A stretch of 49,471 bases of DNA from Pseudoxanthomonas sp. (lineage in GTDB: Bacteria; Pseudomonadota; Gammaproteobacteria; Xanthomonadales; Xanthomonadaceae): NCBI RefSeq assembly GCF_024710765.1, contig NZ_JANJUE010000014.1, positions 1 to 49,471 on the forward strand, read 5' to 3'. Under the pieces are notes generated by a model. It saw only the letters and a program-made list of their open reading frames with translations. It did no database searches and had not been told where the DNA came from. This document shows, one piece after another, positions 1 through 49,471 of the stretch (position 1 is the first letter of the stretch; each line of letters begins with the position of its first letter). The translations under genes and the position numbers were made by a program.

Positions 1-135
1 TGAACCAGAGAGTAACGCAAATTTCACGAACTAGGAAGATCTGGCGCCCTTTATAAATCAACCATTTAGCTAGGAACAGGAAAATCATGTTACATACGTA
101 ACCGCTTTTCCCTATTCATCTTCAGGGATCACTGT
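1..135. other. AT-rich non-coding stretch downstream of pckG
   Basis: The first 120 bases are about 40 percent G+C by direct count, far below the rest of the window. No credible coding frame is visible. A short inverted repeat (GTTAC, four bases, GTAAC) lies at 89-102. I see no hairpin followed by a T-run that would terminate pckG. It may be the promoter region of a gene beyond the left edge or a remnant of foreign DNA; the sequence does not decide. Confidence 0.5.
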
Positions 136-1923
<1,788 letters not shown>

Positions 1924-1940
1924 GCCTAGCCCTCGAAAAA

Positions 1941-1959
1941 GAGACCAAAATGATACCAA
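1941..1959 (-). promoter_or_regulatory. Direct repeat upstream of pckG, candidate regulator site
   Basis: Read on the coding strand of pckG, TTGGTATC and TTGGTCTC occur with starts 11 bases apart, one helical turn, 18-36 bases before the start codon. Two similar half-sites on one DNA face near a promoter suggest a transcription-factor site. The factor is not identifiable from sequence. Confidence 0.3.
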
Positions 1960-2086
1960 TGTCTGGTCCCGATGACGAGAACAACGCCGAATCGGATTCA
2001 GGAAGGTCAGACCATGTCCTGGCCGGACCGCTACATATAAGAGTGGCCTTAAAGCACCGGCACCGCCGGCGCTGAGGGAGGCGGAC

Positions 2087-2830
2087 TCAGCCGCCGCGCG
2101 ACCGCCGGTAGGGATTGAACAGTTGCAGCAGCCAGGGCTTCTGCGCCAGCACCAGGCTGACCCCGATCCGCCCGGACGCCGGCAGGGTGGCGTCCCTGGC
2201 GAGCAGCGCGTCGAACTCGCGCGCCACTTCTTCCAGGCGCTGCCGGAGTTGCTTGATGCCGTCGATGCTCAGGCTGCCGCTGAGCAGCAGCAACGCATCC
2301 TGTTCGCCATCGAAGGCATCGGCGAAGTAGTCGGTCAGCAGCGTATGCCGGAAATAGCGTTCCATCGGACCGTCCGCGCGCCAACGGAAATTGCGCGCGG
2401 TCAGCGCGCGCGTCCGGTTGCCGGGCAGCAGTTCGATGATGCCGAGGCGATCCAGTTTCACCAGCAGGCCGGTCCACTGCGCGGGCGTGAAGCCGAAATG
2501 CTCCAGCACGTCTTCCTGCCGCCAACGATTCAGGGCCAGGAACAGCGCCATCAACAGCGCGGGTTCCTTCACCAGCGCCTGTTCCTGGGCCGCCTCCAAC
2601 TGCGCCATCGGCTTGCGCCCGCGCGCCGCCTCGGCACTGAGCTCGGCCAGGCCAACGTCGAGCACCTCGCAGATCTGTTCCAGCCGCTGCAGGCTCATCG
2701 CACGCCGGGAAAACATCCGCTTGATCGCCGCCTCGCTCATCTTCATCCGGGCAGCGAGGTCCCGATAGGTCATGGATTGCCCGCGCAGGCAGCGTTTGAG
2801 GGCGTCGACCAGTTCGATGGATACGGCCAT
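2087..2830 (-). CDS. XRE-family HTH transcriptional regulator
   Basis: A 247-residue DNA-binding protein. The N-terminal 60 residues form a Cro/C1-type helix-turn-helix (MTYRDLAARMKMSEAAIKRM, then LQRLEQICEVLDVGLAEL). The remaining 180 residues contain a winged-helix-like stretch (FGFTPAQWTGLLVKLDRLGIIELLPG) and no recognised ligand domain. I use the ATG at 2828-2830; the frame extends to a TTG at 2863 but starting at the HTH fits the family better. It is divergent from the exported pair beginning at 2940, so it may regulate that pair or itself. Target and signal are unknown. Confidence 0.75.
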   Translation of the reverse strand: MAVSIELVDALKRCLRGQSMTYRDLAARMKMSEAAIKRMFSRRAMSLQRLEQICEVLDVGLAELSAEAARGRKPMAQLEAAQEQALVKEPALLMALFLALNRWRQEDVLEHFGFTPAQWTGLLVKLDRLGIIELLPGNRTRALTARNFRWRADGPMERYFRHTLLTDYFADAFDGEQDALLLLSGSLSIDGIKQLRQRLEEVAREFDALLARDATLPASGRIGVSLVLAQKPWLLQLFNPYRRSRGG

Positions 2831-2939
2831 GGGTAGCGGATTCCTATACCTTTCGTCCCCCAAGAGCTTACCTTGTCAAAGTTAGTTGAATCCTCCGGGT
2901 GTCTGCGTCCACCTTCGCGCCACGCAAGGAGACCCGCCC

Positions 2940-3380
2940 ATGACCCCGTCCGCATCCCCCATCCAACATGTCCGCCCCCTGCTGCTGGCGGTCGCGCTGT
3001 CCGTCGCGACCGTTCCCGCCTGGGGCGCCGTCCAGTCCGATGGCGCCAGCCGGCATTCGCGAGCGAGCCTTGCGGCGTCCGTCGAAGTCCCGGTGGCCGT
3101 CGTGCACGCGTTGGCGCATGGAGCGTCGGCGGTGGTGTCGGGGGTTGCGGCGGTGGGCGGCAGCGTGGTCGTGACCGTATCGGCGACCGCTGCCGGCGCC
3201 TCGTTCGTGATCTACCTGTCGGTGGAAGCCGTTCGCCGGCTGGGCATCGCGGTGGGAACCGCCATCAGCGTGACCACGGTCGCCACCGGCTGGTTGCTGA
3301 GCGCTGCCGGCGAAACGCTCTGCTTCATCGCCAACGACCGGGTCCGCCCGCACATCCACAGCCACCGCTACGGGAGCTGA
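2940..3380 (+). CDS. Exported hydrophobic protein of unknown function
   Basis: A 146-residue protein not assigned to any named family. It begins with a Sec-type signal peptide (basic start, LLLAVALSVATVPAWGA, likely cleavage after AWG-A), followed by Ala/Val-rich hydrophobic stretches at roughly residues 50-75 and 80-115 and a His-containing polar tail. AAGGAG lies ten bases before the chosen ATG, which decides the start; the frame opens further upstream. Its stop is three bases before the start of the DUF2145 gene, so the two form an operon and probably act together in the periplasm or membrane. Confidence 0.65.
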   Translation: MTPSASPIQHVRPLLLAVALSVATVPAWGAVQSDGASRHSRASLAASVEVPVAVVHALAHGASAVVSGVAAVGGSVVVTVSATAAGASFVIYLSVEAVRRLGIAVGTAISVTTVATGWLLSAAGETLCFIANDRVRPHIHSHRYGS

Positions 3381-3383
3381 GCC

Positions 3384-4196
3384 ATGAACCGGTTATTGAT
3401 GCGCGTTGCGTGGCTGCTGTGCCTGCCGCTGGCAGCCCATGCCGGCAACAACTGCCGGGAGCAGCAAATGCCGCCTGCCAAGGTCGCCGCGGCGGCGGAA
3501 ACCGCACTACGGGCCGCAGTTGCGCTGGAGGAGAGGGATGCACCGGTGGCGCTGATCGCGCGGGTGGGCACGGACCTGTCCAAACAGGGCCTGGTCTACA
3601 GCCACGCCGGTTTCGTGGTCCGCGATCATCCGCAGGGACGCTGGACGGTGGTGCATCTGCTCAACGAGTGCGGCAGTGATCGTTCCGGACTGTATGCCCA
3701 GGGACTGGTGAATTTCTTCTCCGATGATCTGGTCAACCAGGATCTGCGCATCGTCTGGTTCAAGCCGGATGTCGCCCAGCGATTGACCCGCCGACTGCAG
3801 CAGGTGCCGCGTCACAGCCTGCATCATCCGCACTACAACCTGATCGCGCGCCCCGGCAGCCGGGACTACCAGAATTCCACCGCCTGGCTGGTCGAGATGA
3901 TGGCCAGCGCGATCGCCGACTCGCCGATCTACGACCGCGCGACCGCCTACGCCTTCGCGCGCGGCGATGGCTTCGTACCGGAGACCATCCATGTTCCCTA
4001 CACCAAGCGCGTGCTGGGTGGCTTGTTCACCGCCAACGTCGATTTCACCGACCATCCGGTCGCGACCCGCCTGTCAGGCGACTACCCCGTGGTCACGGTC
4101 CGCTCGATCTTCCGCTACCTGGACAGGGCGGGATACACCGAGCGCGTGCAGGAATGGCGCAACGGCCGATTGATGGCCACGCCCGGACCGGCATGA
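3384..4196 (+). CDS. DUF2145 family exported protein
   Basis: A 270-residue protein with a signal peptide (MNRLLMRVAWLLCLPLAAHA) and the pattern I recognise from DUF2145: an early cysteine pair region, then ARVGTDLSKQGLVYSHAGF, WTVVHLLNECG, and a Tyr/Asn-rich middle (YQNSTAWLVEM). The conserved His, Asn and Cys residues resemble an NlpC/P60-like papain fold, but that is inference; no activity is established to my knowledge. GGGAG lies before the ATG at 3384, and the gene directly follows the exported hydrophobic protein, suggesting one periplasmic unit. Confidence 0.75.
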   Translation: MNRLLMRVAWLLCLPLAAHAGNNCREQQMPPAKVAAAAETALRAAVALEERDAPVALIARVGTDLSKQGLVYSHAGFVVRDHPQGRWTVVHLLNECGSDRSGLYAQGLVNFFSDDLVNQDLRIVWFKPDVAQRLTRRLQQVPRHSLHHPHYNLIARPGSRDYQNSTAWLVEMMASAIADSPIYDRATAYAFARGDGFVPETIHVPYTKRVLGGLFTANVDFTDHPVATRLSGDYPVVTVRSIFRYLDRAGYTERVQEWRNGRLMATPGPA

Positions 4197-4274
4197 TTCC
4201 CGCGTGTTGGCCTCGTGCCTCCGCCCTTGCCCACTGCGCCGTGTGTCCGGCACGCGAGCCGCGTGCCCGCGCCG

Positions 4275-4874
4275 TCAGGTCGGAATGAGCGTGGAGATGA
4301 CGTGTTCGAGGTAGGCCTCGAATTCGTCGTGGGTCATGCGCGGCTGCTGGAGTTGCAGCGACAACTGCAGGAAACCCACGTAGGCCGCGTAGGTCAGGCG
4401 TGCGCGGTGGATGGCATCCTGGCGCGCCAGCCCCGCCTGCCGGAAGGACGCCATCAGGTATTCCAGGCGGCGCTGTGACACGCGATCGATCACCGGCTGC
4501 ACGGCCGGGTGATCCAGTGCCTTCAGCAGTTCGCTGTAGATGATGTGCGGCTTCACTTCATGGCCGACCAACTGGAATAGCGCGCGCAGGCGCTCGCGCG
4601 GATCAGGCACCTTCTCCAGATTGCCGAACACGCTTTCCTGTTCCACCGCCTCCCAGCGCTCCAGCGCCGCCTGCAGCAGCGCGTCGCGGGAAGGGAAATG
4701 CCAGTAGAAGCTGCCCTTTGTCACACCAAGACGCCGCGCGAGCGGTTCCACCGCGACGGCGGAGACACCCTGTTCGGCGATGAGATCGAGCGCGGCCTGG
4801 GCCCAGTCGTCTGCACTGAGGCGGGCATTCCGCGGGGATGCGGCGGGAGCTGGGTCGGGGCTTGGGGTCGTCAT
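4275..4874 (-). CDS. TetR-family transcriptional regulator of the fatty-acid module
   Basis: A 199-residue regulator with a TetR-type DNA-binding domain at about residues 15-65 (AALDLIAEQG, then VEPLARRLGVTKGSFYWHF) and an all-helical ligand domain after it. I choose the ATG at 4872-4874 (MTTPSPD); the open frame continues 31 codons into the operator-rich intergenic region, which is unlikely to be coding. The gene is divergent from the alpha/beta hydrolase-fadE operon and is its probable local repressor, with an acyl-CoA or fatty acid as a plausible ligand (inference from FadR/PsrA/DesT-like arrangements). Three inverted repeats separate the two starts. Confidence 0.88.
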   Translation of the reverse strand: MTTPSPDPAPAASPRNARLSADDWAQAALDLIAEQGVSAVAVEPLARRLGVTKGSFYWHFPSRDALLQAALERWEAVEQESVFGNLEKVPDPRERLRALFQLVGHEVKPHIIYSELLKALDHPAVQPVIDRVSQRRLEYLMASFRQAGLARQDAIHRARLTYAAYVGFLQLSLQLQQPRMTHDEFEAYLEHVISTLIPT

Positions 4875-4890
4875 GGTTCCATTTAACCAT
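4873..4890. promoter_or_regulatory. Inverted repeat over the TetR start codon
   Basis: ATGGTT (4873-4878), six bases, AACCAT (4885-4890). The left arm includes the last bases of the TetR start codon, so binding here would block the regulator's own expression. Candidate autoregulatory operator; half-sites differ from the other two repeats in this intergenic region. Confidence 0.4.
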
Positions 4891-4913
4891 ACGCCGAAGT
4901 TTGTTGGAGTACG

Positions 4914-4932
4914 TTTGCTGCGTCGCAGCAAA
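4914..4932. promoter_or_regulatory. Perfect 19 bp palindrome, candidate TetR operator
   Basis: TTTGCTGCG, one central T, CGCAGCAAA: nine-base arms without mismatch, in the middle of the 143 bp divergent intergenic region between the TetR and hydrolase genes. Length and symmetry fit a TetR dimer site, and location would allow control of both promoters. It is the strongest dyad in the region. Confidence 0.65.
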
Positions 4933-4975
4933 ACTTTCGTCAAATCAAACGCTTGCGCTCCCGACAATCCTGCCG

Positions 4976-4999
4976 ACCGATTGACTGCTCTAAATCGGT
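4976..4999. promoter_or_regulatory. Inverted repeat in hydrolase-fadE promoter
   Basis: ACCGATT (4976-4982), ten bases, AATCGGT (4993-4999). It lies 19-42 bases before the hydrolase start codon, where a repressor would overlap the promoter. Candidate second operator. Confidence 0.45.
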
Positions 5000-5003
5000 A
5001 GGT

Positions 5004-5021
5004 CCATACTAGTCCGTATGG
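5004..5021. promoter_or_regulatory. Inverted repeat over the hydrolase start codon
   Basis: CCATAC (5004-5009), six bases, GTATGG (5016-5021). The right arm contains the ATG at 5018-5020. No Shine-Dalgarno sequence is visible upstream, so the hydrolase transcript may be leaderless or have a very short leader, with this dyad acting at or near the transcription start. Confidence 0.45.
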
Positions 5022-5989
5022 TCAACACCCACTCCCCTGCTCTGTCCCTCTCCGCCTCCGGTGCGGGCGAAGCACTCGGGCTGACCGGCGCCGGAGACCT
5101 GCGCCTCGCCGCCAGCGGCTTTGCCTCGCCCGCTCCCTTGCAAGCGGAACCGGCACTGATCTATTCGCACGGCTTTGGCCAGACCCGCCATGCCTGGGCC
5201 CGGACTGCGCAGTTCCTCGCCTCGAAGGGCTATGCCGGCCTGGCCTACGACGCCCGCGGGCACGGAGATTCGCAGCGCAATCCGCAAGACGTGCCCTATG
5301 CCGGCGAGCAGTTCGCGGATGACCTGATCATCGTGGCCGGCGAGCAGGCGCAGGCGCCGATCCTCGTCGGCGCGTCGATGGGCGGACTGTTCGGCCTGAT
5401 CGCCGAGTCGCGCTGGCCCGGACTGCTGCGGGCGATGGTGCTGGTCGACATCACCCCGCGCTGGGAATCGGCCGGGCTGGAGCGCATCCTCGGTTTCATG
5501 ACCGCGTTTCCCGACGGTTTCGAGTCTCCGGAACAGGCCAGCGACATCATCGCCGCCTACCTGCCGCATCGCCGCAACCGCAAGTCGCCGGATGAACTGC
5601 GCGCGCTGTTGCGCCCGGACAGGAACGGCCGCTGGCATTGGCATTGGGATCCGCGCCTGATCGACGAACTGGCGCGCGACAGCGAACAGCACCAGGATGC
5701 CCTGGCCGAGGCGGCCAGCCGCATCCGCTGCCCGATCCTGCTGATCAGCGGCGGACGCAGCGATCTTGTCTCGGAAAAGACCGTCGAGGAATTCCGCACG
5801 CTGGTTCCCCATGCGCGGCATGTCCACCTTCCGCAGGCCACCCACATGGTGGCCGGCGACGACAACGACACCTTCACCGCCACCGTCCTCGAGTACCTGG
5901 CCGAACTGCGCTCGCCGCAGGCGTCCTTCGGGCCAGCCCCCACCGAATCGTCCGCCGACGGCGGATCCGCAACCGGAGCAAGTCCATGA
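5018..5989 (+). CDS. Alpha/beta hydrolase (lipase/esterase-like)
   Basis: A 323-residue cytoplasmic alpha/beta hydrolase. Visible catalytic features are the oxyanion-loop HGFGQ near residue 50, nucleophile elbow GASMGG with Ser120, acid GGRSD with Asp249, and catalytic His276 in ATHMVAGDD. The C-terminal 25 residues are Ser/Pro-rich and dispensable-looking. It overlaps fadE by four bases (ATGA), so the two are translationally coupled. Context suggests hydrolysis of an acyl ester or acyl thioester feeding beta-oxidation; the exact substrate is not evident. Confidence 0.88.
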   Translation: MVNTHSPALSLSASGAGEALGLTGAGDLRLAASGFASPAPLQAEPALIYSHGFGQTRHAWARTAQFLASKGYAGLAYDARGHGDSQRNPQDVPYAGEQFADDLIIVAGEQAQAPILVGASMGGLFGLIAESRWPGLLRAMVLVDITPRWESAGLERILGFMTAFPDGFESPEQASDIIAAYLPHRRNRKSPDELRALLRPDRNGRWHWHWDPRLIDELARDSEQHQDALAEAASRIRCPILLISGGRSDLVSEKTVEEFRTLVPHARHVHLPQATHMVAGDDNDTFTATVLEYLAELRSPQASFGPAPTESSADGGSATGASP

Positions 5990-8463
5990 GCATCCTAGCC
6001 CCCTTCCTCGCCTTCCTGTTGGCGGGCGCGTTCGCGGCCTATCACCGCTTGCGGCTGGCCTACTGGGCCGCGATCACCGCAACCCTGCTGGTGGCCTGCT
6101 GGCTGATGGGCGCCAATCACACCGCGACGATCGTCGCCGCGATCATCGTCGCGCTGATCGCGGTGCCGCTACTGATTCCGGCCATCCGCAAGCCGCTGAT
6201 CACCGCGCCGCTGCTGACCTTCTACCGCAAGATCCTTCCTCCGCTGTCGCAGACCGAGCGCATCGCGCTGGAGTCGGGCTCGGTGGGTTTCGAAGGCGAG
6301 CTGTTCTCCGGTGATCCGGACTGGAACCAGTTGCTGTCGCAGCCCAAGCCCGAACTGACCCCCGAGGAGCAGGCGTTCCTCGACGGTCCGGTGGAAGATC
6401 TGTGCCGGATGACCAATGACTGGGAAATCACCCATGTCCATGCGGACCTGCCGCCGGAAATGTGGGATTTCATCAAGAAGAACAAGTTCTTCGGCATGAT
6501 CATTCCCAAGTCCTACGGTGGCCTGGGCTTCTCGGCGCTGGCGCACCACAAGGTGATCCAGAAGCTGGCGTCCGTCTCCAGCGTGGTCAGCTCCACCGTC
6601 GGCGTGCCCAATTCGCTGGGACCGGGCGAACTGCTGATGCACTACGGCACCGAGCAGCAGAAGGACTATTACCTGCCGCGCCTGGCCGATGGCCGCGAAG
6701 TGCCGTGCTTCGGCCTGACCGGTCCGTTCGCCGGCTCCGACGCCACTTCGATCCCGGACTACGGCATCGTCTGCGAAGGCGACTGGGACGGCGCCAAGGT
6801 GGTCGGCATCAAGCTGACCTTCGACAAGCGCTACATCACCCTGGCGCCGGTCGCCAGCATCATCGGACTTGCCTTCCGCATGTACGACCCGGATGGCCTG
6901 CTGGGCGACAAGCGCGACCTGGGCATCACCCTGGCGCTGATGCCGCGCGAAACGCCCGGAGTGGAGGTCGGCCGCCGCCACTTCCCGTTGAATTCGCCGT
7001 TCCAGAACGGCCCGGTGCGCGGCCATGAGGTATTCCTGCCGCTGTCGCAGATCATCGGCGAGGAAAAGGGCATCGGCGAAGGCTGGCGCATGCTCAGCGA
7101 GTGCCTGTCCATCGGCCGCTCGATCACCCTGCCCTCCACCGCCAGCGGCGGCGCCAAGCAGGGTGCGATCGTCACCGGCGCCTATGCGCGCATCCGCAAG
7201 CAGTTCGGCCTGTCGGTCGGCCGCTTCGAAGGCGTCGAGGAAGCGCTGGCGCGCATCGCCGGCAAGGCCTATGCGATCAGCGCGCTGTCGCAGGCGACCG
7301 CGGCGGCCGTGGATCGCGGCGAGAAGCCGGCGGTGCCATCGGCAATCGCCAAGTACCACTGCACCAACATGAGCCGCGACGTGGTCAAGGACGTGATGGA
7401 CGTGGTCGGCGGCAAGGGCATCATCCTGGGACCGCGCAATTTCGTCGGCCGCGCTTGGCAGGCCTCGCCGATCGCGATCACGGTGGAAGGCGCCAACATC
7501 ATGACCCGCAGCCTGCTGATCTTCGGGCAGGGCGCGATCCTGTGCCATCCGTGGGTGCTGAAGGAGATGAAGGCCGCGCAGAATCCGGATACCGTCGCCG
7601 GCACCAACGAGTTTGACCGCAACCTGTTCGGCCATATCGGCTACGCGATTTCCAACGCGGTGCGCTCGTTCTGGTTCGGCCTGACTGCTTCGCGCATCGG
7701 TGCGGCGCCGGGCGACGACTACACCCGCCGGTTCTTCCGCAAGATGGACCGCTACTCGGCCAATCTGGCGCTGATGGCCGACATCTCAATGCTGACCCTG
7801 GGCGGCAAGCTGAAGTTCAAGGAATCGCTGTCCGGCCGCCTCGGCGACGTGCTGAGCCACCTGTACATGACCAGCGCGATGCTCAAGCGCTACCACGACG
7901 AAGGCGCGCCGGCGGCGGATCGCACCCTGCTGGCCTGGGCTTTCCATGACAGCGTGCACCAGATCGAACTGTCGCTGTCGGCGGCGCTGCGCAACTTCCC
8001 GATCCGTCCGGTCGGCTGGCTGATGTGGGCGCTGATCTTCCCGTGGGGCCGTCGCGCGCATGCGCCGGGCGACCGCCTCGGCCACCGTGCCGCGGCCCTG
8101 CTGATGACGCCGAACGAGGCGCGCGACCGCCTGGCCAAGGGTGTGTTCACCACGCCATGCGAGAACAACCCGGCTGGCCGCATCAACAGCTACCTGGCCA
8201 AGGCGGTGCTGGCCGAGCCAGTGGAGCGCAAGTTCCTGAAGGCGCTCAAGACCAAGGGCATCGAGGCGCTTGATTTCGCCAGCCAGCTGGATGAAGGCGT
8301 GCGCGAAGGCTGGATAACCGCGGACGAGCGCAAGCAGCTGGAAGAACTGCGCACGATGACCCTGGACACGATCACCGTGGACGACTTCGATCCGCACGAA
8401 CTGCGTGCCGCCAGCTACTACGATCGGCACCAGCCGGGCGACAAGTCACGCGCGGCGGCCTGA
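5986..8463 (+). CDS. fadE: FadE-type acyl-CoA dehydrogenase
   Basis: First enzyme of beta-oxidation, introducing a trans-2 double bond into acyl-CoA with FAD. The 825-residue length matches the long FadE subfamily (E. coli FadE is about 814). There are hydrophobic membrane-associated segments in residues 1-75, a dehydrogenase core, the diagnostic VEGANIMTRSLLIFGQGA with the presumed catalytic base Glu501, and a C-terminal DUF1974-like helical domain. The start at 5986 follows GGAG and overlaps the hydrolase stop. An upstream extension of the frame exists but lies inside the hydrolase gene. Middle gene of the TetR-flanked fatty-acid module. Confidence 0.96.
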   Translation: MSILAPFLAFLLAGAFAAYHRLRLAYWAAITATLLVACWLMGANHTATIVAAIIVALIAVPLLIPAIRKPLITAPLLTFYRKILPPLSQTERIALESGSVGFEGELFSGDPDWNQLLSQPKPELTPEEQAFLDGPVEDLCRMTNDWEITHVHADLPPEMWDFIKKNKFFGMIIPKSYGGLGFSALAHHKVIQKLASVSSVVSSTVGVPNSLGPGELLMHYGTEQQKDYYLPRLADGREVPCFGLTGPFAGSDATSIPDYGIVCEGDWDGAKVVGIKLTFDKRYITLAPVASIIGLAFRMYDPDGLLGDKRDLGITLALMPRETPGVEVGRRHFPLNSPFQNGPVRGHEVFLPLSQIIGEEKGIGEGWRMLSECLSIGRSITLPSTASGGAKQGAIVTGAYARIRKQFGLSVGRFEGVEEALARIAGKAYAISALSQATAAAVDRGEKPAVPSAIAKYHCTNMSRDVVKDVMDVVGGKGIILGPRNFVGRAWQASPIAITVEGANIMTRSLLIFGQGAILCHPWVLKEMKAAQNPDTVAGTNEFDRNLFGHIGYAISNAVRSFWFGLTASRIGAAPGDDYTRRFFRKMDRYSANLALMADISMLTLGGKLKFKESLSGRLGDVLSHLYMTSAMLKRYHDEGAPAADRTLLAWAFHDSVHQIELSLSAALRNFPIRPVGWLMWALIFPWGRRAHAPGDRLGHRAAALLMTPNEARDRLAKGVFTTPCENNPAGRINSYLAKAVLAEPVERKFLKALKTKGIEALDFASQLDEGVREGWITADERKQLEELRTMTLDTITVDDFDPHELRAASYYDRHQPGDKSRAAA

Positions 8464-8480
8464 TCCCCATGTTCCCCCTG

Positions 8481-8502
8481 ACGGCGAGCTTCGGCTCGCC
8501 GT
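8481..8502 (+). other. UUCG-loop intercistronic hairpin after fadE
   Basis: ACGGCGAGC, loop TTCG, GCTCGCCGT: a perfect nine-pair stem with a very stable UUCG tetraloop, 17 bases after the fadE stop. No T-run follows, so it is more likely an mRNA stabiliser or partial attenuator than a terminator. Confidence 0.6.
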
Positions 8503-8519
8503 CTTCGTCCGGAGACCCC

Positions 8520-9002
8520 ATGAGCGCATCCGTCCTGACGATGTACCGCAAGCTCGCCGCGCGCCCGTTCGGCTCATGGCTGTTCTCGCGGCTGGTCTGC
8601 TTCAAGGCGCCCTATTTCGCCAGCATCCGGCCGCGCATCACGAGGCTGGAACCCAACCGCGGCGAAGCGACCATCGCCCATCGGCGCAGCGTCACCAACC
8701 ACCTGGGCACGGTGCATGCGATCGCGCTGTGCAACCTGGCCGAGTTCGTCGGCGGCCTGACCACGGACGTGAGCATTCCTGCCTCCATGCGCTGGATTCC
8801 GAAGGGCATGAGCGTGGAGTACCTGAAGAAGGCCGTCGGCACCATGCACGCGGTCGCCACGCCGGCCTTTCCTCCGCATTCGGCGGAAGAAGGCTATGAA
8901 CTGCCGATGGAGGTGATGGTCAGCAACCCGCAGGGCGAGGCGGTGTTCCGCGCCCGCATCGCCATGTGGGTGTCGCCGCGGCCGCCACGCGAGGAGCGCT
9001 GA
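8520..9002 (+). CDS. DUF4442 hotdog-fold protein (thioesterase-like)
   Basis: A 160-residue protein of the DUF4442/PaaI-like hotdog superfamily. Characteristic parts are the basic amphipathic N-terminus, HRRSVTNHLGTVHAIALCNLAE (the long hotdog helix), and the closing strand ARIAMWVSPR. Members are presumed acyl-CoA thioesterases or acyl-binding proteins. The ATG at 8520 follows GGAGACCCC; the frame is open further upstream but only across the intercistronic hairpin. Lies 57 bases after fadE, so acting on FadE products or substrates is likely. Confidence 0.78.
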   Translation: MSASVLTMYRKLAARPFGSWLFSRLVCFKAPYFASIRPRITRLEPNRGEATIAHRRSVTNHLGTVHAIALCNLAEFVGGLTTDVSIPASMRWIPKGMSVEYLKKAVGTMHAVATPAFPPHSAEEGYELPMEVMVSNPQGEAVFRARIAMWVSPRPPREER

Positions 9003-9005
9003 CCC

Positions 9006-9398
9006 ATGGATGCGTCCGGCGACTGGTTGGTGCGGCTGGCGGGCGTCCACAGCCTGGGCTTTGCCCTGTTCCACCTGGCGTTCTGGAAGCTGTTCCGCTG
9101 GCATGACGAACTGGCCAAGGTCGGATTCGCCACCCGCGCGATCACCCAGATCCTCAATCTCCGATTGATCTATCTGTTCCTCGGTGTCGGCGCGGCCTGT
9201 TTCGTGTTCACCGGCGAGCTGCAGGACAGTGGCCTGGGGCGCGCGCTGCTGGCTTTCATGGCGCTGTTCTGGGCTGGACGGACGGTCGAGCAGTTCGTGT
9301 TCCTGCGTCGCCATCATTGGCTGCTGCACCTGCTCACCGCGCTGTTCGTGCTGGGCGCGCTGCTGTTCGCGCTGCCGCTGGCCCTGCCTCTCCTGTAG
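9006..9398 (+). CDS. Small four-helix membrane protein of the fatty-acid module
   Basis: A 130-residue inner-membrane protein with about four hydrophobic helices (roughly residues 8-28, 55-75, 80-98, 105-128). I do not recognise the family. It starts three bases after the DUF4442 stop with GGAG inside the preceding gene, so it belongs to the same operon. A role in anchoring the soluble enzymes is possible but unproven. Its stop codon overlaps the first bases of a REP-like repeat. Confidence 0.7.
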   Translation: MDASGDWLVRLAGVHSLGFALFHLAFWKLFRWHDELAKVGFATRAITQILNLRLIYLFLGVGAACFVFTGELQDSGLGRALLAFMALFWAGRTVEQFVFLRRHHWLLHLLTALFVLGALLFALPLALPLL

Positions 9399-9471
9399 GA
9401 GCGAGGTCGGTCGCCAAGCAACATTGGCGGGCTGAGAATTCCTGGTCGCGACCGATGTCGCTGCCGCGGGA
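9396..9471. repeat. REP-like inverted repeat pair
   Basis: AGCGAGGTCGGTCGC at 9401-9415 and GCGACCGATGTCGCT at 9449-9463 are inverted copies with two mismatches, separated by 33 bases; the left copy starts with GTAGGAGCGA. This resembles the extragenic palindromes starting GTAGGAGCG that are common in Xanthomonas and Pseudomonas relatives. It lies between two convergent genes and could slow transcription from both sides. Confidence 0.6.
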
Positions 9472-9485
9472 ACCGCCCGATTCGC

Positions 9486-9833
9486 TCAACCGATGAGGAT
9501 GGCGGCCAACGCGGCGATGGCGGGGATGCCCTGCACGAAGAAGATCCGCCGGCTGACGCTGTAGGCGCCATACAGCGCGGCAAGGGTGACGCAGACCAGG
9601 AAGAACACCACCACGTTCCATTGCTCGCTCATCAGCCCCCACAGCAGGCCCGCGGCCAGGAAGCCGTTGTACAGCCCCTGGTTGGCGGCCAGGACCCGCG
9701 TGGCCGCCGCCTTCTCGGGCGTGTTGCGGAACGTCTTGAGGCCAACCGGGCGGGTCCACAGGAACATCTCCAGCACCATGAAGTACAGGTGCAGCAGGGC
9801 GACCAGGACGCTCAGTGACGCGGCAATCAACAT
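9486..9833 (-). CDS. DUF1304 family membrane protein
   Basis: A 115-residue protein with four predicted membrane helices and the DUF1304 signatures HLYFMVLEMFLW and ANQGLYNGFLAAGL. Length and pattern match the family (about 120 residues). The start is the ATG at 9831-9833 (MLIAASLS); an upstream open extension reads as Arg/Ala-rich non-coding sequence. No biochemical function is known. Convergent with the fatty-acid module. Confidence 0.88.
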   Translation of the reverse strand: MLIAASLSVLVALLHLYFMVLEMFLWTRPVGLKTFRNTPEKAAATRVLAANQGLYNGFLAAGLLWGLMSEQWNVVVFFLVCVTLAALYGAYSVSRRIFFVQGIPAIAALAAILIG

Positions 9834-9996
9834 GCTTGGGTTCCAGCGTGGCAACCTCGACAGGATAGCCAATGACAGGGGGCGCGTCGCGCGCGCATCC
9901 AGGCATGGGGACCCCGCTGCGTGCGCGCAGGCGCTCCGGCAGTGAAGCGCCGGTCGTGTCCGCACGCGACACCGCGCCGCTCCGGCGCGTCGCCGA

Positions 9997-11367
9997 TCAG
10001 GCCGGCTCGCCTTCCGCGGGTACCGCCCTCCCCGCCTCCGGCAATCGGCGCTGTGCCTGGATCACGCGCCAGGCGCCCAGGGTCATGCCGGCGGCCACGC
10101 CGATGCCGACCAGGAACACCACGCTGGAGCCCAGTGCCGACAACGCCTTGTGGAGCCAGGCAAAACTGAGATCGCCGCCGCGATAGACCACGGTGTCGAT
10201 TACCGCCTTGGCCTTGTAACGCGACTCGCGGTCGACCCGCGTGTAGAGGGTTTCGCGGGCCGGCTTGGCCAGCGAGAACTCGCCCGCGCGGGTCGCCACC
10301 TGCACCACCCAGATCAGCGCCGGCAGCGGCGCCGCCGCCAGCAGCGCGTACCCGAGCAGGATGGCGGTGGCCGGTATCAGCAGCAGCGGCGCGATCCCGA
10401 ACCGGCGCAGCAGCCAGCGGGTCAGGAACACCTGCACCACGATGGTCAGCAGGTTCACCCCCAGATCCAGCTTGGCGTAGTACGCCGTGCGCGAGGCATC
10501 CTGGGCCAACTGGCGGGCGATGGCGGCCTGCTCGTTGTACAGCAGGGTGCCGACGCCTACGCCGAAGAACATCAGCATGGCCAGCGAACGCAGCAGCGGA
10601 TCCCGCCAGACCAGTCGAAGGCCCGCCAGCACCGAACCGCCCATCGCGTCCTCGCCGCTGGCATCGCGGTTGCGCAGCTCGCGGCGCACGGCCCAGGGCC
10701 GCAGGCGCAGGATGCAGAACAGGCAGATCCCCAGGAGCAGCGCGGAAACCAGCAGCAGGTTGCCCACGCCGATGCGCTCGACCAGCAGGCTGGTGATCAT
10801 CGGCCCGACCAGCGCGCCGGTGGTGCCGCCGGCGCCGATGTAGCCGTAGACCTTCTTGGCGTTCTCGTTGTCGAACACGTCCGCCATGTAGCTCCAGAAC
10901 ACCGACACGGCGTACAGGTTGAACACCGCCACCCAGATGAAAAAGGCCGCGCCGCGCCCCGGCAGTTCCCGGTTGAAGGCCCAGTAGAAAAAACCCAGGC
11001 AGGCGATGAAGGCCAGGTATACCACCGGCAGGAACACCCGGCGGGGGAAACGCGACACCAGCGCGCCATAAATCGGCTGCAGCAGCACCATGCAGACGAA
11101 GGTGCCGGTGAACAGCACCTGCAGGGTGAAGTCCTTGAGGTCGATGCCGTGCCGCCCCGCCCAATCGTTCAATTGCACCGGGAACACCGCGGCGACATCG
11201 CCCGAGGCACCCATCGCATCACGCACCGGGCGCAGCACGTAGTAGCCGCTGAGCAGGCAGAAAAAGTAAAGCAGCGACCACCACAAGGCCGGGGAATCCA
11301 CGCCCAGTTGCGAAATCACCTGGCGGAAGCCGGCGGGGCGTGAGGCGTCGGAAGCGGAAGGATTCAT
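9997..11367 (-). CDS. Twelve-helix carrier, NTP/NDP-exchanger-like (MFS fold)
   Basis: A 456-residue inner-membrane carrier with about 12 hydrophobic helices. The opening YFFCLLSGYYVLRPVRDAMG and the RAGEFSLAKPARETLYTRV segment match bacterial proteins annotated as NTP/NDP exchange transporter or MFS transporter, related to plastid/rickettsial ATP/ADP translocases. The substrate in free-living bacteria is unknown. I choose the ATG at 11365-11367 (MNPSASDA); the frame is open 46 codons upstream into the divergent promoter. It is divergent from the GMC oxidoreductase. Confidence 0.78.
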   Translation of the reverse strand: MNPSASDASRPAGFRQVISQLGVDSPALWWSLLYFFCLLSGYYVLRPVRDAMGASGDVAAVFPVQLNDWAGRHGIDLKDFTLQVLFTGTFVCMVLLQPIYGALVSRFPRRVFLPVVYLAFIACLGFFYWAFNRELPGRGAAFFIWVAVFNLYAVSVFWSYMADVFDNENAKKVYGYIGAGGTTGALVGPMITSLLVERIGVGNLLLVSALLLGICLFCILRLRPWAVRRELRNRDASGEDAMGGSVLAGLRLVWRDPLLRSLAMLMFFGVGVGTLLYNEQAAIARQLAQDASRTAYYAKLDLGVNLLTIVVQVFLTRWLLRRFGIAPLLLIPATAILLGYALLAAAPLPALIWVVQVATRAGEFSLAKPARETLYTRVDRESRYKAKAVIDTVVYRGGDLSFAWLHKALSALGSSVVFLVGIGVAAGMTLGAWRVIQAQRRLPEAGRAVPAEGEPA

Positions 11368-11576
11368 GCGATCGTCGTGGCCGCCGGGAACGGGATGGAC
11401 GCGCGCAGCGGCCCGCGTCACGCGCGCAAGGTATCCGATGCACTGCAACATCGCCAGCACTTTCCCGCGCCGCTGCGTTCCATCCGCCGGGTGCCTTCCG
11501 CGCATGCCCGGCGCGGCCGAGCATTTGCTCTATCCCCGCCCGATAGCTTCGACCGGTCCCGGTTGCAGGCCTCCAC

Positions 11577-13178
11577 GTGTACGACTACATCATCATCGGC
11601 GCCGGTTCGGCCGGCTGCGTGCTGGCCAACCGCCTCTCCGAAGATCCCGCCTGCCGCGTGCTGCTGCTGGAAGCCGGTCCCCGCGACTGGCATCCCTTCA
11701 TCCACATGCCGGCCGGGCTGGCCAAGCTGGTCGGCCACAAGGGCGTGAACTGGAACTATGACACCGCGGCCGAGGCACAGCTCGACGGCCGGCGCCTGTG
11801 GTGGCCGCGCGGCAAGGTGCTGGGTGGATCGAGCTCCATCAACGCGATGTGCTACATCCGCGGCATCCCCGCCGACTACGACGGCTGGGCGGCGCAGGGC
11901 GCGCAGGGATGGGACTGGGCCGGTGTGCTGCCGTACTTCCGGCGCTCCGAGCGCAACAGCCGAGGCGCCGATGCATTGCATGGCGACGATGGTCCGTTGT
12001 GGGTCTCCGATCTGCGCTACACCAATCCATTGTCGGCGGCCTTCATCGAGGCCGGGCAACAGGCCGGCTATCGGCGCAACGACGATTTCAACGGCCCGGA
12101 GCAGCCTGGCTTCGGTTTCTACCAGGTCACCCAGAAGGACGGCGCACGCTGCTCGTCGGCGGTGGCCTACCTGCATCCGGTCCGTCATCGATCCAACCTG
12201 GAAGTCTTCACCGGCACCTTGGCCCGTCGCATCCTGATCGAGAACGGACGCGCGGTGGGCGTGGCCTATGCCCACCAGGGACGCGAGGTGCAGGTCCGGG
12301 CCGAGCGCGAAGTGCTGCTGTCCGGTGGCGCGATCAATTCGCCGCAGCTGCTCATGCTGTCCGGGGTGGGTCCGGCCGAACACCTGCGCGGACACGGTAT
12401 CGACGTGCGGGTGGATGCGCCGCAGGTCGGGTTCAACCTGCAGGATCACCTGGACATCTGCACGCTGCGCCATTCCACCCGGCCAGTCACCTACGACCGC
12501 ACCAGCGAGCTGAAAACCGCCTTCGACTACTTCCTGCGCGGTCATCGCGGTCCGGGTACCAGCAACATCGCCGAAGCGGGCGCATTCGTGCGTTCGCCAC
12601 TGGCGCCCGACGCGCACGCCGACATCCAGTTGCACTTCGTGCCGGCCATGCTCGACGACCACGGTCGCCACCGGCTGGACGGGGACGGCTATACCCTGCA
12701 TGCCTGCTTCCTGCGCCCGCGCAGCCGCGGCCGCATCCGCCTGGACGATGCGGACCCGCGCACGCCGGCACGCATCGAGGCCAACTACCTGAGTGATCCG
12801 GAAGGCTTCGACCTGAAGATGATGATCGAATGCGCGCGCCTGTCGCGCGAACTGTTCGCCCAGCGCGCGTTCGACGACTATCGCGGCGCACCGATCTTCC
12901 CCGCGCGCGATGACCTCGACGATGCCGGCCTGGCGGCGTTCGTGCGGGCGAAGGCGGAGACGGTCTACCACCCCATCGGCACCTGCCGCATGGGCAGCGA
13001 TGCCGGCGCCGTGGTCGATCCGCAACTGCGCGTCAACGGCGTCGCCGGCCTGCGCGTGATCGATGCCTCGGTCATGCCCACCCTGATTGGTGGCAACACC
13101 AACGCGCCGACGATGATGATTGCCGAGCGTGCCGCCGACCTCATCCGTGGGCACGAGCCGGTCCGTGATTCGCATTGA
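11577..13178 (+). CDS. GMC-family FAD oxidoreductase (choline dehydrogenase-like)
   Basis: A 533-residue flavoenzyme oxidising an alcohol. The Rossmann motif IIGAGSAGCVLA begins at residue 6, which forces the GTG start at 11577. GMC signature GKVLGGSSSINAM lies near residue 82, the second signature GAINSPQLLMLSG is near residue 258, and the C-terminal catalytic pair is His in YHPIGTCRMG and Asn in GGNTNAPTM. This pattern fits the BetA/AlkJ group, which oxidises choline or aliphatic alcohols; no bet genes are adjacent, so an aliphatic or polyethylene-type alcohol is as likely as choline. Confidence 0.93.
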   Translation: MYDYIIIGAGSAGCVLANRLSEDPACRVLLLEAGPRDWHPFIHMPAGLAKLVGHKGVNWNYDTAAEAQLDGRRLWWPRGKVLGGSSSINAMCYIRGIPADYDGWAAQGAQGWDWAGVLPYFRRSERNSRGADALHGDDGPLWVSDLRYTNPLSAAFIEAGQQAGYRRNDDFNGPEQPGFGFYQVTQKDGARCSSAVAYLHPVRHRSNLEVFTGTLARRILIENGRAVGVAYAHQGREVQVRAEREVLLSGGAINSPQLLMLSGVGPAEHLRGHGIDVRVDAPQVGFNLQDHLDICTLRHSTRPVTYDRTSELKTAFDYFLRGHRGPGTSNIAEAGAFVRSPLAPDAHADIQLHFVPAMLDDHGRHRLDGDGYTLHACFLRPRSRGRIRLDDADPRTPARIEANYLSDPEGFDLKMMIECARLSRELFAQRAFDDYRGAPIFPARDDLDDAGLAAFVRAKAETVYHPIGTCRMGSDAGAVVDPQLRVNGVAGLRVIDASVMPTLIGGNTNAPTMMIAERAADLIRGHEPVRDSH

Positions 13179-13355
13179 ATCACGCGCGGGAACCCCTGCT
13201 CAGGGATCTGAACAGGGCGCGTCAAAAATGCGACGGACCGCACCCCGGATCTTCAACTAGATGAACGACATGCGTGCGAAGTTGCCGCCATTTGTGCAAT
13301 CTGAAACAGCAACGTTATTATCGCGTCCAGCAACCGTTGCGCAGGCGATCAGTAC

Positions 13356-14747
13356 ATGAAAAAGAAGGTAACTCGGCGGCCGTTGCGCCCGTTCCGTATT
13401 GGGTTGCTCGGACTGCTGATACCTCTGACGCTGGCCTCCACGGCCCAGACGCCTCCCGCCGGAACCGCGCACGCCGTTTCGCCGGTGCCCGCCGCCACGG
13501 CCTCTGTTCCCGCCACGCAAGCCAATACCGCCACGACGGTGGCCGCCGCGACCGCATCGGCATCCACGCTCGCCCCGGGTTTCGACGTTGCCCGTTTCGA
13601 GGCCATGGCGCAGCAGTTGACGATGGGCGAGCGCGTGCCGGGCATGGCGCTGGCGATCGTCCACAATGGCCGCGTGCTCACCGCCAAGGGCTATGGCGTC
13701 ACCGACGTCAGCGCGCCGCAGACGATCGACGGACATACCGTGTTCCGCCTGGCGTCGCTGTCCAAGGCGTTCGCCGGCACCCTGGCCGGGCTGCTGGTCA
13801 ACGATGGCTCGCTGCGCTGGGACAGCCGCGTGGCCGACTACGTGCCCAACTTCCGCCTCAGCGATCCCATGGCGACGCGCCAGGTGACCGTGGCCGATCT
13901 GTTGAGCCACCGCGTCGGCCTGCAGGCGCACAACGCGTTCGACCGCGACATCGAGGGCAACGCCGACTATTACGCGGTGACCCAGAAGCTCGCCTACGCG
14001 CCGATGAGCTGCGTACCCGGCCAGTGCTACGCCTACCAGAACGTCGCCTTCAGCGTGTTCGGCGACGTGGTGTTCGCCGCCACCGGCGGCTTCTACGAGC
14101 AGGCGGTCGACAAGCGCATCTTCAAGCCGCTGGGCATGAACGACGCCAGCCTCGGCCTGGAAGGCATCCAGAACAGCGCGCGCTGGGCGCGTCCGCACGT
14201 ACGCAGCCGCAATGGCTGGGTCGCATTGACGCCCAAGCCGACCTACTACCGCCTGGCGCCCGCGGCCGGCGTCAACGCCAGCATCAGCGACATGGCGCAA
14301 TGGCTGGTGGCACAGACCGGACATCGCCAGGACGTGCTGTCCGCGCCGTTGCTGGCCACCCTGCACGCCTCGCTGGTGCCCACGCCTGGCGAGATGCGTG
14401 CCGGCTGGCGTCGCGATCGCATCTACTCGGCCGGCTACGCGCTGGGCTGGCGCGTGTTCGACTACGCCAACCATCCGGTGATCTTCCACGCCGGTGCGGT
14501 GCAGGGCTACCGTGGCATGGTCGCGCTGGTGCCCGAACGCGACCTGGGCATCGCCATCCTCTGGAACAGCGACAGCTCGGTGCCTTCCGGACTGCTGCCG
14601 ACCATCCTCGACCGCGCCATTGGCCTCTCGCCGCAGCAGTGGCTGGATACACCGATGGACACCAGCGACCTGCTGATGGCCGATTCGCCGCAACCGGACA
14701 ACAAGAGCGGCGCGGCCGCCAGCCAGGCGACGGCGTCTCCACGCTGA
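13356..14747 (+). CDS. Class C beta-lactamase-fold serine hydrolase
   Basis: A 463-residue exported protein. After an N-terminal signal/anchor (residues 13-30) comes a Pro/Ala/Thr-rich linker to about residue 75, then a beta-lactamase-related domain with SLSK (Ser-x-x-Lys nucleophile, near residue 134), YQN (Tyr-x-Asn) and HAG in HAGAVQGY (His-x-Gly triad). Such proteins include esterases, D-aminopeptidases and peptidoglycan-related hydrolases; real beta-lactamase activity is not implied. A GC-rich terminator-like hairpin follows. Confidence 0.9.
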   Translation: MKKKVTRRPLRPFRIGLLGLLIPLTLASTAQTPPAGTAHAVSPVPAATASVPATQANTATTVAAATASASTLAPGFDVARFEAMAQQLTMGERVPGMALAIVHNGRVLTAKGYGVTDVSAPQTIDGHTVFRLASLSKAFAGTLAGLLVNDGSLRWDSRVADYVPNFRLSDPMATRQVTVADLLSHRVGLQAHNAFDRDIEGNADYYAVTQKLAYAPMSCVPGQCYAYQNVAFSVFGDVVFAATGGFYEQAVDKRIFKPLGMNDASLGLEGIQNSARWARPHVRSRNGWVALTPKPTYYRLAPAAGVNASISDMAQWLVAQTGHRQDVLSAPLLATLHASLVPTPGEMRAGWRRDRIYSAGYALGWRVFDYANHPVIFHAGAVQGYRGMVALVPERDLGIAILWNSDSSVPSGLLPTILDRAIGLSPQQWLDTPMDTSDLLMADSPQPDNKSGAAASQATASPR

Positions 14748-14777
14748 CATCCACCGCGACCTCTCCTTGATCCCGCA

Positions 14778-14812
14778 CGCCCCGCCCGGTCATCCGCGCG
14801 GGGCGTTCTGCT
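14778..14812 (+). terminator. GC-rich hairpin between convergent genes
   Basis: CGCCCCGC (14778-14785) pairs with GCGGGGCG (14798-14805) around a 12-base loop, followed by TTCTGCTT. The T-run is imperfect. It lies between the converging hydrolase and SRPBCC genes and may terminate the former. Confidence 0.55.
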
Positions 14813-14825
14813 TCCTGGGCCACGC

Positions 14826-15365
14826 TCAGCGCGGCGGAGCGGTTTCCAGCAGGGTCTTGAGCCTGGCCAGGCCACGCTCGTAGTCGGTGCCCATCATTCG
14901 ATCGAACAGCAACCCGAACCAGCGCGACATCGGGTTGTAGCCGTGCTCGGTATCGAAGGCCCAGGTCAGGCGGGTGGCACCGGTGCCCTCAGGAGATAGC
15001 GTGTAGGTCGCGGTCGACGGATGTCCGCCGAAGTCCAGCGCCACCACCACGCGCGCCGGCGGCCGGCTTTCGGTGATCCGCTGGCTGCCGGTACCCACCG
15101 CCTGGTTGCCCGACCAGCGCATGCCCGCGCCGACGCCTTCGGCCGGTCCTTCATAGGTGTAACTGGCCTGGGGATCGGCGGCGAACCAGGGTGACCACTC
15201 GTTGAACCGGCGGAACGAGTTGAGGGTGGCGAACACCTCCGCGGGCGGCCGCTGGATGGTGATCGATCTTTCCACGTGGGTACGCGCCGGCAGCAGCAGG
15301 CTGCCCACGACCAGCAGCACGCCCAGCAGGATCAGGGTGCCGAGGGCCCACTTCAGCAGCTTCAT
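14826..15365 (-). CDS. SRPBCC-family lipid/ligand-binding protein
   Basis: A 179-residue protein with one N-terminal membrane anchor (LLKWALGTLILLGVLLVVGSLLL) followed by a START/polyketide-cyclase-like domain: ERSITIQRPPAEVFATLNSFRRFNEWSPWF is the typical opening strand and helix, and the C-terminal helix YERGLARLKTLLE closes the fold. GGAGG lies before the ATG. It probably binds a hydrophobic ligand at the periplasmic face. Ligand unknown; the gene is monocistronic. Confidence 0.85.
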   Translation of the reverse strand: MKLLKWALGTLILLGVLLVVGSLLLPARTHVERSITIQRPPAEVFATLNSFRRFNEWSPWFAADPQASYTYEGPAEGVGAGMRWSGNQAVGTGSQRITESRPPARVVVALDFGGHPSTATYTLSPEGTGATRLTWAFDTEHGYNPMSRWFGLLFDRMMGTDYERGLARLKTLLETAPPR

Positions 15366-15409
15366 GTCGTTCCTCCGTTCCGGATGGCGACAAGCTTAAG
15401 CGCCCGCAC

Positions 15410-15450
15410 AAAAAAAAACTCTCCCCCTGCTGGGCACAGGGAGAGAGTCT
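15410..15450 (-). terminator. Intrinsic terminator of the H1-like gene
   Basis: On the minus strand, ACTCTCTCCCTG and AGGGGGAGAGT form a strong stem around a short loop, followed by an uninterrupted T-run of eight or more. It lies about 30 bases after the stop codon of the H1-like gene. Confidence 0.9.
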
Positions 15451-15476
15451 GATGGATACGGCTAATCGGGGTTGGC

Positions 15477-15926
15477 TTAGATCAGCGGAGCCGGGGTGGC
15501 CGGCAGCGCGACCGGAGCCGCTTTCTTCTTGGACTTGCGGGCAGGCTTCTTGGCGGCCTTCTTCGCAGCCTTCTTGGCCGGCTTCTTGGCAGCCTTCTTG
15601 GCGGCCTTCTTCACGGTCTTCTTGGCAGCCTTCTTGGTGGCCTTCTTCGCAGCCTTCTTCGCAGGCTTGCGGGCGACCTTCTTGGCAGCCTTCTTGGCGG
15701 TCTTCTTGGCAGCCTTCTTGGTGGCCTTCTTCGCAGCCTTCTTGGCCGGCTTCTTGGCGACCTTCTTGGCAGCCTTCTTCACGGTCTTCTTGGCGGCCTT
15801 CTTGGTGACCTTCTTGGCAGCCTTCTTGGCGGCCTTCTTCACGGTCTTCTTGGCGGCTGCCTTCTTGGTCGCCTTCTTGGCGGCCTTCTTGGCAGGTTTC
15901 TTCTTAGCAGCTTTCTTCATTGCCAT
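15477..15926 (-). CDS. Histone H1-like Lys/Ala-repeat nucleoid protein
   Basis: A 149-residue protein made almost entirely of KKAAKK-type units (KKAAKKA, KKTVKK, KKPAKK) with a 15-residue hydrophobic tail (ALPATPAPLI). This is the composition of bacterial histone H1-like proteins and the AlgP C-terminal domain, which bind DNA non-specifically and compact or bend it. GAGGAG precedes the ATG. The strongly repetitive DNA makes the copy number prone to change between isolates. The plus strand is also open through the repeat but would encode Ala/Phe/Leu-rich nonsense. Upstream is an unusually long and structured non-coding region. Confidence 0.9.
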   Translation of the reverse strand: MAMKKAAKKKPAKKAAKKATKKAAAKKTVKKAAKKAAKKVTKKAAKKTVKKAAKKVAKKPAKKAAKKATKKAAKKTAKKAAKKVARKPAKKAAKKATKKAAKKTVKKAAKKAAKKPAKKAAKKAAKKPARKSKKKAAPVALPATPAPLI

Positions 15927-15979
15927 GTGATGGCTCCTCGTCAGTGAACTTGGATTGGGTACATCGGGGTACGAAACCT

Positions 15980-16056
15980 CTGCCCGAAGGCAGGCCCAGT
16001 TGCGGAATCAGCCGCGGGAGTCGGACCCGCAGGCAACCGTCGACGCGCCAGGCGCG
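15980..16056 (-). promoter_or_regulatory. Structured 5' leader of the H1-like gene
   Basis: Three hairpins stack within 77 bases upstream of the H1-like start: CGCGCC/GGCGCG around one base (16044-16056); GCGGG/CCCGC around a seven-base loop (16014-16030), enclosed by GTTGC/GCAAC (15999-16037); and CTGCC/GGCAG with a four-base loop (15980-15993). Such density suggests a folded mRNA leader or a protein-binding RNA. It does not match a riboswitch class I know. Confidence 0.5.
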
Positions 16057-16107
16057 TTGAACCGGATTCTTTTGTAAGGACCCTTCTGACGTGGTCCCCT
16101 ACAAATA

Positions 16108-16278
16108 CGAAAACACCCGCGTCGCCGGACGGCGCGGGTGCGATGAGGAAGGTGGGGCGCTTTTTTTCGGGGGAAGCGGGTCCTGCGTCCGCCGCTACCT
16201 GGGCTGGGACGATTGGCCTTGTTGTCACTCGCGCTGTCGTATTGATCCGACTCACTCGCTTCCGCAGCACTCTCTGCT
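16108..16278 (-). ncRNA. Candidate small RNA or attenuated leader, about 170 nt
   Basis: The segment is bounded by a promoter (-35 TTGACA at 16308-16313, 17-base spacer, -10 TAGGTT at 16285-16290) and by an intrinsic terminator-like hairpin ending in TTTT. It begins inside a hairpin (CGCAGC/GCTGCG, 16263-16281), contains an unpaired A7 tract and a CCTTCCTC stretch complementary to Shine-Dalgarno sequences, and lacks a convincing coding frame. It could be a free sRNA or the terminated leader of the H1-like gene located 180 bases further on. Boundaries are predicted only. Confidence 0.45.
16110..16140 (-). terminator. Intrinsic terminator-like hairpin upstream of the H1-like gene
   Basis: On the minus strand CACCCGCG and CGCGGGTG form a perfect eight-pair stem with an 11-base loop, directly followed by TTTTCG. 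It points towards the H1-like gene and ends no visible coding gene, since gcvH has its own terminator 750 bases upstream. Confidence 0.65.
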
Positions 16279-16284
16279 GCGCGA

Positions 16285-16313
16285 AACCTAATCACGGTTT
16301 TTGGACGTGTCAA
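16285..16313 (-). promoter_or_regulatory. Sigma-70 type promoter in the 1 kb non-coding region
   Basis: A perfect -35 TTGACA (16308-16313) is separated by exactly 17 bases from TAGGTT (16285-16290), which matches the -10 consensus at three of six positions. The -35 box sits within GTGTTGACAC. Transcription would start near 16278, reading towards the H1-like gene. Confidence 0.5.
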
Positions 16314-16894
16314 CACCTCGGCGAATTTTTTTTCCATGGCCGCCGCCGCCCGCCCGGTCGTCCGGCTTCGGCCAAGCTTGGGAAATGACCATGACGGATC
16401 CAGCCGGCAATACCCGCAGCGACGCGGCACGAAAAAAAAAAGCGCAAAAACGAGTGCTTTTTTGATATCGCTTCGCGCGACGCGTCATCGACATCGTGAT
16501 CCGCCACGCGGGTAGTCGCGTCGCCGGGATCCCGGTTGCGGCCTAAACGGCACCTAAAAATTTTTCCGCCGAACGGTCCGGTTTGGGGCGGCGCACAAGC
16601 CCGATTGCGCGGATTTGCGCAAAAAAAATCCGTCGTCGCGACCGTGTTCGCCGCCTCCCGGAGATGCGTTGGCGCCTCGGATCGGCACCCGTGATGCACG
16701 CCGCCAACCTTCGCCGCCCGGTCACCGGATCGGATGAGGCATGCCATCGCGCACCGGTCGAGGTTGCCGTGGACGACGCCACGCGCTGAAAAAAACCGCG
16801 GCGGAATTCCGACGCCGGCCACGGCAACGACGCATCTCCATCGGCCGGGCGCGGTTCCGGGATGCGCTCCGGTCCATTCCCTCGGCGGGAAGGC
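16314..16894. other. Non-coding stretch with repeated A/T tracts
   Basis: About 580 bases without a credible gene: frames that are open here are Arg/Pro-rich and lack ribosome-binding sites. It contains unusually many homopolymer tracts for this genome: T8 at 16326-16333, A10 at 16432-16441, A5 at 16446-16450, T6 at 16458-16463, A5T5 at 16556-16565, A8 at 16621-16628 and A7 at 16789-16795. CGGATTT/AAATCCG (16610-16632) can form a hairpin. Such tracts favour curved DNA and nucleoid-protein binding, possibly including the neighbouring H1-like protein. Confidence 0.5.
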
Positions 16895-16925
16895 AAAAAA
16901 AACCGGCCGCGCGAAGGCGGCCGGT
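16895..16925 (-). terminator. Intrinsic terminator of gcvH
   Basis: On the minus strand ACCGGCCGC and GCGGCCGGT form a nine-pair stem with loop CTTCGC, followed by eight T. It ends 28 bases after the gcvH stop codon. Confidence 0.93.
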
Positions 16926-16952
16926 CGATGCTCCACGAGGAGGCGCGGGGAC

Positions 16953-17348
16953 TCAGTGGTCCTCGTCCTCCAGCAGTTCGGCGTAGTCGTCGGGGGACAG
17001 CAGTTCGTTGAGCTGTTCCGGTTCCTCGGCCTCGACCACGAAGATCCAGCCTTCGCCGTAGGCATCCTCGTTGATGGTCTCGGGCTTGTCGGCCAGCGCC
17101 GCGTTGACCTCGATCACCTTGCCGGTGACCGGGCTGTAGACGTCCGAAGCCGCCTTCACCGACTCGACGACGGCGCTGGCGTTGCCGGCCTCGACGCGGT
17201 CGCCGACATTCGGCAGCTCGACGTAGACCAGATCGCCGAGCAGGCCCTGCGCGTGATCGGAAATGCCGACGGTGACGCGGCCACCGCCTTCGGCGCGGGC
17301 CCATTCGTGGGACTTCAGGAATTTGAGATCGCCGGGAATCTCGCTCAT
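16953..17348 (-). CDS. gcvH: Glycine cleavage system H protein
   Basis: A 131-residue lipoyl carrier that shuttles the aminomethyl group between the P, T and L proteins of the glycine cleavage system. The lipoylation motif [12 protein letters not shown] places the modified lysine at residue 65, and [19 protein letters not shown] and the C-terminal acidic helix are typical. GGAG precedes the ATG. It lies 108 bases downstream of gcvT in the same orientation; gcvP is not in this window. Confidence 0.97.
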
Positions 17349-17456
17349 GTTGGCTACTCCGGATTTGTATCGGGTGGGCGGAAAGAGGGGGCTAGTTTAG
17401 CTGCTTATGCCGGGCATGAAAGCGGTCCGGTCCAACGACCGGGACCGCCATCGTTT

Positions 17457-18566
17457 TCATTCACCCAGCACGCCAGGCTGGGCCTGGCCGTCGCGGACGA
17501 ACGGGAACTTCACCACCCGGACCGGGACTTCCTTGCCACGGATGTCCACGCGGACCGCGCCGGGCTCGCCGGCCGGCACGCGGGCGAAAGCGATCGCCTT
17601 GCCGAGCGTGGGCGAGAACGTGCCCGAGAGGATTTCGCCGTTGCCGTTGGCGGTCAGGACGGTCTGGCCATGGCGCAGCACGCCCTTCTCGTCCATCACC
17701 AGGCCGATCATCTGGCGCGGCGCGCCGTTGGCCTTCTGCTGTTCCAGCACCGGACGGCCGATGAAGTCGCGACCGGCGTCCAGGGCGACCGTCCAGGCCA
17801 GCGCGGCCTCGTACGGCGACACCGACTCGTCCATGTCCTGGCCATACAGGTTCATGCCGGCTTCCAGGCGCAGGGTGTCGCGCGCGCCGAGACCGGCCGG
17901 CTTCACGCCCGCGTCCAGCAGTGCGTTCCAGAAGGCGACCGCATCCTGTTCCGGCAGCACGATCTCGTAGCCGTCCTCGCCGGTGTAACCGGTACGGGCG
18001 ACGAACAGCGGCACGCCCGCGCTGCTCTGCGCCTGCACGGCGGCGAAGCGGGACAGCTTGTCGGCGGCGGCGCGGTCGGCTTCGCGCAGCAGGCCGATGA
18101 CCTTCGCGCGGGCGGTGGGGCCCTGCACGGCGATCATGGCGAACTCGGGGCGTTCCTTCACTTCCACGCCGAATGCCGCGGCCTGGGACTGGATCCACGC
18201 CAGATCCTTGTCGCGGGTGGCGGCGTTGACGACCAGGCGGAAGAACGCCTCGTCCATGAAGTAGATGATCAGGTCGTCGATGACGCCGCCGCCGGCGTCC
18301 AGCATGCAGGTGTACAGCGCCTTGCCGGACACCTTCAGCTTGTCGACCGAGTTGGCCACCAGGTGGCGCAGGAACTCGCGGGTGCGGGCGCCATGCAGAT
18401 CCACCACGGTCATGTGGCTGACGTCGAACATGCCGGCATCGCGGCGCACCTGGTGGTGTTCCTCGATCTGGGAGCCGTAGTGGATCGGCATGTCCCAGCC
18501 GCCGAAATCGACCATCTTGGCGCCAAGCGCGCGATGGGTGTCGTTGAGGATGGTCTTCTGGGTCAT
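17457..18566 (-). CDS. gcvT: Glycine cleavage system T protein (aminomethyltransferase)
   Basis: A 369-residue folate-dependent enzyme that releases ammonia from the aminomethylated H protein and forms 5,10-methylene-tetrahydrofolate. Family motifs include [36 protein letters not shown] with the catalytic aspartate, [12 protein letters not shown] and [15 protein letters not shown] start at the ATG at 18564-18566 (MTQKTIL) after GGAG; the frame stays open 16 codons further upstream. It is first in the gcvT-gcvH unit. The upstream leader shows a GATAAT-like -10 box but no glycine riboswitch. Confidence 0.97.
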
Positions 18567-18768
18567 GGCGGCTCCGGGGCAAAGAACGCCATTATCCCAG
18601 ATGGGGCGCGGCAACGCCCCCGACGCCGGCGCATGGTGCGGACGTGTCCCCTGGAGCGGGAAGCCGGCGAACGGGATCCCGACCCGTTCTCGCGCACTCC
18701 CGGCGATACGCCACGGTGGCGTCCCGCCCTTGCGGTGGCGCGGTGCGCGTCGCCGTGAGACGCGCGGG

Positions 18769-19200
18769 TCAGTGTGCCTGCACCTTCAGGGTCATCCCGT
18801 CCACCGCCACCACCCGCACGCGCGCGCCGGCCGGCAGATCCGGACCGCTGACCGACCAGAAGGCATCGTCCACCTTGGCCCGGCCACGTCCGTCGACGAT
18901 GGCCTGGTCCAGTTCCAGCACCCGGCCGATCAGCTGTTCGGCGCGCCGGTTCAGCAGCGGCTGGTCGCTGCGGCGGCCGCGACCGCGGAACCACTTCAGG
19001 TAGATGCCGACCGAGATGACCGCGAACAACGAGAACAGGATCGCCTGCCACAGCCAGCCCAGTTCCGGCAGCACCAGGACCGCCACCGCCATCGCGGCGG
19101 CGGCGAAGCCGAACCAGAGCATGAAGGCACCCGGTGCCATGGTCTCTGCCGCGAACAGCAGCAGCGCGGCGCCGGCCCAGATCGCGAACTTGAAGCTCAT
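18769..19200 (-). CDS. NfeD-family membrane protein
   Basis: A 143-residue protein with two to three N-terminal membrane helices (residues 5-25, 28-45, 48-68) and a C-terminal OB-fold domain ([34 protein letters not shown] begins it), the standard short NfeD layout. It follows the SPFH gene by one base and uses GGAGG inside that gene's end. NfeD/SPFH pairs form cage-like membrane microdomains linked to protease or envelope quality control. Confidence 0.92.
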
Positions 19201-19201
19201 C

Positions 19202-20167
19202 TCAGCCTCCGATGCGCGGAGGCCGCGATGCGATCGACGCCTGCTGCTGGTTCAACGCGTCCTTGGCCAGCTCGGCGATGCCGGCGATGGAACCGATGAC
19301 GCCGCTGGCTTCCATCGGCATCAGCACGAACTTCTGGTTGGGTGCGGTCGCCAGTTCCTTGAACGCTTCCACGTACTTCTGCGCGATGAAGTAGTTGATC
19401 GCCTGCACATCGCCCTTGGCGATGGCTTCGGACACCAGCGCGGTCGCCTTGGCTTCCGCCTCGGCCAGCCGCTCACGCGCCTCGGCCTCGCGGTAGGCGG
19501 CTTCGCGCTTGCCCTCGGCTTCCAGGATCGCCGACTGCTTCTCGCCTTCGGCGCGCAGGATCTCCGACTGCCGCGAACCTTCCGCTTCCAGGATCGAGGC
19601 GCGCTTGTCGCGCTCGGCCTTCATCTGCCGCGCCATCGAATCGACCAGATCCCGTGGTGGCTGGATGTCCTTGATCTCGATGCGGTTGACCTTCACGCCC
19701 CACGGACTGGTGGCGTGGTCGACCACGCCCAGCAGCTTGGCGTTGATGGTCTCGCGCTGGCTGAGCGATTCATCCAGGTCCATCGAACCGATGACGGTGC
19801 GGATGTTGGTCTGCACCAGCGCGATCATCGCCTGGTCCAGGTTGGCCACTTCGTACGCCGCCTTGGCCGCGTCCAGCACCTGGAAGAACACCACGCCGTC
19901 CACCTTCACCACCGCGTTGTCCTTGGTGATCACGTCCTGGGACGGCACCTCGAACACCTGCTCCATCATGTTCACCTTGCGCCCCACCCCCTGCATGTAC
20001 GGAATCAGGAAGTGCAGGCCGGGCGACATGGTGTGGGTGTACCTGCCGAAGTGTTCGACGGTGAACTCGTACCCCTGCGGCACCACCCGCACCCCCTTGA
20101 AGAAGGTGATGATGATGAAAATGCCGATCGCGGCGACCACGAACGTGGTGAGAGCCGAGGTGAACAT
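19202..20167 (-). CDS. SPFH/Band 7 (stomatin-like, QmcA-type) membrane protein
   Basis: A 321-residue protein: one N-terminal membrane helix (residues 5-25), a Band 7 domain (GYEFTVEHFGRYTHTMSPGLHFLIPYM through PPRDLVDSMARQM), then a long charged coiled coil (EAEGSRQSEILRAEGEKQ) and a hydrophobic C-terminal region. It scaffolds membrane microdomains together with the adjacent NfeD protein. Start at the ATG at 20165-20167 after AAGGGGATC; an upstream open extension covers the promoter. A TATACT -10 box lies just upstream. Confidence 0.94.
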   Translation of the reverse strand: MFTSALTTFVVAAIGIFIIITFFKGVRVVPQGYEFTVEHFGRYTHTMSPGLHFLIPYMQGVGRKVNMMEQVFEVPSQDVITKDNAVVKVDGVVFFQVLDAAKAAYEVANLDQAMIALVQTNIRTVIGSMDLDESLSQRETINAKLLGVVDHATSPWGVKVNRIEIKDIQPPRDLVDSMARQMKAERDKRASILEAEGSRQSEILRAEGEKQSAILEAEGKREAAYREAEARERLAEAEAKATALVSEAIAKGDVQAINYFIAQKYVEAFKELATAPNQKFVLMPMEASGVIGSIAGIAELAKDALNQQQASIASRPPRIGG

Positions 20168-20200
20168 GGTGATCCCCTTTCCAGTCCTTAGTAATAGGCG

Positions 20201-20206
20201 AGTATA
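20201..20206 (-). promoter_or_regulatory. -10 box of the SPFH-nfeD operon
   Basis: TATACT on the minus strand, five of six consensus positions, about 35 bases before the SPFH start codon. No clear -35 element is visible at the usual distance. Confidence 0.4.
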
Positions 20207-20295
20207 GACGGCCCCCGGGGCACCGCCGGCCGGGGTGGAACAATTGTGGGGCCCGGCTGCGACCCTTTTGGCGCCCCCGGCATCTGGATGAATGC

Positions 20296-20862
20296 ATGCC
20301 ACCCGTATCCAGCTTCGCCATCGATGTGCCCGACACCCTCCTGGCCCGCGCCCGCGCGGGGCGGCAGGACGCCTTCGAGCAGTTGTACCGCTGGTTCGAG
20401 CGGCCCGTATTCACCCTGGCGCTGCGCATCTGTGGCGATCGGGAGGAAGCCTCCGACGTGCTGCAGGACACCATGCTGAAGCTCTTCCACCACCTCGACG
20501 ACTTCCGCGGCGGCAGCCCGTTCTGGGGCTGGCTGCGCCAGATCGCCGTCAACGAATCCCTGATGAAGCTGCGCCGCAACCGGCGCTTCGACATGGAGAT
20601 CGCCATGGACGAGGAGGATCTTCCCGAAGACCAGGGCCACCTGCCCCCGGCCGCCGCCGACGCGGCGATGCTGCAACGCGCGCTGGGCGCCCTGCCGGCG
20701 GCCACCCGCAGCGTGCTGTGGCTGTACCACGCCGAGGGTTATACCCACGAGGAAATCGCCCGCCTGATGCAACGCACGCCCAGTTTTTCCAAATCCCAGC
20801 TTTCGCGCGGCACCCGCCGCTTACGGACGCTGCTGCAGATCGAGGAACCCGCCCATGCCTGA
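20296..20862 (+). CDS. ECF-type RNA polymerase sigma factor
   Basis: A 188-residue sigma factor with only regions 2 and 4. Region 2 spans about residues 22-90 (FEQLYRWFERPVFTLALRI, DVLQDTMLKLFHHLDDF, FWGWLRQIAVN) and region 4 about 125-180 (LGALPAATRSVLWLYHAEGYTHEEIARLM). In region 4 an insertion-like SFSKSQLSRGTRRLRTLL replaces the usual SRLHRAR pattern. It overlaps the next gene, a probable anti-sigma factor, by eight bases, indicating stoichiometric control. It is divergent from the SPFH operon. Confidence 0.92.
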   Translation: MPPVSSFAIDVPDTLLARARAGRQDAFEQLYRWFERPVFTLALRICGDREEASDVLQDTMLKLFHHLDDFRGGSPFWGWLRQIAVNESLMKLRRNRRFDMEIAMDEEDLPEDQGHLPPAAADAAMLQRALGALPAATRSVLWLYHAEGYTHEEIARLMQRTPSFSKSQLSRGTRRLRTLLQIEEPAHA

Positions 20863-21754
20863 TGCACGCCAACCGGGACGCCCCGCGCCCGACGACTGGG
20901 GCCAGGCGTTTGCCGCGCTGCCGCTGGAGACGCCGCCCGCCGGCGGCTGGAACCGCGTGGCCGCCGCATTGCCCGCGCGTCGGTCGCGCAGCCGGGTCTG
21001 GATTCCCGCCGCCGTCGCGGCTTGCCTGGCGCTCGCCGTGGTCGTGCCCTGGCGCGGCGCCACGCCGGATCAATCGCCGCCCGTCGTCGCTTCCGTTCCG
21101 CCGGCGGCGACGCCATCGACTACACCATCGATCACGCCATCGGAACGAACGCCCGCAACGTCGGTCGCCGCCGCCACGCCTGCCGCCACTCCGGCGGACA
21201 GGTCCCTTGATGCGGTCGGTGATGGCAAGCGCGCAGCGTCCATTTCCACCGACGCACCCGCGTCGCCGGATACCGGACTGGCCGTCACGCCGGTGCGCGC
21301 GCCGCGGGACAAGAAAGCGCCGGCTCGCCCGGCTCCCGCGTCCGGGAGTTCCGGCACGAACCTGCTCGACGCAGGCCCGTCCGTCGCCACCACCGGGACG
21401 AAAGATGCCGCCGCCCCCGTTCGCCAGGCCACCGGTGTGGGCGACACGCCGGCTTCGCCGGCCATGCTCGAAACCCTGTACACCGAATCCGCACGGCTGG
21501 AGGCGCTGCTTTCGCAGATCCGCGACGACCGCGTGGCCAGTGGTCCGGCCATGGCGCTGAGCACCGCCTTGAACGAACGCGTAGCCGGGATCGACGTCGC
21601 GCTGTCGCAGCCGGATCTGGCCGCCGATACCCGTGTCGGCCTGTGGCGCGAACGGGTCGCGGTCCTGCAACGCCTGGCCGGCGTGGAAAGCACCCAGCGC
21701 TGGATGGCGGCCAATGGCTACCCGACCGATGGCGCCGTAGCCCAGGTCTATTGA
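20855..21754 (+). CDS. Probable membrane-bound anti-sigma factor
   Basis: A 299-residue protein with a cytoplasmic N-terminus (residues 1-45), one membrane helix (VWIPAAVAACLALAVVVPW, about 48-66), a long low-complexity Ala/Pro/Thr periplasmic linker, and a folded C-terminal helical region (about 200-299, LETLYTESARLEALLSQIRDDR). Overlap with the ECF gene and topology argue for an anti-sigma factor, although no zinc-binding HxxxCxxC motif is present in the short N-terminal domain. Function is inferred from context. Confidence 0.65.
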   Translation: MPDARQPGRPAPDDWGQAFAALPLETPPAGGWNRVAAALPARRSRSRVWIPAAVAACLALAVVVPWRGATPDQSPPVVASVPPAATPSTTPSITPSERTPATSVAAATPAATPADRSLDAVGDGKRAASISTDAPASPDTGLAVTPVRAPRDKKAPARPAPASGSSGTNLLDAGPSVATTGTKDAAAPVRQATGVGDTPASPAMLETLYTESARLEALLSQIRDDRVASGPAMALSTALNERVAGIDVALSQPDLAADTRVGLWRERVAVLQRLAGVESTQRWMAANGYPTDGAVAQVY

Positions 21755-21781
21755 GGAACACGAGGAACCACCGAGGTGATC

Positions 21782-23146
21782 ATGAAACCCAACACCCGAA
21801 ACCTGAGCATCGCCGTGCTCGCCATCGCCGTCGGCCTGGCTTTCACCAGCCAGGCCCAGGACAACGCCGCCGCCTATCGGGAGGACGCCAGGGTCGCGGC
21901 GCAACGCACCGCCGAGCGGGAAGCGCAGCGCAAGGAACTGGACGCGGCGCGCGCGGAATTGCAGCGTGCCGCCCGCCGCATGGCCGAACTGACGCGCGCC
22001 GATGAGATGGCGGCGCTGCGCCAGCGCATCGAGCGGCGTCCGATGCTGGGCGTGCTGCTGGCGCCGGATGCGCGGACGGGCGTCCGCGTCACTGGCGTCA
22101 CCCCGGACAGCGGCGCCGCGCGGGTTGGCCTGCGATCCGGCGATCAGTTGCTGAAGATCAATGGCAAGGCGATCACCGGCGGTACGCCCGATCAGCGCCT
22201 GGAGCACGCACGCGCTGCCCTGTCGGGGCTGGAGACGGACGTGCCGGTGAAGGTCGAGTTCCAACGCGATGGCCGCCAGCAGGCGGTGGAAGTGATGCCC
22301 CAGGCCGGGCGGCCGGTCCTGGTCTTCACCGACGACGGTTCGGTCGACGAACGCGGCACCCGCATCGTGTTGTCGCCGGATGGGGATGGCGTCGCGACGA
22401 TCGACAATTTCAACTTCGGCGCTTTCGACTTCAAACCCGCCGAGTTGGCCATCACCCCGGAAATCCAGCGCGAATTGATGCGCGTGCGCGAACTTACCGA
22501 CTGCACCGACGGCAAGGATTGCCTGATGCCGCGGCTGGCCGAGGCCTATCGTTGGAACGGCCTCAACCTGTCGTCGGTGGATGCGCAGTTGGGTCGATAC
22601 TTCGGCACGGATCGCGGCGTGCTGGTGCTGTCGACCGGACCGGAGCTGGAAGGCCTGCAGGCCGGCGACGTGATCCGGCGCGTCGAAGGCAAGGAGGTCG
22701 GCACGCCCCGCGACGTGATGGAAGCCCTGCGCGGAAAACCGGCCGACAGCAGCGTCAACGTCGAATACCTGCGTGATCGCCGGAGCGCGACCAGTGCGAT
22801 CAAGATTCCGCGCGCCATGCCGTTGCGGATCCCCGTTCCGCCGACGCCGCCCGCTCCACCGGCTCCGCCCCCCGCTCCACCTTCCCCGGCCGCGAAAGCG
22901 CCTCCGGCACCTCCGGCGGCCGCCGCAATCCCCGCGCCGCCGGATCCGCCGCCGCCGACCGTGACCACCTCCCGTCGGCAGCAGGTCGTGATGGTCGAAC
23001 GCGACGGCAAGATCCACGCGTACAGCAGCGATGCCGGCGCGCCCTTGCCCGTGCCGCCCGCGCCGCCGGTCGCGCCGAAGGCACCTTCCGTGCCTTCACC
23101 TCCCGCGCCACCACCGCCTCCCCCGCCGCCGGGCATACCGGTCTGA
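21782..23146 (+). CDS. Secreted tandem-PDZ protein with proline-rich tail
   Basis: A 454-residue exported protein: signal peptide (IAVLAIAVGLAFTSQAQ), a charged coiled coil (residues 30-80), a PDZ domain at about 85-175 (LGVLLAPDARTGVRVTGVTPDSGAA), a middle region, and a second PDZ-like domain at about 270-345 (GTDRGVLVLSTGPELEGLQAGDVI). The last 100 residues are extremely Pro/Ala-rich. No protease motif is seen, so it is a binding or sensing protein. It is third in the sigma/anti-sigma operon, 27 bases downstream. The ATG at 21782 follows GAGG; a GTG two codons earlier is an alternative. Confidence 0.82.
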   Translation: MKPNTRNLSIAVLAIAVGLAFTSQAQDNAAAYREDARVAAQRTAEREAQRKELDAARAELQRAARRMAELTRADEMAALRQRIERRPMLGVLLAPDARTGVRVTGVTPDSGAARVGLRSGDQLLKINGKAITGGTPDQRLEHARAALSGLETDVPVKVEFQRDGRQQAVEVMPQAGRPVLVFTDDGSVDERGTRIVLSPDGDGVATIDNFNFGAFDFKPAELAITPEIQRELMRVRELTDCTDGKDCLMPRLAEAYRWNGLNLSSVDAQLGRYFGTDRGVLVLSTGPELEGLQAGDVIRRVEGKEVGTPRDVMEALRGKPADSSVNVEYLRDRRSATSAIKIPRAMPLRIPVPPTPPAPPAPPPAPPSPAAKAPPAPPAAAAIPAPPDPPPPTVTTSRRQQVVMVERDGKIHAYSSDAGAPLPVPPAPPVAPKAPSVPSPPAPPPPPPPPGIPV

Positions 23147-23192
23147 GCATTCCTGTTGGACATTCCCATTAGAAACGCGCAAGTGAATCCCC

Positions 23193-23221
23193 TGCCCCGG
23201 AGTTTCCGGGGCATTTTTTTT
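23193..23221 (+). terminator. Intrinsic terminator of the ECF sigma operon
   Basis: TGCCCCGG and CCGGGGCA form an eight-pair stem around AGTTT and are followed by eight T (23214-23221). It closes the sigma/anti-sigma/PDZ operon just before the convergent MFS gene. Confidence 0.95.
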
Positions 23222-23230
23222 CACCCGGTG

Positions 23231-24439
23231 TCAGGCGGATTCGTCCGCGGTCGCGGCAACACTACGGTCGCGCGCACCGCCAACCCAGAGCGCGACGAGC
23301 GCGAGCAGCGCGGCCCCGACAAGGAACGGCACCGCGGGCGCGATGCCGTACAGCAGCGCGCCCAGCAAGGGGCCCAGCACCATGCCGACGCCCTGCGCCG
23401 CGGATACCGCGCCGGCGGCCGCACCCTGCTCATGCGCGGCCACGGCGTTGGCCGCCATCGCGGCGAACGCGGGGAACACCAGGCCCATGCCCAGCGCCAT
23501 CACGAAGTAGCTGGCAATCAATTGCCAGGACGCCGCGGTGAACCCCGCCGCGAGAAACCCCAGCATCGCCAGGCCCGCCCCGCGCCCGATGAGTACGCGG
23601 GGCGGCCACCGCAGCCGCCGCACGCCCATCTGCGCGGCGATCAGCGCCACACCCACCGCGGTCAGCGCATGCCCCGCCACCCGTCCGGCGTGTTCGCGCG
23701 ACAGCCCCCAGCGGTCCATCGCGTAGAAGCCCACGCAGATCTGGGCGATGGCCACGCTGCCCATCGCCACGAACGCCACCACGATCGGTATGCGCAACCG
23801 CGGATCTCCCATGCGCACCGGCAACACTCCACCGGGCGCATGGACATGGCCGCCTCGCAGGCCGGTCAATGCGACGGCCAGGGCCAGCACCGCCAGACCC
23901 GCCATGGCGTAGAGCGGCAGCACCAGCCCGCCGCCGACCAGCCAACCGGCGAGCGACGGACCGAGCACCAGCCCGATGGCGCTGGAAGCGCCCAGCGTCG
24001 CCATCGCCGCGGTGCGCCGTTCCACCGGCGTGCGATCGGCAATCATCGCGTTGGCCGCCGCCGGCACCGCGGCATAGAACGCGCCGATCGCACCGCGCCC
24101 GGCCAGCAGCAGCAGGAAACTGATCCAGGTGCCGGGAACCGCCAGCAACGCCCAGTGCACGCCGGCCGCCAGCCCCAGGCAGGACAGCGCGAAACCGGCG
24201 ATGCCCGTCACGATCGCGTGCTTGCGCCCCAGCCGATCGCTCAACCGGCCCCAGCGCCGCGCCAGCAGGAACCACAGCACGCCGGCCACGGTGACCGACG
24301 CGCCCGCCTGCCATTCGGCCAGTCCCAGCGTCCGCGCCAATGGCCCGAGCAACGCGATGAAGGCATTCATCGCCATCATGCAGGCCGCGTTGGCAAGCAC
24401 CAGCGGCAACAACGGCAGCGGTGGCGATGTGTCCCGCAT
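23231..24439 (-). CDS. MFS transporter, last gene of the heme locus
   Basis: A 402-residue carrier with 12 predicted helices and the MFS motif A between helices 2 and 3 (RRWGRLSDRLGRKHAIV). It starts at the ATG at 24437-24439 (MRDTSPPL), seven bases after the DUF6607 stop; the frame extends upstream into that gene. As the terminal gene of the hemP-receptor cluster it is a candidate for moving heme, a heme product or a metallophore across the inner membrane. Substrate not evident. Confidence 0.82.
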   Translation of the reverse strand: MRDTSPPLPLLPLVLANAACMMAMNAFIALLGPLARTLGLAEWQAGASVTVAGVLWFLLARRWGRLSDRLGRKHAIVTGIAGFALSCLGLAAGVHWALLAVPGTWISFLLLLAGRGAIGAFYAAVPAAANAMIADRTPVERRTAAMATLGASSAIGLVLGPSLAGWLVGGGLVLPLYAMAGLAVLALAVALTGLRGGHVHAPGGVLPVRMGDPRLRIPIVVAFVAMGSVAIAQICVGFYAMDRWGLSREHAGRVAGHALTAVGVALIAAQMGVRRLRWPPRVLIGRGAGLAMLGFLAAGFTAASWQLIASYFVMALGMGLVFPAFAAMAANAVAAHEQGAAAGAVSAAQGVGMVLGPLLGALLYGIAPAVPFLVGAALLALVALWVGGARDRSVAATADESA

Positions 24440-24446
24440 CGCGGAT

Positions 24447-25400
24447 TTACCGGGCGGCGGTACCGGCGACCGGCGCCGGTTCCACCCACGCCGCGAACAC
24501 CTTGTCGATTTCCGCATCACTGACCGCCTTGCCTTCCTGTTGCGCCTCGGCCTGGGTGAACAGCGGGATGATCATCGCCATGCCATCGATCTTGGTCTTG
24601 AGATGCACGCCGGTATCGTTCGCCAGGAAACGATCCCAACGGCCGCGCACCTTCGCCCAGTAGCCCGCGGTGCCCTTCCAGTAGTCGTAGGCCGGCTTGA
24701 AGTCGATGTCCTTCGTCTTGATGTAGTCGTTGAAACCGAACTCGCGCGCCAGTTGCACCTGGCTGCCATCGGGCTTGCGCAGCACCTTGGTGTTGAACTG
24801 TTCGTGGGTCCAGCCGTTCGGGGTGAGCGTATGGCGGTTGATCACCGACATCGCGTTGTAGTCGCTGCGCCGGGTGTATTCGCGGCGCGGGAGCGGGCGC
24901 CAGGACAGGTCGCTGGTCCAGGTCGGATGGCCGTCGCGATAGGTCCAGCGGCCGGTGCCGCAGTAGCGGGGAGCGTCGCTGACTTCGTACACGCACTGGG
25001 TCCAGGCACCGCGCGTGGCTTCGGCGGGAATCGCCTCACGGCTCCAGGTCTGGTCGGCGGTGAACTGGAAGCGTTGGGGGGCCTCGTAGACCCAGTCCTG
25101 CCGCCAGTGCTTGGTGACGTGGCCGCTCTTGGCATCCACCAGGATGTGCTGCAGGACGATCCGGTGCGGGGTGTCCTCGACCACGATGACGGTTTCATCG
25201 CCGCCGCTGCGCATCGCGGCCTGCCGTTCGTAGCCCGGCTGCAGCAGCACGGTTTCGTCGAATGCGAAATCGACGGTGTATTCGCCCTGCATGGCCAGGA
25301 TGGAAGCGCGATCGCGCGCGGGATCCGCGTCCTGCGCGAAGGCGCCGGCGGCGAACGTCATCAGGAGGGGAAGGAGGGACAGGCAGGACAGGCGTTTCAT
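24447..25400 (-). CDS. DUF6607 family exported protein of the heme locus
   Basis: A 317-residue protein with a signal peptide (LSCLSLLPLLMTFAAGAFA) and a large beta-rich, Trp/Tyr-rich domain (HWRQDWVYEAPQRFQF, CGTGRWTYRDGHPTW, ARYDYW-like repeats near the end). It resembles proteins annotated DUF6607 that sit beside TonB heme receptors in Xanthomonadaceae. Start overlaps the preceding stop by four bases (ATGA). A periplasmic heme-binding or receptor-assisting role is plausible but not demonstrated. Confidence 0.78.
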   Translation of the reverse strand: MKRLSCLSLLPLLMTFAAGAFAQDADPARDRASILAMQGEYTVDFAFDETVLLQPGYERQAAMRSGGDETVIVVEDTPHRIVLQHILVDAKSGHVTKHWRQDWVYEAPQRFQFTADQTWSREAIPAEATRGAWTQCVYEVSDAPRYCGTGRWTYRDGHPTWTSDLSWRPLPRREYTRRSDYNAMSVINRHTLTPNGWTHEQFNTKVLRKPDGSQVQLAREFGFNDYIKTKDIDFKPAYDYWKGTAGYWAKVRGRWDRFLANDTGVHLKTKIDGMAMIIPLFTQAEAQQEGKAVSDAEIDKVFAAWVEPAPVAGTAAR

Positions 25401-26044
25401 GCGTGGGTTCTCTCGTTTGGCTTCCAGGAAATCACGGCGTCCGGGTAGCTACCGTGCGGGATGTCGCGGGCTCGCGACGGTGCGGACGAGAGACAGCAGC
25501 ACTCGTCCGACAGGGTTTCGTAATCGACGCCTTCGCCGCGTGCAATGGCACGCGCGGTGGCCGCACCCAGCGAAGACAGGCGGGCGAGGCTGGCGGCCAG
25601 TACCGGCCGGCCTTCCCCGCCCGGCAATTCGTGCAGGCGCAGGACGGCGGCACGCCACTGCTCACCGCGCAGGCGACCGGCCAGTCGTCGCCAAAGGCGC
25701 TCGCCGACACCGGCGGGTGCTCCCATGCCCGCCTCCTGCGGCCAACGCGACAGCAGGCGGTCCCAGGCCAGGAAATCGCTGTCCGGCAGCAGGAACAGGC
25801 GCCAGCAACAGCGGCCGCCGGCATCCACGAACTGCAGGGATTCACGCAGCCCGTCGCTGTCCAGCCCCGCGCGGACCTGGACGTCGCTGGCCAACTCCCA
25901 GCCGGCCAGTTCGCCCCCCTGCTCGGCGCGGTACAGGCACAACACCGCACCCAGCGCGGCCAGCTGCTGCGGCCGGGGCAGGCGCGCGGGTTCCCGCCCC
26001 TCGTCCGGCATCCGGAGCTGCGGCGGAAATACGCGCGCGGCCAT
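25397..26044 (-). CDS. Heme-utilisation protein, HemS/ChuX-like
   Basis: A 215-residue cytoplasmic protein without signal peptide. The stretch LRESLQFVDAGGRCCWRLFLLPDSDFLAWDRLL resembles the heme-binding half-domain of HemS/HmuS/ChuX proteins, here at half length. The C-terminus has a cysteine cluster (DECCCLSS). It starts three bases after the receptor stop and overlaps DUF6607 by four bases. Heme storage, shuttling or degradation is the likely role; the family assignment is moderate. Confidence 0.55.
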   Translation of the reverse strand: MAARVFPPQLRMPDEGREPARLPRPQQLAALGAVLCLYRAEQGGELAGWELASDVQVRAGLDSDGLRESLQFVDAGGRCCWRLFLLPDSDFLAWDRLLSRWPQEAGMGAPAGVGERLWRRLAGRLRGEQWRAAVLRLHELPGGEGRPVLAASLARLSSLGAATARAIARGEGVDYETLSDECCCLSSAPSRARDIPHGSYPDAVISWKPNERTHA

Positions 26045-26046
26045 CG

Positions 26047-28281
26047 CTACCAGCTCACCGCCACGCTGGCCGACAGCGTGCGACCGGGCGCGGTGTAGCG
26101 ATCCAGGGTATTGCTGGTGGCGGCCACCAGGGCGAGGTCGCCGGCATCGAAGTAACGCCGATCGCCCAGGTTGAAGACGCCCAGGTTGAACTTCGCGCCA
26201 GGCGCGAATTCCCAGTGCGCGTACAGATCCAGCACGCCGTAACCACCCGGGCGGTAGAGGTTGCTGGCGGAGGCATGGCGCTTGCGCCCGACGAAACGGC
26301 CCGCCAGTTCCACGCCCCATTGCGCCTGGTCGTAGGCCACTCCCAACGCCGCGGTCAGCGGGTCCACGCTGTCCAGCCAGGTGTCGTCGGTCTTGTCCTT
26401 GCCACGCGACCAGGCCGCCGAACCGCGCATCGACCAGCCATCCCAGGCGGCCGACAGCGCGCCGAAATCGACACCCGCCTTCACCTCGGCGCCGTAAATC
26501 TCGGCTTCGGCGATGTTTTGCGACTGGAACACCATCAAGCCCTCGGCATTGGTGCCGATGTTGCGGTTGGATTCGATGAAGTCGTCATACCGGTTGTAGT
26601 AGCCGGACAGGCTGGCGTAGACGGCATCGCCGGAAAAGCGCAGGCCCAGTTCCAAGCCGTCGCTGGTTTCAGGCTTCAGGTCCGGATTGGCGATGGCGGT
26701 GTAGCCGAACTGGACATTGGTGAAGCCGATGTTGACGTCGTTGTACGGCGGCGAACGGAAGCCGCGCGCGTAGCCGCCGAACAGCGACCACGCGTCGTTG
26801 AAATGCCAGACCAGGCCGAACTTGGGCGACACGCTGGTTTCGTTGAGGCTCACCGCGCGCACGCCCGGATTGTCCTCGGCGAAGATGTTGTCGACCTTCG
26901 GTTTGAGCCGGTAGTGATCCACGCGCAGCCCGGGGACCAGCCGCAGGCGGCCGTCGGCCAGCGCGATTTCATCCTGCACGTACAACGCGCCCACGGTGGT
27001 TTCGCTGTTGGGGAAATCGCGCACGGGGAAGGTGTCCGGCGCCATCACCGGCGTGGTGACGCCGGTCAGCGGGAAGGTACGCACACCGTCGCGCTTCTGC
27101 CGGGTCCGGGTCCAGGCCAGGTCCACCCCGTAACTTAGATCATGTTGCGCGGCGCCGGTTTCGAAATGCTTGCGGAAGTTGGCCTGCAGGCCATGGGTGC
27201 GCTGGTCGAAATTGAACACACGGTCGCGGATATCGCGCAGGACGGGCGCGGCCAGCGTGCGCTCCTCATGCGTGTACTGGGTGGTCTCGCTGTCCTGGCG
27301 ATAGATCTGCCAGTCCAGGCTGTCAGCGAAGCCCGCGCCCAAATCGTCCCACTCGTGCGCCAGCGACAGTCGCGCGCGGGTCTGGCGGTCACGCGCCGTG
27401 ACCGCCGTGTTGGTGGCCCGGGTGGCCGCCTGGAAGCCGAGCGAATTGAGCAGGTTGGTGTCGGTGTTGTCCTCCGTCCCTTCCAACGTCAGGCGGAATC
27501 GCTGCTGTTCGTTCGGTGCGAATACCAGGCGGGTCAGCAGGCTGCGGCCATCGCGCTCCTGCGGATTCGGTTGGGTGCGTGCGGCGCCTTCGCCTCCCGT
27601 GCGCCCCATGTTCCCGGTTTCCTTGCCCTGCCGATGGCCGACCACCGCCAGGCCGCTCCAGCGTTCGCCGCCGAAGGCGGTGGTGGCGCTGCCGAACAGG
27701 CCTTTCCAGTCGCCTTCGTACCCCAGCTTCAAACCGAAGTAGGCGTCCTTGCCGTCCCCCAGATAATCCGAGGGATCCTTGGTGATGAACGACACCACGC
27801 CGCCGAGGGCGTCGGAGCCGTACAGCGAACTCGAGGGGCCGCGCACGATTTCGACCTGCTTGATCGTGTCCAGATCGACCAGGTTGCGGCCGGCGTTGGA
27901 AAAGCTGCCGATCGAGAACGCATCGGAGACGGCGATGCCGTCGGTCTGGATGCGCACGCGGTTGCCATCCAGGCCGCGGATGCGGAATCCGCCCATGCCG
28001 AAGCGGCCGAAACTGGAGGTGACGCTGACACCCGGCTCGTAGCGCACCAGATCCTTGATGTCGCGGATCAGGTGGTCATCCATCTGTTCGCGATCGATCA
28101 CGCTGACGGTATTGGGCACGTCGGCGATCTCGCGTTCGCTACGGGTCGCGGTGACCTGGATGCGCTCGAACTCGCGGGTGGGTGCTGTGCCGGCGGATGC
28201 GGCGTCGGCAGGCGTTCCAGCCTGGGCCATGCTTGCGCAGGCCAGCCACAATGCGGAGGTGAGCAGGGTCGGACGGATCAT
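26047..28281 (-). CDS. TonB-dependent heme/hemoglobin receptor
   Basis: A 744-residue outer-membrane receptor: signal peptide (LLTSALWLACASMAQA), TonB box-like EFERIQVTATRSE near residue 38, plug domain (VPNTVSVIDREQMDDH, GMGGFRIRGLDGNRVRIQTDG, VEIVRGPSSSLYGSDALGGVVSF) and a 22-strand barrel ending in VSW. A variant of the heme-receptor FRAP/NPNL signature is visible (GFRSPPYND, then NPDLKPE), typical of the hemoglobin/transferrin/lactoferrin receptor family. I start at the ATG at 28279-28281; an Arg-rich upstream extension is not used. It follows hemP and the Fur box. Confidence 0.92.
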   Translation of the reverse strand: MIRPTLLTSALWLACASMAQAGTPADAASAGTAPTREFERIQVTATRSEREIADVPNTVSVIDREQMDDHLIRDIKDLVRYEPGVSVTSSFGRFGMGGFRIRGLDGNRVRIQTDGIAVSDAFSIGSFSNAGRNLVDLDTIKQVEIVRGPSSSLYGSDALGGVVSFITKDPSDYLGDGKDAYFGLKLGYEGDWKGLFGSATTAFGGERWSGLAVVGHRQGKETGNMGRTGGEGAARTQPNPQERDGRSLLTRLVFAPNEQQRFRLTLEGTEDNTDTNLLNSLGFQAATRATNTAVTARDRQTRARLSLAHEWDDLGAGFADSLDWQIYRQDSETTQYTHEERTLAAPVLRDIRDRVFNFDQRTHGLQANFRKHFETGAAQHDLSYGVDLAWTRTRQKRDGVRTFPLTGVTTPVMAPDTFPVRDFPNSETTVGALYVQDEIALADGRLRLVPGLRVDHYRLKPKVDNIFAEDNPGVRAVSLNETSVSPKFGLVWHFNDAWSLFGGYARGFRSPPYNDVNIGFTNVQFGYTAIANPDLKPETSDGLELGLRFSGDAVYASLSGYYNRYDDFIESNRNIGTNAEGLMVFQSQNIAEAEIYGAEVKAGVDFGALSAAWDGWSMRGSAAWSRGKDKTDDTWLDSVDPLTAALGVAYDQAQWGVELAGRFVGRKRHASASNLYRPGGYGVLDLYAHWEFAPGAKFNLGVFNLGDRRYFDAGDLALVAATSNTLDRYTAPGRTLSASVAVSW

Positions 28282-28467
28282 CGGCTTACGGCAGTCCTTG
28301 TTCGGTTTCCCGGCGCGCACGCATGCACGCCGTTGTGGAGGAAACCTGGAAGGCTGGCGGGCCGGTCGAACCGATGGCTGGCGCCCAGGTGGAGAGAGAA
28401 GGTCACCACCGCGGCGGCGCACCCCGTCGGGGAGAGAGCGCGTTGGGGCGCGGCCGCGGCGGCGGTG

Positions 28468-28671
28468 TTACTTGGTCAGGATCAGCTTGTCGTTGCTGGT
28501 ATGGCGCAGGCGATAGATCTTGTCGCCATGACGGATCAGGACTTCGCGCTGTCCCTTGAGCAGGACATGGCTGTCCAGTGGTTCCTCGGCGGACGCGGCC
28601 GGCCGCGTGGGCAGGCGATCACGCAGGGACAGGGGTTCGACGTTCGGCAATGAAGTGACGTTCGAGATCAT
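28468..28671 (-). CDS. hemP: Hemin uptake protein HemP/HmuP
   Basis: A 67-residue protein with the family's conserved C-terminal half: DSHVLLKGQREVLIRHGDKIYRLR-type core ending in TSNDKLILTK. Family members activate or support expression of heme receptors. The ATG at 28669-28671 has GGAG nine bases upstream. It is the first gene of the heme cluster, directly downstream of a Fur box, with 186 bases separating it from the receptor. Confidence 0.93.
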   Translation of the reverse strand: MISNVTSLPNVEPLSLRDRLPTRPAASAEEPLDSHVLLKGQREVLIRHGDKIYRLRHTSNDKLILTK

Positions 28672-28701
28672 GGTGGTGGCTCCGGGTCGGGCCACTCAAA
28701 T

Positions 28702-28720
28702 GATAATGATTCTCATTGAC
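28702..28720. promoter_or_regulatory. Fur box upstream of hemP
   Basis: GATAATGATTCTCATTGAC matches 15 of 19 positions of the classical Fur consensus. It lies 31 bases before the hemP start, where iron-loaded Fur would block the promoter of the whole heme cluster. Confidence 0.9.
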
Positions 28721-28778
28721 TAGTCAAATCTTTTTTCCAGGTGCGCCGCCGTAGCCGTCGGGACCGCCAAAAGCCCGT

Positions 28779-29549
28779 TCAGGCGTACTCGCGGCGCAGG
28801 AAATCCCACAGTCCCAGGGCAACCGCGGCCAGGCCGCCGAGCATGCCGGCCAGCGCCACCTGCCCCATCAGTTCGCCCTGGCCGGCGAACACCTGCATCG
28901 GCAGGGTCCACGGGTACCAGGGACCGAAGCGCGCCGACTGCCCGATCAGGAAGCCGGCCACGGTGGCGGTCATGCCGGTGGCGACAGCGACGGTGAAACT
29001 GGTCCAGCGCAGCGCGATCCACAGGTGCAGGCCGATGATGCAGCCCGATGCCGCCAGGACGACCAGCGCGCGCAGTCCGAGGAAGGTCCACGGCACCGCG
29101 CCCCCCAGGCCGAGGGGATTGTGCGTATGCATCAGCACCCAGCCGCCCAGCGGGATCAGTGCGGCCAGCACCAGCGTCGCCAGCACCACCATGCCGATCA
29201 GGATCGCCAGCTTGCCCAGGTAGTGCGCGCTGCGTGGCAGCGGCAATGCCAGCAGGTGTTTCCACTGCCGCTCGCCGTGCTCCAGTCCGGCCAGCAGCGC
29301 CGATTGCAGGGTCACGTACAGCGGCAGCATCAGGAAGGCCCACAGCAACATCACGCCCTGGGTGAAGCGCTCCCATGCCAGCGCCGGCGTCGCCAATGGT
29401 TGGCCGCCCTTGCTCAACAGCAGTTGCAGCACGGAGAGCAGCACCACCAGGCCGGGCGCAATGAAGCACAGGCGCAACGCGAGCGTGCCCCTGAGCTTCA
29501 GCGACTCCGCGGAAACCGCGCGCAGGGTGGCCGTGATGATCCCGCTCAT
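28779..29549 (-). CDS. ABC transporter permease (ABC-2 type)
   Basis: A 256-residue membrane protein with about six hydrophobic helices (around residues 25-45, 60-85, 110-135, 145-165, 180-205, 220-245), pattern of MutG/BcrB-type ABC-2 permeases. The start overlaps the ATPase stop by four bases (ATGA), so the two proteins are made together. Substrate unknown; lantibiotic or bacitracin immunity transporters share this layout. Confidence 0.85.
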   Translation of the reverse strand: MSGIITATLRAVSAESLKLRGTLALRLCFIAPGLVVLLSVLQLLLSKGGQPLATPALAWERFTQGVMLLWAFLMLPLYVTLQSALLAGLEHGERQWKHLLALPLPRSAHYLGKLAILIGMVVLATLVLAALIPLGGWVLMHTHNPLGLGGAVPWTFLGLRALVVLAASGCIIGLHLWIALRWTSFTVAVATGMTATVAGFLIGQSARFGPWYPWTLPMQVFAGQGELMGQVALAGMLGGLAAVALGLWDFLRREYA

Positions 29550-30463
29550 GCCGCCAACTCCTCCGGAAGATCGCCGGTGAGGGCGAAGAAAAGCGATTCC
29601 AGCGATACCGCCTCGCGCGCCAGATGGGAGACCCCGATCCGGCAACCGACCAGCAGCCGGTTGATGTCCTGTTCGCTGCGCGGCCCGAGGTGCACCTTCA
29701 GGCCCTCCGCATCGATATCGCTGATCCGCTCGCCCGCCTGGCGCAATGTCTCCGCCGCCTGCGCCGGATCGTCGCAGCGGATCTGCAGGCGCGGACGCGC
29801 ACGCGCGCGCAGCTCTTCCAGGCGTCCCTCGAAACGCAGTTGCCCCGCCTGCAATACGCCGACGTGGCCCGCGATCAATTCGATTTCACTGAGCAGGTGA
29901 CTGGACACGAACACGGTGATGCCCTGCCGGGCCAGTTCGCGCAGCAGCCGGCGCATATCGAGGATGCCGGCGGGATCCAGGCCGTTGCCCGGCTCGTCCA
30001 GGATCAGCAGGCCGGGAGACGGCAGCAGGCTCAACGCCAGCGCCAGGCGCTGGCGCATGCCCAGCGAGTACTCGCGCACGCGTCGATCGCCGGCATCGCG
30101 CAACCCGGTCAGCTCCAGCACCTCGTCGATGCGCGTGCGCGGAAGATCCAGCAGGCGGCGGGTCACTTCGAGGTTCTGACGGCCGCTCAGGTGCGGATAC
30201 AGCGAAGGCGATTCGACCAGCGCGCCGACGCGCGCCAGCACCTTGCGATCATGTTTCGCCAGCGGCTGGCCGAACAGTTCGACCCGTCCCCGATCCGGAT
30301 GCAGCAGGCCCAGCAGCAGGCGCACGGTGGTGGTCTTGCCCGCGCCGTTGGGGCCGAGGAATCCGTACACGGTTCCTTCCGGCACGTGCAGGTTGAGCGA
30401 CTGCACGCCGAAGCCGCCGGGAAAGCGGCGTTGCAGATCGAAGGTCTGGATGGCGTAGCTCAT
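29546..30463 (-). CDS. ABC transporter ATP-binding protein (BcrA-like)
   Basis: A 305-residue ATPase with Walker A GPNGAGKTT near residue 40, signature YSLGMRQRLALA, Walker B LLILDEPGNGLDP and H-loop SSHLLSE, and a C-terminal accessory domain. This pattern is typical of bacitracin/lantibiotic-type exporters. I start at the ATG at 30461-30463 (MSYAIQTF); the open upstream extension lacks a plausible start. It works with the coupled permease gene. Confidence 0.94.
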   Translation of the reverse strand: MSYAIQTFDLQRRFPGGFGVQSLNLHVPEGTVYGFLGPNGAGKTTTVRLLLGLLHPDRGRVELFGQPLAKHDRKVLARVGALVESPSLYPHLSGRQNLEVTRRLLDLPRTRIDEVLELTGLRDAGDRRVREYSLGMRQRLALALSLLPSPGLLILDEPGNGLDPAGILDMRRLLRELARQGITVFVSSHLLSEIELIAGHVGVLQAGQLRFEGRLEELRARARPRLQIRCDDPAQAAETLRQAGERISDIDAEGLKVHLGPRSEQDINRLLVGCRIGVSHLAREAVSLESLFFALTGDLPEELAA

Positions 30464-30631
30464 GGCGATTCCCGCGGACAGGGCCGCAGTATCCGCAGCG
30501 GCGCGGCATGGGCTCCCCTGCCGGGAGTCACGCCGTGTCATCAGTCATGCGCGCGCGTTGGCTGGATCGGGTGACGTTCGATATCTCGATCAGCCCAGCA
30601 CGTTCACTGGCTCCGTTTGGCCCCCACCCCG

Positions 30632-30654
30632 CCCTCCCCCGTGAACGGGGAGGG
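30632..30654. repeat. GC-rich intergenic hairpin repeat
   Basis: CCCTCCCC and GGGGAGGG form an eight-pair stem around CGTGAAC between the ABC ATPase start and the aldo/keto reductase stop. It resembles a family of intergenic CCCT(C)CCC...GAACGGG palindromes scattered in Xanthomonadaceae. No T-run follows. Confidence 0.45.
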
Positions 30655-30673
30655 GGAGGCACTTTGTCCGTCG

Positions 30674-31645
30674 TCAGCTGGCGGCGGCGCCCAGGCGTTC
30701 CCAAATGGTTTCGTCGTAGCGCTGTGCCAGTTCGATGGCGGCCAGGTTCTGCTGCAGTTGTTCGACCCGGCTGGCGCCGGTGATGACGGTGGAGACATGC
30801 GGATTGCGCAGGCACCAGGCGATCGCCAGCGGAGCCGGCGCTTCACCGAGTTCGGCCGCCAGCGCGGTGAAGCGGCGCGCGCGTTCCAGCTTCCGATCGT
30901 CGGCGGCGCCGATTACCATGCGCCGCAGTTCCTCGTTGCCGGCATGGCCCAGGCGCGTGTCTTCCGGAATACCGTCGTTGTACTTGCCGGTCAGCAGGCC
31001 CGACCCGAGCGGCGACCAGGTGGTGGTGCCCAGGCCGAGTTCCGCGTACAGCGGCGCGTACTCCAGTTCCACCCGCTGCCGGCGCAGCAGGTTGTACTGC
31101 GGCTGCTCCATGGTCGGGCCGTGCAGATGGTGCTGGCGGGCGATGCGGGCGGCCTCGCGGATCTGCACGGCCGGCCATTCCGAGGTCCCCCAGTACAACA
31201 CCTTGCCCTGCCGGATCAGGGTGTCCATCGCCCAGACCGTTTCTTCGATCGGGGTTTCGGGATCGGGGCGGTGGCAGAAGAACAGATCCAGATAATCGAC
31301 CTGCAGGCGCGCCATCGCGGCGTGGCAGGCATCGGTGACGTGCTTGCGCGACAGCCCGCGCTGGGTCGGGCCGGGCGCCTCGGCCGCGCCGAAAAACACC
31401 TTGCTGGAAATGCAGAAACCGTCGCGCGGCAGGTCCAGATCGCGCAGCGCCTGGCCCATCACCGTTTCCGACACGCCGTGGGCATAGCTTTCGGCGTTGT
31501 CGAAAAAATTGACGCCGTGGTCCCAGGCGCAGGCCAGCAGTTCGCGCGCGCCTTCGCGGCCGATGCGATCCCCGAAGGTCACCCAGCTGCCGAAGGACAG
31601 CGCCGACAACTGCAATCCGGAGGTTCCCAGGCGGCGGTACTGCAT
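30674..31645 (-). CDS. Aldo/keto reductase (AKR6, Kv-beta-like)
   Basis: A 323-residue NADPH-dependent reductase with a TIM-barrel fold. The catalytic tetrad is visible as Asp and Tyr in FFDNAESYAHG, Lys in SSKVF, and His in FFCHRPD. Sequence style (MQYRRLGTSGLQLSALSFGSWVTFG) groups it with potassium-channel beta-subunit-like reductases that act on aldehydes or methylglyoxal. The physiological substrate is not evident. Monocistronic. Confidence 0.93.
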   Translation of the reverse strand: MQYRRLGTSGLQLSALSFGSWVTFGDRIGREGARELLACAWDHGVNFFDNAESYAHGVSETVMGQALRDLDLPRDGFCISSKVFFGAAEAPGPTQRGLSRKHVTDACHAAMARLQVDYLDLFFCHRPDPETPIEETVWAMDTLIRQGKVLYWGTSEWPAVQIREAARIARQHHLHGPTMEQPQYNLLRRQRVELEYAPLYAELGLGTTTWSPLGSGLLTGKYNDGIPEDTRLGHAGNEELRRMVIGAADDRKLERARRFTALAAELGEAPAPLAIAWCLRNPHVSTVITGASRVEQLQQNLAAIELAQRYDETIWERLGAAAS

Positions 31646-31720
31646 ATGGCGACCTCGCGCACGCGCGCAAATGAGAACAGTTTACGCCCGCGCCCGCGGG
31701 CCTCCGCTAGAATGCGCGCA

Positions 31721-31838
31721 CTTACCTCCGGGGAGTAGCCCGTCCGCCGCGTGCGGATACCCTGCATCAACACACTTGGCGGCACGCCATGGTGCCGGGG
31801 ACGAAGCGAAGGCTTCGTCGGGCAAGACCGAAGGCAAG
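31721..31838 (+). promoter_or_regulatory. yybP-ykoY manganese riboswitch
   Basis: The leader of the downstream exporter gene contains the conserved GGGGAGTAG loop (31730-31738), the ACACTTGG/CGCC middle region, and the closing GGCAAGACC (31821-31829). P1 forms between CTTACCTCCGG (31721-31731) and CCGAAGGCAAG (31828-31838) with two mismatches. This is the Mn2+-sensing class known from Xanthomonas. Beyond it, TTGCCTTCG (31870-31878) can pair with CGAAGGCAA (31829-31837), competing with P1. Confidence 0.93.
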
Positions 31839-31851
31839 CGCGACGCAACCC

Positions 31852-31899
31852 GGGCCGGGCTGCGTGCGTTTGCCTTCGCGTCCATGCGAAGCCCGGCCC
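31852..31899 (+). promoter_or_regulatory. Candidate ribosome-site sequestering stem of the riboswitch
   Basis: GGGCCGGGCT (31852-31861) is perfectly complementary to AGCCCGGCCC (31890-31899), which ends directly before the Shine-Dalgarno GGAG at 31901-31904. This gives a translational off-state structure that the riboswitch could control through its competing P1 strand. Confidence 0.5.
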
Positions 31900-31910
31900 C
31901 GGAGTTCCTG

Positions 31911-32483
31911 ATGCTGTCGCTGCAAGCCCTGCTGGTGTCCACCGGCACGGTCGCCCTCGCCGAGATTGGCGACAAGACCCAATTGCTCGCCCTGTTGCTG
32001 GCCGCCCGCTACCGCAAGCCCTGGCCGATCGCCTGGGGCATCCTCGCCGCAACCGTGGTCAACCATGCCATCTCCGCCTGGCTGGGCGCCGAACTCACCC
32101 GCTGGCTGTCGCCGGACGTGCTGCGCTGGGGCGTGGCCGCCAGCTTCCTGGCGGTGGCGCTGTGGACGCTGAAGCCGGACAAGCTGGACGAGGACAAGGA
32201 AAAGCTGCCGGCCTACGGCGCCTTCGTGGCGACCACGATCGCCTTCTTCCTGGCCGAAATCGGCGACAAGACCCAGGTGGCCACGGTCCTGCTGGGCACC
32301 CGCTACGACCCGCTGTGGCAGGTCATCGCCGGCACCACCCTGGGCATGCTGGTGGCCAACCTGCCGGTGGTCTGGCTGGGCCACCGCTTCGCCGATCGCC
32401 TGCCGCTGAAGCTGGCCCGCACGGTCGCGGCGCTGGTGTTCCTGGGCCTGGCGGCCTGGGTGGCCGTTTTCGGGGTGGGCTGA
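31911..32483 (+). CDS. GDT1/TMEM165-family manganese exporter
   Basis: A 190-residue inner-membrane protein with about six helices and two internal repeats, each carrying the family's cation motif EIGDKT (residues near 18 and 118). GDT1/TMEM165 proteins exchange Mn2+ or Ca2+. The ATG at 31911 follows GGAG. The manganese riboswitch directly upstream supports manganese export as its role; the frame is open through the riboswitch but that part is RNA. Confidence 0.93.
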   Translation: MLSLQALLVSTGTVALAEIGDKTQLLALLLAARYRKPWPIAWGILAATVVNHAISAWLGAELTRWLSPDVLRWGVAASFLAVALWTLKPDKLDEDKEKLPAYGAFVATTIAFFLAEIGDKTQVATVLLGTRYDPLWQVIAGTTLGMLVANLPVVWLGHRFADRLPLKLARTVAALVFLGLAAWVAVFGVG

Positions 32484-32577
32484 ACGCGGCGTCCCCCCGG
32501 CCGGTTCAGGCAGGCCGGGCGGGCCGGCCTGCTAGACTGCCCGCCTTTGAACGACGCGTAGTGGTCTGGGGGATTGC

Positions 32578-33876
32578 ATGGTGGAAGCTCTGGGGCGGAT
32601 TGGCTTCGGCCTGTTCGGCCTGGCGGTACTGATCGGTATCGCCTGGCTGTTCTCGAACAACCGCCGCGCCGTCGACTGGCGGCTGGTGGTCACCGGCATC
32701 CTGCTCCAGATCGGCTTCGCCGCCATCGTGCTGCTGGTGCCCGGCGGCCGCGATGTGTTCGATTCGCTGGGCAAGGGCTTCGTGAAGGTGCTGAGCTTCG
32801 TCAACGAAGGCTCCAACTTCATCTTCGGCGGCCTGATGGACACCACCAAGGTCGGCTTCATCTTCGCCTTCCAGGTGCTGCCCACCATCATCTTCTTCTC
32901 AGCGCTGATGGGCGTGCTCTATCACCTGGGCGTCATGCAGGCGATCGTGCGGGCGATGGCCTGGGCGATCACCAAGGTGATGAAGGTGTCCGGCGCCGAG
33001 ACCACCAGCGTCTGCGCCAGCGTGTTCATCGGCCAGACCGAGGCGCCGCTGACGGTGCGTCCGTACATCCCGCGGATGACCGAGTCCGAACTGATCACCA
33101 TGATGATCGGCGGCATGGCGCACATCGCCGGCGGCGTGCTGGCGGCCTACGTGGGCATGCTGGGCGGCAGTGATCCGGTGCAGCAGGCGTTCTACGCCAA
33201 GCACCTGCTGGCCGCGTCGATCATGGCCGCGCCCGCCACCCTGGTGGTGGCCAAATTGCTGATCCCGGAAACCGGCACGCCGCTGACCCGCGGCACGGTG
33301 AAGATGGAAGTGGAGAAGACCACCAGCAACGTCATCGACGCCGCCGCGGCCGGCGCCGGCGACGGCCTGCGCCTGGCGCTGAACATCGGCGCGATGCTGC
33401 TGGCCTTCATCGCCCTGATCGCGCTGCTCAACGCGCCGCTGACCTGGCTGGGTGAAATCAGCGGCCTGCAGGCGATGCTGGGCAAGCCGACCAACCTGTC
33501 CACCCTGCTCGGCTACCTGCTGGCGCCGATCGCCTGGGTGATCGGCACGCCGTGGGCGGACGCGACCACCGTGGGCTCGCTGATCGGCCAGAAGGTCGTG
33601 ATCAACGAATTCGTCGCCTATACCGAACTGGCCAAGGTCGTGAACGGCCAGGTGCCGGGCATGATGCTGAGCGACGAGGGCCGCCTGATCGCGACCTACG
33701 CGCTGTGCGGCTTCGCCAACTTCAGCTCGATCGCGATCCAGATCGGCGGTATCGGCGGGCTCGCCCCCGAGCGCCGCGCCGACCTGGCGCGGTTCGGCCT
33801 GCGCGCCGTGCTGGGTGGCTCGATCGCCACGTTCATGACCGCCACGATTGCCGGCGTACTGACCCACTTCGGCTGA
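32578..33876 (+). CDS. NupC-family concentrative nucleoside transporter
   Basis: A 432-residue membrane carrier with the concentrative nucleoside transporter signature GQTEAPLTVRPYI near residue 150 and NEFVAY near residue 345, both used for nucleoside and cation binding. About ten hydrophobic segments are visible. It imports nucleosides with protons or sodium. The ribokinase-like gene follows 60 bases downstream, suggesting joint use of nucleosides and ribose. Confidence 0.94.
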   Translation: MVEALGRIGFGLFGLAVLIGIAWLFSNNRRAVDWRLVVTGILLQIGFAAIVLLVPGGRDVFDSLGKGFVKVLSFVNEGSNFIFGGLMDTTKVGFIFAFQVLPTIIFFSALMGVLYHLGVMQAIVRAMAWAITKVMKVSGAETTSVCASVFIGQTEAPLTVRPYIPRMTESELITMMIGGMAHIAGGVLAAYVGMLGGSDPVQQAFYAKHLLAASIMAAPATLVVAKLLIPETGTPLTRGTVKMEVEKTTSNVIDAAAAGAGDGLRLALNIGAMLLAFIALIALLNAPLTWLGEISGLQAMLGKPTNLSTLLGYLLAPIAWVIGTPWADATTVGSLIGQKVVINEFVAYTELAKVVNGQVPGMMLSDEGRLIATYALCGFANFSSIAIQIGGIGGLAPERRADLARFGLRAVLGGSIATFMTATIAGVLTHFG

Positions 33877-33936
33877 GCCGCCCGCTGTTCCTCCGCCGCC
33901 GGCGCCACCGCGCCCGCGGCCCTGCCGTCCCTTCTG

Positions 33937-34917
33937 ATGCCGATTACCTCCATGCCCACCGTCACCCTCGTCGGTTCCTTCAATGTCGATCACGTCTGGC
34001 GCTGCGAGCAGTTGCCCGCGCCGGGCGCCACCATCGCCGGCCGCTACGACACCGGTCCGGGCGGCAAGGGCTTCAACCAGGCCATCGCCTCGGCGCGTGC
34101 CGGCGCGGAGACGCGTTTCGTCTGCGCGCTGGGCGATGATGCCGGCGGGCAACTGGCACGCGGACTGGCCACCGACAATGGCGTGACGCTGATCGCGCAG
34201 GCATCGGCCGAACCCACGGGTACCGCGGGCATCTACGTCGATGCGATGGGACGCAACACCATCGTGATCGGCGCGGGCGCCAATGCGGATCTGTCGGTCG
34301 ATTTCGTCGACGCGCAGCGCGATGCCGTGACCGGCTCGCGCGCGTTGCTGGTGCAACTGGAATCGCCGCTCGACAGCGTGCTGGCCGCGCTGCGCGCCGC
34401 GCGCGAGCATGGCGTGCCCACGCTGCTCAATCCGGCCCCCGCCAACGCCTCGACCACGCCCGAACTGTTGTCGCTGGCCGACGTGCTGACCCCCAACGAG
34501 ACCGAGTTCGCCGCCCTGCTCGCCCGCCACGTCGGCGAGCGCGTCGCGCCGGAGGATGTCGCCGCCCTGGACGGCCAGCGCCTGCACGCGCTGTGTCGCG
34601 AAGTGCTCCCGCGCGGCACGGTGGTCATCACCCTCGGCGCCACCGGCGTGTTCGTCTCGCACGCCGAGGAACACCTGCGTGGCGATGCCAAGCCCTTCTA
34701 CCGCCATCCCGCCGAATCGGTGGCCGCGATCGACACCACCGGCGCGGGCGATGCGTTCAATGGCGCGCTGGCGGTATCGCTGGCACGCGCGCCCGACGCC
34801 GCGTTCGCCGAGCACGTGCGCTTCGCCAACCGCTACGCGGCGCTGTCCACCGAGCGCGCCGGCGCGGCGCTGGCGATGCCGATGCTGGCAGACCTGCGGG
34901 CACGCTTCGGCGACTGA
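33937..34917 (+). CDS. rbsK: Ribokinase-like PfkB-family carbohydrate kinase
   Basis: A 326-residue (321 if started at the second ATG, 33952) sugar kinase of the PfkB fold. Visible motifs are VVGSFN-like opening TLVGSFNVDHV, GPGGKGFNQA (PfkB signature 1), and DTTGAGDAFNGALA (signature 2, catalytic Asp). It phosphorylates ribose or a related sugar or nucleoside. No clear Shine-Dalgarno site separates the two start options. It lies behind the nucleoside carrier. Confidence 0.9.
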   Translation: MPITSMPTVTLVGSFNVDHVWRCEQLPAPGATIAGRYDTGPGGKGFNQAIASARAGAETRFVCALGDDAGGQLARGLATDNGVTLIAQASAEPTGTAGIYVDAMGRNTIVIGAGANADLSVDFVDAQRDAVTGSRALLVQLESPLDSVLAALRAAREHGVPTLLNPAPANASTTPELLSLADVLTPNETEFAALLARHVGERVAPEDVAALDGQRLHALCREVLPRGTVVITLGATGVFVSHAEEHLRGDAKPFYRHPAESVAAIDTTGAGDAFNGALAVSLARAPDAAFAEHVRFANRYAALSTERAGAALAMPMLADLRARFGD

Positions 34918-34970
34918 ACGCCCGCGGGTACGCACGGCCGCGTGGCCGGGGTCGCGCCACGCCGACCGGA

Positions 34971-35633
34971 TCAGGCCGATGCGCGTCTCACGTCCGCCAG
35001 CCAGCGCCAGAAGCGGTCCTCCGAATGGGCATCATGAATGCTGGCGGTGCGGCGGACGATGACGGAAGCGGTGCTGGGAACATCCAGATCCAAGTCACGC
35101 TCCACATGCGCGCGGAAGCGGACGGGAGGCAGGTATCCGTCTGCCGGCCCATACCCCATGGCGTAGGCGTCGGCGGCGGTCATGCCGAAGTAGTCCGGCG
35201 CGGACAGTTCCGGATAGCCCAGCGCCAACAGCCTCAGCAGGTGCATCGGATCATCCGCCAGTTCGCATAACAGGCCGGGGCCTTCGGTTGCCCCGACGTG
35301 GACCAGGCGCTGGTGGCCCTGATCGTCCAGCCACAGTCCCGCCTGTGAGCCATCCATGCCCGTATCGACGAACAGGACCAGCCGATCCGTCACCTGGGCC
35401 CGTTCGCAGCGCGTCCAGGCCTGCGTCTCCGCGACCTTCGGCATTCTCAGGGTGACCCGGGACGAGCCCGCCTCGTCCCCCGGATACAGACGCGCGCACA
35501 TCCCCTTTTCACCGGTGGTCACAAAGCCCCACGCCTCCAGCCATTCCAGGGTCGTCCACAACACGGGCGGCATCGGGTTGGCCGCGGGAAACGCGGCGGC
35601 GAAGGATGCGGCGAAGCCGTGAAACCGCTTCAT
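34971..35633 (-). CDS. Conserved protein of unknown function, coupled to the SUFU-like gene
   Basis: A 220-residue protein I cannot assign. It is cytoplasmic-looking, with an N-terminal winged-helix-like stretch (LWTTLEWLEAWGFVTTGE) and a middle LLRLLALGYPELSAPDYFGMTAADAYAMGY, and ends in a Trp-rich helix (SEDRFWRWLADVRRASA). Its ATG overlaps the stop of the upstream SUFU-like gene by four bases, so they are co-translated. A toxin-immunity or partner role is only a guess. Confidence 0.5.
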   Translation of the reverse strand: MKRFHGFAASFAAAFPAANPMPPVLWTTLEWLEAWGFVTTGEKGMCARLYPGDEAGSSRVTLRMPKVAETQAWTRCERAQVTDRLVLFVDTGMDGSQAGLWLDDQGHQRLVHVGATEGPGLLCELADDPMHLLRLLALGYPELSAPDYFGMTAADAYAMGYGPADGYLPPVRFRAHVERDLDLDVPSTASVIVRRTASIHDAHSEDRFWRWLADVRRASA

Positions 35634-36445
35634 GCGTGGCTCCATTGCGCTTGGGGCACATCGTTGACGTGCCCGCCGGGCACCCGGCCCAACCGTTCGG
35701 CCACGGCCCGGACCTGGCCTGCGAAACCGCCCTCCTCCGCTTCCAGCGCGCGCCTGCGCGCCGCCGGCACCAGGGTCAGCGCGACCACGCTCACCGGTCC
35801 GTGCGGTGTTGCAAACCGGGAAGGAACATCGGCAGCCGGAACGCCAACCAGGACCGTCGCCAGCCCGCCCACCGAAAGCCAGCCCTCCGGCAGTCCGGAC
35901 AGCGCCATCTGCAGGCTCATCACGCCATGCTCGCGCAGCAGCGGCAGGAAGCGACCGTGCATCGCCGCGTTCTGGCTGACCTGGTGAACGAGATCGAACA
36001 GCCAGGAGTTCGCGACGTCATCGAAGCGGCCGCGCGCTTCCGCATAGACCTCCAGGCCAAGTCCCGGCGTGACCGCGCGGGCGCCCGCGGCGCCGAAGGG
36101 ATTGTCGGGATCGAACGGATCGAACGGATCCGACAGGCCGTCACTGCATACCAGTGTCGTGTCGGGGCGATGGATGACCCGCCATGCCTGCCGCAATGCC
36201 GGCCAGACCGGTCCCCCGGCGAAGACCGGATGCCGCGGCGGCGCCAGTGCGTGGGGAGCGACCCTGCCCAGGCCGGCAAAGAAAGTCTGTCGCGCCCGCG
36301 CCATCGCCGTCAGTGCCGCTTCGTTGAGCCGCGGCTCTTGCGGCGTCGTGAACGGCGACGCGGGCGAGCGCGGTGGCGTCGGGGTGACGTCGGCGGATTC
36401 GGCGCCGGATGGACGGGCGTTTGATTCGATGTTCCAGTGGTTCAT
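35630..36445 (-). CDS. Suppressor-of-fused (SUFU)-like protein
   Basis: A 271-residue protein. DTTLVCSDGLSDPFD followed by GLGLEVYAEARG resembles the bacterial suppressor-of-fused domain, as does the later ATVLVGVPA strand; SUFU proteins in bacteria often serve as immunity proteins to polymorphic or LXG toxins. The N-terminal 45 residues are Pro/Ser-rich. The chosen ATG (36443-36445) lacks a Shine-Dalgarno sequence, so the start is uncertain. Translationally coupled to the following gene. No toxin gene is adjacent. Confidence 0.45.
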   Translation of the reverse strand: MNHWNIESNARPSGAESADVTPTPPRSPASPFTTPQEPRLNEAALTAMARARQTFFAGLGRVAPHALAPPRHPVFAGGPVWPALRQAWRVIHRPDTTLVCSDGLSDPFDPFDPDNPFGAAGARAVTPGLGLEVYAEARGRFDDVANSWLFDLVHQVSQNAAMHGRFLPLLREHGVMSLQMALSGLPEGWLSVGGLATVLVGVPAADVPSRFATPHGPVSVVALTLVPAARRRALEAEEGGFAGQVRAVAERLGRVPGGHVNDVPQAQWSHA

Positions 36446-36599
36446 GTGATCTGTGGAGGTTCCGGACGGGGCGCCGCGGGGGTTTCCCCGTTCCGGCGAG
36501 CACCAGGGAAAAGACCACGCAGGCATCGGCCCGGGCCATCGGAAACCTCCTAAAAGGCCGAGCGGTCTCGTGTCTCCCCGAAACTCACCGACTCGTACT

Positions 36600-36618
36600 G
36601 ATAACGTTTCTCATTTAC
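36600..36618. promoter_or_regulatory. Fur box upstream of the siderophore receptor
   Basis: GATAACGTTTCTCATTTAC matches 13 of 19 consensus positions and lies 31-49 bases before the receptor start. Iron-dependent repression of the receptor and following gene is likely. Confidence 0.75.
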
Positions 36619-36648
36619 AATGAGGCGTTCCTTGCCGCCCCCACCCCC

Positions 36649-38811
36649 ATGCACGCATTCCGTCCCCACCTGCTCGCCACGGCCCTGCTGGCCGCCCTCC
36701 CCTCCCTCGCGCTCGCCCAGGCCAGCGCGGACGCACCGGTCGAACTGGACCGCGTCAGCGTCTCCGCCAGCACCAGCCGCATCCCCGACTCCGCCGCCGC
36801 GCTGCCCAACACGATCACCGTTATCGACAAGGTCCAGCTGGATCAGCAACTGGCGCTGACCCAGGACCTGTCGCAGGTGCTGGCCAACCTGATTCCCTCG
36901 TTCACGCCGTCGCGGCAGAAGCTGACCAATGCCGGCGAGAACCTGCGCGGGCGCAAGCCGCTGTACCTGGTGGATGGCGTGCCGCAGTCAACGCCGCTGC
37001 GCGAAGGGGGTCGTGACGGCCATACCATCGATCCGGCGATGATCGAGCGCATCGAGGTCATCCACGGCGCCAACGCATTGCAGGGCCTGGGCGCTTCCGG
37101 CGGCATCATCAACATCATCACCAAGCGCGCGCCACGCAAGGATGGCTATCGCTTCCATGACGTCTCCGTCGGCGCCAGCACCGCGCTGCCGCACGAGAGC
37201 GACAGCACCGGATACCGCGCCTCCTACGTGTTCGGCATGCGCGAAGGCGCGTTCGACTTCGTCGGCGGTGCGTCGTATGCCAGCGAGGGCCTGTACCACG
37301 ACGGCGACGGCCGCGCGATCGCGGTCAACGACATCCAGGGCGACCTGATGGACGCGCGCAGCCACAACCTGTTCGCCAAGGCCGGCTGGAACATCGACGG
37401 GAACCGCCGCCTGCAGCTCAGCGCCAACCGCTACGAACTGGTGGGCAACAACGACTACGTGACGGTCAACGGCAATCCGGCGACCGGCGAGCTGGCGACT
37501 TCCAGGCGCGGCAGCAAGCCCGGCGAGGGAACCCGCAACCTGTCCACCTCCCTGGGCGTGGACTACACCGACAAGGATCTGGCCGGCGGCTACCTGCAGG
37601 CGCAGCTGTACTGGGTGGACTTCAAGGGCCGCTATGGCAGCACCGACTGGGAAGACTTCTGGGGCGACGGCCGCGATCCGCACTGGTTCGATCAATCGCA
37701 GAACCTGTCCGAGAAACTGGGCGGCAAGTTCAGCTGGTCGCGCGGCAACCTGTTCGACCAGAACCTGCGCGTGACCCTGGGCCTGGACATCGCCCGCGAC
37801 AAGACCCGGCAGGAACTGGTGCGCGCGCGCATGGCCTGGGTGCCGGAAACCATCTATGAATCCTGGTCGCCGTTCGTGCAGGCCGAATGGTGGATGACCG
37901 AATCGCTGATGTTCACCGCCGGACTGCGCCATGAGCGCGGCAAGCTGAAGGTGGACGATTACCTGACGGTTCCGGATCAGCGCACCAACCCGCCGGGCGT
38001 GCGTGGCACCCGTTACTTCGTCGAGGGCGGCGAGCCGGAAACCCGCGAGACCATGCCCAACGCCGGCATCGTCTGGGAAGCCACCGACGCGCTGAAGTTC
38101 TACGCTTCGTACTCCGAGGGTTATACCGTCGCCGACATCGGCCGCGTCCTGCGCGGCATCACCGCGCCCGGCCAGCGCGTCGACAACCTCGTCGATCTGC
38201 AGCCGGTGATCGCCGACAACCAGGAAATCGGCCTGGACTACGACGACGGCCGCTGGCTGGTGCACCTGGCCGCATACTGGTCCGATTCGGATCTGGGCGC
38301 GCGCCTGAACTACGATACCGCCACCCGCACCTACAAGGTCGCGCGCGAGCGCACCGAAATCAAGGGCATCGATGGCAGCGTCGCCTACCAGGCGCGGAAC
38401 GGCATGCGCGCCGGAATCGCCTACGCGCGCAGCGAAGGCCGCTATGACAGCGATCGCGACAACCGGGTGGACAGCGATCTGCCCGGCGTGAACGTCAGCC
38501 CCGACCGCTGGACCGCCTTCTGGGAAGTGCCGGTGACGCCTTCGGCCGACCTGCGCCTGCAGGCCAGCCGCTCCGAGGACCGCAGTTTCGACTTCCGCGG
38601 CGTCACCAATCCCAACACCCGTTTCGACGGTTACACCACCGTGGATCTGCTCAGCCGCTTCCGCCTGCCCGTCGGCACGCTCAGCGTCGGCATCGAAAAC
38701 CTGTTCAACGAGCAGTACGTGACCTACTACTCGCAGAGCACGCCGCGCGAGGACACCTATGTCGCCGGTCGCGGACGGGTGCTCTCGCTGAGCTGGGCAC
38801 ACCGCTTCTAA
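36649..38811 (+). CDS. TonB-dependent siderophore receptor
   Basis: A 720-residue outer-membrane receptor: signal peptide (LLATALLAALPSLALAQ), plug domain with PNTITVIDKVQLDQQ, GRKPLYLVDGVPQSTPLR and IEVIHGANALQGLGASGGIINI, then a barrel ending in WAHRF. Plug style resembles receptors for carboxylate/hydroxamate siderophores such as aerobactin or vibrioferrin types (PvuA/IutA), but ligand assignment is tentative. The ATG at 36649 is the first credible start; the frame opens far upstream through the Fur box. The PepSY gene follows by 21 bases. Confidence 0.9.
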   Translation: MHAFRPHLLATALLAALPSLALAQASADAPVELDRVSVSASTSRIPDSAAALPNTITVIDKVQLDQQLALTQDLSQVLANLIPSFTPSRQKLTNAGENLRGRKPLYLVDGVPQSTPLREGGRDGHTIDPAMIERIEVIHGANALQGLGASGGIINIITKRAPRKDGYRFHDVSVGASTALPHESDSTGYRASYVFGMREGAFDFVGGASYASEGLYHDGDGRAIAVNDIQGDLMDARSHNLFAKAGWNIDGNRRLQLSANRYELVGNNDYVTVNGNPATGELATSRRGSKPGEGTRNLSTSLGVDYTDKDLAGGYLQAQLYWVDFKGRYGSTDWEDFWGDGRDPHWFDQSQNLSEKLGGKFSWSRGNLFDQNLRVTLGLDIARDKTRQELVRARMAWVPETIYESWSPFVQAEWWMTESLMFTAGLRHERGKLKVDDYLTVPDQRTNPPGVRGTRYFVEGGEPETRETMPNAGIVWEATDALKFYASYSEGYTVADIGRVLRGITAPGQRVDNLVDLQPVIADNQEIGLDYDDGRWLVHLAAYWSDSDLGARLNYDTATRTYKVARERTEIKGIDGSVAYQARNGMRAGIAYARSEGRYDSDRDNRVDSDLPGVNVSPDRWTAFWEVPVTPSADLRLQASRSEDRSFDFRGVTNPNTRFDGYTTVDLLSRFRLPVGTLSVGIENLFNEQYVTYYSQSTPREDTYVAGRGRVLSLSWAHRF

Positions 38812-38832
38812 GCCCCTGACACAGCGCCCCGC

Positions 38833-39948
38833 ATGCCGCATCGCCAGGCCACGTCTCCTTCCGCGCCGCCACGCCACCGCGTTCGCGGCGCGCTGAAGTG
38901 GCTGCACCTGTGGCTGGGACTGATCGTCGGCACGGTGTTCGCGCTGGTCGCCCTCAGCGGCACCGTGCTGACCTTCCAGCGCGAGATCCTGCTCGCCCAG
39001 CATCCGGAGTGGACCCGGCACCCGCTGCCGGATGCGGAGGCGCAGGCGCAGGCGTTCACGCGGCTCCTGGCCGAATGGCAACCGCGCGGCCTGCGCTCGG
39101 CGGACATCCCGTCGGAGCGCCTGCCGGTCTGGCAGGCGTACTTTCCGGACGGCGAACGCCGCTACTTCGATCCGGCCAGCGGCGAACTGCTGCTGATCCG
39201 CAACGCCGACAACGACCCGGTGCTGTGGCTGCGCGAACTGCACACGCACCTGCTGTACGGGGAAACCGGCGAGGATCTGCTCGGCGTGTGCGGACTGATC
39301 GCGGTGTTCCTGCTGCTGTCCGGGCTGTACCTGTGGTGGCCGCGCAAGGGCGCGCTCGCCGCCAGCCTGCGCTGGCATGCCGGCCCTCCCACCCGGCGCT
39401 GGCTGAGCTGGCACCGCAGCACCGGGGCGCTGCTGTTGCCATTGCTGCTGCTGGCGACGGTCACCGGCGTGGCGATCGTCTATCACGACGTGGTGCGGCC
39501 GGCGCTGCGCTGGAGTTTCGACGACGGTCCGGAGGTGGTGCCGCCGCTGCCGATGGCCTCCCTCCAGGCCGAGGTCGACTGGGCCGCGATCCTGCGCGCC
39601 GCGCAGGCAGCGGTCGAAGGTGGTGAACTGCGGCGCATCTCGCCGCCGGACGACCAGGACGCGCTGGTCGCGATCCGCTATCGGGCGGTCGGCGAGTGGC
39701 ATCCGAACGGCCGCAGCCAGGTCTGGCTGGATCCCTACGCCGCCCGCGTGGTCCAGATCCACGCCGCCACCCGCCAGGGCGCGGGCGCGCGCATCGACGA
39801 AGCGATGTATCCCCTGCATGGCGGCTTCATCGGCGGCTGGCCCTGGCAATGGGCGGTGGCCGCTTCTGGCCTGCTGCCGCTGTTTTTCCTGGTCACCGGC
39901 TTCCTGTTCTGGCGCGCGCGCCGCCGCCGCGCCGTCACGGATCCTTAA
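38833..39948 (+). CDS. PepSY-domain membrane protein (iron-uptake reductase-like)
   Basis: A 371-residue inner-membrane protein with four helices (about residues 20-45, 150-175, 195-220, 335-360) and periplasmic PepSY-like segments between them. Motifs LKWLHLWLGLIVG, LRELHTHLLYG and RRWLSWHRSTGALLLP carry His residues consistent with heme-linked ferric-siderophore reductases of the PepSY-TM family. Directly behind a Fur-controlled siderophore receptor, it probably releases iron reductively in the periplasm. Confidence 0.85.
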   Translation: MPHRQATSPSAPPRHRVRGALKWLHLWLGLIVGTVFALVALSGTVLTFQREILLAQHPEWTRHPLPDAEAQAQAFTRLLAEWQPRGLRSADIPSERLPVWQAYFPDGERRYFDPASGELLLIRNADNDPVLWLRELHTHLLYGETGEDLLGVCGLIAVFLLLSGLYLWWPRKGALAASLRWHAGPPTRRWLSWHRSTGALLLPLLLLATVTGVAIVYHDVVRPALRWSFDDGPEVVPPLPMASLQAEVDWAAILRAAQAAVEGGELRRISPPDDQDALVAIRYRAVGEWHPNGRSQVWLDPYAARVVQIHAATRQGAGARIDEAMYPLHGGFIGGWPWQWAVAASGLLPLFFLVTGFLFWRARRRRAVTDP

Positions 39949-39996
39949 GAAGCCACGGCTAAGCTCGCCAGGCCACCCCGGCCCAAGGAGGATTCC

Positions 39997-40332
39997 ATGG
40001 CAGGCAAATTCGTGATCGGCAAGCGCAGCAACGGCGATTTCCAGTTCAACCTGAAGGCCGGCAACGGCCAGGTCATCCTCGGCAGCCAGGGTTACGCCGA
40101 CAAGGCTGGATGCAGGAACGGCATCGATTCGGTGAAGAAGAACGGCGCCGACGATGCCCGCTACGAGCGCAAGCTATCCACCAACAACAAGTTCTTCTTC
40201 AACCTGCTGGCCGGCAACGGGCAGGTCATCGGCACCAGCGAAATGTACGAATCCGAATCCGGCCGCGAAAGCGGTATCACTTCGGTGAAGAACAACGCGC
40301 CGGATGCCGACGTGGTCGACGAAACCGTCTGA
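39997..40332 (+). CDS. YegP family (DUF1508) protein
   Basis: A 111-residue protein with two tandem copies of the DUF1508 unit: FQFNLKAGNGQVILGSQGYADKAGCRNGI and FFFNLLAGNGQVIGTSEMYESESGRESGI. Each forms a small beta-alpha fold. Length and duplication match YegP. AAGGAGG nine bases before the ATG is near-ideal. Function unknown; monocistronic. Confidence 0.95.
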   Translation: MAGKFVIGKRSNGDFQFNLKAGNGQVILGSQGYADKAGCRNGIDSVKKNGADDARYERKLSTNNKFFFNLLAGNGQVIGTSEMYESESGRESGITSVKNNAPDADVVDETV

Positions 40333-40580
40333 TTTGATTCCGCGCGGCCCGATCCGTCGTTCCCTTCGACGGCGGACGGGCGCCGCGACGCCGTGCCCAC
40401 GCGATGTGGCACGGCGACGGCATGGCCGCACGCATCTGTCGTCCTGACCGGCGATGGAAAAAGCGCTTATCGATTTGACAAAATCGTCCTCCGCTCCGTT
40501 TTCCTTCGCTGCGACCTTCCGTCGCGTTGAGCCCACGCACGCGCACTGCCAACATCGGGTCCCGATTCAGGAGACTCCCT

Positions 40581-41009
40581 ATGGAAGGCAACAATGGGTT
40601 GCTGTTGGCCGCCATGGGCACGGCGCTCGCCGCTGCCCTGCATGTCGGCTGCATTGTCTTCGGCCCTGCCTGGTACGACGCCCTGGGCGCCGGCGAACGG
40701 ATGGTCCGCTGGTCGCGCGAGCGCCGCTGGCGGCCGACGCTGATCACCGGCGCGACCACGCTCGTGCTGGTGATCTGGGCGCTGTACGCGCTCGCCGGCG
40801 CGGGGATGCTCCCCGCCCTGCCGGCCGCCCGCTTCATCCTGCCCGCGATCACCGCCCTCCTGCTGTTGCGCGGCGTTGCCGGCCTGGTCATCGCCGGATT
40901 TCGGCCCGGCTACAACGGTGTCCGCTTCTGGATCATCAGTTCGGCGGCCTGCCTCATGCTCGGCGGGCTGTACCTGGCCGGAACCCTGCAGGCCTGGCCC
41001 CGGCTGTAG
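40581..41009 (+). CDS. Small four-helix membrane protein
   Basis: A 142-residue inner-membrane protein with about four hydrophobic helices (residues 6-28, 52-75, 82-102, 112-135). I do not recognise the family. The ATG at 40581 follows AGGAG; a longer frame is open upstream. It ends 39 bases before dusB, so co-transcription is possible. Confidence 0.7.
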   Translation: MEGNNGLLLAAMGTALAAALHVGCIVFGPAWYDALGAGERMVRWSRERRWRPTLITGATTLVLVIWALYALAGAGMLPALPAARFILPAITALLLLRGVAGLVIAGFRPGYNGVRFWIISSAACLMLGGLYLAGTLQAWPRL

Positions 41010-41048
41010 GCACACATCCCCGCGCATCCGCCGCACTACAATGTGCAC

Positions 41049-42047
41049 ATGCGCATCGGCCCCCACCACATCGATACCCCGGTGATCCTGGCCCCCATGG
41101 CCGGGGTCACCGACAAGCCGTTCCGGCAGCTGTGCAAGCGGCTGGGTGCGGGGCTGGCGGTGTCGGAGATGACCATCAGCGATGCGCGCTTCTGGAAAAC
41201 CGACAAATCGCGCCGGCGCATGGACCATGACGGCGAACCGGCTCCGATCAGCGTCCAGATCGCCGGCACCGAACCGCGCCAGTTGGCCGAGGCCGCGCGC
41301 TACAACGTCGATCACGGCGCGCAGATCATCGACATCAACATGGGCTGCCCGGCCAAGAAGGTCTGCAATGCCTGGGCCGGCTCGGCGCTGATGCGCGACG
41401 AACCACTGGTCGCGCGCATCCTGGAGGCCGTTGTGGCCTCGGTCGACGTACCGGTGACCCTGAAGATCCGCACCGGCTGGGATTGCGACCACCGCAACGG
41501 GCCGGTGATCGCGCGCATCGCCGAGGCCAGCGGCATCGCCGCGCTCGCGGTGCATGGCCGCACCCGCGATCAGCAGTACACCGGCCTGGCCGAGTACGAC
41601 ACCATCGCCGCGATCAAGGCCGAACTGGACATACCGGTGTTCGCCAACGGCGATGTCGATTCACCGCGAAAGGCGGCGGCGGTGCTGAAAGCCACCGGCG
41701 CCGATGCGGTGATGATCGGCCGCGCCGCGCAGGGCCGGCCGTGGATTTTCCGCGAGGTGGCGCATTTCCTCGCCACCGGCGAAAGCCTGCCCGCGCCCAC
41801 GCTGGTCGAGGTCCGCGATGTCCTGCTCGGCCACCTGCACGCGCTGCATGCGTTCTATGGCGAAGCGCAGGGCGTGCGGATCGCCCGCAAGCACCTGGGC
41901 TGGTACGCGAAGGATCGGCCCGAGAACGCCGCGTTCCGCGCGGTGGTCAACCGCGCCGAGACCGCGGAAGCGCAAGTGGCCTTGACCGCCGATTATTTCG
42001 ACGCCCTGATCGCCGGCGTCACCCCGGAGTTGCCTGCCGCCGCTTGA
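41049..42047 (+). CDS. dusB: tRNA-dihydrouridine synthase DusB
   Basis: A 332-residue flavoenzyme reducing uridines in the tRNA D-loop. FMN-barrel opening IDTPVILAPMAGVTDKPFR, the catalytic NMGCPAKKVC (Cys), HGRTRDQQYTG and the FANGDV/GRAAQGRPW segments identify the Dus family; the DusB-like spacing and length fit. The ATG at 41049 (MRIGPHH) is preferred over the GTG six bases earlier. The fis gene, which follows dusB in enterobacteria, is absent here. Confidence 0.95.
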   Translation: MRIGPHHIDTPVILAPMAGVTDKPFRQLCKRLGAGLAVSEMTISDARFWKTDKSRRRMDHDGEPAPISVQIAGTEPRQLAEAARYNVDHGAQIIDINMGCPAKKVCNAWAGSALMRDEPLVARILEAVVASVDVPVTLKIRTGWDCDHRNGPVIARIAEASGIAALAVHGRTRDQQYTGLAEYDTIAAIKAELDIPVFANGDVDSPRKAAAVLKATGADAVMIGRAAQGRPWIFREVAHFLATGESLPAPTLVEVRDVLLGHLHALHAFYGEAQGVRIARKHLGWYAKDRPENAAFRAVVNRAETAEAQVALTADYFDALIAGVTPELPAAA

Positions 42048-42060
42048 CCGGAGCCGTGCC

Positions 42061-42885
42061 ATGAGCGAATCCCCGTCTCCCGCGTATCTGCATGGTTTCT
42101 CGCCGGTGGAACAGGCCCGCCTGATGAAGCAGGCCCGACTGGCCGAATCCACCATCTTCAGCCGCATCGACTACACCGGCGCGCGCCGCGCGCTGGAAGT
42201 CGGCAGCGGGGTCGGTGCGCAGACCGAGATCCTGTTGCGGCGATTCCCGGACATCCACATGACCTGCGTGGATCTCAACCCGCTGCAACTGGAGGCCGCG
42301 CGCCGCAACCTGGCGCAGATGCCCTGGTACCGGGACCGCTACGAACTGCACGAGGCCGACGCCACCAACCTGCCGTTCGAACCGCGCAGCTTCGATGCGG
42401 CGTTCCTGTGCTGGGTGCTCGAACACGTGCCCTCGCCGCAACGCGTGCTCAACGAGGTCCGGCGCGTGCTGGCGCCGGGATCGCCGGTCTACGTCACCGA
42501 GGTGATGAACTCCTCGTTCCTGCTGCATCCCTACTCGCCCAACGTCTGGCGCTACTGGATGGCATTCAACGATTTCCAGTACGACAACGGCGGCGATCCC
42601 TTCGTCGGCGCCAAGCTCGGCAACCTGCTGCTGGCCGGCGGCTACCGGGACGTGCAGACCGAGATCAAGACCTTCCATTTCGACAACCGCGAACCGGCAC
42701 GGCGCAAGACCATGATCGCGTTCTGGGAGGAACTGCTGCTGTCGGCGTCGGATCAGCTGCTGGACGCCGGCCGGGTCACCCCCGACGTGGTCGAGGGCAT
42801 GCGCCGCGAGATGAACGACGTGCAGAACGATCCCAACGCGGTGTTCTTCTACGCCTTCGTGCAGGCCAGCGCGACGGTCTACTGA
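42061..42885 (+). CDS. Class I SAM-dependent methyltransferase
   Basis: A 274-residue enzyme with Rossmann motif I ALEVGSGVGAQTE near residue 44, motif II CVDLNP, and motif post-I LCWVLEHVPSP. The substrate is not evident. It starts 13 bases after dusB and forms a likely operon, so an RNA or small-molecule substrate is possible; similar genes are usually annotated only as methyltransferase. Confidence 0.9.
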   Translation: MSESPSPAYLHGFSPVEQARLMKQARLAESTIFSRIDYTGARRALEVGSGVGAQTEILLRRFPDIHMTCVDLNPLQLEAARRNLAQMPWYRDRYELHEADATNLPFEPRSFDAAFLCWVLEHVPSPQRVLNEVRRVLAPGSPVYVTEVMNSSFLLHPYSPNVWRYWMAFNDFQYDNGGDPFVGAKLGNLLLAGGYRDVQTEIKTFHFDNREPARRKTMIAFWEELLLSASDQLLDAGRVTPDVVEGMRREMNDVQNDPNAVFFYAFVQASATVY

Positions 42886-42925
42886 TTCCGTGGAGGTCGC
42901 GTCGCGATCCGCCACACGGGCGGGA

Positions 42926-44023
42926 TCAAGGCGCGCCCGGTACCGGCGTGTCGCCCGGCACGGCGGGTTCTTCCACGATGGCGCCGCGCAGCGGCCCGGC
43001 GTCGGCATGCCAGATGCGCTGCCAGGTCGCGGCCAGCAGGGTGCGCAGTCCGCGCCAGCCCGAGATCGGCGAGTGCCACGGCTGCTGCACCGGCGGTATC
43101 GCAAGCCAGCGGTCGTCCCGGCGGCGCGCGACCTCGAAACTGAAGGTGTAGTCGGGTTCCAGACCCATCCGCAGATCCGACAGCACCAGCGTGCCGTCCC
43201 CACGCACCCGCGCGCGCATGAAGCCGCGGTTGAACCATTGCAGGCGCCGCACCGCCGGAACATCGCGGGCCTCGGCCAGCGCCTGCACCTGGGAGGGATA
43301 GCCGCGGAACGCCATGGCACCCCGGTCGGAGACCACCGAATACTCCGCTTCGACGTAGCCGGAAGGTGTCATCGCCACGACCCGCCACAGCAGGGTATTG
43401 AACGGCATCGGCACGCTGAAATGATGCGCGTCCTTCAGCCCCATCGCAGCCAGCGAACGTTCGGCGGCGCGATCGACCTGCGCCTTGGCCAGCAACGACC
43501 AGCCCAGGTAGGCACTGCTCAGCACCAGTCCCGCCAGCAGCGCGCGTTGGGCGACACGCCGGTCGCGCCAACACCAGGCCAGCACACAGGCAACCAGCAA
43601 CCAGACCGTGTACAGCGGATCGATGATGAAGACGCTGGACCACATGGTCGGATGCGGATGCAGCGGCCACCACAGCTGGGTACCGTAGACGGTGAAGGCG
43701 TCGAGCAAGGGATGGGTGATCAGGGCCAGCTGGATGGCCCAGAACCAGCGCGCCGACGCCTGCGCGACGCGACCGCCGCGGCGCCTGCACAGCCACCAGA
43801 TCAGCCAGCCGACCCACGGCAGCACGAACAGCGAGTGGCTGAAACTGCGGTGCATCGTCATCAGCGCCACCGGATCATCGGTGAGCAGCGCGATCGGCAG
43901 GCTGTCGAGGTCGGGCAACGTGCCCAGCGCGGCGCCTGCCAGCAACGCGGCGCGGCGATGCCCGGCGGGCGCGATGGCGGCGGCGATGGCGCCACCAAGG
44001 ACGATCTGGGAGAGGGAATCCAT
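42926..44023 (-). CDS. YdjM/DUF457-type membrane-bound metal-dependent hydrolase
   Basis: A 365-residue membrane protein. The N-terminal half has the DUF457 pattern: DSLSQIVLGGA, LGTLPDLDSLP, HRSFSHSLF and HPLLDAFTVYGTQLWWP, with conserved His/Asp residues that would bind metal. About six helices; the C-terminal 170 residues are soluble. Related E. coli ydjM is LexA-controlled; no SOS box is seen here. Convergent with the methyltransferase. Confidence 0.85.
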   Translation of the reverse strand: MDSLSQIVLGGAIAAAIAPAGHRRAALLAGAALGTLPDLDSLPIALLTDDPVALMTMHRSFSHSLFVLPWVGWLIWWLCRRRGGRVAQASARWFWAIQLALITHPLLDAFTVYGTQLWWPLHPHPTMWSSVFIIDPLYTVWLLVACVLAWCWRDRRVAQRALLAGLVLSSAYLGWSLLAKAQVDRAAERSLAAMGLKDAHHFSVPMPFNTLLWRVVAMTPSGYVEAEYSVVSDRGAMAFRGYPSQVQALAEARDVPAVRRLQWFNRGFMRARVRGDGTLVLSDLRMGLEPDYTFSFEVARRRDDRWLAIPPVQQPWHSPISGWRGLRTLLAATWQRIWHADAGPLRGAIVEEPAVPGDTPVPGAP

Positions 44024-44064
44024 GACGGGATGCTAGCAGTTGCCTGGCTGGCGCGATGGATAAG

Positions 44065-44230
44065 GCGAAGAGCAAATCCCCCTCAATCCCCCTTTTTCAA
44101 AGGGGGAGGTGAATCCTCCAATCAGGATGGAAACTGCTTTCCCATACCCCCTTGACCAGCCATGCGGCTGTTGAACGCGAAAAAAGGGGGGGGCGGCCGC
44201 GCAGCGGACGACGGGGGATTTGCTGTTCGC
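44065..44230. mobile_element. MITE-like element with 18 bp terminal inverted repeats
   Basis: GCGAAGAGCAAATCCCCC (44065-44082) and its inverted copy GGGGGATTTGCTGTTCGC (44213-44230) match at 17 of 18 positions and bound a 166 bp non-coding unit. Inside are a perfect hairpin CCCCCTTT/AAAGGGGG (44087-44105) and a G8 run preceded by A6. The left end, AAATCCCCCTCAATCCCCCTTTTTCAAAGGGGG-like, matches a widely dispersed bacterial repeat. No target-site duplication or transposase is visible. Confidence 0.7.
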
Positions 44231-44249
44231 GCTGAATCCAAGCCGGCCA

Positions 44250-45074
44250 TCAAGCCGCCTTCGCCTCCGGCCGCTCCCGCGCCACCAGCCGCAGGCGTGG
44301 CGGGATTTCCGTCAGTACCTGGCCCGTGTGCGAGAGCAGGCATAGCGTGCCGTCGGCTTCCTCGCTCAGCGCGGTCAGGCTTTCCACCCAGTCGCCGTCG
44401 TTGGCGTACAGCAGGCCGTCGCGCTGGAACAGCGCGGCGCGGTGGATATGGCCACACAGGATGCCGTCCAGCCCACGCCGGCGCGCGTCGTCCAGGCCCG
44501 CCTGCACGAAGCGGGCGATGTAGCGTTCGGCCGCGTCGCTCTGGCGCTTGAGGTATTCGGCCAGCGACCAGTAGCGCAGGCCCAGGCGGCGACGGATGCG
44601 GTTGGTCAGGCGGTTGCCGGTGAGGATGCGGTAATACAGCCAGTCGCCGAACTTTTCCTGCAAGCCACCGAAATGGGTGATGCCGTCATAGTCGTCGCCA
44701 TGGGTGACCAGCAGCCGGCGGCCGTCGGCGGTCACGTGGATGGCACGCCGGCGCACCTGCATGGCCGGCAGCATCAGGCCGCAGAAGCGGCGGATGGGCC
44801 GGTCGTGGTTGCCGGGCACGTAGATCAGTTCGGTGCCGTTGCGGACCAACGCGTGCAGCTGCTCGATCACCCGGTTATGGGCGGCGTCCCAGTTGGCGCG
44901 GCGCTGCGCCATCCACCACAGATCGACGATGTCGCCGACCAGATACAGTCGGCGGCAGCGCAGCGTGGCCAGGAAATCGGCGAACTCGGCGGCGTGGCAG
45001 TGCTTGGATCCCAGATGGACGTCGGAAACGAAGACCGCCCGCCGGATGCCCGCGTCGGCGGCCTGCGGGCTCAC
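44250..45074 (-). CDS. LpxH-like metallophosphoesterase
   Basis: A 274-residue calcineurin-type phosphoesterase with the metal motifs SDVHLG (residue 18), VGDIVDLWW, VPGNHD and GHIH. The residues following GNHD (RPIRRFCG) and the insertion YDGITHFGGLQEK resemble the UDP-2,3-diacylglucosamine hydrolase-related LpxH2 group rather than classical LpxH. It starts within the last bases of the upstream acyltransferase fusion (overlap of four bases), so the products are co-made and probably share a lipid pathway. Confidence 0.85.
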   Translation of the reverse strand: MSPQAADAGIRRAVFVSDVHLGSKHCHAAEFADFLATLRCRRLYLVGDIVDLWWMAQRRANWDAAHNRVIEQLHALVRNGTELIYVPGNHDRPIRRFCGLMLPAMQVRRRAIHVTADGRRLLVTHGDDYDGITHFGGLQEKFGDWLYYRILTGNRLTNRIRRRLGLRYWSLAEYLKRQSDAAERYIARFVQAGLDDARRRGLDGILCGHIHRAALFQRDGLLYANDGDWVESLTALSEEADGTLCLLSHTGQVLTEIPPRLRLVARERPEAKAA

Positions 45075-46786
45075 GCCGGCACCGCCTCGGTGGCCGGTTG
45101 CAGATAGCGTGCGCGCTTCCTTGGCCGGATCCGGTGCAGGTCGACTTCAATCAGTCCGTCGATGGAATCGCAGAAGGCCGGATCCACGCCGAAGGCGAGG
45201 AAACGCGCGCCGCCGGGTTCGCACAGATCCGTGTACTGCTTGTACAGCATCGGCACGCTGGCGCCGAGCGCGTCCAGGTTGGCCTTGAGCACGCGGAACG
45301 CGGTGTCGGCGTCCATCTCGCCGTAGGTGGGCGGCACCGCGGAATAGCGGAACGGATGCCGCGACACCGCGTCCCGGCTGTCCACGCCGTAGTAGCGCGC
45401 GTAGTAGGAGACGATCTGCTCGCGCGCGTCGCGCGGCAACGCCGCGCTCATCGACACCGCGCCGAACAGGTAGCGCACCCGCGGGTGCCGGGACAGGTAG
45501 GCGCCGATGCCCTGCCACAGGTAGTCGATGCTGCGGCTACCCCAGTATTCCGGAACAACGAAGCTGCGGCCCAGTTCCATGCCCTCGGCGATGCGCGGCA
45601 GGGCGTCGTCGGCATAGCGGAACAGCGACGCGGTATACAGTCCCTTCAGGCCATGCTCGGCCAGTACCGGCGCGCCGCGCGCGATCCGGTAGGCGCCGGC
45701 GATCTTCCGCGCCTGCTCATCCCACAGCACGATGTGCTCGTACCAAGCGTCGTAGGGGTCCACGTCCAGGCGCTTGCCGGTGCCCTCGCCGACTTCGCGG
45801 AAGGTCAGTTCGCGCAGGCGGCCGATTTCCCGCAGTACCGGCGAATCCGGCGCCAGCCGGCCCACGCAGATGCGCTTGCCGTCGGTGGTGCGGCCGAGCC
45901 GTTCCAGCGCGTCGACCGCGATCGCCAGGTGGTCCGGGGCGACCGGCGGCACCAGCGGTTCCGGCACGGCCGCTTCGGCGCGCACGGCCTCGCGCCGGCC
46001 CAACGCGTACAGCGCGCGGCGCACGCGCTGCAGTGCGGCCTGGCTGTCCTCGCTGGCGGCGATGGTCATCGGCGTGCCGATCCGCAGGGCGATGCGGCGC
46101 TGGCTGCGATTGAACATCTCGCGCGCCAGCAGCGCGGTGCCGGCCGGCTTGAACAGCGCGGAGGCGCCGTAGAAGAAGGCAGAATTGCGCGCCTGCACCC
46201 GGATCGGCAGGACCGGGGTACCGGTACTGCGGGCGAAACGCAGGAAGCCGCGCCGCCAGCGCGTGTCGGTGATGCCGCGCGGACCCAGCCGGGACACCTC
46301 GCCGGCCGGGAACACGATCACGCACTGCCCCGCTTCCAGCGCCTGTTCGACCGCGCGGATGCTCTCGGGGCGGGGCTGGCCGCCTAGGATGCGCACCGGC
46401 AGCAGCAGCCCGGACAGATTGTCGATGCTGGACAGCAGGTCGTTGGCCACGATCCGCACGTCGCGACGGATGCCGCCGACGAAGTCCAGCAGCGCCATCG
46501 CGTCCAGCGCGCCGGAGGGATGGTTGGCGACGATCAGCAGGCGACCGGTCGCCGGCACCCGCGCGCGCTCGGCCGGCTCGACCCTGTAACGCAGGTTGAG
46601 GAAATCGATGGCCGCCTGCAGGAAGGCGAAGTCGCGCAGATGGGCATGTTCGGCCAGGAAGGCGTAGGCCCGGTCCAGCCGCGACCAGCGGCCCAGGGTG
46701 CGCAGCAGCGGCCGGGTCAGGCCGGCGCGGCGGCCACGGAACCAGTGGGGATAGCGTTCGGCAATCTGCTGTTCCAGCGGGCGCAT
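45071..46786 (-). CDS. Bifunctional acyltransferase, OlsF-like (PlsC + GNAT fold)
   Basis: A 571-residue two-domain enzyme. Residues about 60-270 form a PlsC/LPLAT acyltransferase with NHPSGALD (His-x4-Asp motif) and FPAGEVSR. Residues about 300-560 match the OlsB/hemolysin-type acyl-ACP N-acyltransferase domain ([47 protein letters not shown]). This order is that of OlsF, which makes ornithine lipids from ornithine in one protein. Cytoplasmic membrane-associated. Fully in frame across both domains. The amino-acid acceptor is inferred, not shown. Confidence 0.85.
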
Positions 46787-46966
46787 GGTCGCTCGGATCC
46801 GGCCGGGGACGGCGGGTTTCGCCGCGAAGCCTGCGCCGGCGGCGCGACAGCCCGATGGCAGTGGCGTGGCGGTTCCATGACAGCCTTGGACGCGCCCTCC
46901 GGCCTGTCCGGCTTAACGCAAGGAACATCCTGAACGGCGCAGAATGCACGCACCGCCCGGCGCGTG

Positions 46967-46972
46967 TATCAT
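46967..46972 (+). promoter_or_regulatory. -10 box upstream of metK
   Basis: TATCAT, five of six consensus positions, about 45 bases before the metK start codon. No good -35 is visible at the expected distance. No SAM-binding riboswitch structure is evident in the short leader. Confidence 0.4.
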
Positions 46973-47013
46973 TCGCGCCCATCTTTTCATCCGAATACAG
47001 GGATATAAGCCCG

Positions 47014-48225
47014 ATGTCCAACTACCTGTTCACGTCCGAATCGGTCTCCGAGGGCCATCCGGACAAGGTCGCCGACCAGATTTCCGATGCCGTGCTGGAC
47101 GCCATCCTGGCCCAGGACAAGCGCGCCCGCGTGGCCTGCGAGACCCTGGTCAAGACGGGCGTGGCCATCGTGGCCGGCGAGATCACCACCTCCGCGTGGA
47201 TCGATCTGGAAGCGCTGACCCGCAAGGTGATCCTGGACATCGGCTACGACAGCAGCGACGTCGGCTTCGACGGCGCCACCTGCGGCGTGCTGAACCTGAT
47301 CGGCAAGCAGTCCCCGGACATCAACCAGGGCGTGGATCGCAAGAAGCCGGAAGAACAGGGCGCGGGCGACCAGGGCCTGATGTTCGGCTACGCCACCAAC
47401 GAAACCGACAGCTACATGCCGGCGGCCATCCACCTGTCGCACCGCCTGGTCGAACAGCAGGCCAAGGTGCGCAAGAAGAAGAATTCGCCGCTGCCGTGGC
47501 TGCGCCCGGACGCCAAGAGCCAGGTCACCCTGCGCTATGAAAACGGCAAGGCCGTCGCCATCGACGCGGTGGTGCTGTCGACCCAGCACGATCCGGACGT
47601 CAAGCAGAAGGATCTGATCGAGGCCGTGCGCGAGACCATCCTCAAGCCGGTGCTGCCGGCCAAGTGGCTGCACAAGGGCACCAAGTTCCACATCAACCCG
47701 ACCGGCAAGTTCGTCATCGGCGGCCCGGTGGGCGACTGTGGCCTGACCGGCCGCAAGATCATCGTCGACACCTATGGCGGCTGGGCCCGCCATGGTGGTG
47801 GCGCGTTCTCGGGCAAGGATCCGTCGAAGGTGGATCGTTCCGCCGCCTACGCCGCGCGCTACGTCGCCAAGAACGTGGTCGCCGCCGGCCTGGCCGATCG
47901 CTGCGAAGTGCAGGTCTCCTACGCCATCGGCGTGGCCGAGCCGACCTCGATCTCGGTGACCACCTTCGGCACCGGCAAGATCAGCGACGACAAGATCGAG
48001 AAGCTGATCCGCAAGCACTTCGACCTGCGTCCGTACGGCATCATCCAGATGCTGGACCTGATCCATCCGATGTACCAGGCCACCGCGTCCTACGGCCACT
48101 TCGGCCGCAAGCCGCACGAGATCAGCTACGTCGACGGCGCCGGCAAGAAGCACACCGCCACCGCGTTCTCGTGGGAAAAGACCGATCGCGCCGAAGCCCT
48201 GCGCAAGGATGCCGGCCTGAAGTAA
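47014..48225 (+). CDS. metK: S-adenosylmethionine synthetase
   Basis: A 403-residue cytosolic enzyme forming SAM from ATP and methionine. Motifs are [33 protein letters not shown] (MetK signature 1) and [16 protein letters not shown] (signature 2). ATG at 47014 (MSNYLFTS) follows AGGGA; an open extension reaches upstream. It is divergent from the OlsF-like gene and followed by a strong terminator, hence monocistronic. Certain. Confidence 0.98.
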
Positions 48226-48249
48226 GGCCCGCCGACGCGACGCGCTCCG

Positions 48250-48280
48250 AAAAACCCCGCCCCGGCGGGGTTTTTCTTTT
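48250..48280 (+). terminator. Intrinsic terminator of metK
   Basis: CCCCGC (48255-48260), loop CCCG, GCGGGG (48265-48270), flanked by AAAAA upstream and TTTTT plus further T downstream. Ends 30 bases after the metK stop. Confidence 0.95.
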
Positions 48281-48346
48281 TCCGGCGACGTCGCGGATAC
48301 ATCGCTCTGGCCGGCCCGTCCCGCGCATTTCGTCTATTCTCCGGTC

Positions 48347-48973
48347 ATGGGGAACTCATCCGAACGACGACCGATCGCCGCGCGCGGCAGCGGCTGGGCG
48401 CGCGCACTGAGCGCGGCGCTGGCGCGCTCGAGCGTCACGCCCAACCAGATCTCGGTGCTCAGCATCTTCTTCGCGGCGGTCGGCGCGGCAATGCTGGCGT
48501 GGGCGCCCTCCACCGCCGGCCTGCTACTGTGCGCCGCGTGCGTGCAGTTGCGCCTGTTGTGCAACCTGCTGGACGGCATGGTCGCGATGGAAGGCGGCAA
48601 GCAGACGCCCACCGGCGCGCTGTACAACGAGTTTCCCGATCGGATCGCCGATTCGCTGCTGATCGTCGGTCTGGGCTATGCCGCCGGCCTGCCCTGGCTG
48701 GGCTGGCTGGGCGCGTTGCTGGCCGCGCTCACCGCCTATGTGCGCGTGTCCGGCGGCAACCTCGGCCTGCCCCAGGATTTCCGCGGGCCGATGGCCAAGC
48801 AGCACCGCATGGCGGTGCTGACCGCGGCCTGCCTGCTCGCCGTCGGCGAGCGCTTCCTCATCGACACCGCGTGGGTGCTGCCCGCGGCGGCAGGGATCAT
48901 CGCGATCGGCTCGCTGCTGACCTGCGTCACCCGCACCCGCGCGATCGCCGCCCGACTGCGCGGGAACACCTGA
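48347..48973 (+). CDS. CDP-alcohol phosphatidyltransferase, atypical motif
   Basis: A 208-residue membrane enzyme with about five to six helices. The family signature DG(x)2AR(x)8G(x)3D(x)3D appears as DGMVAMEGGKQTPTG followed by ALYNEFPDRIAD: the Arg is replaced by Met and there are seven, not three, residues between the Gly and the first Asp of the closing pair. This describes a divergent subgroup (E. coli YnbA-type). It condenses a CDP-activated lipid with an alcohol; the alcohol is unknown. Its stop overlaps the start of the following acyltransferase gene. Confidence 0.85.
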   Translation: MGNSSERRPIAARGSGWARALSAALARSSVTPNQISVLSIFFAAVGAAMLAWAPSTAGLLLCAACVQLRLLCNLLDGMVAMEGGKQTPTGALYNEFPDRIADSLLIVGLGYAAGLPWLGWLGALLAALTAYVRVSGGNLGLPQDFRGPMAKQHRMAVLTAACLLAVGERFLIDTAWVLPAAAGIIAIGSLLTCVTRTRAIAARLRGNT

Positions 48974-49471
48974 TGGGATCGCGCCTGCTCGCCGGCCTGG
49001 CCCATCTGTTCTTCGGCGCGTATCCGCGCTGGCAGGGATCCCGGCCGGAACCGCGCCAGCGGATCTATTTCGCCAACCACGCCAGCCACATCGACACGGT
49101 GGCGCTGTGGGCCGCGTTGCCGCCGCCCCTGCGCGCGCATACGCGCCCGGTCGCCGCGCGCGACTACTGGGGCCATGGCCCGCGACGCTGGCTGGCCCGG
49201 CACGGTTTCAACGCGGTGCTGATCGATCGCCAGCGCAGCAGGCCCGATCAGGATCTGCTGGAACCGCTGTACCAGGCGCTGGACGCCGGCGATTCGCTGA
49301 TCCTGTTCCCGGAAGGCACGCGCAACCACGACATCCATCCGCAGGCGTTCAAGTCCGGCCTGTTCCACCTGGCGCGCCGGTATCCGCAGGTGGAATTCAT
49401 CGCCGTCTACCTGGACAACGCGCGGCGCTGCCTGCCCAAGGGCAGCCTGGTGCCGGTGCCGCTGGTGTGCA
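48973..49471 (+). CDS. PlsC-type 1-acylglycerol-3-phosphate acyltransferase (cut by window end)
   Basis: Partial: 166 codons visible, the 3' end lies beyond the window. It has NHASHIDT (His-x4-Asp) near residue 36 and FPEGTRN (EGTR motif), both needed for acyl transfer from acyl-CoA or acyl-ACP to lysophosphatidate. The start codon overlaps the preceding stop (TGATG), making the CDP-alcohol enzyme and this acyltransferase a coupled pair, the beginning of a lipid-synthesis operon. Confidence 0.88.
   Translation, partial: MGSRLLAGLAHLFFGAYPRWQGSRPEPRQRIYFANHASHIDTVALWAALPPPLRAHTRPVAARDYWGHGPRRWLARHGFNAVLIDRQRSRPDQDLLEPLYQALDAGDSLILFPEGTRNHDIHPQAFKSGLFHLARRYPQVEFIAVYLDNARRCLPKGSLVPVPLVC

Follow-up and report, generated by a model that had tools for sequence, protein, structure and literature searches.

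The locus and its gene order

The window analysed here is a 49,471-nt stretch of DNA from Pseudoxanthomonas sp. (contig NZ_JANJUE010000014.1 of assembly GCF_024710765.1, which consists of 443 contigs). Its minus strand carries a gene for an Ala/Lys-rich, H1-like protein, preceded by a promoter-like pair of elements, a presumed leader RNA with two conserved blocks, a terminator-like hairpin between these blocks, and a long stop-free reading frame that passes through the hairpin (Table 1). Searches of the H1-like protein against Pfam and NCBIfam returned weak, chance-level rows only; XC_1234, which may be a counterpart of this gene, carries the annotation 'Histone H1' (PMC8578834).

Table 1. Features of the H1-like locus in window coordinates
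Feature	Position	Strand	Basis
Upstream motif TTGCGCA..GCGCA..TTGTGCG (TTTGCGCAnTTTnGCGCAAATCGGcTTGTGCGaCGC)	16588-16622	(-)	Pattern search in relatives
A-tract/T-tract block AAAAAAGCACTCGTTTTTGCGCTTTTTTTTTTC	16431-16463	(-)	Similar tracts at about -130 in relatives, by eye
-35 element TTGACA	16313-16308	(-)	Window sequence; promoter pattern in the family; 62/62 rows of alignment A2 (loci picked by patterns requiring TTGACA; one locus with TTGACT, L052, excluded)
-10-like element TAGGTT	16290-16285	(-)	Window sequence and alignments of relatives
Presumed transcript 5' end: AGCAG..CTGC hairpin, then GGAAGCGA and GTG	16278-16253	(-)	Folding, alignment
Leader frame, 104 codons, GTG (16255-16253) to TGA (15943-15941)	16255-15941	(-)	Frame analyses in relatives
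Intrinsic-terminator-like hairpin CACCCGCG/CGCGGGTG and TTTT	16140-16110	(-)	Sequence, relatives, folding against shuffles
Second conserved leader block: ATCCG, hairpin GCGCCTGGCGC, CGACGG, hairpin GCGGG-TCCGACT-CCCGC, ACTGGGC	16067-15994	(-)	Alignments
Shine-Dalgarno GAGGAG of the H1-like gene, inside conserved CACTGACGAGGAGCCA	15939-15934	(-)	Alignments, duplex energy
H1-like Ala/Lys-rich protein gene, 149 aa	15926-15477	(-)	ORF; Lys-rich frame in relatives

The gene order is nearly constant among relatives. A Lys-rich frame starts 257-488 nt after TTGACA in 162 of 176 loci, all of them selected with patterns that require the promoter. Two more, L085 and L115, also have a Lys-rich gene but one with less Lys at its beginning, which brings the total to 164; the remaining 12 are truncated within 350 nt of the promoter. 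The set includes some genomes twice, and 143 of the 162 leaders are distinct. Upstream, gcvH is found in 138 of the 141 loci with enough sequence. Just past gcvH, at 16901-16926 (-), lies a strong terminator-like hairpin that would separate gcvH transcription from the leader. Six loci of a single genus (L053-L056, L058 and L059) carry an extra block like CAGACAGGTGCTGTCGATTTCGGCGG between the terminator and the gene.

A putative promoter conserved across Xanthomonadaceae

A first-pass annotation of this DNA had described TTGACA, an exact 17-nt spacer and a partial -10 on the minus strand, and all three are present at 16313-16285, with the spacer at 16307-16291. The -10-like TAGGTT matches three of six consensus letters (T1, A2, T6), and in aligned relatives GTGAT at the spacer end and TTTCG after the -10 are conserved nearly as well. 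One comparison behind the -10, the second block and the Shine-Dalgarno region covers the 20 loci listed out of 30. A strict promoter scan of 14500-17500 returned no sites against 0.3 expected and did not call the TTGACA/TAGGTT pair, while a terminator scan of the same interval gave seven sites against 3.6 expected, about twofold over shuffles. Since both elements are thus near chance by consensus alone, the case for them must rest on relatives.

In relatives the signal is strong. The region was matched in 35 of 36 other genomes of the genus. A 32-nt promoter pattern (at most three mismatches) occurs in 236 of the 297 Xanthomonadaceae genomes, spread over 38 of 54 genera; the same pattern read backward, as a control, matched none of the genomes listed. 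Among the 61 pattern-negative genomes, which are every such genome of the 297, a sequence-only model of 143 positions recovered 45 at E<=0.01 and 33 at E<=1e-4. In an order-wide sample with stricter filters, 39 of 200 genomes matched, 36 of them in Xanthomonadaceae; the three outside the family have E values of 0.004-0.009, about chance level. For the first 143 nt from TTGACA, E values reached 6e-33 and were <=1e-10 in 35 of the 36 matching family genomes of this sample. Exact matches to a shorter pattern numbered at least 116 stretches, and the 80 listed include Xanthomonas, Stenotrophomonas, Lysobacter, Luteimonas, Pseudoxanthomonas and Vulcaniibacterium. Plasmids held no match to the region. 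The promoter is therefore supported by its conservation and not by its consensus score, and judged from sequence comparison the stretch is a real, deeply conserved control region in Xanthomonadaceae. A sigma-32 promoter is not favoured, as CTTGAAA occurs in some relatives only. One record titled Bacillus subtilis subsp. subtilis SK7B5 (L082) has a Stenotrophomonas-like copy of the locus with gcvH and gcvT and is probably a mislabelled or contaminated assembly.

Conservation extends upstream of the promoter. The TTTGCGCAnTTTnGCGCAAATCGGcTTGTGCGaCGC motif lies about 307 nt upstream of TTGACA at a nearly fixed distance (74 of 102 hits at -306 to -310), and the sequence between motif and promoter is variable; 55 of 157 loci were unmatched by the expression used. 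Among ten genomes, five hold one copy of the motif, a sixth holds two, one of them elsewhere and with three mismatches, and four hold none. By eye, relatives have recurring blocks of A- and T-tracts about 130 and 250 nt upstream of the promoter (16431-16463 and about 16556-16565 in the window). Taken with the fixed spacing, these blocks give the upstream region the look of a large nucleoprotein control region, which nucleoid proteins may bind.

Conserved blocks of the leader and their folding

The transcript would start near 16278, as predicted from the position of the -10. Its 5' block is conserved in sequence and consists, in order, of the 5' hairpin, GAAGCGAGTGAG, an A/C-rich stretch, a TCCGCC/GGTGGA helix, GCTTCC and an A-tract. 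Alignment A2 of this region has 62 rows after thinning, with L066, L162, L052 and L117 removed beforehand; L168 and L027 were omitted from one 5'-block alignment. The 5' hairpin (GCAG..CTGC) kept 77.4% of its pair cells in 62 relatives, and the TCCGCC/GGTGGA helix kept 92.5% of cells, with mostly one-sided changes. Together, the three 5' helices tested kept 79.5% of pair cells versus 31-48% when slid. Covariation in these helices is weak: their score was 0.142 versus 0.128 in shuffles, a level reached by 18 of 500 shuffles. Double changes were more numerous in three of the six slid controls than in the actual helices. The conserved 5' part folds no better than shuffles (mean z -0.30 over 92 leaders), and the predicted 171-nt RNA as a whole is of unremarkable stability (z -0.24). 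At gathering score, Rfam 15 returned no family match for the stretch; at relaxed thresholds over 16108-16313 the sole row was a piece of rnk_leader on the opposite strand (E 1.9). A fold proposed by RNAalifold from 22 Pseudoxanthomonas leaders, which paired the -10 region with the Shine-Dalgarno sequence, was rejected because the -10 is probably untranscribed. The first-pass annotation had also noted a CCTTCCTC segment able to pair with Shine-Dalgarno sequences; it is not conserved as such in relatives, which leaves this pairing unsupported.

The hairpins of the second block exceed shuffles modestly (mean z -0.82 and -1.67, n=87). The T-arm-like appearance of GCGGG-TCCGACT-CCCGC raised the candidate of a tRNA or tmRNA, which was rejected, ARAGORN finding none in the window. 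The loop of this hairpin differs in Xanthomonas and Stenotrophomonas among the rows listed.

A terminator-like hairpin kept within variable sequence

The eight-pair stem with its TTTT, oriented toward the H1-like gene, is likewise present as the first-pass annotation had it: the hairpin CACCCGCG-CCGTCCGGCGA-CGCGGGTG occupies 16140-16114 (-), with eight perfect outer pairs followed by TTTT, and its end lies 188 nt before the H1-like ATG. The terminator scan lists a shorter, six-pair stem at this position (16131-16114). A GC-rich stem followed by a U tract, as in an intrinsic terminator, is thus found in the window and in many relatives. The sequence around the terminator is far more variable than the 5' part, but the hairpin is nonetheless kept. 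In folding, the terminator part beats shuffles with a mean z of -2.76, and 68 of 92 leaders fall below -2. The strongest hairpin scanned begins +165 to +195 from TTGACA in 64 of the 92 and elsewhere in 28; the first eight letters of those 64 hairpins come in 47 versions, a number that depends in part on where the scan places the hairpin edge. Alignment A1 of the leaders includes 22 of 30 loci.

The tail varies between genera. It is TTTTCGTA in most Pseudoxanthomonas, TTTCTGTA in Xanthomonas, and T-rich in records of Lysobacter gilvus (L089), Luteimonas aquatica (L104) and Vulcaniibacterium (L088). In part of Stenotrophomonas (L061, L086 and L087) the T-tract is absent, so the hairpin there cannot act as an efficient intrinsic terminator. 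By eye, no 5' segment in the leader sequences compared pairs with the changing terminator arms, and a terminator/antiterminator switch was rejected on this ground. The first-pass annotation had staked its reading on conservation and pairing changes in relatives; the promoter and the terminator hairpin bear this out, and the 5' helices, with their weak covariation, do so poorly.

A leader frame kept open irrespective of its peptide

The same annotation had seen no convincing coding frame between promoter and hairpin; a stop-free frame from a GTG nevertheless runs through the stretch. In the window this frame (315 bp) passes through the terminator hairpin, which starts about 115 nt into it, and stops 14 nt before the H1-like ATG. 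In relatives the conserved GTG lies 57-61 nt after TTGACA and the stop mostly 13-55 nt upstream of the H1 ATG; among the open rows listed, the frame is 77-134 codons long, and in L146 it overruns the H1 ATG by 52 nt.

Of 135 leaders (the 143 distinct ones minus seven without the GTG and L168), 130 have this frame open as far as 57 nt ahead of the gene, compared with 6 and 102 for the other forward frames and 19 for base shuffles. The five exceptions are L025 and L026, which stop after seven codons, and L105, L118 and L139, which stop at -85. Further leaders gave 16 open of 17, the seventeenth stopping at -58, with 0 and 11 for the other frames. Genomes missed by the promoter pattern contributed 22 loci, of which three had no gene start and one no GTG; in the remaining 18 leaders the GTG frame was open in 13 and the other frames in 0 and 8. 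Two of these five exceptions stop at -55/-56. The other three belong to a single genus and stop at -136 to -166, for which a misplaced gene start may be the cause; in L214 and L220 the gene start is also placed too far upstream.

Relatedness was approximated by sequence clusters, a rough stand-in for a tree, with L025 and L026 omitted. In the variable middle part of the leader, none of 39 clusters has a stop in the leader frame versus 19 and 14 in the other frames (Fisher p 1.2e-7). With 18 clusters the p value is 1.4e-5, and at the loosest clustering, with four, it is 0.06. The upstream control DNA shows no frame effect (stops in 33, 26 and 30 of 55 clusters, p 0.32). The second conserved block, taken alone, gives no information on this point. 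Across 49 independent pairs, counted in both directions, 10 nonsense changes were seen against 51.4 expected in the leader frame, and 68 against 91.3 and 40 against 65.3 in the other two. Selection keeps the leader frame free of stops.

No such selection acts on the peptide. In 98 leaders taken as 49 pairs, the ratio of nonsynonymous changes to chance expectation is 1.02 for the leader frame, 0.94 and 0.99 for the other frames, and 0.34 for the H1 control; by leader part it is 0.97 (first), 1.07 (middle) and 1.03 (last). Of 164 leader indels, 34 are in multiples of three, and third-position GC is 0.68 in the leader frame versus 0.85 in the H1 gene, both expected only if the leader peptide is irrelevant. 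The first codons are rich in Thr, Arg and Ser, the frame used for the second half of the leader differs between genera, and the frame has no Pfam or NCBIfam match at E<=1.

Simple translation of the frame is contradicted by the start itself: the GTG has no Shine-Dalgarno sequence, with a median duplex energy of -0.4 kcal/mol versus -7.6 at the H1 start and -1.5 at 1031 other GTGs. In favour of translation, 71 of 88 leaders are less paired around the GTG than their shuffles, a small gain (mean unpaired 0.51 versus 0.47). Seven leaders (L023, L024, L027-L030 and L122) lack the GTG; L027 has an in-frame ATG instead and the other six have no clear start. In an analysis that leaves out L025 and L026, all seven keep the corresponding frame open, which fits poorly with initiation at the GTG.

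Interpretation of the leader

Why would a family of bacteria keep a frame open and pay no heed to its peptide? The conserved promoter, hairpin and stop-free frame suggest that translating ribosomes help decide whether the H1-like gene is read. Our leading reading, held tentatively and at a little under an even chance, is that the stretch is a regulated 5' leader of the H1-like gene that may act as a translation-coupled attenuator throughout Xanthomonadaceae. Ribosome-dependent read-through would require just such a frame, stop-free and peptide-neutral, that crosses the terminator and closes ahead of the gene; this favours attenuation. Published work (PMC4824070, PMC5021804) describes ribosomes close behind polymerase as repressing intrinsic terminators in coding regions and at pyrL, and terminators within about the first 100 bp as escaping this repression; the hairpin here, about 115 nt into the frame, lies beyond that limit, which also favours attenuation coupled to translation.

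For transcription start, termination, leader translation, read-through and the signal sensed, we infer the following scheme. Transcription would start near 16278, and RNA polymerase would reach the intrinsic terminator about 140 nt later. A ribosome would initiate at GTG 16255 and read the frame, making an irrelevant peptide; if close behind the polymerase, it would cover the terminator stem and allow read-through. It would then halt 14 nt ahead of the H1-like start, with a possible hand-over to the strong Shine-Dalgarno sequence. With poor leader translation, the hairpin would form and transcription would yield just a short RNA of about 165-170 nt. The output of H1-like protein would thereby track the coupling of translation to transcription, as in pyrBI attenuation.

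A broader proposal, which we hold with somewhat less confidence than the attenuator itself and put below an even chance, is that a family-wide attenuator couples synthesis of an H1-like nucleoid protein to ribosome-polymerase coupling through a long frame selected only for its lack of stops. If so, translation would matter here as a physical act whose product is unneeded, and the frame would be a clean natural case of selection for openness, not sequence. Chromatin-like compaction of the chromosome would be tied to translational status via one leader RNA, in a leader spanning plant pathogens, soil bacteria and opportunists. The conserved promoter and leader (about 390 bp) and the upstream motif lie outside all Rfam families, and in the open-access literature we recognised no paper describing the leader of the H1-like gene.

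Alternative explanations

In our ranking, translation-coupled attenuation comes first, a small RNA second and an unregulated partial terminator third. The first-pass annotation had offered either an independent regulatory RNA or a leader ending prematurely unless antiterminated. The second option is the better supported, because a Lys-rich gene follows in every locus of sufficient length, because a consensus scan of 14500-17500 in the window recognised no second promoter, and because the hairpin sits within the stop-free frame.

The small RNA is nonetheless retained, as an unlikely but serious candidate, because transcripts ending at the hairpin would be free RNAs of about 165-170 nt. Such an RNA would act in trans, with the H1-like gene expressed via partial read-through of the terminator. 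The strong conservation of the first 143 nt, the A/C-rich stretches within it and the hairpin kept in far more variable sequence are consistent with this, and family-confined sRNAs are known, sX13 being an example (PMC3771888). However, the stretch has no Rfam match, its conserved part folds no better than shuffles, the same kind of gene follows in every locus long enough to test, and a stop-free frame continuing past the terminator is left unexplained.

Lower in probability stands a partial terminator that is constant and unregulated and simply fixes how much H1-like mRNA is made, the open frame serving only to shield the RNA from Rho. The lack of any 5' segment seen by eye to pair with the terminator arms, hence of a classical antiterminator, agrees with it, and suppression of Rho and intrinsic terminators by a translating ribosome is established (PMC5021804). 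Conservation of the spacer, discriminator and 5' block, however, exceeds what constitutive expression would appear to need.

A classical riboswitch or protein-binding leader, with an aptamer and mutually exclusive terminator and antiterminator, is improbable: the order of promoter, conserved domain, terminator and gene is the usual one and the TCCGCC/GGTGGA helix is well kept, with mostly one-sided changes, but the 5' domain has no unusual structure, covariation is weak with half of the slid controls showing more double changes, and no segment was seen to match the changing terminator arm. That the frame encodes a functional small protein, as its openness and length might suggest, is close to refuted by the ratio of 1.02 versus 0.34 for the H1 control, with no amino-acid selection in any part, no domain match and a second half whose frame varies between genera.

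Comparison with known leaders and small RNAs

In a pyrBI-type attenuator, a U-rich pause tract precedes the terminator. The window has no run of four U between 16200 and 16141, so that no such pause was seen, and the H1-like leader further differs from pyrBI in a start without a Shine-Dalgarno sequence, in an unrelated gene (for a nucleoid protein) and in a longer frame (315 bp in the window versus 135 bp for the pyrBI leader gene). The likeness lies in the arrangement, for in pyrBI (pyrL) of Escherichia coli the terminator is inside the leader gene and a trailing ribosome prevents termination (PMC4824070, PMC5021804). Here too the terminator falls within the leader frame, whose stop precedes the gene, and dependence of read-through on translation is predicted. 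By this analogy the H1-like leader may work like pyrBI; it is not classed as a member because a search for a ribosome-binding site of the leader and for a U-rich pause found neither.

The H1-like leader can also be set beside the amino-acid leader-peptide attenuators. In thrL and trpL, a short leader frame with a terminator precedes the gene. The H1-like gene also follows a leader frame and a terminator, and the first codons are Thr/Arg/Ser-rich. Unlike in those systems, the codons are not conserved as amino acids, no antiterminator pairing was seen, and the frame crosses the terminator rather than ending before it.

Among small RNAs, sX13 is confined to Xanthomonadaceae and lies downstream of polA (PMC3771888). 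The H1-like leader is similarly family-confined with a constant neighbourhood, but it is at a different locus and its RNA would run into a gene in the same direction. Another, sRNA-Xoo6, which may correspond to the present locus, was 188 nt as cloned and about 250 nt on blots (PMC3039613).
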